36,160 nt of DNA from Actinomycetes bacterium (GTDB taxonomy: Bacteria; Actinomycetota; Acidimicrobiia; Acidimicrobiales; RAAP-2): the NCBI GenBank assembly GCA_021794655.1, contig JAJYQJ010000093.1, forward strand, positions 1 to 36,160, written 5' to 3'. Positions 1 through 36,160 of the stretch are shown in pieces. The notes under the pieces were generated by a model. It was not told where the DNA came from. It ran no database searches and worked only from the letters and a program-made list of their open reading frames with translations. Each line of letters begins with the position of its first letter. Position 1 is the first letter of the stretch. Both the position numbers and the translations under genes were made by a program.

Positions 1-174
1 CAACGAGGGTGTGTCACCAACGCTGACCTTGGTTCTGTGGCGGCTTTGCCGCCAGTGTCCCTCGACCCCAGGGCTGAAGCCAGGGGCTTGCGGGACGCGG
101 TCTGGTCAGATTCTGAATTCTCGCGCGGCCTGAATCGGCCCCCCGAAGAGATCCCCTTCGGGTCCCTTGGTTGA
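1..174 (+). CDS. Partial reading frame entering from the left edge, possible TnpB C-terminal tail
   Basis: Reading from base 1, 57 codons stay open before a TGA at 172-174; the start is outside the window. The predicted peptide is rich in Arg, Pro and Gly and has no motif I recognise. The same DNA holds nested hairpins (38-54, 57-96, 142-162) of the kind found where the 3' end of a tnpB gene overlaps the guide-RNA/right-end structure of IS200/IS605-type elements, so a TnpB tail is one possible identity. That is inference from the hairpins, not from protein similarity. The frame could also be open by chance, because 57 codons is short. The sequence left of the window would settle it. Confidence 0.25.
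   Translation, partial: QRGCVTNADLGSVAALPPVSLDPRAEARGLRDAVWSDSEFSRGLNRPPEEIPFGSLG
38..96. other. Two adjacent GC-rich stem-loops, candidate IS200/IS605-type end or structured RNA
   Basis: Bases 38-44 (TGGCGGC) pair perfectly with 48-54 across a TTT loop. Bases 57-96 form a nested structure: 57-61 GTCCC with 92-96 GGGAC, 66-69 CCCC with 83-86 GGGG, and 72-75 GGCT with 78-81 AGCC. Subterminal imperfect hairpins like these are characteristic of single-strand transposons and of the 3' part of TnpB guide RNAs. No transposase is visible inside the window, so the assignment is tentative. Confidence 0.35.
142..162 (+). terminator. Stem-loop near the end of the leftmost frame, possible terminator
   Basis: CCCGAAG (142-148) pairs perfectly with CTTCGGG (156-162) around a 7-base loop. 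A T-rich stretch ending in TTTTT lies 13-17 bases further on (175-179). The gap between stem and T-run is longer than in a textbook intrinsic terminator, so this is a weak call. It sits between the plus-strand frame ending at 174 and the convergent minus-strand gene ending at 182. Confidence 0.3.
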
Positions 175-181
175 TTTTTGG

Positions 182-631
182 TCATAACGTCAGGGCCTCT
201 CTGAGTATCTCTGAACTCTCCGGTACTGTCCGATCGGAAACTACGTCGACTTCGCAGCCGGTAAGGTCCTCCACCTCTAAACGAAATCCAGAAAGATCCA
301 GTAACGATGTCGTCACCCCTGGTGTCACCAACAAGTCGATGTCACTCGTGAAGGTGTCATCGAGCCGAGCAACCGATCCGAACACGCGCACGTTACTAAG
401 GCCATTGTCGGACGCGATCTCGATGATTGCATCACGCTTCTCGTCGACGATCTCCGAAGGTAAGCGTCTCGTCGCCCGCAGGAGTCGGATCTTGGTGGAT
501 GGATGAGGAGTGATGGAACCATTTTCGTACGACGAGATCCGAGACTGGCTGGTCCCCGCTCGTCGCGCCAGGTCTGCCTGAGTCAGTCGTGCCGCGAGCC
601 TGGCACTACGGAGCTGGGTCGAGAAGTCCAT
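182..631 (-). CDS. HTH-fused MNT-type minimal nucleotidyltransferase (orphan antitoxin-like)
   Basis: This 149-residue protein joins an N-terminal Cro/C1-type helix-turn-helix (about residues 5-60, with QADLARRAGTSQSRISSYE) to a minimal nucleotidyltransferase domain. The catalytic signature is present: GS at 85-86, the Asp pair D97 and D99 in SDIDLLV, and a third acid D129 in EVDVV. In known MNT-HEPN systems the MNT partner modifies and silences a HEPN RNase toxin. Here no HEPN gene is visible on either side, so it is an orphan or a regulator. An in-frame upstream GTG/ATG would extend it, but I chose the ATG at 631 because a TATAAT box ends 7 bases before it and the extension resembles noncoding sequence. 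A palindrome over the promoter suggests autoregulation through its own HTH. Confidence 0.8.
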   Translation of the reverse strand: MDFSTQLRSARLAARLTQADLARRAGTSQSRISSYENGSITPHPSTKIRLLRATRRLPSEIVDEKRDAIIEIASDNGLSNVRVFGSVARLDDTFTSDIDLLVTPGVTTSLLDLSGFRLEVEDLTGCEVDVVSDRTVPESSEILREALTL

Positions 632-638
632 GTTTTGA

Positions 639-655
639 ATTATATCAAATGATAT
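639..655 (-). promoter_or_regulatory. Leaderless-type promoter with overlapping palindromic operator for the HTH-MNT gene
   Basis: On the minus strand a perfect TATAAT (644 to 639) is followed by 7 bases and the ATG at 631, which would give a leaderless or nearly leaderless mRNA. A perfect inverted repeat, ATATCA-AA-TGATAT, occupies 642-655 and overlaps the -10 box. Occupation of this site by the gene's own HTH domain would block transcription; that role is inferred. No good -35 hexamer is visible. Confidence 0.55.
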
Positions 656-1007
656 GATCGGGAGGAGATGCCGGACCAGCGCGAGTTCGGTCCTTTTGGG
701 GCTAAGTAGTTGACAGGCGGAAACCGCAAGTCCATCGTAGACACCCACCTGGGTGTCGTTCGTTGGTACGGATTCACAAGCGCTTGTCCTCCAAGCGTTC
801 CGATAGGGCGGTTCGGCGGCGACGGTAACGCCATCGCTGATGGCGCGACTATCCCTGCGCCGGCTTCAGCCGTGGGAAGAGGTCAAGGGATCACGACAAC
901 GCCTGAACAGCGCTAGCGCGCTCGTCGCATACGGGGAAATGTCGCCGAATAGAGACCGGCTGGACTCCGACGGGCGCGTCGATCGAGCTGGCATCTAAGA
1001 TCGGCTA
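656..1007. other. Gene-free stretch rich in short palindromes
   Basis: No convincing coding frame was found here. The stretch holds several perfect inverted repeats: GACACCCA/TGGGTGTC at 740-757, ACAAGCGCTTGT at 776-787, CGCTTG/CAAGCG at 781-797, and GCGCTAGCGC at 910-919. None is followed by a T-run, so they do not look like simple terminators. The 3' end carries the promoter of the glycosyltransferase gene. Confidence 0.4.
996..1007 (+). promoter_or_regulatory. Leaderless-type -10 box before the mannosyltransferase gene
   Basis: TAAGAT at 996-1001 matches TANNNT and is followed by 6 bases and then the ATG at 1008. This is the spacing expected when the transcript begins at or very close to the start codon. 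There is no Shine-Dalgarno sequence before this ATG, which fits. No -35 element is recognisable. Confidence 0.5.
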
Positions 1008-1775
1008 ATGCGAGTTCTCGTCATCATACCGACCTACAACGAATCGGAGAACATCCTAAAGATTCTGGACAAGGTGCGCGAAACGTTGCCCGACGCGGGC
1101 ATCTTGGTGGTCGACGACGGGAGCCCGGATGGAACGGCCGAGATCGTGGAGTCCTACGGTCGCGACTCCTCGGACAAAGTTAACATCCTGAAGAGGGCCG
1201 CCAAGTCGGGACTCGGTAGTGCCTACAGGGCTGGATTTGCGTGGGGTTTGGAGAAGGGATTTGACGCTTGCGTAGAGATGGATGCGGACTTCTCGCACGA
1301 CCCGGCGGCGTTACCCGAACTGACTGAACCGTTGTCAAGAGGTTACGACCTTTCAATCGGGTCACGGTATATCCCGGGCGGTTCCATCCCCAATTGGCCT
1401 CGGCATCGCTACTTTCTCTCGCGTGGTGGCAACATTTACGCATCGATCTTGCTGGGCCTTGGAGTAGCGGACTCGACGGCGGGATTTAGAGCGTATTCGG
1501 CCGAGATCCTAAGACGGCTCGACCTCGATTCGGTGAGGGCTGAAGGTTATGGGTTCCAGATAGAGATGACGTACAGGACGAAGCAGGCAGGTGGATCCAT
1601 CGTCGAGATCCCGATTAGATTTGTGGATCGAGTTGCCGGAGAGTCCAAGATGTCCTCCGCGATCGTTATAGAGGCGTTGGGTCTTGTGACTTGGTGGTCT
1701 TTAGGCAGAGTGTGGGGATTCATCAAGAGGCTGGGCAACGGTGCTCCCCGTGGCGAAGATGTGAAGGCCTCCTAG
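1008..1775 (+). CDS. Polyprenol monophosphomannose synthase (GT2 family)
   Basis: The 255-residue product is a GT-A fold family 2 glycosyltransferase of the dolichol/polyprenol-phosphate mannose synthase group. It would move mannose from GDP-mannose to a polyprenyl phosphate at the inner membrane face, supplying mannosyl donors for lipoglycans or protein glycosylation. Visible motifs are the N-terminal IIPTYNESENI, VVDDGSPDGT around residues 34-43, the DAD metal-binding triad at 92-94 in EMDADFSHDP, and IGSRYIPGG near 117-125. Only the catalytic domain is present, as in mycobacterial Ppm1's C-terminal half; the last 40 residues are hydrophobic enough for membrane contact. Bacterial relatives can use other sugars (for example glucose), so the donor is inferred from family similarity. 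Confidence 0.85.
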   Translation: MRVLVIIPTYNESENILKILDKVRETLPDAGILVVDDGSPDGTAEIVESYGRDSSDKVNILKRAAKSGLGSAYRAGFAWGLEKGFDACVEMDADFSHDPAALPELTEPLSRGYDLSIGSRYIPGGSIPNWPRHRYFLSRGGNIYASILLGLGVADSTAGFRAYSAEILRRLDLDSVRAEGYGFQIEMTYRTKQAGGSIVEIPIRFVDRVAGESKMSSAIVIEALGLVTWWSLGRVWGFIKRLGNGAPRGEDVKAS

Positions 1776-1808
1776 CATGGTTGAAACGTCAATCTGGAAC
1801 GTATTGAA

Positions 1809-2510
1809 GTGGTGAGCGACGGGCAAGCTCACTCCATACTGATCGTCGACGACGAGCCCTACATTACGGACCTCGTGAAGACGGCCTTCGAACTCGAAGA
1901 GTTCGACGTCGCTGTTGCGAGCCGCGGGTTCGAGGCGATGCGGTTTATCGAAGAGATGAAGCCGGATCTCGTCGTGTTGGACGTAATGCTTCCAGATATC
2001 TCGGGAGTAGAGGTCACACGACGTCTTCGTGACCAGGAGAATACAATTCCTGTCGTCTTCCTGACCGCAAAGGATGAGCCAGAGGACAAGTTGACTGGGC
2101 TTGGACTCGGCGACGATTACATATGCAAGCCGTTCAGCGTGGACGAGTTGATCGCGAGAGTAAAGGCAGTCCTGCGTAGGTCGGTTCCGTTAGAGAGCGA
2201 GAACCCGGCGGTGCTAAGCTTCGCTGGTCTATCCATAGACACTAGAGCTCGTGAAGTGAGCCGGGACGGCTCGATGGTTGATCTTACGGCGACTGAGTTC
2301 AACCTACTCGTGTACCTAATGGAGAACGCTCGACTCGTTGTATCCAAGGCCGAGATTCTTGAGAGTGTGTGGGGACCCGACTTCTCCGGAGACCCCGGGA
2401 TTGTGGAGACTTATATCAGCTACCTTCGGAAAAAGGTTGATTACTGTGAACCGTTCCTTATACAGACGGTGCGAGGTGTCGGGTACTGCCTACGGCTTCC
2501 GCGCGATTGA
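1809..2510 (+). CDS. OmpR/PhoP-family two-component response regulator
   Basis: This 233-residue regulator has an N-terminal receiver domain (acidic pocket D14/D15, phospho-acceptor D58 in VVLDVMLPD, Thr in VVFLTAKDE, Lys in CKPFS) and a C-terminal winged-helix DNA-binding domain (about 130-230, ending with TVRGVGYCLR). It pairs with the sensor kinase gene starting 22 bases downstream. Tandem GTG codons at 1809 and 1812 are both possible starts; the first is used here. One oddity: the receiver has GLGLGDDY where the family normally has GLxxG[AG]DDY, so one residue is missing just before the conserved DDY. It resembles mycobacterial PhoP, TcrA and TrcR regulators, but I cannot assign a specific stimulus or regulon. 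Confidence 0.92.
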   Translation: MVSDGQAHSILIVDDEPYITDLVKTAFELEEFDVAVASRGFEAMRFIEEMKPDLVVLDVMLPDISGVEVTRRLRDQENTIPVVFLTAKDEPEDKLTGLGLGDDYICKPFSVDELIARVKAVLRRSVPLESENPAVLSFAGLSIDTRAREVSRDGSMVDLTATEFNLLVYLMENARLVVSKAEILESVWGPDFSGDPGIVETYISYLRKKVDYCEPFLIQTVRGVGYCLRLPRD

Positions 2511-2532
2511 ACTGACATGTGCTTGAGGCGGT

Positions 2533-3972
2533 ATGAGCCTTCGTAGGCGGCTCGTCCTTACGGTCTCAGTCCTCGTCGTCGTGGGACTTGCCGTAGCCGA
2601 CGTGATTTCCTACTTCGAACTCAAGGCGTTTCTCTACGGGCGACTTGACGAGCAGATTGCGGTCGCACAACACCAGGCGCTCAGGTATCTCACGTTTATC
2701 AACAAGACCGGTAGGCCGATATCGTCCAAAGCGTTTGAAAGTAGGATCAGCCCTGACGTCTACGTAATTCTATTCTCTAATAGCGGCAAGGTTCTCTTGG
2801 AGGACGCGTCGGGTCCACCGGACAACCCGGACCCGAGGCCGGTGTTGCCGGCGAATGTTCGCATTGAAAAGAGTCCGGGGCGCGAGGTGTTTGGACGCCG
2901 TTATGGCGTCTATACACCGTCCTCGTTCGGGTTCACTTCCGGCAGTTACTCGCGCTCGGGGATCAGCTACAGATCTGCGGCGTTGAGCGTGCCTCAGGGG
3001 ACACTTGTCACCTCGATCTCGCTCAACCCGACGATCGACACGTTAAACGTGGTGTTGCGGGTAGAACTTGCGAGTAGTGCGTTGATTGTCTTGGCGCTCA
3101 TCGCCATCGCGTTGTGGACGATTCGAGCCGGACTGCGACCTCTCGATGAGATTACGAAGACCGCGGACGAAATCGCGCGTGGAGATCTCTCGGGACGGGT
3201 AAGTGTGAGTCAACCCGAGACCGAGGTTGGCCGTCTTGGCGATGCGTTCAACACTATGGTGAAGCGATTGGAGGCGTTGTTCGAGGATAAGTCGTTGTCC
3301 GAAGTTAGACTGCGCCAGTTCATTGCGGATGCGTCACACGAGCTACGCACGCCGCTCACCTCGATCCGGGGTTATGCCGAGCTCTTGAAGAAGGGGGCAT
3401 ACGAGGACCCTGAAAGCCGGGATCGCGTGTACACACGTGTCGAACATGAAGCGAGGAGGATGAGCGGTCTTGTAGACGACCTCTTGTTGCTCGCAAGGTT
3501 GGATCAGGGGAGGTCCCTGCGCCATGTCGAGGTGAACTTGACTGAACTGTCCAACGACGTCGTAAACGACATCTTGTCTGTCTCTGGTCCCGCTAACGTC
3601 GAGGTTGTATCCACTGAGCCGGTGGTTGTGATTGGTGATCCAGATAGACTTAGCCAGGTAGTCCACAATCTCGTCGGAAACGCGGTCCAACACACGCGAG
3701 AAGGAACCAGAGTCGAAGTCGATGTGTCAAGAAATGCCACGATGGGGGTCCTAAACGTTACCGACTACGGGAGGGGTATCCCCCGCAACTCGTTAGACAG
3801 AGTGTTTGACCGGTTCTACCAAGGTGACTCCTCTCGCACTGGTTCTGGGACCGGACTTGGCCTCTCGATCGTGCGAGCGATTGCAGAGGCTCTGGGGGGA
3901 AACGCGAGCGTGGATCTGCCTCCGGAGGGCGGTACGAGGTTCACCGTCGAAATTCCGTTGGCAAGACGCTAA
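2533..3972 (+). CDS. Two-component sensor histidine kinase (two-TM, HAMP)
   Basis: The 479-residue protein has an N-terminal transmembrane helix (about 8-28), an extracytoplasmic sensor region of roughly 145 residues, a second helix (about 175-197) and a HAMP linker. A HisKA dimerisation domain follows, with phospho-acceptor His269 in ASHELRTPLTSIRGYAE. The HATPase_c domain contains the N box NLVGNAVQHTREGT, the G1 box VTDYGRGIP, the F box DRFYQGDSS and the G2 box GTGLGLSIV. All catalytic boxes look intact. It would autophosphorylate and pass phosphate to D58 of the regulator encoded just upstream. The sensor region is rich in Ser, Pro and Gly and has no domain I can name, so the signal is unknown. 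Confidence 0.93.
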   Translation: MSLRRRLVLTVSVLVVVGLAVADVISYFELKAFLYGRLDEQIAVAQHQALRYLTFINKTGRPISSKAFESRISPDVYVILFSNSGKVLLEDASGPPDNPDPRPVLPANVRIEKSPGREVFGRRYGVYTPSSFGFTSGSYSRSGISYRSAALSVPQGTLVTSISLNPTIDTLNVVLRVELASSALIVLALIAIALWTIRAGLRPLDEITKTADEIARGDLSGRVSVSQPETEVGRLGDAFNTMVKRLEALFEDKSLSEVRLRQFIADASHELRTPLTSIRGYAELLKKGAYEDPESRDRVYTRVEHEARRMSGLVDDLLLLARLDQGRSLRHVEVNLTELSNDVVNDILSVSGPANVEVVSTEPVVVIGDPDRLSQVVHNLVGNAVQHTREGTRVEVDVSRNATMGVLNVTDYGRGIPRNSLDRVFDRFYQGDSSRTGSGTGLGLSIVRAIAEALGGNASVDLPPEGGTRFTVEIPLARR

Positions 3973-4016
3973 CTTTGAGGTAGACGGCTATGCGATTGGG
4001 CGTTTCCACTTCGAGG

Positions 4017-5333
4017 TCACCAGGAGTTGAGACTCCTCCGGCTGGCACCCGGTGATAGAGCTTCGAGGACCGAGAACAGTTTCATCTGGGTTTCTTGGAG
4101 CTCCCTAGATGGAACCGACCCGGGCACGACTCCAGCACCGGCCCATACCCGTGCGTGGCGTCCATGGATCGTCGCACTGCGTATTCCAACCATCCAGTCG
4201 CCATCCCCGGAGCGGTCGACCCAACCGACAGGGCCGGCCCAGTGTTCCCTAGGGGCAGTTTCGAGCTGCGCAATTACGCTGATCGCAGCGTCTCTGGGTA
4301 TGCCTGCTACGGCGGCTGTCGGGTGGAGCAGGGAAACCAGGTCCAAGACCGTCGGCAACGGTGTCGAGGGGTCGTCGTGGCGAAGTGTGCCGCGGATATG
4401 AGTGCCGAGATGAGCCATTGAGTTAAGGAGTACGACGGAGGGAGCCGACTCCAGAGATAACTCCTGACACAGCGGTTCAAGGCGATCGACGATGTCTGTG
4501 ACGACGTAGCTGTGTTCGGATTGGTCTTTCGTAGACCTATTCAATGTGTCGACATAGTCCGTATCGTTGGCAGCGAGGCCGTCGACACCGACGGTGCCTG
4601 CGAGCGGATGGGCGTGAACCGAGCTGGAACGTCGTGAAACGAGTAACTCTGGCGTAGCGCCCAAGAAAGATCCCGATTCAATTGGGTAATGAAACGTGGT
4701 ACAAGTCGGTTCGAGGTTAGATAGCCTCACGAGGACGTCGGATACATCAGGGGCGTTTTGGAATTCAACATCTAAGTAACGCGCCAGGACGACCTTGCGC
4801 AGCGTTGAAAACGCAATCTGGCTCAGCGCCATCTTGACGTTTTGGCAGTACTCGCGGTCGGAGGGGTGGCTTGTCATAGAGACGATCTCACTCGCTGCAG
4901 TACTCGTCGATCCGACGTTTGCACGATCGCCCGATTTGGAGTCCTTCAGCACGCGCTCTACGGCATCGTATGGATCGGCGGACACGACGTTCACCCAGCG
5001 ACGACCAGAGGCATCTGTCACATAGGTGGTCTCTGGAACGACGAAGGTCGATCGGCTCGATCGATTAAAGGACAAGGAGGCGAACGCAACCGGACCGCTT
5101 CCTGGATGCCCGACGGCGTCGTCGCACTCAATCGAGCTCAACGAGTCCGTTAAGTCGTCGAGTCCGTCCAGGGAGTCCACACCGTTTGAAACGTCGAACT
5201 CTTTGGCGCGCCCGATCCCATGTAAGCTGAGTTCTTGCGATCTGAAGAAAAAGTGCTCGTTCGTCAACTCGACGGTAGCCGAGCTACCGGCGGGGGGAAG
5301 CTCGACGGAGACGCACTTCAACGCCGTCGTCAC
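4017..5333 (-). CDS. menF: Isochorismate synthase
   Basis: This 438-residue chorismate-utilising enzyme converts chorismate to isochorismate, the entry step of menaquinone synthesis. Typical motifs are GATPELLVSR, HAHPLAGTVG, LHPTAAVAGIPRD, HWAGPVGWVDR and VGIRSATI in the C-terminal catalytic half. The N-terminal part is divergent, as usual in this family. Its ATG shares four bases (ATGA) with the end of the menG gene upstream, so the two are probably translationally coupled. Isochorismate synthases also feed siderophore pathways (EntC/DhbC), but adjacency to menG and the presence of menC elsewhere in the window favour menaquinone. The gene converges on the histidine kinase gene, with a 44-base gap. 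Confidence 0.9.
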   Translation of the reverse strand: MTTALKCVSVELPPAGSSATVELTNEHFFFRSQELSLHGIGRAKEFDVSNGVDSLDGLDDLTDSLSSIECDDAVGHPGSGPVAFASLSFNRSSRSTFVVPETTYVTDASGRRWVNVVSADPYDAVERVLKDSKSGDRANVGSTSTAASEIVSMTSHPSDREYCQNVKMALSQIAFSTLRKVVLARYLDVEFQNAPDVSDVLVRLSNLEPTCTTFHYPIESGSFLGATPELLVSRRSSSVHAHPLAGTVGVDGLAANDTDYVDTLNRSTKDQSEHSYVVTDIVDRLEPLCQELSLESAPSVVLLNSMAHLGTHIRGTLRHDDPSTPLPTVLDLVSLLHPTAAVAGIPRDAAISVIAQLETAPREHWAGPVGWVDRSGDGDWMVGIRSATIHGRHARVWAGAGVVPGSVPSRELQETQMKLFSVLEALSPGASRRSLNSW

Positions 5334-6055
5334 GGCGTACCGCTCTTTGTCGCAGTGAGGATCTGGCTCAGACCACCAGATAAGTACCGGTGATTAATTG
5401 CCGAAAAACCCGCTTGGAGTAGGAGACTGCGTAGAGTTGGAGTGTCGGGTAGGTAAGCGGTTGACTTAGGGAGATACTCGTACGCGCTCCGATCCGACAT
5501 GACTCCCCCGATGAGCGGGACAAGGTGGCGGAACCAAACATTAAAACCAAGTCGCACTACGGCTGCAGTTGGAGAGGCGATCTCGAGGATGGACACTCTG
5601 CCGCCGGGCCTAACGATGCGGCCCGCTTCGATCAGGGAGTTTTCAAGATCGGTAAAGTTTCTGAGCGCGTATCCACATACGACTCCGTCGACACTAGCGT
5701 CGCCAAGAGGAAGCGAGCAGGAGTCAGCCAAGACTAACGGCGCACTTGCCTTGTTGGAAAGCAACATCCCCGAACTTGAATCGGCGCCGATCACTTTGTA
5801 ACCCAACTTGTGGCATATGACGGTCAGGTCACCGGTGCCACATGCGAGGTCTAGGACCGTGGCGCCAAACGGCAGTGCGAGTCCTTTCACCATTCCCTCG
5901 CGCCATCTGCGATCGAGGCCGAGGGTCATCATTCGGTTCACAATGTCGTAGCGCGGAGCAATGGTGTCAAACATTGACCTGACGAGCTTGGTCTTTGACT
6001 CCCCGGTCGGGAGATCATAAGGCGGGCGCTCGTCGACTGGTTCTATCGCTGACAC
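5330..6055 (-). CDS. menG: Demethylmenaquinone methyltransferase (MenG/UbiE)
   Basis: The 241-residue SAM-dependent methyltransferase would perform the last step of menaquinone synthesis, C-methylation of demethylmenaquinone. UbiE/MenG hallmarks include FDTIAPRYDIVNRMMTLGLD near residues 29-48, the SAM-binding VLDLACGTGDLT at 67-78, IGADSSSGML, and VCGYALRNFTDL. Length is normal for the family. The GTG at 6055 is preceded by AAAGGAAA and lies 24 bases after the MaoC-like gene; its end overlaps the menF start by four bases. In some bacteria the same enzyme also methylates ubiquinone precursors, but Actinobacteria use menaquinone. Confidence 0.93.
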   Translation of the reverse strand: MSAIEPVDERPPYDLPTGESKTKLVRSMFDTIAPRYDIVNRMMTLGLDRRWREGMVKGLALPFGATVLDLACGTGDLTVICHKLGYKVIGADSSSGMLLSNKASAPLVLADSCSLPLGDASVDGVVCGYALRNFTDLENSLIEAGRIVRPGGRVSILEIASPTAAVVRLGFNVWFRHLVPLIGGVMSDRSAYEYLPKSTAYLPDTPTLRSLLLQAGFSAINHRYLSGGLSQILTATKSGTP

Positions 6056-6079
6056 TGCGGGAAGTGTTTCCTTTGATGG

Positions 6080-6535
6080 TTATGAGTAGTAGTTGTAGAG
6101 GAGTTGTGCGACCATGGCCGGCTTGGTTGCGTCGCGTGCTTCAACCGTCACGTCGACAACTATCTGGTATCCGCTCTTCAATTCGACGACCTCACCGATG
6201 CTCGCGCCGAGACGGATCTGTGAGCCGGTCAAGACCGGAGTGATGAAGCGGATCTTGTTGCATCCGTAGTTGACACCAAACGAAGCACCTTCAACGAGAA
6301 GCAGTTGTTTGAGCAGAGAAGGCACTAGAGAGAGCGTCAAATAGCCGTGGGCGATCGTTCCGCCGAACTGGCTTGTTGCGGCCTTTTCGGGATCGACGTG
6401 GATCCATTGGAAATCATCAGTTGCTTTCGCGAAACGATCCACACGATCTTGGTCGATAACCTGCCACTCGGTCCATCCGAGGTGAGTGCCGACTAATGAC
6501 GCAATGTTGGCGGTGCCGTTGACGGTAAGTTCCAT
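6080..6535 (-). CDS. MaoC-like (R)-specific enoyl-CoA hydratase
   Basis: This 151-residue single hotdog-fold protein has the MaoC dehydratase signature: D41 and H46 in DFQWIHVDPEKA as catalytic Asp/His dyad, followed by FGGTIAHGYLTLSL. Family members add water to trans-2-enoyl-CoA or related thioesters, giving (R)-3-hydroxyacyl-CoA. The ATG at 6535 has a good AGGAGA ribosome site. It is the gene before menG-menF in what looks like one transcript, an association with no obvious pathway link. A perfect inverted repeat (GCGAGC/GCTCGC) lies just upstream at 6549-6561. The true substrate is unknown. Confidence 0.85.
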   Translation of the reverse strand: MELTVNGTANIASLVGTHLGWTEWQVIDQDRVDRFAKATDDFQWIHVDPEKAATSQFGGTIAHGYLTLSLVPSLLKQLLLVEGASFGVNYGCNKIRFITPVLTGSQIRLGASIGEVVELKSGYQIVVDVTVEARDATKPAMVAQLLYNYYS

Positions 6536-6648
6536 GTGTTCTCCTAACGCGAGCAGCTCGCGGTGACAAGAGTTGTAAGTTGCAATGAGTACGACGACTC
6601 AGCTTATCGCGTGGAGCGTGTGGCGCAGTAGGTGCAGCGAATAGCTTG

Positions 6649-6999
6649 TTAGTGGAACCAAGTTCTTGCATAGGTGCGGGACTGGGGATGCAAGAGCAAC
6701 GCTACGAGAACTCCGGCAAAGAGAATGTTGAACAGGATCGAGAATCGGACTGGGTAAATAAAGATCAACTGCAATAAGAGGAATAAGATCGCGATAGCGA
6801 TCGCAAGGTAGTAACCCCATCGTCTGTCGTTAGCCATTGCCTTGGCCCCGAGGCCGCCAAGAACGATCAACAGCGAGGGTCCGGGTCCCGATAGAATGAG
6901 TGTGAGAATGGCGAGTCCGGCATTTAAGTACGAGAAGAGCACAGCGGCTTGCAGGGTCTGTGGTTGGCTGGGGTCCGTCCATCGACTAAGTTCACGCAC
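6649..6999 (-). CDS. Small multi-pass membrane protein, function unknown
   Basis: The 116-residue predicted product starts at a GTG and contains three to four hydrophobic segments (about residues 16-38, 40-50, 61-80 and 81-103), ending in a short basic tail. I do not recognise a named family. It sits divergent to the VIT-family transporter gene (63 bases between starts) and 113 bases upstream of the MaoC-like gene on the same strand. Hydrophobicity and steady codon use make it likely to be real. Nothing in the sequence points to a function. Confidence 0.65.
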   Translation of the reverse strand: MRELSRWTDPSQPQTLQAAVLFSYLNAGLAILTLILSGPGPSLLIVLGGLGAKAMANDRRWGYYLAIAIAILFLLLQLIFIYPVRFSILFNILFAGVLVALLLHPQSRTYARTWFH

Positions 7000-7061
7000 C
7001 GTTCCATTGTGTCAGGGATACCTAGGTTATTGGGGTCGCATACCGGGAGATTGGGGAGAAC

Positions 7062-7769
7062 GTGGCAGCGCGGTACGATGAGCACAATCACCGCAATCTA
7101 CAGGGGGGGGGAGCGAGGGCAGCTGTCTTTGGAGTCAGCGATGGGCTTGTCACTAACGTCTCACTGATCCTCGGTGTGGCCGGCGCCCATCCGGCCCCTG
7201 GGGTCGTGCGGCTGAGCGGCCTGGCCGGCCTGGTCGCAGGGGCGTTTTCGATGGCGGCGGGTGAGTACGTGTCGATGCGTACCCAGCGCGAACTTTTCCA
7301 ACGTGAGTTGGAACTTGAGCGTCAGGCTATCAGTGGAACTCCGAAGGAAGAAGCTGAAGAGCTAAAAGCCATATATGAAGAAAGAGGTATTGATCCGGTT
7401 CTAGCGAAGAGCCTTGTGAAGGAGGTAATGGGCAATCCTGAACTGGCGCTTGAAACCCACGCTCGCGAAGAACTCGGGATTGACCCCACTCGCCTTGGTA
7501 ACCCGGTCCAAGCGGCTGTCTCTTCGTTCTTGGCGTTTGCGATAGGTGCGATCTTGCCACTCGCGCCTTGGCTGATCACGGGTGGCACGACCGCGATCGT
7601 CTCTTCGATCGCTGTTGGGGCAGTCGCGGCTGTCAGCGTAGGGTGGATAGTTGGCATGTTGACCGGCCGTTCCCGGCTGAGATCGGCAGTCCGCCAGTTC
7701 GTGGTTTCAGGGGTTGCAGCCAGCGTGACGTTCGGAGTCGGGCACCTAGTTGGAGTCGTCAATCACTGA
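7062..7769 (+). CDS. VIT1/CCC1-family transporter
   Basis: The 235-residue membrane protein belongs to the VIT1/CCC1 family, known in yeast and plants for Fe2+/Mn2+ transport. The conserved first helix reads RAAVFGVSDGLVTNVSLILG and is followed by AGAFSMAAGEYVSMRTQREL. A cytosolic Glu-rich segment (about 85-140; ERELELERQ, EEAEEL, THAREELGID) matches the metal-binding loop of the family, then three more membrane helices follow. The GTG at 7062 is preceded by TTGGGGAGAA, a reasonable ribosome site. A run of nine G (7103-7111) sits at codons 14-17 and reads in frame as Gly-Gly-Gly; a change in run length would abolish the protein. Iron or manganese handling is inferred from the family. Confidence 0.88.
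   Translation: MAARYDEHNHRNLQGGGARAAVFGVSDGLVTNVSLILGVAGAHPAPGVVRLSGLAGLVAGAFSMAAGEYVSMRTQRELFQRELELERQAISGTPKEEAEELKAIYEERGIDPVLAKSLVKEVMGNPELALETHAREELGIDPTRLGNPVQAAVSSFLAFAIGAILPLAPWLITGGTTAIVSSIAVGAVAAVSVGWIVGMLTGRSRLRSAVRQFVVSGVAASVTFGVGHLVGVVNH
7103..7111 (+). repeat. G9 homopolymer inside the VIT-family coding sequence
   Basis: Nine consecutive G residues lie about 42 bases after the start codon. The downstream frame is the conserved VIT frame, so the count shown is the in-frame state. Tracts of this length in a coding 5' end are prone to slipped-strand mutation. Confidence 0.7.
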
Positions 7770-7780
7770 GTAGCGAAGTC

Positions 7781-8806
7781 TTAGTGTTGCAGATCGCTTA
7801 ACTTGTATGCAGAGCGGGAGGCGATGTCTTTGAACCCGATGGATCTATATAGAGACAACGCCGCTTCGTTGTTGGCGTCGACGTAGAGCATAGCTTTGCT
7901 GATTCGGTGTTTTTCCAACCAGCTGAGTCCGCTTATCGTAAGTGCTTTTCCGATCCCGTGGTGGTGGTAGGAAGGATCGACGGAGATCACGTATATCTCG
8001 CCGGTCACAGGGTCCATCTCGTGATGGATCTTCATCCAGCATGCGCCCATCAGTACACCGTTGTTTTCGGCCAGGAGAAAGCCGTCTGGATCGAACCAGG
8101 GCATCTTCTCTCGTGCTTTAATGTCCGCAACGGTCCACGTGCCTTGTTCAGGGTGGCCGCGGAACGCTCTCGAGTTCAGCTCCAACCAGGACGCTTCATC
8201 GACACCGGGTTTGAAAGGTCTTGTTGTCAACTGAGCTATTTTCTCTTTGAAAGAGGGGTCGAGTGGTAGTGAGAGTCCGAGCTGGTGCACAGAGCGCTCT
8301 AACTCAAAGCCCATCGAAGTGATTGCGTTGTCTAAGTGTTGATATCGTTCGGTCACCCAAAGGGTTATCGAACGCAAGGCCTTGCTGCGTGCCTCCCTTA
8401 TAGCAGCGTGGAGAACGAATGCCAACAGATCGTGACTCTCGCGCAGCGCTGGGTGGAGTGCGAATTCAACGACGCCGTTTGGGCCCGACGAAGCTAGTTG
8501 GGCATAGGCCGATAACTCGTCCGGGTTAGACGCGAGGTGGAACAAGAGTGCGCTGAACCCAGCTGGAACGTGGCGCTTAAAATCGGCGACTGCCTGGTCG
8601 CTGAGCGGCGCGACCGCGTCGTAGCGTTGGACGGTCGTGAGAAATGAACTAACTCGGCTGCGCTGATCCTCGGGTATCGAATGGAAGCCCTCAACTACCA
8701 GGCTCGTTGCGTCTGTTACGTCTCTTTGGTGCGGTAGAGGCGCGCTCGAGGCAGGGTCCATCGTAGGACTCACATTAGTACGACCGTTGTCCTGCGCGGT
8801 AAGCAC
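7781..8806 (-). CDS. mshD: Mycothiol synthase (tandem GNAT acetyltransferase)
   Basis: This protein (341 residues from the GTG at 8806) matches MshD, which acetylates the cysteine amine of Cys-GlcN-Ins to finish mycothiol, the main low-molecular-weight thiol of Actinobacteria. It has two GNAT-like halves; the C-terminal, active half is well conserved: SRAFRGHPEQGTW, MPWFDPDGFLLAE, GEIYVISVDPSYHHHGIGKA (acetyl-CoA loop) and MLYVDANNEAALSLYRSIGF. The N-terminal half is more divergent, as in characterised MshD. An alternative ATG at 8761 has a TAATGT box 10 bases before it and gives a 326-residue protein; I cannot choose firmly. It converges on the VIT gene with 11 bases between stops. Confidence 0.9.
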   Translation of the reverse strand: MLTAQDNGRTNVSPTMDPASSAPLPHQRDVTDATSLVVEGFHSIPEDQRSRVSSFLTTVQRYDAVAPLSDQAVADFKRHVPAGFSALLFHLASNPDELSAYAQLASSGPNGVVEFALHPALRESHDLLAFVLHAAIREARSKALRSITLWVTERYQHLDNAITSMGFELERSVHQLGLSLPLDPSFKEKIAQLTTRPFKPGVDEASWLELNSRAFRGHPEQGTWTVADIKAREKMPWFDPDGFLLAENNGVLMGACWMKIHHEMDPVTGEIYVISVDPSYHHHGIGKALTISGLSWLEKHRISKAMLYVDANNEAALSLYRSIGFKDIASRSAYKLSDLQH

Positions 8807-8941
8807 CGGTGCAGTTCACTTTGAACGGCGTCGTAGGTAGCTGTCGCATGTAAGTAAGGTTAGGCCGTGATGTGCTTATCGGTTGAAATTGGGCTGATGG
8901 TGCGAGCTTGTCTTCTAGGGCTAGTTGGCACGGTAGCTTAG

Positions 8942-9592
8942 ATGGTTAGATCGAAGGTTCCAGATCGTCGGGTACGTGCGATCTTGGAAGAGTTGGCTGT
9001 CTTATACCCCGGGGACGCGAGAGAGTTATGCACGCTCGACTTCGCGGGCCCCTTCGAGCTACTCGTAGCGACGATTCTATCGGCGCAGTGCACGGACGCG
9101 CGTGTGAACGAAGTCACGCCGTCGTTGTTCCACAAGTACCCAGATCCTTTCTCCATGGCAAACGCTGACCCAGGAGATGTCGAAGCGATCGTTCGCTCGA
9201 CTGGGTTTTACCGATCCAAGGCCGATCACCTGACGAAGATGGCTACAGACCTTGTTCAACGCTTCGGTGGAGTCGTGCCTCAAGAGGTGGATGAGTTGGT
9301 CACGTTGCCCGGCGTCGGGAGGAAGACTGCAAACGTAGTTAGAAGTGTCTGGTTCGGGCTTCCAGGGTTCCCGGTAGACACTCACGTGTTGAGGGTGGCC
9401 CGTCGGCTGGGACTGAGCGACAGCGATAGGCCCGAGGGCGTCGAGAGTGACTTGGATGCTCTCGTCCCGGCGTCAGAGTGGGGAGTTACGAGCATTCGCC
9501 TGATACTTCACGGGCGAAAGATCTGCAGCTCGAGGCGTCCAAAGTGCTCTTCGTGCTCGCTCGAAAAGCACTGTCCCTCCAGCGAGGCGTGA
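8942..9592 (+). CDS. nth: Endonuclease III (DNA glycosylase/AP lyase)
   Basis: This 216-residue helix-hairpin-helix glycosylase removes oxidised pyrimidines in base-excision repair. The HhH motif LPGVGRKTANVV contains the catalytic Lys, and VDTHVLRVARRLG contains the catalytic Asp. The C-terminal [4Fe-4S] loop shows the exact C-x6-C-x2-C-x5-C spacing (CSSRRPKCSSCSLEKHC). Length is typical. The gene is divergent from mshD across 135 bases. TAGCTT ends two bases before the ATG, but the spacing is too short for a firm promoter call. Confidence 0.95.
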   Translation: MVRSKVPDRRVRAILEELAVLYPGDARELCTLDFAGPFELLVATILSAQCTDARVNEVTPSLFHKYPDPFSMANADPGDVEAIVRSTGFYRSKADHLTKMATDLVQRFGGVVPQEVDELVTLPGVGRKTANVVRSVWFGLPGFPVDTHVLRVARRLGLSDSDRPEGVESDLDALVPASEWGVTSIRLILHGRKICSSRRPKCSSCSLEKHCPSSEA

Positions 9593-9823
9593 AGAACGCG
9601 CAGACGAGGAGCGCCCTCGGTGAGAGAAAGCTCGATCGAGGCAGGACAAGACAGCCGTTTTACCTGGTCGAACTGGGTTCGCACGGTTGGAACGCACCAG
9701 ATGGAGAAAAAAACCTCAATTGCGCGATACAAAACGGCAATTGTGGGATAGACTGTTCGAGGAACCGGTTCCCGCCATCTGGTTCCAGGAGCGGTACTTG
9801 GGATCCGCCGCCCAACTCCGCTC

Positions 9824-9856
9824 GCGCAATGGCGCTCGAAAGAGCGCCATTGGCGC
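9824..9856. repeat. Long perfect stem-loop with GAAA tetraloop
   Basis: Bases 9827-9837 pair perfectly with 9842-9852 (11 bp) around a GAAA loop at 9838-9841. With one bulged G the stem extends by four more GCGC pairs, 9824-9827 with 9853-9856. No T-run follows on either strand, so this does not read as an ordinary intrinsic terminator; a REP-like element or RNA structure is equally possible. Confidence 0.6.
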
Positions 9857-9902
9857 GTAACGGGGCATGAGCGCTCTCCAAGATCGACGGATTGGCTATC
9901 AG

Positions 9903-9923
9903 TAGTACTAAAGGTGCTACCTT
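9903..9923 (+). promoter_or_regulatory. Promoter and likely operator of the toxin-antitoxin pair
   Basis: TACCTT (9918-9923) matches TANNNT and is followed by 6 bases and the GTG at 9930, so the message would be leaderless. A perfect inverted repeat AAGGT-GCT-ACCTT (9911-9923) covers this box, and a palindrome TAGTACTA (9903-9910) lies directly upstream. RHH antitoxins usually repress their own promoter through such sites. Confidence 0.5.
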
Positions 9924-9929
9924 GTAGGT

Positions 9930-10196
9930 GTGGTTACAAAAAGATCGGTTTCGCTTAGCGACGAGATAGCTGATGAAGTTGCCCTCGCCGCGAAGCAAGA
10001 CGGGGTGTCGTTCAGCGCATGGCTGTCGGAGGCTGCAGAGCGTCAGCTCCAGATACGCAAAGGCCTGCGGGGGGTCTCGGCGTGGGAAGCCGAAGCCGGG
10101 CATCTAACCCCAGAAGAGATAGCGGCTGGAGAAGCGTTGCTCGGGCGTCTGTTGTCAGGTGTTTCTGGTATGGCGTCTCGGGTCAGGCGACGGTAG
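9930..10196 (+). CDS. VapB-like ribbon-helix-helix antitoxin
   Basis: The 88-residue product begins TKRSVSLSDEIADEVALAA, the N-terminal beta-strand and first helix of a ribbon-helix-helix antitoxin, then FSAWLSEAAERQL completes the RHH fold (about residues 3-45). The remaining part, ending in a basic SRVRRR tail, would wrap the toxin. Its TAG stop shares a base with the GTG of the next gene (TAGTG), the tight coupling typical of VapBC operons. The GTG start at 9930 has no Shine-Dalgarno sequence but lies 6 bases after a -10-like box. It would neutralise the PIN protein and repress the operon. Confidence 0.75.
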   Translation: MVTKRSVSLSDEIADEVALAAKQDGVSFSAWLSEAAERQLQIRKGLRGVSAWEAEAGHLTPEEIAAGEALLGRLLSGVSGMASRVRRR

Positions 10197-10597
10197 TGAT
10201 CGCGACGCTCAAGCGCGAAGCGATTGTTTACGGGGTTGGTGCTCTCAAAGGCGCGGCTCGTGGCGACCGGATGATCTGGGCCCTGCATCGAGCGGCTTTG
10301 ATGAACGGGATTGTTCCAGTTGCCCCGGCGCTCGTTGTGGCTGAAGGGTTCAGGACTGAAGCACGTGGGGATCGCTTGGAGATGCTCTTGGCGGGTGCGA
10401 GGATTGAGGAACTCGACTACGTCCAGGCGCGAGAAGTTGGAGAGCTCGCTTCGCGCATCGATGCATCAGACCTCGTTTCGATGGATGTTGTGAGAACCGC
10501 AGAACGCAGGAATGCGGCGGTAGTGTCCGAGAGGCAACCCGCTTTAAAAACTGCGTCTGACTTGCTGGGTCATGACCTAGTCATGTACGCAGTGTGA
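10196..10597 (+). CDS. PIN-domain VapC-like toxin, apparently degenerate
   Basis: The 133-residue protein follows the overall pattern of actinobacterial VapC toxins: strand-loop IVYGVGALKGAARGDRMIWAL, then VVAEGFR, then SDLVSMDVVRTAERRNAAVVSE. Intact PIN RNases have four acidic metal ligands. Glu50 is present. The first Asp is replaced (Gly13 where IxxDxxAL is expected), the Asp of SDxxDA is Ser95, and the late TxD/SDP acid is missing (SERQ at 111-114). I infer that RNase activity is impaired or lost, while the fold and antitoxin binding may remain. The GTG start overlaps the antitoxin stop. Family assignment rests on pattern, so confidence is moderate. Confidence 0.65.
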   Translation: MIATLKREAIVYGVGALKGAARGDRMIWALHRAALMNGIVPVAPALVVAEGFRTEARGDRLEMLLAGARIEELDYVQAREVGELASRIDASDLVSMDVVRTAERRNAAVVSERQPALKTASDLLGHDLVMYAV

Positions 10598-10619
10598 ACG
10601 GCGTCTTGGCCGGCCAGGC

Positions 10620-10844
10620 TCACCCAGGGGACCGGGAGGTACGCGACAGGCGGCGTATCGCTCCAACGAGGGACTTTTCTGCTCCAAATAGAGAGTTCGC
10701 TAGTTCTTCATGTCCGCTAGCTTGTGCATCCTCGGCCAGTTTCGTCAGTCGATTGGAGAGGTCGCTCAGAGATGTAGCCAGCGAAGTGAGCTCGGTCGTG
10801 ATCGCAGATCGGCTCAGTTCGGCTTCGTCGTGTTTCTCGGTCAT
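10620..10844 (-). CDS. Small charged helical protein, function unknown
   Basis: The 74-residue predicted product has heptad-like Leu/Ile spacing (TTELTSLATSLSDLSNRLTKL) and a second charged helix, ending in a basic RRLSRTSRSPG tail, so it may form a coiled-coil. It starts at an ATG at 10844, divergent from hisD with 42 bases between the starts, and converges on the PIN gene with a 22-base gap. No domain is recognised. Its reality is supported by the amphipathic pattern and position but not by homology I can name. Confidence 0.5.
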   Translation of the reverse strand: MTEKHDEAELSRSAITTELTSLATSLSDLSNRLTKLAEDAQASGHEELANSLFGAEKSLVGAIRRLSRTSRSPG

Positions 10845-10871
10845 AGGTCACGTCCTGCACGCTGATTGGAT

Positions 10872-10886
10872 TAAAGTACACCCCCG
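10872..10886 (+). promoter_or_regulatory. Candidate promoter at the head of the his-trp array
   Basis: TAAAGT (10872-10877) matches TANNNT and lies 9 bases before the hisD GTG at 10887. There is no Shine-Dalgarno sequence before that GTG, so a leaderless or near-leaderless start is plausible. No T-box, leader peptide or attenuator is visible in the 42 bases between the divergent genes. Confidence 0.45.
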
Positions 10887-12167
10887 GTGATCTTTACTCA
10901 ACTGGACCTGCGGGGTCACGTCGGCGATCTCGATGGGGTGATCCCACGAGCGAGGCAAGCAAGCGTCGACGTGCGCGAAGCAGTTGCCGAGATCTTGAGC
11001 AGCGTCCGTGATCGCGGTGATGAAGCACTCGTTTCACTAGCCGAGAGATTCCAGGAGTCGGTCGCACACGGTTTTCGTGTACCAGTTGAGGAGATCGACG
11101 AGGCAGAGGCCAAGTTACCCGAAGACCTCTTGGACTCTCTACGCGTGGCATTCGAGCGAATTCTCAGATTCCACCTTGACGACGTGCCGATTGAGAAAAG
11201 CACTTACTCTTCTGGCGTAGAAGTGACCCGCCTCGTTCGACCGATCCAGCGTGTCGGTTGCTACGCTCCGGGCGGGCTCGCTCGTTATCCTTCGACGGTG
11301 CTGATGTGCGCGGGTCCAGCTCGCGCAGCTGGTGTCGACGAACTTGTTCTTTGCGTCCCGCCCGAACCAGGTGGACATATCAACACGGTAACCCTCGCGG
11401 CAGCTTCGATTGCAGGGATCTCAGAGGTCTACGCGATCGGGGGCGCCCAAGCAATAGCGGCGATGGCGTTTGGAACGGAGTCGATTCCAAGGGTTGATAA
11501 GGTGGTTGGACCAGGTAATCTCTACGTCGCAGAAGCTCAGCGACAACTCTCGGGACTGGTCGGGATCTCCTCGGCGTTTGCCGGACCGTCAGAGGTCGCA
11601 CTAGTCGCGGGGGCTAAGGCAGACCCTCGCCTTGTTGCAGCAGACCTAGCGCTTCAAGCTGAGCACGGGCCGTCTGGAGCCGCTTGGTTGGTGACCTGGT
11701 CTGAGGGTCTAGTCGGGGACGTCGACGGTGAGCTCGCACGCATAGTCGATGCGTCGCCTCGCAGCAACGAATTGTTGTCAACCCTTGAGACAGGTGGATA
11801 TTCGTGTTTGGTTTCGACTCCAAAAGACGCGATTGAAGTAGTCAACGCGATCGCACCCGAGCATCTCGAACTGATGACCGACGACCCAGAAGGACTCCTC
11901 CCTCTGGTCCGCAACGCGGGGGTGATCTTCCTGGGGGAACAGTCGACGGCCAGCTTCGGCGACTACTTGGCTGGACCAAATCACGTGCTACCAACGAATA
12001 GAACAGCGCGCTTCGCGTCAGCGTTGGGCACGGCTGACTTCTTGGTCCAACCTCACGCGATCAAGGTAGACTCCGTGGGTGTCAAGGAGTTGGGTCCTCA
12101 TGCAATAAGGATCGCAGAGGCAGAAGGACTGAAAGGCCATGCTGACTCGATACGAATTCGTCTATGA
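10887..12167 (+). CDS. hisD: Histidinol dehydrogenase
   Basis: The 426-residue enzyme oxidises L-histidinol to L-histidine in two NAD-dependent steps with a zinc cofactor. Family motifs include RLVRPIQRVGCYAPGGLARY, GAQAIAAMAFGTESIPRVDK, VGPGNLYVAEAQRQL, LQAEHGPSG and the catalytic region IAPEHLELM, plus GDYLAGPNHVLPT near the C-terminus. Length is usual. It is the first gene of the array; its TGA overlaps the hisC ATG (ATGA). Unlike many actinobacterial his operons, hisG is not next to it in this window. Confidence 0.96.
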   Translation: MIFTQLDLRGHVGDLDGVIPRARQASVDVREAVAEILSSVRDRGDEALVSLAERFQESVAHGFRVPVEEIDEAEAKLPEDLLDSLRVAFERILRFHLDDVPIEKSTYSSGVEVTRLVRPIQRVGCYAPGGLARYPSTVLMCAGPARAAGVDELVLCVPPEPGGHINTVTLAAASIAGISEVYAIGGAQAIAAMAFGTESIPRVDKVVGPGNLYVAEAQRQLSGLVGISSAFAGPSEVALVAGAKADPRLVAADLALQAEHGPSGAAWLVTWSEGLVGDVDGELARIVDASPRSNELLSTLETGGYSCLVSTPKDAIEVVNAIAPEHLELMTDDPEGLLPLVRNAGVIFLGEQSTASFGDYLAGPNHVLPTNRTARFASALGTADFLVQPHAIKVDSVGVKELGPHAIRIAEAEGLKGHADSIRIRL

Positions 12168-13255
12168 GTTATAAGCCCCCCCTCAGGGATGAGATTGCAC
12201 TGAGGCCGGGATACCATTCGCCACAGTTTGACGTGGAGGTGGCACTCAACACCAACGAATCCCCGTTCCTGCCGCCGGAGCAATGGACGTCCGAGTTGCT
12301 CAGTGCGCTTTCTAAGGTTAGATACAACCGTTACCCCGATCGTAAAGCGACCGAATTACGCCGCTGCATTGCCGAGTACCACGAAGTCGAGGCCGAAGAG
12401 GTATTCTGCGCGAACGGTTCCAATGAAGTCATCGAGATCTTGCTTCTCGCTATTGGGGGTCCAAGCAGGAAGGCACTGGTATTTGAACCGACTTACGCAC
12501 TGCACTCTCACATCTGCAGGCTCACTTCGACGGAGGTGGTTTCAGGGCACAGAGACGAGAGTTTCCGGATAGACCCTGAACAAGCCCGGAAACTTAACGA
12601 ACTCCACGACCCGGTGGTAACGTTTATCTGCTCGCCGAACAATCCGACTGGCCAACTCGAGAGTGTCGATGTCGTGACGGGCATACTTGGGCAGACCGAG
12701 GGTCTTGTACTCGTTGACGAGGCGTATGGAGAGTTTGCTTCTCCTGTATCGTCGGCTCTTACCTTGAGGTCAACAAAGGGAGCCGACTATGATGACTCCT
12801 TGAGCAGGCTAGCCGTTGTGCGAACGTTCTCCAAGGTCTGGTCGATGGCTGCGTTCCGACTCGGATACCTAATAGGGTCGCCACAGCTCATTTCGGCTTG
12901 TGAACGCGCGGCGCTCCCGTATCATCTATCTACCCCCACGCAGACTGCTGGAATCGTTGCAATGCGTTACCGCTCCGAGATGGAGGATCGGGTAAAGCAG
13001 ATGACCCAAGAGCGCGACCGCCTTCGAGCGGAGTTAGAAAGACTGAAAGTGCAGACCTGGCCTTCTGAGGCAAACTTTATTCTATTTAGACCAGGGGATC
13101 GATCGGGCCGCGAGGTGTGGCAGAAGCTTGTGGACTCCTCGGTACTTATTCGAGACTGTTCCGACTGGCCAGGACTCGAAGGGTGCTTGCGGGTAACGGT
13201 TGGAACGAGCGAAGAAAACGACAGATTCCTGGACGCACTGGAGGAGTGTCTGTGA
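12164..13255 (+). CDS. hisC: Histidinol-phosphate aminotransferase
   Basis: The 363-residue PLP-dependent fold-type I aminotransferase converts imidazole-acetol phosphate to histidinol phosphate. Visible motifs are LNTNESPFLPP at the N-terminus, YPDRKATELR, CANGSNEVIEILLLA, FICSPNNPTGQ, LVDEAYGEFA and the PLP-lysine region RTFSKVWSMAAFRLGY. It starts on the ATGA overlap with hisD and ends on a GTGA overlap with hisB, with GAGGAG just upstream of the next start inside its own coding sequence. Confidence 0.95.
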   Translation: MSYKPPLRDEIALRPGYHSPQFDVEVALNTNESPFLPPEQWTSELLSALSKVRYNRYPDRKATELRRCIAEYHEVEAEEVFCANGSNEVIEILLLAIGGPSRKALVFEPTYALHSHICRLTSTEVVSGHRDESFRIDPEQARKLNELHDPVVTFICSPNNPTGQLESVDVVTGILGQTEGLVLVDEAYGEFASPVSSALTLRSTKGADYDDSLSRLAVVRTFSKVWSMAAFRLGYLIGSPQLISACERAALPYHLSTPTQTAGIVAMRYRSEMEDRVKQMTQERDRLRAELERLKVQTWPSEANFILFRPGDRSGREVWQKLVDSSVLIRDCSDWPGLEGCLRVTVGTSEENDRFLDALEECL

Positions 13256-13884
13256 CAAGCCTTGAAAAAGATCAAACCGAAGCCAAACGCGTAACGCGGG
13301 CTTCGTCGAAGAAGCGAGAGACCAAGGAGACTTCGATCCAAGTCAACTTGGACCTCGACGGTGACGGAGAAGTCACAGCTGATACAGGGCTTCCCTTCTT
13401 CGACCACATGCTCTCACAACTCGGTCGACACGCAGGCTTCAACCTCTTGGTTAAAGCCGATGGCGACCTGGATGTCGACGCTCATCACTCGGTAGAAGAT
13501 GTGGGAATCGTCTTGGGTGAGTGTTTGAACGATGCGTTGGGGGATAGGTCGGGCATCCAACGGTTCTCGTCGCTATCAGTGCCACTTGACGAGGCTCTAG
13601 TTGCGGTAGCTCTAGATATCTCAGGTAGACCTTATCTGGACTATCTTGTTCCGATAGCACAAGACGCGCCGGTGCTTGGACAGCCTGGATTCGACCCGCA
13701 GCTTGCTGAGGAGTTCTGGAGGGCCTTTGTGACCAACGCGACGCTGACACTCCACGTCAGGCTCGTAGAGGGAAGGAACACCCATCACATTCTCGAAGCG
13801 TCGTTCAAGGCCGTAGCTAGATGTTTGAGAGACGCCGTTCGTCTGGAAGGATCCAGAGTACCCTCGACCAAAGGTATTCTTTGA
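13252..13884 (+). CDS. hisB: Imidazoleglycerol-phosphate dehydratase
   Basis: The 210-residue single-domain enzyme dehydrates imidazoleglycerol phosphate to imidazole-acetol phosphate. Both metal-binding His-rich segments are present: FFDHMLSQLGRHAGF with DAHHSVEDVGIVLGE, and RNTHHILEASFKAVARCLRDA. I chose the GTG at 13252 because it overlaps the hisC stop (GTGA) and has GAGGAG six bases upstream; the frame extends further upstream but those codons lie inside hisC. The first 20 residues are a charged extension before the usual start of the family. No phosphatase domain is fused. Confidence 0.94.
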   Translation: MTSLEKDQTEAKRVTRASSKKRETKETSIQVNLDLDGDGEVTADTGLPFFDHMLSQLGRHAGFNLLVKADGDLDVDAHHSVEDVGIVLGECLNDALGDRSGIQRFSSLSVPLDEALVAVALDISGRPYLDYLVPIAQDAPVLGQPGFDPQLAEEFWRAFVTNATLTLHVRLVEGRNTHHILEASFKAVARCLRDAVRLEGSRVPSTKGIL

Positions 13885-14546
13885 AAGAGGATTCATTGAG
13901 GAACAGAGCGCGTCCACAGATCGCGGTCATTGACTATGGAATTGGCAACTTGAGATCGGCACAGAAGGCGTTGGAACGCGTCGGAGCAGATGCGCGCTTG
14001 GTGGACGATCCAGACCAGGTCAAGGCCGCAGACGGCGCGGTACTTCCAGGAGTTGGAGCGTTTGAACCCTGCCGTCAGGCACTTCATGCACGTGGGTTAG
14101 ATCGATCGGCGTTGGAGTGCATCGACGCGGGGGTGCCGTTCCTTGGAATATGCGTTGGTTTCCAACTCTTGTATGAGCGTTCGGAGGAGAGTCCAGGCGT
14201 CAGGGGCTTGGGCGTGTTCAAGGGCTCTGTTCACTACTTGGGACCTGATGTCAAACATCCACAGATGCAGTGGAATGTACTGCGACGTGTCGTCGAGGGC
14301 GCAGAGATGTTGGAGGGGCTTGGCGACGAGCCTTGGATGTACTTCGTACACTCGCTTTTCCCGGAGACTGGACCAGAGACCGTCGCGACCTGTGACTACG
14401 GGGGAACGATATCGGCTGGTGCAGAGTCGAGCAACGTGTGGGGAACTCAGTTCCACCCAGAGAAGTCAAGTGAGGCAGGCCTCAAGGTGCTCTCTAACTT
14501 TGTTGCAAAATGCACAGCGACGCGCAACGGCGAGGACTCCCAGTGA
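13881..14546 (+). CDS. hisH: Imidazole glycerol phosphate synthase, glutaminase subunit
   Basis: This class I glutamine amidotransferase (about 221 residues) supplies ammonia to HisF. The triad is visible: the nucleophile Cys in GICVGFQLLYE and the His and Glu in FHPEKSS. The N-terminus IAVIDYGIGNLRSAQKALER and oxyanion loop LPGVGAFEPC are typical. No ATG lies near the expected start. The TTG at 13881 overlaps the hisB stop (TTGA), matching other junctions here; TTG at 13896, five residues later and four bases after AGAGGA, is the alternative. Start codon choice is the main uncertainty. Confidence 0.93.
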   Translation: MKEDSLRNRARPQIAVIDYGIGNLRSAQKALERVGADARLVDDPDQVKAADGAVLPGVGAFEPCRQALHARGLDRSALECIDAGVPFLGICVGFQLLYERSEESPGVRGLGVFKGSVHYLGPDVKHPQMQWNVLRRVVEGAEMLEGLGDEPWMYFVHSLFPETGPETVATCDYGGTISAGAESSNVWGTQFHPEKSSEAGLKVLSNFVAKCTATRNGEDSQ

Positions 14547-15310
14547 CGGCGGCGATGGAGGTAATTCCCGCTGTAGACATCAGGGGTGGAATGGCAGTGC
14601 GGCTCTACAAAGGTGATTTCAGCCGGGAAGAGCAGTATGGAACTCCTCTTGAACTGGCTTTAAGTCTCGTTGAGCGAGGCGCGAAGGCACTGCACGTAGT
14701 AGATCTCGATGCAGCACGGACCGGAGATCCGGTGAACAGGGCGGCGGTGCTTGAAATAGTCTCCAAGGTGAGAGTCCCGGTCCAGGTCGGTGGAGGAATC
14801 CGTTTGTACAGCGATGTATCCGAGCTAGTTGATGCTGGCGTAAGGAGGGTCATCGTTGGAACGGCAGCGTTGGAGGACCCAGAGCGCGTAGTCGACTACG
14901 TGAGAAGATTCAGGGGTCTAATCGCGTTGGGTTTGGACTACCGCAGGAGCGACGACGGGTCAGTCGTGCTATCTGGGAGAGGTTGGACAGTGGACTCATC
15001 CATCGATTTGAGAGAGGTCTTGGCGGAGTTTGCAGACGAACCCGTTGCTTCGTTTGTGCTGACTGCAATCGACCGAGACGGCACTCTTGGCGGTCCTGAT
15101 CTGGAAACGTTCTCTGAGTTGCTCGATTTGAGTGCCGTGGCGCTCGTAGCAGCAGGGGGAATTGCCTCCCTTGAGGACATCGCTTCATTAGCCAGGTTGC
15201 GATCCGAGAGAACCGCGAGGCGCCTGGCTGGAGTCGTTACCGGCAAGGCAGTAGTCGCCGGAAAGCTAGATATACGAAAAGCTTGTGAAGTATGCGAAGC
15301 ATTAGGGTAG
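14543..15310 (+). CDS. hisA: Phosphoribosylformimino-AICAR-P isomerase (HisA)
   Basis: The 255-residue TIM-barrel protein isomerises ProFAR to PRFAR. The N-terminal catalytic strand [20 protein letters not shown] and the second catalytic Asp in [10 protein letters not shown] are present, with phosphate-binding Gly motifs VQVGGGIR and [11 protein letters not shown]. In most high-GC actinobacteria the orthologue is PriA, which also does the TrpF reaction. Here a separate trpF lies downstream in the same array, so a HisA-only role is more likely (inference). The GTG at 14543 overlaps the hisH stop (GTGA); ATG at 14555 is another possible start. It overlaps hisF by 19 bases. Confidence 0.92.
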
Positions 15311-16089
15311 TCCCGTGTTTGGATGTGAAAGGGGGTCGGGTCGTCAAAGGCGTCCAGTTTCTCGGGTTGGCTGACGCCGGTGATCCCGTGGAACTAGCGG
15401 CACGCTACGACGATGAAGGTGCAGACGAGATCACGTTCTTGGATATTGCGGCCTCTATTGAAGAGCGTGAGACTATGGTATCGACGGTTTCACGGACTGC
15501 AGAGCAGGTATTTATTCCCCTCACCGTAGGCGGGGGAGTGAGATCTGTAGACGACGTTCGCAGGTTGCTTCGAGCCGGCGCTGACAAGGTGGCAGTCAAT
15601 ACAGCTGCTCTGTTGAGTCCGAGTTTGATAACCGAGTTAGCTGATCAATTCGGTGTTCAGTGCATAGTCGTTGCAATCGATGCGAAACGCAAGAACGACG
15701 GGAGCGGCTGGGAGGTATTCACACACGGTGGAACTCGAGCGACCGGTATCGATGCGATCAAATGGGCGATGCGATGTTGGGAGCTCGGAGCGGGCGAGGT
15801 CCTGCTCACTTCGATGGACAAGGACGGGACGCTCGACGGCTACGATCTCGAACTTACTCGCCAGGTGTCAGACGCGGTAGGGGCGCCAGTTGTTGCTTCA
15901 GGTGGGGTAGGGGAGTTAGGGCACCTCGTGGAGGGAGCGACAGAGGGAGGGGCAGACGCGGTGTTAGCTGCGTCGATCTTTCATTCTGGTCGCTATTCCA
16001 TTGCGGAGGCGAAGCGATTTATGCTGGCCAACGGCGTAATAGTGAGGCCTTCGCGTGATGCGCTCTTAGAAGATCGCGATAGTGTGTAA
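15292..16089 (+). CDS. hisF: Imidazole glycerol phosphate synthase, cyclase subunit
   Basis: The 265-residue TIM barrel combines PRFAR with HisH-derived ammonia, making imidazoleglycerol phosphate and AICAR. Catalytic Asp residues lie in [18 protein letters not shown] and [10 protein letters not shown]; phosphate loops are LTVGGGVRS and PVVASGGVG, and [13 protein letters not shown] is a typical signature. The start lies within the last 19 bases of hisA. Its TAA overlaps the ATG of the GroES-like gene (TAATG). Confidence 0.96.
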
Positions 16090-16445
16090 TGGTGAAGAAT
16101 GATACCGAGGCACGTTCTCAGCTGCCTCCGGGACTGAAGCAGTCGATTACCGTCCTTTTCGACCGCATCCTGGTGCAGATGTCGCAGAAGGAGGGCGAAC
16201 GCAGGTCGCGTGCTGGGATCTTGATACCAGCAACAGCGGAGGTGTCACGTCGACTCGCGTGGGCGGAAACGATTGCGGTTGGTCCCCACGTTAGGACCGT
16301 GAAGCCGGGCGACAAGGTGCTTTTTAACCCAGACGATCGTTTCGAGTTCGAGCTCCAGGGAGAAGAGTACGTCATTCTCCGCGAGCGAGACGTCCACGCG
16401 GTTGCGTCAGAGAGGATTGATGGTGGTACCGGACTCTACTTGTAA
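16089..16445 (+). CDS. GroES-like 10-kDa co-chaperonin embedded in the his operon
   Basis: The 118-residue protein has the full Cpn10 pattern: [11 protein letters not shown], a mobile-loop region [17 protein letters not shown] (AGILIP replaces the usual GGIVLP), [21 protein letters not shown], and [19 protein letters not shown] 16-residue N-terminal and about 12-residue C-terminal extension go beyond the core. No groEL is in the window and the gene is fused into the operon by a one-base overlap with hisF; hisI begins inside its 3' end. It is therefore probably a second, diverged co-chaperonin or a specialised partner of a pathway enzyme, rather than the housekeeping groES. That role is inference. 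Confidence 0.82.
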
Positions 16446-16902
16446 CGAGACCAGTGGCGACGATGACGGGGCGAGGTCAACTCCACTTGTTGTCAATCAG
16501 TCACTTGCCCAAGGTGTCAAGTTTGCTAACGACGGGTTGATTCCGGCAATCGTTCAAGACTATGAGACACTATCGGTGTTGACTCTTGCGTACATGGATG
16601 AAGAGGCGTTACGTAGGACAATTGAAAGTGGTCGAACGTGGTTCTGGAGTCGCAGTAGGCGCGAGTACTGGAATAAAGGGGAGACTTCAGGAGCGCGCCA
16701 GTATGTTAGGGAGATCAGTCTGGACTGTGATGGGGACGCTTTGTTGGTCAAAGTCGACCAACACGGTGTCGGTGCGTGCCACACAGAACAGTGGTCTTGT
16801 TTCTTCAACGAGATCGCAACAGGGCCAGGATCGCCAAGAGCGAGCGTCGATACCTGCGAGATGGACGCAGATCGTGGCGTTGATCAAGGATCTGGCAGTT
16901 AA
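16420..16902 (+). CDS. hisI: Phosphoribosyl-AMP cyclohydrolase
   Basis: This protein of about 160 residues opens the purine ring of PR-AMP. The core shows the signature region: [25 protein letters not shown], the metal site [13 protein letters not shown] and the zinc-binding [14 protein letters not shown]. It is HisI only, with no fused HisE pyrophosphohydrolase, and no hisE is in the window. Start choice: tandem ATG (16420) and GTG (16423) follow AGAGGA at 16411-16416, both inside the GroES-like gene. A TTG at 16402 is also in frame. The first 30 residues are not conserved in the family. Confidence 0.92.
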
Positions 16903-16918
16903 GCCCATATGCTGAGAG

Positions 16919-18496
16919 ATGCTGAGAGCTGATGAGAACATGAGTAGCGCATTGATCGTTAATCCCGAGTTTGAAGAGTTCACCAAGCTGTGCAAGGACA
17001 ACACGATCGTTCCTGTTTGGACGGAGATCGTCGCAGACACGCTGACGCCCGTTGGGGTCTTCGGTCAGGTGGCGCGGGACGAAATTGGATTCTTGTTTGA
17101 GTCGGTCGAAGGCGGCGAGAGATGGGGACGATACTCGTTCGTAGGAAGAAGGCCTCTTGCGAGCCTCACTCTTAGGGATGGAAAGGTGAGCTGCTCTGGA
17201 GCGTTTTGCTCGTTGCCGGGTTTACCGTCTGGTCCAGGGATTCTCTCAACACTTGACGAGCTTTTGAGCTCGCAGCGCTCACCGCGCTTGGATAACCTCC
17301 CTCCGCTACATGCAGGAGTGGTTGGATACCTCGGATACGACGTCGTGCGTGAAGTTGAGCCAGTTGGGGTGGGAGCTAACGATGATTTGGGCCTGCCTGA
17401 TGCGGAACTGAGCGTTATCGGTCAGCTAGTAGCTTTTGACCATTGGCGTCAGAGCCTTTTTGTGATCGACAACGTGGAGGTCGCTTCGAGCTGGGACAAG
17501 AGCGAGTGCCGCAGCGTTTACGATGAGGCGACATTCAGACTCGAAGAGTTGGCGAACGAGTGCTGCAGCGTCGCTCGCCAGCCGGCGATCTCGTTTCCAA
17601 GAGAGATGGCAAGACCAGTTGCGACAAGGAGAACACTCGATACAAATGAGTACGCGCGAATCGTGGAAGAGGCGAAGGCGCACATCAAGGCAGGGGACAT
17701 ATTCCAAGCGGTACTCTCCCAACGTTTTGACTTCGATCTGGGGGTAGATCCGTTTCAGGTGTATCGGGCGCTACGCCTCCTTAATCCGAGTCCGTATCTG
17801 TACTACATGAAGTGTCCTGAACTCACAGTCGTTGGTTCTTCTCCGGAGCCGATGGTCCGCCTTCGCGACGGGACTGTTACATCACGTCCGATAGCGGGGT
17901 CACGCCCGAGAGGTGGTGACGCAGAAACCGATTCGACGATGGAACGAGACCTCTTGGGAGACTCCAAGGAGGTATCTGAACATGTGATGCTCGTAGACTT
18001 GGCGCGAAACGACGTAGGTCGTGTTGTCGAGTACGGCACCGAGGTGGTCGATGAGCTGATGACGGTTGAACGCTATAGCCACATCATGCATCTGACCTCT
18101 CAAGTAAGTGGGCACTTAGCTGAAGGCATGGGTCCAATAGATGTGATCAGGGCGACGCTTCCAGCGGGCACGCTCTCAGGTGCTCCCAAAGTGCGCGCTA
18201 TGCAACTCATCGACGAACTGGAACCGACAAAGCGCGGACCTTACGGGGGTGTAGTTGGATACTTTGACTTCTCGGGCAACCTTGACACGGCTATCGCGAT
18301 TAGAACGATGGTGGTCAGGCCGGACGGAACGGCAAGCGTTCAAGCTGGAGCCGGGATAGTCGCTGATAGTGATCCGGTGAAAGAAGATGAGGAGTGCCAG
18401 AATAAGGCGGCGGCTGTTCTAAGCGCAGTTGGCGTAGCGCGCTATGTGTCCTCGAAACAGGCCTGCCTTGAGGACACGCCTGCGACCAAGAGCTAG
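16919..18496 (+). CDS. trpE: Anthranilate synthase component I
   Basis: The 525-residue chorismate-binding enzyme makes anthranilate with a glutaminase partner. Catalytic motifs are HIKAGDIFQAVLSQRF, LLNPSPYLYYM, VGSSPEPMVRL, SRPIAGSRPRG, DLLGDSKEVSEHVMLVDLAR and LPAGTLSGAPKVRAMQLIDE. The N-terminal FESVEGGERWGRYSFVG contains the region that binds tryptophan in feedback-inhibited TrpE. The glutaminase trpG is not nearby, so it must be encoded elsewhere. The ATG at 16940 is an alternative start seven residues in; neither has a strong ribosome site. A 10-bp tandem repeat ATGCTGAGAG (16909-16928) spans the first start. Sixteen bases separate it from hisI. Confidence 0.95.
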   Translation: MLRADENMSSALIVNPEFEEFTKLCKDNTIVPVWTEIVADTLTPVGVFGQVARDEIGFLFESVEGGERWGRYSFVGRRPLASLTLRDGKVSCSGAFCSLPGLPSGPGILSTLDELLSSQRSPRLDNLPPLHAGVVGYLGYDVVREVEPVGVGANDDLGLPDAELSVIGQLVAFDHWRQSLFVIDNVEVASSWDKSECRSVYDEATFRLEELANECCSVARQPAISFPREMARPVATRRTLDTNEYARIVEEAKAHIKAGDIFQAVLSQRFDFDLGVDPFQVYRALRLLNPSPYLYYMKCPELTVVGSSPEPMVRLRDGTVTSRPIAGSRPRGGDAETDSTMERDLLGDSKEVSEHVMLVDLARNDVGRVVEYGTEVVDELMTVERYSHIMHLTSQVSGHLAEGMGPIDVIRATLPAGTLSGAPKVRAMQLIDELEPTKRGPYGGVVGYFDFSGNLDTAIAIRTMVVRPDGTASVQAGAGIVADSDPVKEDEECQNKAAAVLSAVGVARYVSSKQACLEDTPATKS

Positions 18497-18512
18497 TTGC
18501 GATTGGACGGCT

Positions 18513-19505
18513 ATGAGTGAGATCGATCGCCTGGGAGTCATAGATTCAGACAGTGCTGAGCTTCGTCACGAGTACCAGGCGATGCATGAGACGGTTGGTT
18601 TCACCTTCTTGGACCACGACTTCGTTCTGGTGTCGGGTCCTGACGCGAGAGAGTACCTTCAAGGTCAGCTCTCCCAAGACATCGCCCAACTCGTTCCCGG
18701 ATCTTGTTGTGACAGTATGTTGCTTGATCCAAACGGGCACGTCGTCGCAGTTTTGCGGGTTAGTGCAGTCGTGGAGCCACGTGTCGGCTACATGGTAGAA
18801 GTCGAGTCGGGCTTTGGGGAGGCTGTACTCGAACGTCTATCGAGGTTCAAGATACGTGCAGCGCTAGATTTGGAGGCCTTGGAACTGCAGTGCGTCGCGT
18901 TTCGCGGTCCGAACTCACGAACGGTTGTGGACGAGCTGTCGACAAGTGGGACAGTGAGGGCAGAAGTGGACTGGAACGGCGTTGGCGGGGTTGATCTGGT
19001 GTCGCCGTCGATCGAAGCGGACCTTGACTCGTTGGCGACGAGATGTTCACGTTACGTGTTTGAGATGTGCCGGATAGAGTCGGGCGTTCCAGCGATGGGC
19101 ACAGAGACTGTTCCAGGCGTGATCCCTGCAGAGACCGGGCTGGTGGAGAAAACAGTGGATCTTAAGAAGGGTTGCTTCACTGGTCAAGAACTGGTTGCTC
19201 GAATGGCGGCTAGAGGGAACCATGCCCCACGCCGTCTGACCGGGATCACCTGGGAGAAAGGAGATGGGTTAGAGCCCCTAGACGCAAAGGGCGCGTCGAT
19301 ACTCAGCGGGGACTCCGACAAGAGGGTAGGAGAGATTACGTCGTCGACTTGCTCGTTTGGATTCGGCGGGCCGCTCGGTCTGGCTTATCTCCACCGCTCA
19401 GCGAGCGCCGACAGCGAGCTTTTCGTAGAACCAGTAGGTGGCTTCGAGGGAGGCAGGTTTAGAGCGCGCCTTGTCCAGCTCCCACTTGGAACGATCTCTA
19501 AGTAG
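18513..19505 (+). CDS. ygfZ: YgfZ/GcvT-like folate-binding protein
   Basis: The 330-residue protein belongs to the YgfZ/IBA57 family, related to the T-protein of glycine cleavage and implicated in maintenance of [4Fe-4S] enzymes with folate. The diagnostic loop KKGCFTGQELVARMAARGN is intact, including the Cys. The N-terminal half matches FLDHDFVLVSGPDAREYLQGQLSQD. I chose the ATG at 18513, 16 bases after trpE, because the frame further upstream lies inside trpE. The position between trpE and trpC has no obvious pathway reason. The name is by family only. Confidence 0.88.
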   Translation: MSEIDRLGVIDSDSAELRHEYQAMHETVGFTFLDHDFVLVSGPDAREYLQGQLSQDIAQLVPGSCCDSMLLDPNGHVVAVLRVSAVVEPRVGYMVEVESGFGEAVLERLSRFKIRAALDLEALELQCVAFRGPNSRTVVDELSTSGTVRAEVDWNGVGGVDLVSPSIEADLDSLATRCSRYVFEMCRIESGVPAMGTETVPGVIPAETGLVEKTVDLKKGCFTGQELVARMAARGNHAPRRLTGITWEKGDGLEPLDAKGASILSGDSDKRVGEITSSTCSFGFGGPLGLAYLHRSASADSELFVEPVGGFEGGRFRARLVQLPLGTISK

Positions 19506-19543
19506 CGCCGGCCGAGATGAACGACGCAATCGGTAATTCCAGC

Positions 19544-19557
19544 TACGCTTAGTTGTG
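19544..19557 (+). promoter_or_regulatory. Leaderless-type promoter at trpC
   Basis: TACGCT (19544-19549) matches TANNNT and is 5 bases before the GTG at 19555 (8 bases before the next GTG at 19558). There is a 49-base gap after ygfZ and no Shine-Dalgarno sequence. This suggests that trpC-trpF-trpB-trpA can be transcribed separately from the upstream genes. Confidence 0.5.
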
Positions 19558-20358
19558 GTGTCGAACTATCTTGAGAGCATTGCCGAGGCGCACCGCAAGA
19601 TCGCGCGTGAAGACGGCCGAAACGTTGATGAACTGATCGAGCGCGCCCTCAAATCGAGATCACCTCTGGGATTCAAAGACACACTTTTAGGAGCTAGAAA
19701 GACTGGGCTTCGCCTTATTGCAGAGATCAAGAGGGCCTCTCCGTCAAAGGGGCTAATTGCACCCGATCTAGTCCCCGAAGCCATGGCGGGCCTTTATGCC
19801 AGAGGGGGCGCTGCTTGTATCTCTGTTCTGACTGACTCTGAGTTCTTCCAAGGCTCTACCAACGACTTAGAACGAGTCAGGGCTTCAGTCGGTCTGCCGA
19901 TCTTGCGAAAGGACTTCACGGTCTGCGTGGCTGATGTGTGCGACGCGCGCATCATGGGCGCCGATGCGGTACTCATGATTGTCACAATTTTGAGCCGCAC
20001 CGAGCTCGAAACGCTTCTTGGCACGGCAAGTTCGCTTGGCATTGATGCTCTCGTTGAAGTCCACAACGCCAAAGAGCTGGACATAGCGTTGGCGTGCGGT
20101 GCGGAGTTGATAGGTGTGAACCAGAGAAATCTTGAGACGTTTGCGATCGACCATCAAGTTGGCGAACAGCTCATTGGAAAGATACCTGAGCACGTCGCAG
20201 CGGTTGGGGAGTCAGGTATCGCAAACGGCCAAGACGCTGAGCGCTTGGCAAAGGTCGGATACGACGCGATTTTAGTAGGTGAAGCGATCGTGACAGCTGT
20301 AGATCCAGTCGTTGCAGTGCGTGATCTACAAGGTTACGAAATTGGCGTACGGGGCTGA
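19555..20358 (+). CDS. trpC: Indole-3-glycerol phosphate synthase
   Basis: The 267-residue TIM barrel closes the indole ring of CdRP. Catalytic motifs are LIAEIKRASPSKGLI, ISVLTDSEFFQGS, LPILRKDFTVC, LVEVHNAKELDIAL, GVNQRNLETF and VGESGIANGQDA. It is a single-function enzyme and is not fused to TrpF. Tandem GTG codons at 19555 and 19558 both fit a leaderless start. Trp genes downstream are close: trpF begins 22 bases after its stop. Confidence 0.95.
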   Translation: MVSNYLESIAEAHRKIAREDGRNVDELIERALKSRSPLGFKDTLLGARKTGLRLIAEIKRASPSKGLIAPDLVPEAMAGLYARGGAACISVLTDSEFFQGSTNDLERVRASVGLPILRKDFTVCVADVCDARIMGADAVLMIVTILSRTELETLLGTASSLGIDALVEVHNAKELDIALACGAELIGVNQRNLETFAIDHQVGEQLIGKIPEHVAAVGESGIANGQDAERLAKVGYDAILVGEAIVTAVDPVVAVRDLQGYEIGVRG

Positions 20359-20380
20359 TGGGGCTGATGGGGGAGCAGTA

Positions 20381-21130
20381 GTGGACACGAAGCTCATTGT
20401 GAAGATATGTGGCATCACATCCGAAGCTGATGCCCTGTTGGCGGTCGGCATGGGTGCGGACGCTCTCGGATTCATCATGGCCCCGTCTCCTCGCCAAGTA
20501 TCGATAAGCGTTGTATCCGATATTGTGAAAAGACTTCCACACGGGATCACCTCGGTGGGGGTGTTCCGTGATGAATCACCAAAACGTGTAGTGGAGCTGG
20601 CGAACCACATTGGACTGTCTGCGGTTCAACTTCATGGTCACGAGACTGCGGAGGAGTGTCGCTGGATAAGGGCACATCTAGCATGCACGATTCGTGCGTT
20701 CCCTGCGGGAAGGAAAGAGATCGGGCGCTTTGATGAGTTCGGGGCGGACTACTTGTTAATTGACGGAGCATCTCCAGGTTCTGGTGAAGTATTTGACTGG
20801 AGGTTGGCCGAAGGCGTCGTGGACCCGTCGCGTTTGATAGTTTCAGGTGGGTTGAGTGCATCCAACGTTGATCAGGCAATTCGCCATCTCCATCCTGCAG
20901 GTGTCGATGTATGTAGTGGCGTAGAGGAGTCTCCCGGCCGGAAGGATCCCCAAAAACTTCGCGACTTTGTGTCCGTTGCGCGCCGAGAAGCGGACGGCAC
21001 GGCTGCTGGGCCAACTAGGGGTTCAGATCGTGAGGGACCGAAGGCGACGACTGGAGCGGACTACTCTGACGGATCGGGAACGCCCGAAACTCTCGAAGAA
21101 CGAGAGCCCTACGACTGGATGGATATGTGA
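20381..21130 (+). CDS. trpF: Phosphoribosylanthranilate isomerase with C-terminal tail
   Basis: The 249-residue protein carries the PRAI motifs KICGITSEADALLA (catalytic Cys), GFIMAPSPRQVS, VQLHGHETAEEC, LLIDGASPGSGEVFDW (catalytic Asp) and IVSGGLSASNVDQAI. I chose the GTG at 20381 because GGGGGAG lies about five bases upstream. The core ends near residue 205; about 45 further residues are low-complexity and acidic/Gly-rich, ending EREPYDWMDM, which is not part of normal TrpF. A stand-alone trpF is unusual among Actinobacteria, which mostly rely on PriA. The tail could be a peptide or linker of unknown use. Confidence 0.92.
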   Translation: MDTKLIVKICGITSEADALLAVGMGADALGFIMAPSPRQVSISVVSDIVKRLPHGITSVGVFRDESPKRVVELANHIGLSAVQLHGHETAEECRWIRAHLACTIRAFPAGRKEIGRFDEFGADYLLIDGASPGSGEVFDWRLAEGVVDPSRLIVSGGLSASNVDQAIRHLHPAGVDVCSGVEESPGRKDPQKLRDFVSVARREADGTAAGPTRGSDREGPKATTGADYSDGSGTPETLEEREPYDWMDM

Positions 21131-21199
21131 CGAGTTATTCCGTCAAAGAAGATGACGATTTAGACTGTCGTTTGTCGAGATCGCGGGCGAAACCGGCGG

Positions 21200-22444
21200 G
21201 TGAAACGACGTCGAAGCGCGGGTGCGATGGCTGAACCTCGCGACAGTGAAACCGTTGGAAACGCCAGGTCGCGACCGGGCGGCGCACCTGATGCTCGCGG
21301 CATGTTTGGATCCTTTGGGGGCAGATTCGTTCCGGAGTCCCTGGTGGCTGCGTGTGCAACGTTGGAGGAGGCGTTTTTAGATGCCTGGGCGGATGAAGGG
21401 TATCGTGGCGAACTCGATTCGATTCTAAGATCCTATGGCGGGCGACCGACGCCAGTTACGGACTGCGAGAGAGTCTCAGACGACCTCGGAGTCCGCGTGA
21501 TTCTAAAACGTGAGGATCTCGCTCACACCGGATCCCACAAGATCAATAACGTCGTCGGCCAGGCGCTCCTCGCGAAGCGGATGGGAAAGAGTCGGCTAAT
21601 CGCTGAGACCGGCGCAGGCCAGCACGGTGTCGCGACCGCGACGGCCGCGGCGATGTTCGGCATGGACTGCACGGTGTACATGGGGGAGATAGACACGCGT
21701 CGCCAGGAGCTAAATGTATTCAGGATGGAACTATTGGGCGCTCAAGTGTGCCCGGTGTCGTCGGGTAGCCAGACGTTGAAAGACGCTGTCAACGAAGCGT
21801 TGCGAGACTGGGTTGCGAGCGTCGAGGGTACCCACTACTGCATTGGTTCGGTCATGGGCCCCCACCCGTTTCCCTTTATCGTACGGCAGCTGCAGAGTGT
21901 TATCGGCGAGGAGTCCCGACGCCAGTGTCGAGAGCTGCTGGAAGGCAAGGATCCAGACTTCGTCGTAGCGTGCGTTGGGGGTGGTTCGAATGCGGCCGGA
22001 ACCTTCGCTGGCTTCTTGGACACATCGTCACGCTTGATCGGGGTGGAAGCTGCCGGAGGTGCCGCGTTGACCTCCGGAATGCCCGGGGTGTTGCACGGTA
22101 TGAAATCGCAGATTCTCCAAGACGAGTTCGGCCAGATTCTCGAGGCGTCATCGATATCGGCCGGTCTCGACTACCCCGGCGTCGGACCGGAGCACGCCTA
22201 TCTAGCTGAGATCGGGCGGGCCGATTACGTAACGGCTCAAGACGATGAGGTGCTTGCAGCGTTCGAGTATCTGGCGAAGCGAGAGGGTATTATCCCTGCA
22301 CTCGAATCGGCGCACGCGGTTGCATGGGTGATAAGAGAGGCAGGACGGTTACTGCCTGATGGCTCGACGGTGCTGCTAACTCTGTCCGGCCGAGGGGACA
22401 AAGACGTCGCGCAGGTTCGTGACTTGATGAACGCGACGCGATGA
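21200..22444 (+). CDS. trpB: Tryptophan synthase beta subunit
   Basis: The 414-residue PLP enzyme joins indole and serine. It contains [15 protein letters not shown], the PLP lysine in [50 protein letters not shown], the phosphate loop [12 protein letters not shown] and [11 protein letters not shown]. This is the TrpB1 type that works with TrpA. GTG at 21200 and ATG at 21227 are both possible starts; the first 30 residues are not conserved. Seventy bases separate it from trpF, and its TGA overlaps the trpA ATG (ATGA). Confidence 0.95.
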
Positions 22445-23280
22445 AAGACGAGTTCGACAGTTTGGCTGGCGGGAGCAGCTCGGGTGATCAAGGCGGTCGT
22501 GAGTTGGGAGAGCTAGAAGAGTCGTTGCGCTCTCGCTGTAGTGAGGGAAAGAAACTTCTTATCCCATACGTCACGGCCGGGATGTGTGCGGAGTGGGTCG
22601 AGATCGTCTTGGCACTCGAGGCCGGAGGGGCAGACGCTATCGAGATAGGGATCCCGTTCTCTGACCCGATGATGGATGGTCCAGTTATCCAGCGTGCGTC
22701 GGCTAAAGCGCTTTTGAGGGGGACCACTCCGGTTGGAGTTCTCGGTGAGCTCGCACGAGCCTCGTTGAGCGTGCCGGTGGTGGTCATGACGTACTACAAC
22801 CTTGTGCTTCATATGGGCCACTACCGCATGGCTCATGAACTGCGCGCTGCGGGCGTCTCGGGTGTGATCATAGCGGATCTGCCTTTGGAAGAGCTCGGGC
22901 CATGGTCCAGTGAGTCGGACGGGTTGGGCATCGCGACCGTGCTTATGGTTGCCCCTACGACAACTCCTCAAAGAGCTGCCGCGATCTGCAAGCGTTCACA
23001 AGGGTTTGTCTACTGTGTGTCACGAATGGGCGTTACAGGAGAGCAGGGCACGCTCGGGAGTGCGGCTGCTTCGCTTGCCAAGAGGATCAAGGGGCTGACG
23101 GACATGCCGGTGTGCATTGGGATCGGAGTATCCTCGGCCAAACAAGCTGTTGAGGCGTGTCAAGAGGCAGACGGAGTCGTCGTCGGGTCTTCGTTGGTGA
23201 GACGGGTACTAGAAGGTGAAGGAACTGCCGGCGTAGAAGCGTTCATAGGCGAGATGAGGCGAGCTCTAGACTCGATCTAG
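22441..23280 (+). CDS. trpA: Tryptophan synthase alpha subunit
   Basis: The 279-residue TIM barrel cleaves indole-3-glycerol phosphate to indole and G3P, passing indole to TrpB. Catalytic Glu and Asp are in [52 protein letters not shown] and [13 protein letters not shown] complete the pattern. The first 25 residues are a Gly/Ser/Glu-rich extension. It closes the plus-strand biosynthetic array and converges on fabF with a 60-base gap. Confidence 0.95.
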
Positions 23281-23340
23281 GGCAGCCAAGTTCCAGGAGC
23301 AGCCTCTCCCCAGAGTCAGCCTCGCTCGTTTTCGTTAGCG

Positions 23341-24537
23341 TCAGGCTGGAAGCAGGACGAGGCAGCCGTTGTGGCCTCCGAATCCAAAAGAGTTAGAGAT
23401 GATCGGTCCTGGTTCCCACTTTCGCGGGGCCCCCGAGACTACGTCGAGATGTATCTGTGGGTCGTGTTGCTCGTGGCCCGCGGTTGGCGGTATCAGGCCG
23501 TGTTTCATCGTCAGTGCTGACGCGACGGTCTCGATCGCTCCTGCGGCAGCGAGGCCATGGCCTGTGACACCTTTTGTCGAAGTAATTGGTGGGCCAGGCG
23601 TGCCGAAGACCTTGTTGACGGCTAGAGACTCAGCGAGGTCGTTCAGCGGAGTCGAGGTTCCGTGGGCGTTGATGTGTCGAATGTCCGAGGGCTTGATACC
23701 GGCGTCCTCTACTGCCATCTCCATGCATGTGATAGCTCCTTGGCCCTCTGGCGAGGGAGCTGTTATATGGTAGGCGTCTGCGGTGCTGGCCGTACCGGCG
23801 AGTTCAGCGTATATATGTGCCCCACGTCGAGTTGCCCTCTCCCAATCCTCCAAGACGACAGCTGCAGCACCTTCGGCCATGACGAATCCGTCTCGGCGCA
23901 CATCGAACGGCCTCGACTCGCCAGAGGTGGACAGCGCCGTCATATTCGCAAAAGCTGCGATGGCTACAGGGTGAAGCGACGCTTCGGATCCGCCTCCCAA
24001 AGCGACGTCACAGCGTCCCGACGCGACCAGTCGGGCTGCTGCCGCGATTGAATGGCTACCCGCGGCACACGCAGTAACGACGGTCTCTGACGGCCCTCTC
24101 CAGCCCCAGCGAATCGATATGTGAGCAGCCCCGGCATTAGCCATCATCATCGGGACAAGAAACGGGGACACTCTGCGAGCCCCGCGTTGTTCGTAAACGT
24201 TGACTTGCTCAGCGAGAGTGTGAAATCCTCCCACTCCGGTTGCGAAGACGACTCCGGCCCGATCTGGGTCCGCGCCCACGTTCCCTGCGTCACTAAGAGC
24301 CATCTCCGCGGATGCGACGGCAAACTGAGAGAACCTGTCGACACGGCGAACTTCTTTGGGGCCGAACCAGGTCGACGGGTCAAAGTCAGGCACCCTGCGT
24401 TCTCCTGAAACCACTGGATTGACGAGGCCTTCCCATAGAGCGTCGACGCCGACCCCACAGCAGGTGACAGCGCCCAAACCAGTTATCGCTACCCGCCTAC
24501 CTCGAACGGGTCCATCCGGACCAGTTCCCAGGAGCAT
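23341..24537 (-). CDS. fabF: Beta-ketoacyl-ACP synthase II
   Basis: The 398-residue condensing enzyme extends acyl-ACP with malonyl-ACP. The Cys-His-His triad is present: TACAAGSHSIAAA, NAHGTSTPLND and TKGVTGHGLAAAGAIE, where the usual S-M and L-G are replaced around the second His. SNSFGFGGHNGCLVL is the C-terminal signature. Its ATG overlaps the acpP stop (TAATG), so the ACP and its condensing enzyme are translationally linked. Confidence 0.95.
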   Translation of the reverse strand: MLLGTGPDGPVRGRRVAITGLGAVTCCGVGVDALWEGLVNPVVSGERRVPDFDPSTWFGPKEVRRVDRFSQFAVASAEMALSDAGNVGADPDRAGVVFATGVGGFHTLAEQVNVYEQRGARRVSPFLVPMMMANAGAAHISIRWGWRGPSETVVTACAAGSHSIAAAARLVASGRCDVALGGGSEASLHPVAIAAFANMTALSTSGESRPFDVRRDGFVMAEGAAAVVLEDWERATRRGAHIYAELAGTASTADAYHITAPSPEGQGAITCMEMAVEDAGIKPSDIRHINAHGTSTPLNDLAESLAVNKVFGTPGPPITSTKGVTGHGLAAAGAIETVASALTMKHGLIPPTAGHEQHDPQIHLDVVSGAPRKWEPGPIISNSFGFGGHNGCLVLLPA

Positions 24538-24776
24538 TAGAGCTTTCCGGAGATCAGACTGTAGGCCTGGCCAATGGTGGTGATGTCTTCGAGCTCGGAC
24601 TCCTCGACCGACACGTCGAAGGCCTCTTCTAAGGCCATGACAAGTTCAACCAGGTCGAGGCTGTCTGCGTCAAGGTCTTCCGAAAATCGCGCTTCAAGTG
24701 TCACCTTCTCGGCCGGCACTTGAAGTACCTCGACGGCACAGTCACGGAACCGCGTGAAGGTCGGATCGTTATCCAC
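24537..24776 (-). CDS. acpP: Acyl carrier protein
   Basis: The 79-residue acidic protein has the 4'-phosphopantetheine attachment motif DADSLDLVELVMALEEAF with its Ser, in a typical ACP four-helix layout. It carries growing acyl chains for FabF and FabG. The GTG start has AAAGGAG about nine bases upstream. A 229-base gap, including an AT-rich tract, separates it from fabG, so it may have its own promoter. Confidence 0.95.
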   Translation of the reverse strand: MDNDPTFTRFRDCAVEVLQVPAEKVTLEARFSEDLDADSLDLVELVMALEEAFDVSVEESELEDITTIGQAYSLISGKL

Positions 24777-25005
24777 AGTAAGTTGCTCCTTTAAGTTATT
24801 CTATATTGGTCAATTTTAATATAAGGACTACGCCTGGCTCGGGTATCGAGATGCACTATCTGCAAATGTTATAAAGCAGCCCATGTTATACGGTCGCCTA
24901 TGTCACAGCGGTTGACGCAGTTAGCCGGTCGGTCCGTCTCTTTCGAGAGCCCCCCGGTCTGGGTAGATATGATAGATCCTCGATTCGGCAAGCGCCAGAG
25001 CTCTC
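24777..25005 (-). promoter_or_regulatory. AT-rich intergenic region before acpP-fabF
   Basis: This 229-base gap contains a stretch at about 24785-24835 much richer in A/T than its surroundings, with TAGAAT on the minus strand (24803 to 24798) as a possible -10 box. An 8-base direct repeat ATGTTATA occurs at 24866-24873 and 24883-24890. This is a plausible site for promoter or regulator binding; the exact start is not resolved. Confidence 0.4.
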
Positions 25006-25785
25006 TCAGAGTCCCATCCCAAGGCCTCCGTCGACTGGTATAAGCGAACCTGTTATATACGATGCCGCGCTCGATGCCAAGAAGCCGACGGCCTCAGCGA
25101 CGTCGTTGGGGGTTGCGGCCCTCCCGATCGGCACCATTGCGGTCAGCTCGTTAATCCGAGCTTCGCCGAGGTCGTTGGTCATATCAGTATCGACGACACC
25201 CGGTGCGACGAGGTTGACCGTGATCTGACGGCTTGCCACTTCTCTCGCAAGCGATCGGGCCATGCCGACAAGCCCGGCTTTTGAGGCCGCATAGTTAGCT
25301 TGGCCGGGAAGGCCGACAAATGCCCCGATAGAGGAGATGAAGATAATCCTCCCGCTGTGGGCGCGCAGCATCTTTGGAAGAGCCCGTTTCGCGACACGAA
25401 AAGAGCCCGTCAGGTTCGTGTCGATCACAGCGTCCCAGGCTTGATCGTTCATTCGAATCGCGAGGGTATCTCTCGTAATGCCGGCGTTAGAAACGAGGAC
25501 TTCGACTGGTCCAAAAAGGTCCTCGATTTCTGAGTACGCAGCGTCGATTTGGTCCGGTTCGGTAACGTCGCACGCGATAGGCAAGCAAGTATCTGGGTCA
25601 TATTTCGCAAGATACTCGGGCGTAGTGTCCCCGCGGTAGGTCGTGGCTACACGATCGCCTCGTGCGAGGAACCAAGCGACACACGCAGCTCCAATTCCGC
25701 GTGAACCACCAGTTACAAATACGGTCCGCGCTTTAGCTTGAATCTCGCCCGGAGCCGCACCATATTCCGCCTGGCCTGTACTCAT
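25006..25785 (-). CDS. fabG: 3-oxoacyl-ACP reductase
   Basis: The 259-residue short-chain dehydrogenase reduces 3-oxoacyl-ACP with NADPH. It shows the Rossmann motif VFVTGGSRGIGAAC, SNAGITRD, the active-site Ser in FISSIGAFVG and YAASK catalytic Tyr/Lys, and the C-terminal ITGSLIPVDGGLGMGL. The ATG at 25785 has AGGAG about seven bases upstream and overlaps the fabD stop (ATGA); an in-frame GTG at 25812 is less likely because it lies inside fabD. Confidence 0.94.
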   Translation of the reverse strand: MSTGQAEYGAAPGEIQAKARTVFVTGGSRGIGAACVAWFLARGDRVATTYRGDTTPEYLAKYDPDTCLPIACDVTEPDQIDAAYSEIEDLFGPVEVLVSNAGITRDTLAIRMNDQAWDAVIDTNLTGSFRVAKRALPKMLRAHSGRIIFISSIGAFVGLPGQANYAASKAGLVGMARSLAREVASRQITVNLVAPGVVDTDMTNDLGEARINELTAMVPIGRAATPNDVAEAVGFLASSAASYITGSLIPVDGGLGMGL

Positions 25786-27041
25786 CGTCGTTCTCCTTCC
25801 ACCTTCAACCACAACAGAGGTTGGCCTTCTTGGACCCGTTCACCGGCGGTCGCCAGCCAACGCACGAGCACGCCTTCGAACGGGGTCCGCACATCGGCTA
25901 CTCCAACTCTTCCAACGAGATCTCCGACGTTTAGATGAGCGTCGCGGGCGTCGGTGTCAACCATCCCAGCGGTCATACCTCCAGTTCCTGGCAGCAAGCC
26001 GGCCCCTGGGGCATGAAGGGACTCCTCGGGAGAAAAGATCCCCGTACTGGGACTGACGACCACTCGTTCTGAGATGTAGAGATGCTCGCCGTGGTGAACG
26101 TTTGGATCCATCGCGACCGTCTTGGTGGGAGCGATCACGTCCATCATCGTGTCGAGATCGTCGGGTGTCGCTACCGAGAGCGTGTGTAGTTCCGGGGCGA
26201 TTCTGCGTGCGAGCCCGCTCAGGACGCCACCTGGCCCCACTTCGACAAGGGTCGTCGCGCCAAAACCAATCAAGGTTTCAACTCCTTGGTACCATCTGAC
26301 GGGGCTGCACAGCTGCGCAGAGAGCAAGGCAGGCCATTCGTCACGGTCGTCATGAAAATGGCCGTCTACGTTTGACACGACCGGAACTTCTGGCGTCTGA
26401 AACGAAACCTGTGCGAGAGCGTCACGCAGCTCGGCTCTCGCCCCGAGCATGAGCGGCGTATGGAACGCGCCTGAGACCTGGAGCCGAATAACTCGTTTTA
26501 CCCCGAGCTTCGTCGCAACTTCGCAGGCTTTCTCGACGCCTTCGAACGTACCGCCTATGACCACCTGTCCTGGTGCGTTATAGTTTGCTACCCAGACGTC
26601 GCTCTCTGCCCTGTAACATGCGGCTTGTGCGTCGGAGTCGGAGATACCGATCAGGGCAGCCATAGTGCCGCGCGTCGACGCGGCAGCAGTTGCCATAGCG
26701 TGCCCTCGTGCGACCGCGAGCCTCAACCCCTCGCTGAATTCGATCGCACCGCTCGCGATCAAAGAGGAGTACTCCCCAAGGCTGTGTCCTGCGCACGCAC
26801 CAGGGGAAAACCCGAGACGCTCGATTGCATCCAAGACGACGAGGCTCTGGGTGAGAGTTGCAAGTTGGGCGTTGAACGTCAACGTCAGCTCTGCGATCGG
26901 GGCTTCGGTGAGGAGGTAGGCGATATCGACCCCCGAAGCGTTTGACGCCTCGGTGACGACCTCCCAGGAGGGATGGTCCACCCACGCGGCGCCCATTTGG
27001 AATCGTTGTGATCCCTGACCTGGAAAGGTGAATGCCAGCAC
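25782..27041 (-). CDS. fabD: Malonyl-CoA:ACP transacylase with C-terminal barrel-sandwich (biotinyl/lipoyl-like) extension
   Basis: Residues 1-300 form a normal FabD: FPGQGSQ at 6-12, nucleophile Ser87 in GHSLGEYSS, Arg112 and His194 in SGAFHTPLM. It loads malonyl groups onto ACP. Unlike usual FabD (about 310 residues), this protein is 419 long. Residues 325-415 hold two similar half-motifs: RVVVSPSTGIFSP and, after a Gly-rich insert, LNVGDLVGRVG; then DVRTPFEGVLVRWLATAGERV and EGQPLLWLKV. This is the pattern of a biotinyl/lipoyl barrel-sandwich domain, but the hairpin between halves (VGVADVRT, about 380-386) has no Lys to carry biotin or lipoate. The GTG at 27041 has GGAGAG eight bases upstream. 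Function of the extension is unknown. Confidence 0.9.
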   Translation of the reverse strand: MLAFTFPGQGSQRFQMGAAWVDHPSWEVVTEASNASGVDIAYLLTEAPIAELTLTFNAQLATLTQSLVVLDAIERLGFSPGACAGHSLGEYSSLIASGAIEFSEGLRLAVARGHAMATAAASTRGTMAALIGISDSDAQAACYRAESDVWVANYNAPGQVVIGGTFEGVEKACEVATKLGVKRVIRLQVSGAFHTPLMLGARAELRDALAQVSFQTPEVPVVSNVDGHFHDDRDEWPALLSAQLCSPVRWYQGVETLIGFGATTLVEVGPGGVLSGLARRIAPELHTLSVATPDDLDTMMDVIAPTKTVAMDPNVHHGEHLYISERVVVSPSTGIFSPEESLHAPGAGLLPGTGGMTAGMVDTDARDAHLNVGDLVGRVGVADVRTPFEGVLVRWLATAGERVQEGQPLLWLKVEGERR

Positions 27042-27086
27042 GCGTATGTCTCTCCGAAGAAGTCCTGTACCGCCGCTACGGGCAGT

Positions 27087-27146
27087 GATTCGTCTAAGTA
27101 TTCGTCTAAGTATTCGTCTAAGTATTCGTCTAAGTATCTGTCTGTG
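27087..27146. repeat. 12-bp tandem repeat upstream of fabD
   Basis: The unit TATTCGTCTAAG occurs in three perfect copies (27099-27134), preceded by a near-perfect copy at 27087-27098 (first base differs) and followed by a degenerate copy, TATCTGTCTGTG, at 27135-27146. It lies 46-105 bases upstream of the fabD start, in the leader or promoter region of the fab operon. On the minus strand the unit reads CTTAGACGAATA. One frame would encode Tyr-Leu-Asp-Glu repeats, but that frame also runs through the tRNA and is not a gene. Confidence 0.85.
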
Positions 27147-27316
27147 TATCCACGGTAGCGCTTAGAGTCTTCCACGTTCTTACAAGGTGGATAACTCGCA
27201 CAGTAGATAACTTCGCTCAAAGGAGCGTCGCTAACAACTGAGACAGGTACGACGACAACGTTAGCGCTTGAGCGGACGGTCGTTCGGTTACCGGTCGGTA
27301 TTGTAGAGGGGAAACC

Positions 27317-27403
27317 TGGTGCCCGGAGCGGGACTCGAACCCGCACACCCTTACGGGCAGAGGCTTTTGAGGCCTCCGCGTCTACCGATTCCGCCATCCG
27401 GGC
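27317..27403 (-). tRNA. tRNA-Leu (CAA anticodon)
   Basis: The minus strand folds as a class II tRNA: acceptor stem GCCCGGA (27403 to 27397) with TCCGGGC, a D-arm GCGGAATCGGTAGACGC, anticodon stem GAGGC/GCCTC with loop CTCAAAA (anticodon CAA, reading UUG), a long variable arm around TGCCCGTAAGGGT, and a T-arm GCGGGTTCGAGTCCCGC. The discriminator is A and the CCA end (27319 to 27317) is encoded in the DNA. It lies between the divergent menC and fabD genes. Confidence 0.96.
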
Positions 27404-27445
27404 GTAAGTTGAGAGCATACTCGATACCCGAGGAGAGAACTGTCG

Positions 27446-28594
27446 ATGAGACTTTGCAAGGTCGAAGTATTCCAAGCGAACCTTTCCCTGCGCACCGGGA
27501 TCGAGAGTGCGAACGAGACCCACATGGAAAGGCCGGTAACATTTGTAAAGATTACGACAGACTCCGTCGAGGGATGGGGGGAGTCGTCAGCTCTTATCGC
27601 TGGCACGAGCGTTGATCCGCCCGCGGCGTACATTACCGAGGTGCTAAAGGAAAAAGTCGTTCCAAGCGTTGTCGGGATCGTACGTGAACGCGACGGGGAA
27701 CTGCCCGACTCAGCCACTGTGACGAGGCAACTTCTCAAAGACGGAGATCACCCGTTAGCTGTGGCGTGCATGGAGATGGCGTTGCTCGACGCGGAGCTCT
27801 TAGAGGAAAAGCTCTCATTGCCCGAAAAGATTGGTTCAAACGGCACGAAGGTGTCGGTTGGGACGGTCCTTGGGATTCCGAGCAGTCGTGACCTTGGCCA
27901 ACTCATCTCAGAGGTGGATCGCGCTCTTGAGAGCGGTTGGGCACGAATCCGGTTAAAGGTGAGGCCGGGTTGGGACGTAGCGCCCGCATTCGCGGTGAGA
28001 AGGAGATTTACCGACCTGTGTTTCCAGATAGACTGCAACGGGTCCTATAGCCCGCTCAGTGTTCGATCGGAGATACCGTCGCTCTGGAGAGAGATCGATA
28101 GTTTGGGGCTGGCCTGCATAGAGCAGCCGTTTGCGGCCCACGACCTCGAGTCGCACGCTGTATTGGCCGCAGCGATTGATACGCCGGTCTGCCTCGACGA
28201 GACGCTGACTTCGACTGCGGCGTTGGAGAGAGCGATAGATGTTGGCGCATGTGAGATCGCCTGTCTCAAACCCGCTCGCCTGGGCGGGGTGGCGGCGGCA
28301 CGAACTGCACTCGATCTATGTGGTCGCCGCGGCATACCGGCTTTTGTCGGCGGTTTTTTCGAAACCGGCCTGGCGCGTAGCGTTAACGTAGCGGTTGCGG
28401 GACTAGCTGAGGTGTCTATGCCAAGTGACGTCGGTGCGCCACTTGGATACCTGAGGGAGGCCCCTTTTTCGTTCCAATGGGGTTCAACTGGAGTCTTCGA
28501 TATTCCACAGACCCCGGTCCCCGGGTTAGGGTCACACTGCGAGGAAGCTATTTTCAACGAGTTTGCAACTACGGTGTTAACCCAAGACCTTTGA
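27446..28594 (+). CDS. menC: o-Succinylbenzoate synthase (enolase superfamily)
   Basis: The 382-residue enolase-superfamily protein most resembles MenC, which dehydrates SHCHC to o-succinylbenzoate in menaquinone synthesis. Metal ligands and catalytic Lys are visible: ARIRLKVRPGWD (KxK-type Lys), FQIDCNGSY (Asp), ACIEQPFAAHD (Glu), CLDETLTS (Asp) and CLKPARLGGV (Lys), with GGFFETGLARS near the C-terminus. The start ATG has GAGGAGAG eight bases upstream. Some relatives are N-acylamino acid racemases or bifunctional, so substrate is inferred, supported by menF and menG in this window. Confidence 0.88.
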   Translation: MRLCKVEVFQANLSLRTGIESANETHMERPVTFVKITTDSVEGWGESSALIAGTSVDPPAAYITEVLKEKVVPSVVGIVRERDGELPDSATVTRQLLKDGDHPLAVACMEMALLDAELLEEKLSLPEKIGSNGTKVSVGTVLGIPSSRDLGQLISEVDRALESGWARIRLKVRPGWDVAPAFAVRRRFTDLCFQIDCNGSYSPLSVRSEIPSLWREIDSLGLACIEQPFAAHDLESHAVLAAAIDTPVCLDETLTSTAALERAIDVGACEIACLKPARLGGVAAARTALDLCGRRGIPAFVGGFFETGLARSVNVAVAGLAEVSMPSDVGAPLGYLREAPFSFQWGSTGVFDIPQTPVPGLGSHCEEAIFNEFATTVLTQDL

Positions 28595-28620
28595 GCGCAA
28601 AACGGAAAATTGCGTAGAAT
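28591..28620 (+). promoter_or_regulatory. Promoter of the helical-protein/ANTAR operon
   Basis: TTGAGC (28591-28596) and TAGAAT (28615-28620) are separated by 18 bases, a good sigma-70-type match at both boxes. TAGGGA (28632-28637) follows as ribosome site before the TTG at 28642. The -35 box overlaps the last codons of menC. Confidence 0.55.
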
Positions 28621-28641
28621 AGGGCAATCATTAGGGATGCG

Positions 28642-28923
28642 TTGATTGAGCGACGAATACGAGATCTTCACGCGCGACTGCTACACGTTCGAAACGAGCT
28701 CTCTTTACTCGACGAACAGATTTCGGTCGTTAGTGAAGGGGCTGAAGAAGCGCGGGTGCGCGCTCTTGTTTCAGAAACACCGTTAGCTACACACGACTAT
28801 GAAGGGGCGAGACGCCATGGAGAGGCGATGCTTCGTGCACGTGCAATGTTGAGCGCAACGCAGGAGGATCTGGAGCGGCGTAGGGATGAGTTGCTCTACA
28901 AAGTTTCGAGGAGGTCCCAGTGA
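28642..28923 (+). CDS. Small helical (coiled-coil) protein coupled to the ANTAR regulator
   Basis: This 93-residue protein is almost entirely charged amphipathic helix: IRDLHARLLHVRNELSLLDE, then SEGAEEARVRALVSE, and RAMLSATQEDLERRRDELLY, so an antiparallel coiled-coil is likely. I do not recognise a named function. It starts at a TTG with TAGGGA upstream and ends on a GTGA overlap with the response regulator gene, preceded by GAGGAGG. Such tight coupling to a signalling gene hints at a partner or RNA/ribosome-associated role, which is inference. No signal peptide or membrane segment is present. Confidence 0.72.
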   Translation: MIERRIRDLHARLLHVRNELSLLDEQISVVSEGAEEARVRALVSETPLATHDYEGARRHGEAMLRARAMLSATQEDLERRRDELLYKVSRRSQ

Positions 28924-29552
28924 CGGTCGATAACGCAGGGGCATCGAGTGGCGTTGAACCGCTCCGGGTGGTGATTGCCGAAGACGAGGTGATAATCCGA
29001 CTCGACTTAAAAGAGATACTCGTTGGTGCGGGTTACGAGGTCGTCGGTGTCACGGGCCGGGGAGACGAGGCGCTCTCGCTGATCAACGAACACGTTCCAG
29101 ACATCGCAATCTTGGACATAAAGATGGCGGGGATGGACGGGATTCAAGTCGCCCGTTCGATCAACCCGGAACACTCGGTCGCGGTCTTGATTCTTACCGC
29201 GTTTAGCCAGAGGGATCTCATCGACGAAGCGAGGGAGGCCGGAGTGGCCGCGTACCTCGTGAAGCCGTTCCGCCGTAACGAACTGCTGCCCGCACTCGAA
29301 AGGGTCGTCGTTCGACGCCGGGAGGGGATCGCGGACGAGAGTGAGGGCGCTCGAGTAGACGAACCGAGCGATAGCGCGGACGACAAGATCGAGACACGGC
29401 GTATTATCGACTCCGCGAAGGCGGTGTTGATGGACAAACACGGACTCGGTGAAGCCGACGCGTTCTCGTTCATACAACGCACCGCGATGCAGACTCGTCG
29501 CAGAATGCGTGACGTCGCACGAGACGTCATTGAGGGGTCGCTCGCTCCGTGA
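28920..29552 (+). CDS. ANTAR-domain response regulator (PdtaR-like)
   Basis: The 210-residue protein has a receiver domain (acidic pocket E21/D22, phospho-acceptor D66 in IAILDIKMAGMDG, Thr in LILTAFS, Lys in YLVKPFRR) joined by an acidic linker to a C-terminal ANTAR RNA-binding domain (about 155-205; IDSAKAVLMDKHGLGEADAF). Mycobacterial PdtaR works with kinase PdtaS and binds dual-hairpin RNAs to antiterminate transcription. No PdtaS-type kinase gene is in the window. The GTG at 28920 overlaps the upstream stop and has GAGGAGG upstream. Candidate RNA targets were not found here. Confidence 0.92.
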   Translation: MTVDNAGASSGVEPLRVVIAEDEVIIRLDLKEILVGAGYEVVGVTGRGDEALSLINEHVPDIAILDIKMAGMDGIQVARSINPEHSVAVLILTAFSQRDLIDEAREAGVAAYLVKPFRRNELLPALERVVVRRREGIADESEGARVDEPSDSADDKIETRRIIDSAKAVLMDKHGLGEADAFSFIQRTAMQTRRRMRDVARDVIEGSLAP

Positions 29553-29556
29553 CGTC

Positions 29557-32373
29557 GTGAGCCGCAATAGCGAATTGACGGGACCGCTACTCGCTCTCGA
29601 CGGAATGTCTCTCGCATTTCGGGCTTACTTCGCGCTCCCGACGACGTTGGCGACGTCAGACGGCGTCGTCACCAACGCTGTACATGGGTTTGCTGCGATG
29701 ATGACGAACTTAGTAAAGACGCAGGCGCCTTCAGGCCTCGTGGTTGCCTTCGATCTCCCTGAGGCGACGTTCAGGGACGAAATAGTTGAGGAGTACAAGG
29801 GTGGGCGGGCCGAAACGCCGGACGATCTCCTTCCACAGTTTGACATGATCCGAGAGCTCCTCACGGCGTTGTCGATCCCGGTATTGGAGGCGCCACGGTT
29901 CGAGGCCGACGACATCTTGGCGACTCTCGCACATAGATACTTTGAAGGTGGGAACGAGATCGTGATCGTGAGCGGTGATCGGGATCTCTTCCAGGTCGTG
30001 CGTGACCCTTACGTGAAGATGCTCTACAACCGAAAAGGGGTCAGCGACTACGATCTATACGACGAAGATGGCATAGTGGCGCGCACCGGCGTCACGCCGA
30101 GTCTGTACCCGTCACTCGCCGCGTTGAGGGGCGATCCCTCGGACAACCTTCCCGGGATACCCGGGGTTGGCGAGAAGACGGCGGCGAAGCTCCTCGCAAC
30201 CTACGGCACCCTCGACGCGATCTTTGACCACGTCGACGAGTTGACGCCGAAGCTCAGAGAAAACCTGGTAACCCACGAGTCCCGAGCGCGCTCGAACGCG
30301 AAGGTGATCCCACTTAGAACCGACGTTGAGATAGGCGACGGGTCCAACTTTACGTTGGGCAACTGGGACTACAGCCGAGCAAAGGAGTGTTTTGCGCGCT
30401 TTGAGCTGAGGACGCAGTGGACGCGGGTTGAAGCTCTCTTGCTCAACGGGAGTCTTGGGCAGCCAAACGCCGATTCGTCGCTGCCGACCCGAGGGGACGT
30501 GGGAGAAGACGAGGGCGAGACAACTTACCGTGACGACAAAGGCGACAAAGATCGAGCCACCCGCGACGCCCCGAAGAGTCGGCCGGCTCCACCCCTTGGA
30601 GGAGAAGTTGACCTCTCATCTCCTCGTAACGTTGCCGAAGCGTTGCAACTGCTGGGTAGCCTTCGTGAGCCCCGGGGCAACGAGTTCGTCGCAGCCGCGG
30701 CGATCTGGGATGGAGAACCGGGAAGATCTTCGCTCGCAGGTCTCGTTTTTTGTTCTCGGTCCTGCGATCGCTTCATTTGGATCGAGCGCGAGCTGCTCGT
30801 TGAGTCCTCCATCGTCGAGCACGTAAACGCTGCGTTCGGTGAGCAGGGGTTAGTTGGAGACGGCATGAAAGAGCTCTTCAGATCCCTGATCCCAACGGGT
30901 GTTGAGTGTAGGAACTTGACGATGGACACCGGCGTCGCCGAGTTCTTAATCGGTGAGGCACGAGACGAATTGAAGGAGTCGTCTCCTACTCTTACCCTCC
31001 ACGACGCGGCGGGTAACACTGATCGATCGGGCGAGTTCGCACTTCAAGACGGCGAGTACGCGGAGACGATCCGCAGTTGTGCGACCGCGTTGGCCGCGCG
31101 GGTGGGATCGGTCCCGTACAACTTCGAGTTGCTCGACGAACGAGGAATGCGGGTACTCCACGACGAGGTCGAGACGCCACTCGTCAGGGTGTTGGCAAAG
31201 ATGGAGATTACCGGTGTTCGCGTCGACGTCGACGAGCTGACGCGGATTGCGGAGTCGCTCAAGACGGAGACCGAAGAGCTCAAATCGCAGATCTTTGGAT
31301 TTGCAGGCCACGAACTGAACGTTAACTCGACCCCGCAGTTGAGGACGGTCCTCTTTGAGGAGTTGGGTCTCACTCCCGGGCGAAAGACAAAGACCGGGTT
31401 TTCTACCGACGTCTCCACACTGGAGCTACTTCGCGGCGAGCACCCGATTGTCGAGGCGTTGTTGAAGTACCGGGAGATAGAGAAACTGCGGTCGACCTAC
31501 GGGGTGAGCCTCCTAAAAGAGGTGGCGCAAGACGGACGAATTCACGCCTCGTTTCGTCAGACCGTGACGCGCACCGGACGGATCTCGTCTGAGCACCCTA
31601 ACCTGCATAACATCCCGACGCGAACCGACGCGGGCGCCCAGTTCCGTAAAGTGTTCATTCCTGAAGATCGATGGTCGTTCCTCGCGGCCGACTACGATCA
31701 GATAGAACTGAGGGTGTTGGCGCATCTCTCTAGCGACAGCGGGTTGTTGGAGGCGTTTCGCTCAGAGACCGACGTTCATCGCGCGGTTGCATCCGGCGTC
31801 TATGCGACGCCTGTCGACAAGGTCACCCACGCTCAACGAGAGCGCGCAAAGATGGTCTCTTACGGACTTATCTATGGAATGGAGCCGTTTGGATTGGCGA
31901 GGCGCCTTGCGACGAGCGTCGACGAGGCGCGTGAAATAATGAACCGTTACTTCAGCGCGTTCCCCGACGTGCAGAACTACATGAAACAGGTTGTCGCACA
32001 GGCGCGTGAGAAGGGATACACGTCTACCCCGATGGGACGCCGGCGCTACCTTCCGGATCTCGCGAGTTCGAACAAGAATCTTCGCCTGAGTGCGGAACGC
32101 CAAGCAATGAACGCCGGGATCCAAGGATTCGCAGCAGACATCTTCAAGATCGCACTCGTGAGGTTGGACGATGCGCTCGAATCGATGGGTCTAGATAGCA
32201 GGATTGTTCTCCAGGTGCACGACGAGGTGTTGTTGGAGGTCGCCCGAGGCGAAGAGGAGGTTGTCGGACAAGTTACGCTCGAGACGATGCGTGGAGCTTC
32301 GGAGTTGCTCGTTCCTCTGGAGGTTTCGATGGGGTGGGGGGAGTCTTGGTCTATCGCGAAGGCCCCTGATTAG
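29557..32373 (+). CDS. polA: DNA polymerase I
   Basis: The 938-residue family A polymerase fills repair gaps and removes RNA primers. The N-terminal 5'-3' exonuclease is intact: LLALDGMSLAFRAYFALP, DDILATLAHRY, VSGDRDLFQVV and RGDPSDNLPGIPGVGEKTAA. The central 3'-5' exonuclease region lacks the DxE metal motif (AAIWDGEPG stands near that position), so proofreading is probably absent, as in other actinobacterial PolA. The polymerase domain has motif A AADYDQIELRVLAH (near residue 710), motif B RAKMVSYGLIYGME and motif C QVHDEVLLEV. The GTG at 29557 is chosen because longer N-terminal frames lie inside the ANTAR gene. Confidence 0.96.
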   Translation: MSRNSELTGPLLALDGMSLAFRAYFALPTTLATSDGVVTNAVHGFAAMMTNLVKTQAPSGLVVAFDLPEATFRDEIVEEYKGGRAETPDDLLPQFDMIRELLTALSIPVLEAPRFEADDILATLAHRYFEGGNEIVIVSGDRDLFQVVRDPYVKMLYNRKGVSDYDLYDEDGIVARTGVTPSLYPSLAALRGDPSDNLPGIPGVGEKTAAKLLATYGTLDAIFDHVDELTPKLRENLVTHESRARSNAKVIPLRTDVEIGDGSNFTLGNWDYSRAKECFARFELRTQWTRVEALLLNGSLGQPNADSSLPTRGDVGEDEGETTYRDDKGDKDRATRDAPKSRPAPPLGGEVDLSSPRNVAEALQLLGSLREPRGNEFVAAAAIWDGEPGRSSLAGLVFCSRSCDRFIWIERELLVESSIVEHVNAAFGEQGLVGDGMKELFRSLIPTGVECRNLTMDTGVAEFLIGEARDELKESSPTLTLHDAAGNTDRSGEFALQDGEYAETIRSCATALAARVGSVPYNFELLDERGMRVLHDEVETPLVRVLAKMEITGVRVDVDELTRIAESLKTETEELKSQIFGFAGHELNVNSTPQLRTVLFEELGLTPGRKTKTGFSTDVSTLELLRGEHPIVEALLKYREIEKLRSTYGVSLLKEVAQDGRIHASFRQTVTRTGRISSEHPNLHNIPTRTDAGAQFRKVFIPEDRWSFLAADYDQIELRVLAHLSSDSGLLEAFRSETDVHRAVASGVYATPVDKVTHAQRERAKMVSYGLIYGMEPFGLARRLATSVDEAREIMNRYFSAFPDVQNYMKQVVAQAREKGYTSTPMGRRRYLPDLASSNKNLRLSAERQAMNAGIQGFAADIFKIALVRLDDALESMGLDSRIVLQVHDEVLLEVARGEEEVVGQVTLETMRGASELLVPLEVSMGWGESWSIAKAPD

Positions 32374-32417
32374 TCCAGTGGGCGTAGTCGAGTGAGCGCC
32401 GCCTAGTCCTGAGGTGC

Positions 32418-32473
32418 TAACATTTGCGGTCCGACCGGCTCTGGCGGGAGGAGCGACCCTAGTGCCTAGATGA
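32418..32473 (+). promoter_or_regulatory. rpsA promoter, leader and three-codon upstream frame
   Basis: TAACAT (32418-32423) is a possible -10 box. The strongest ribosome site of the region, GGGAGGAG (32446-32453), is 8 bases before a GTG at 32462 that reads only GTG-CCT-AGA before TGA (32471-32473). That stop overlaps the ATG at 32470 of the rpsA frame (ATGA), so a mini-frame could couple translation to rpsA. This is an observation from spacing only. Confidence 0.35.
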
Positions 32474-33930
32474 TCCCAGAGCGATCGATATCCACCGAAA
32501 GCGAGAGTTTTATGAGTGATGTGAGCAGCGTGCCCGACGTGTTGAGTTCAACCGGAGGTGCGGACCTGTTCTCCGGCCAGCCGATGGGGACCTTCGATAG
32601 CGACGGTCGCTACGTCCCGAGGCAGATAACGCTGGACGATCTCGGGACGACGTCACTTCAAGACGCGATGGCGGATACGATCGTAAACTTCGACGACGGA
32701 GATCTCGTCGGTGGGACGGTTGTAAAGATAGATCGCGACGAAGTTCTCCTGGACATCGGGTTCAAGTCCGAGGGGGTCATCCCCGCCAGAGAGCTCTCGA
32801 TCCGAAACGACGTCCACCCCGAAGACATCGTGTCGCTGGGGGAGCACATCGAAGCGCTGGTCCTCCAGAAAGAGGACAAGGAAGGCCGTCTCGTCTTATC
32901 GAAGAAGCGCGCTCAGTACGAGCGGGCGTGGACTGATATCGAAAAGCTGAAGAACGCGAATCAGATGGTCAAGGGGCCGGTGATCGAAGTCGTGAAGGGA
33001 GGACTTATCGTCGACATCGGCCTGCGGGGGTTTCTCCCCGCCTCGCTCGTCGAGTTGCGCAGGGTGAGGGAACTCCAACCCTACATAGGCCGGATCGTCG
33101 AAGCGAAGATCATAGAGCTCGACAGAAATAGGAACAACGTCGTTCTCTCCCGCCGGGCGTGGCTCGAAGAAGCACAGAAGGAGCAACGTGAAGACTTCCT
33201 CACAAACCTCAAGCCTGGCGAACGGCGCAAGGGTGTCGTCTCGTCGGTAGTCAACTTCGGGGCGTTCGTAGATCTCGGTGGGATGGACGGGCTGATACAC
33301 GTCTCTGAGTTGAGTTGGAAGCACGTCGAGCACCCATCCGCTGTCGTTCAGGTCGGAGACGAGATAGACGTCGAGATCCTAGACGTCGACTTGAGCAAGG
33401 AGAGGATCAGCCTTTCGCTAAAGGCGACTTTGGCCGACCCTTGGCAAGAGTTTGCCGACAGTCACGAAGTCGGACAGCTCGTATACGGGCGTATCACCAA
33501 GCTCGTCCCATTTGGATCGTTTGTCCAAGTTGGCGACGGGATCGAGGGCCTCGTCCACATCTCCGAGATGGCCGTCCATCATGTCGACATGCCAGAGCAG
33601 GTCGTGAGCCCAGGGGAAGAGCTGTGGGTCAAGATCATCGACATCGACTTGCAGCGTCGACGCATCAGTCTCTCGATCAAGCAAGCCGCAGAGGGCGGAG
33701 AGGTGTCCGAGGAGTACAGAGAGGCCTTCGGAGAGCACGCATACGACGACGAAGGTAACTACATCGGAGCGTTCGAGTATCCCGACGCCGAGTTCACCCC
33801 CGAGACAGAAGCCCAGGCAGCCTGGGCAGAGTTCGTCGCAGACAAGCCCGAAGGACAAGAGCAGGGGGAGATCGACTCTAAAGAGGCGGGATCCGAGTCC
33901 TCTGCAAACGAGTCCCCGCAGGAGTCCTAA
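32470..33930 (+). CDS. rpsA: 30S ribosomal protein S1
   Basis: The 486-residue protein has four S1 RNA-binding domains (about 77-147, 163-231, 248-318 and 333-405). Typical strands are DGDLVGGTVVKIDRDEVLLD, KGPVIEVVKGGLIVDIGLRG, RRKGVVSSVVNFGAFVDLGG and YGRITKLVPFGSFVQVGDG. An acidic disordered C-terminal tail of about 75 residues follows. Four domains, rather than the six of E. coli S1, is normal for Actinobacteria. It helps mRNA binding to the 30S subunit. ATG at 32470 and ATG at 32512 (14 residues later) are alternative starts. The stop codon directly abuts the oppF stop on the other strand. Confidence 0.94.
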   Translation: MIPERSISTESESFMSDVSSVPDVLSSTGGADLFSGQPMGTFDSDGRYVPRQITLDDLGTTSLQDAMADTIVNFDDGDLVGGTVVKIDRDEVLLDIGFKSEGVIPARELSIRNDVHPEDIVSLGEHIEALVLQKEDKEGRLVLSKKRAQYERAWTDIEKLKNANQMVKGPVIEVVKGGLIVDIGLRGFLPASLVELRRVRELQPYIGRIVEAKIIELDRNRNNVVLSRRAWLEEAQKEQREDFLTNLKPGERRKGVVSSVVNFGAFVDLGGMDGLIHVSELSWKHVEHPSAVVQVGDEIDVEILDVDLSKERISLSLKATLADPWQEFADSHEVGQLVYGRITKLVPFGSFVQVGDGIEGLVHISEMAVHHVDMPEQVVSPGEELWVKIIDIDLQRRRISLSIKQAAEGGEVSEEYREAFGEHAYDDEGNYIGAFEYPDAEFTPETEAQAAWAEFVADKPEGQEQGEIDSKEAGSESSANESPQES

Positions 33931-34947
33931 CTACGAGCGCAGGTCGTCTGTTTTGGCGAGCGTTGGAAAGTGACATGCTACGAGGTGATCTTTCCCGCAC
34001 TCGCTGAGTTGAGGCTCTTCGATGTGGCAACGGTCTTTGGCGCGAGGACAACGGTTGGAAAACCTGCACCCCTGCGGTGGGTTGAGGAGGTTTGGAGGCT
34101 CGCCGGGAAGTCGAGTTGTCTTGGGGGCGGTGTCAAGACTAGTTGGGGCGGCCGATGCCATGAGCGCGTTGGTATAGGGGTGTGCGGGTTCTCCACAGAT
34201 CGTATCCGACGGGCCGATCTCGCAGATCCGTCCGAGGTACATCACAGCGATTCGATCGCTGATTGCTTTGACGACCGCGAGATCGTGCGCGATGAACAGC
34301 ACCGTAAGACCGAACTCGGCCTTGATATCTTCGAGTAGGTTGATGATCTGAGCTTGGACCGAAACGTCGAGGGCTGAAACGATCTCATCGCACACCAAGA
34401 GGTTGGGGCTGATCGCAAGAGCCCGAGCTATGCTGATGCGCTGACACTGCCCGCCGGAGAACTCCCCCGGCCTTCTATCGAGGGTCGACTCCGGATCCAT
34501 ACCGACCGCGTCGAGCAAGCGCACGACCGTTTCTTCGCGATCTGACTTCGACCCGATGTTCCATATGTTAAGAGGTTCGGCGACTATGTCTCTGACCCGG
34601 CGTCGTGGGTTGAGCGAAGATATTGGGTCTTGGAAGATCATCTGGACTCTGCGGCGCAGGAGTCGTAGTGACCCCCTATCAAGTTCGCCGAGGTCGATAC
34701 CGTCGACGACGACTGATCCGGACGCAATATCTTCGAGCTGAACGATCGCGCGTGCCGTCGTCGTTTTTCCACAACCGGACTCCCCGACGAGGCCGAGCGT
34801 CTCACCGGGAAAGATTGAGAACGAGACCCCTGCCACTGCGGTTACCCGGCGGCGACCTCTACCCACGACGACACGGAGATCGGTCACCTTCAGAGCCGGG
34901 GAACGACCCTCAGTATCGCGAGATCTTGGCTCCGCGATTGGACTCAA
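33931..34947 (-). CDS. oppF: Oligopeptide/dipeptide ABC transporter ATP-binding protein (OppF/DppF)
   Basis: The 338-residue ATPase (from the TTG at 34947) energises a peptide importer. It has Walker A GESGCGKTTTARA, Q-loop MIFQDPISSLNPR, signature EFSGGQCQRISIARAL, Walker B LLVCDEIVSALDV and switch FIAHDLA. The usual DEP of Walker B is DEI here. The C-terminal Opp/Dpp region has a Cys cluster (GCRFSNRCPRAKDRCHIEEP and ACHFP). I chose the TTG because it overlaps the oppD stop (TTGA), like other junctions; the frame runs up to a possible start at 35085, but that part lies in oppD. Peptide specificity is not readable. Confidence 0.9.
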   Translation of the reverse strand: MSPIAEPRSRDTEGRSPALKVTDLRVVVGRGRRRVTAVAGVSFSIFPGETLGLVGESGCGKTTTARAIVQLEDIASGSVVVDGIDLGELDRGSLRLLRRRVQMIFQDPISSLNPRRRVRDIVAEPLNIWNIGSKSDREETVVRLLDAVGMDPESTLDRRPGEFSGGQCQRISIARALAISPNLLVCDEIVSALDVSVQAQIINLLEDIKAEFGLTVLFIAHDLAVVKAISDRIAVMYLGRICEIGPSDTICGEPAHPYTNALMASAAPTSLDTAPKTTRLPGEPPNLLNPPQGCRFSNRCPRAKDRCHIEEPQLSECGKDHLVACHFPTLAKTDDLRS

Positions 34948-35984
34948 CGTCGTTTGCTTTCTCGGTCTCGAGGCTGGAGGAAAGGGTGCGACTCCAAGAC
35001 CTTTTGACCGTCGAGCGGATACCAACAGGCAAACTTGTGTCCGGGGGTCCTTGAAGGTGCCAAGGGGGGGCGTTGATCGATGCAACGGTCGCGGGCATAA
35101 GCGCAGCGCGGTGCGAACTCACAGCCAGAGCCAACGGCGAGTGGATCGGGAGGACGCCCTGGAATTGAAGTGAGTCGCGTATGGCTGGCGGTTGTAATCT
35201 TTGGAATCGAGTTCAACAGTCCATAGGTATAGGGCATCATTGGGGCAGTAAATAGGGACTTCGCTGGTGCGATCTCTACGATCCGGCCTGCGTACATGAC
35301 TGCTATTACGTCAGCGCGAGACGCAACCACGCCGATGTCGTGGGTTACGAGAATCATCGCCATGTGGCGTTCGTGTTGAAGATCTTGAAGTAGATCGAGG
35401 ACCTGAGCTTGAACGGTCGCGTCGAGACCGGTTGTCGGTTCGTCTGCGAGTAAGAGCCGGGGCGAGCACGCAAGCGCGACCGCAATCATGACCCGTTGGC
35501 GCATTCCTCCGGAGAGTTGTCCTGGGAACTGCGTTAGGGCCATCTCTGGAGAGGGGATCCCGACTTGAGTCAGCAAAGCGACCGCACTCTCACGGGCATC
35601 GTGTCTGCTCATGTGAAGGTGGAGGCGGAGCGACTCCGTGATCTGGTGGCCGACTCTCATGACGGGATTGAGTGCCGTCATTGGATCCTGGAAGACCATC
35701 GCGATTCTGGCGCCAAAGAGCTTCCTGAGGGCTTTGGGGTCCATTTTCGTTAGATCGACGTCTTCGAAGACGACGCTACCCGAGCGGTAGACGTTCGCCG
35801 AGGGCAAGAGCCCCATGATCGATCTCGCAAGCACGGTCTTGCCGGACCCGGACTCACCGACGACGCCTAAGGTTCTACCGCGCCCGATCGAAAGAGAGAC
35901 TCCGTTGACCGACCTTATCAAGCCACGATCTGTACTGAAATGTGTGTGAAGGTTGCTTACCTCTAGAATTGGATCCCCCGTCAC
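34944..35984 (-). CDS. oppD: Oligopeptide/dipeptide ABC transporter ATP-binding protein (OppD/DppD)
   Basis: The 346-residue ATPase is the partner of OppF. It contains Walker A GESGSGKTVLARS, Q-loop MVFQDPMTALNPV, signature QLSGGMRQRVMIAVALAC, Walker B LLLADEPTTGLDA and switch LVTHDIGV. The C-terminal region GCEFAPRCAYARDRCIDQRP and FACWYP has the same Cys pattern as OppF. The GTG start overlaps the oppC stop (GTGA). The long basic tail (REDxxSKRR-like) overlaps the start region of oppF. Confidence 0.93.
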   Translation of the reverse strand: MTGDPILEVSNLHTHFSTDRGLIRSVNGVSLSIGRGRTLGVVGESGSGKTVLARSIMGLLPSANVYRSGSVVFEDVDLTKMDPKALRKLFGARIAMVFQDPMTALNPVMRVGHQITESLRLHLHMSRHDARESAVALLTQVGIPSPEMALTQFPGQLSGGMRQRVMIAVALACSPRLLLADEPTTGLDATVQAQVLDLLQDLQHERHMAMILVTHDIGVVASRADVIAVMYAGRIVEIAPAKSLFTAPMMPYTYGLLNSIPKITTASHTRLTSIPGRPPDPLAVGSGCEFAPRCAYARDRCIDQRPPLAPSRTPGHKFACWYPLDGQKVLESHPFLQPRDRESKRR

Positions 35985-36160
35985 AACTTGACCTCCAAGA
36001 CGTCAAAGTGTTGGCGAAGTCCGTCACCGACGTAGTTCAAAGCGAGCAAGAACAAGAACATCGCAGATGCGGGAAATACGGTGAGCCACGGATTAACTTG
36101 GAGGTAGTTACGCCCTTCATTCAACATGTTTCCCCAAGACGGCGTCGAGACCGGAAAGAT
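35981..36160 (-). CDS. oppC: Peptide ABC transporter permease (OppC/DppC), C-terminal fragment
   Basis: The last 59 codons of a gene that continues beyond the right edge. The readable part, PSWGNMLNEGRNYLQV then NPWLTVFPASAMFLFLLALN and YVGDGLRQHFDV, matches the conserved C-terminus of DppC/OppC permeases, including the final membrane helix and the GDGLRD-like cytosolic motif. Its TGA overlaps the oppD GTG (GTGA), so permease and ATPases are one operon. Confidence 0.9.
   Translation of the reverse strand: MFPVSTPSWGNMLNEGRNYLQVNPWLTVFPASAMFLFLLALNYVGDGLRQHFDVLEVKL

Follow-up and report, generated by a model that had tools for sequence, protein, structure and literature searches.

The window, the whole 36,160-nucleotide stretch analysed here, carries a 12-bp tandem array upstream of fabD. 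The array is best explained, with a probability of about 0.75, as a young and neutral minisatellite, born by slippage in the spacer between a tRNA-Leu gene and fabD, most likely within the fabD 5' UTR and with no regulatory role. The array is present in this genome (G000), is absent before fabD in the other genomes compared, and has many counterparts elsewhere in this genome. Replication slippage would have created the 12-bp minisatellite in a weakly constrained spacer. Changes in copy number would then lengthen or shorten a weakly structured leader by 12 nt at a time, with the start codon at least 46 nt away and the SD untouched, and would leave the spacing of promoter elements unaffected.

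TRF identifies a 50-bp perfect period-12 sequence at 27088-27137 (4.2 copies, 100% match, score 100; no strand assigned), the top-scoring of nine rows for the window. The unit in TRF phase is ATTCGTCTAAGT, which reads ATACTTAGACGA on the minus strand. In the phase TATTCGTCTAAG, three identical copies occupy 27099-27134; they are preceded at 27087-27098 by a first copy with G in place of T and followed at 27135-27146 by a degenerate copy that, by our own count on reading the sequence, keeps 8 of the 12 bases of the unit. The first-pass annotation had described about five copies here, three of them identical, and both TRF and direct reading bear this out, the fifth copy being the degenerate one. 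The period-12 run from 27088 is, at 38 bases, the longest exact self-match in the window at periods 3-60; the maxima in 30 first-order Markov sequences of window length were 9-12. The copies stand head to tail, the unit falls in the range of about 10-60 bp and the run goes beyond chance, as in a minisatellite.

The gene fabD (25782-27041, minus strand) encodes a malonyl-CoA:ACP transacylase with a C-terminal extension. It was identified by PF00698 (residues 4-274 of the product, E 2.5e-29 in Pfam) and by the relatives, which align to the product from residue 1 or 2. The start is GTG at 27041, with an SD-like GGAGAG seen by eye at 27055-27050; given this start, the array lies 46-105 bases before fabD, as first proposed. 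The upstream neighbour is tRNA-Leu (CAA) at 27317-27403 (minus strand; ARAGORN, Rfam RF00005), whose end is separated from the downstream fabD by 275 bases, and the array therefore sits in the tRNA-to-fabD spacer. An Rfam search of 23000-30000 for known RNA elements gave three matches, with only the tRNA reaching the gathering score. A tRNA-Leu(CAA) is found around fabD in 19 of 30 loci, the window's included and some loci being incomplete, and its distance to fabD ranges from tens of bases to more than 1 kb among the loci listed. In five of the seven near relatives examined, the spacer carries a long opposite-strand ORF that is nitrilase-like by reading alone. This ORF and the varying tRNA-fabD distance indicate that the spacer is labile. 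An origin-like site was considered and rejected, since the DnaA-box-like site in the leader at 27186 (one mismatch) is one of six in the window, of which only that at 24769 is exact; dnaA itself was matched on contig C119.

The comparison set covers 172 genomes of the family, with no genome of the genus other than this one. Two adjacent units, with up to three mismatches allowed, stand before fabD in this genome only; the sole other family match to the two-unit pattern is in G025 (two units, three mismatches). For the leaders, 106 fabD loci were kept after a length filter, loci with the fabD start cut off having been removed. Among 84 distinct leaders (last 300 nt, the window's included), none other than the window's has an array of the ATTCGTCTAAGT unit, and viral contigs gave 0 exact matches to the 23-base two-unit pattern. 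The array, restricted to its lineage and located in a non-conserved stretch, thus appears lineage-specific, and it is probably young because its copies are uniform. The uniform copies and the occurrence of the array before fabD in this genome alone both favour the neutral reading. The recent expansion proposed earlier from the identical copies agrees with the finding that none of the other family genomes has adjacent units before fabD. It also agrees with a related species pair that differs in the copy number of a different unit at this place.

In that pair of sister species, loci L099 and L106, a 15-bp unit is repeated 5.1 and 7.2 times, respectively, at the same place before fabD. The first 900 nt of the two fabD genes show 95.0% identity, and each array is largely homogenised to its own version of a unit that is unrelated to the window's. 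Sister species can therefore drift apart in copy number before a fabD gene that both retain, and such a difference in a like array favours neutrality. A 37-bp array lies farther upstream of fabD in L103. Arrays scoring at least 80 thus precede fabD in L099, L103 and L106, and less so in L090; in L099 and L106 the array is directly upstream of a leader element that L103 has as well. These arrays could mean that the place before fabD is favoured, and they give the strongest hint that it might be of consequence; together with a weak promoter match (see below) they count against the neutral reading. On a stronger version, the spacer before fabD would repeatedly gain arrays across this taxonomic order (units of 12 bp here, of 15 bp in L099 and L106 and of 37 bp in L103). 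Their length would then be a selected slow rheostat, setting how long the leader of the fatty-acid operon is or the context of its promoter. This we consider very doubtful.

Similar arrays are common in this genome. The sample covered 559,619 of its 2,707,925 bases, namely stretches L124-L144 and L185-L204 plus the window. Contigs C5, C81, C109, C117, C54, C119, C126, C134 and C145 were chosen since earlier analyses named them and the remaining stretches by number. The counts omit L123, a stretch overlapping the window. Overlapping TRF rows were merged and periods up to 100 were counted. At a score of at least 50 there are 119 arrays (21.3 per 100 kb), at least 80, 47 arrays (8.4 per 100 kb), and at least 100, 27 arrays; the fabD array ranks 26th and is ordinary for this genome. 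A Markov version of the first 303,352-base sample gave 0.3 arrays per 100 kb, compared with 0-7.9 in random versions of the relatives. The relatives were 13 of the 60 other genomes, all of higher G+C and sampled on fabD-bearing contigs. Their 389,570 bases contain 52 arrays scoring at least 50 (13.3 per 100 kb), nine scoring at least 80 (2.3 per 100 kb) and seven scoring at least 100; one 50-kb stretch of E. coli, used as a yardstick, has zero. Individual relatives (samples of 12.7-40 kb) range from 0 to 31.5 arrays per 100 kb at score 50, and four of the 13 match or exceed the density of this genome at scores of at least 50, a point against the neutral reading that comes from small samples. 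Because single relatives differ so widely, the raised level of arrays is not peculiar to this genome.

The units are mostly unlike one another. Among 178 arrays scoring at least 40, only five pairs of same-length units (11-40 bp) are at least 80% identical in any rotation or strand; the fabD unit is in none of the five, and it shares at most 8 of 12 bases with other 12-mer units. The abundance of similar arrays with mostly unlike units favours neutrality. Periods of 12-21 are frequent among the arrays of this genome. A 126-bp period array of 3.7 copies, outside the period limit of 100, lies at the start of a contig stretch (L128:3-463, C54). An 18-bp unit (16 of 18 bases alike) is common to L136:1062-1140 and L126:11107-11141, on separate contigs; this is one of the five pairs and looks truly related, a hint of what may be a dispersed repeat family.

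The location of the arrays points the same way. ORFs were called by a greedy longest-ORF procedure (at least 90 aa for array counts, or at least 100 aa). By these calls, whose coding, intergenic and orientation counts are approximate because they are greedy and ignore tRNAs, 41 arrays fall in intergenic DNA, which makes up 8.6% of the total, 77 lie in ORFs and one is unassigned. Periods that are multiples of three account for 66 of the 77 ORF arrays versus 15 of the 41 intergenic ones. Convergent spacers, where no promoter is expected, hold 10 arrays in 7,387 bp; tandem spacers hold 25 in 24,816 bp, and divergent spacers, among which the window's own is classed, hold 6 in 15,878 bp. The density of intergenic arrays is thus highest in convergent and lowest in divergent spacers (P 0.013 for the two classes; P 0.033 at scores of at least 80, 6 vs 3). 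A general slippage process would leave such a pattern if selection then acted against arrays that fall within reading frames and, it seems, also within promoter-rich spacers. The neutral reading is favoured by this density in convergent spacers and by the occurrence of the three-base periods mainly in ORFs. A perfect repeat ahead of a gene thus counts for little as evidence of regulation in this genome, since similar arrays are common and are densest where promoters are not expected. Their abundance and placement speak for neutrality over the earlier suggestion that the array could tune fatty-acid synthesis, for which the analysis found no evidence.

Promoter placement was addressed with 40 distinct leaders from fabD genes sharing at least 56% identity, near-duplicates and the window's own leader removed. 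The motif found by the search, CGTGcCACACTGGg, has a log-likelihood of 289.5 (five shuffled sets, 46-53). In a two-fold hold-out, 20/20 and 19/20 leaders (39/40 together) scored above the 95% null; in more distant leaders just 2 of 30 did so. The extended -10-like motif common to related fabD leaders is CGTGNCACACTGG, and the variants in most leaders retain TGN followed by a hexamer of the type (C/A)A(C/G)A(C/A)T, which resembles an extended -10; the motif is accordingly read as a putative promoter. At up to one mismatch, CGTGNCACACTGG and its reversed pattern occur 11/10 times in G000, 14/28 in G011, 15/21 in G001, 22/30 in G005 and 15/15 in G013; it is no generally enriched word at this stringency, as the counts do not exceed the reversed pattern overall. 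The extended -10-like motif, given over 14 bp as CGTGNCACACTGGG, is seen in family fabD leaders (e.g., L010, L013, L045 and L017), where its distance to the start codon is between 18 and 107 bases. The motif is at 18 bases in 6 of the 40 leaders, a position that would fit a leaderless transcript.

The best match in the window is CGTGGAAGACTCTA at 27163-27176 (minus strand), with the hexamer AAGACT at 27171-27166. It is weak (P 0.032-0.052), scoring 7.2 versus 11.7-21.8 for 39 of the 40 relatives, with a motif derived from genomes of higher G+C. The match, upstream of the array, is 135 bases away from fabD. Without the 48-50 bp of the array this distance would be 85-87, and the group at 76-87 includes 15 of the 40 leaders. 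Because the best match is upstream, the array is placed in the 5' UTR, a weak placement. The fabD transcription start may be near 27160 and, if 27176-27163 is the promoter, the array would occupy about bases 22-71 of the transcript.

This order bears on the proposal that copy number moves upstream promoter elements by about one helical turn relative to the start site and so tunes fabD. In its favour, no more than about 100 bp separate the array from the start codon, and the 15-bp arrays of L099 and L106 are just upstream of a conserved leader element. Repeats altering promoter spacing are known from other bacteria (PMC3899988). The -10-like hexamers (A/G)ATACT recur within the array, but these, in and beside it, are without the TGN extension, and the best motif match, weak as it is, is upstream of the array. 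A scan of 26900-27600 gave no sigma-70-like site, and the arrays of this genome are sparsest in divergent spacers. The shift of promoter elements put forward in the first-pass annotation thus finds no support here, and tuning by promoter spacing seems unlikely.

A candidate promoter upstream of the array also suits a different role, in which an AU-rich, weakly structured segment of the 5' UTR would affect ribosome access or mRNA decay through its length. The leader fold is indeed less stable than shuffled sequences: for 27160-27030, 199 of 200 shuffles have a fold of equal or greater stability (z +2.06), and for 27200-27020, 178 of 200 (z +1.07). The A+T-rich repeats explain this low structure without selection, and against 200 shuffles folding gave no sign of a selected RNA structure in the leader. 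Moreover, the array stops 46 nt short of the start codon, does not reach the SD and is not conserved; a modulator of leader length or translation is quite improbable. The candidate -10 upstream of the array and the low leader structure favour the neutral reading.

The equally spaced direct repeats recall an operator array to which a regulator of the fab operon would bind, and in other actinobacteria FasR or MabR controls the operon that contains fabD. Outside the array, however, the 12-mer at one mismatch is found six times in 2.7 Mb, where about 12 are expected, and the unit was not found before fabD in relatives. An operator or regulon was rejected, as the unit neither recurs beyond expectation in the genome nor is conserved in relatives, and is given very little credence. 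A translated LDEY repeat in a small gene overlapping the leader is least credible of all. On the minus strand, 27523-26885 forms an open frame of 212 codons in which the array would be translated as LDEY, but this frame crosses the tRNA gene and enters fabD out of frame. Its nearest in-frame start before the array, GTG at 27175, is inside the candidate promoter and has, by eye, no SD.

As a neutral minisatellite, the array resembles bacterial minisatellites and VNTRs in its short, uniform head-to-tail units, its lineage specificity and its position in a spacer. Copy number varies at bacterial VNTR loci; the array here is known from one genome. PMC2884548 proposes that small variable segments in bacteria arise by slippage between short repeats. 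The array also shares with the phase-variable promoter repeats of nadA, porA and hifA/hifB a tandem arrangement upstream of a gene and a length changeable in principle. Those repeats, as named in PMC3899988, have 1-4-base units within promoter/operator regions of surface-protein genes, whereas the unit here is 12 bp, probably downstream of the promoter and before a housekeeping gene. No literature tying the fabD promoter to tandem-repeat copy number was found. By itself the array is of little consequence. Were its copy number to tune fabD, a core metabolic operon would be under a repeat-driven rheostat, in contrast to the surface-protein genes of PMC3899988.

The C-terminal extension of FabD, about 120 residues encoded by 25782-26140 (minus strand), resembles by eye a degenerate biotinyl/lipoyl domain. 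Pfam gives the acyl transferase domain only, and relatives match the product up to residues 413-419.
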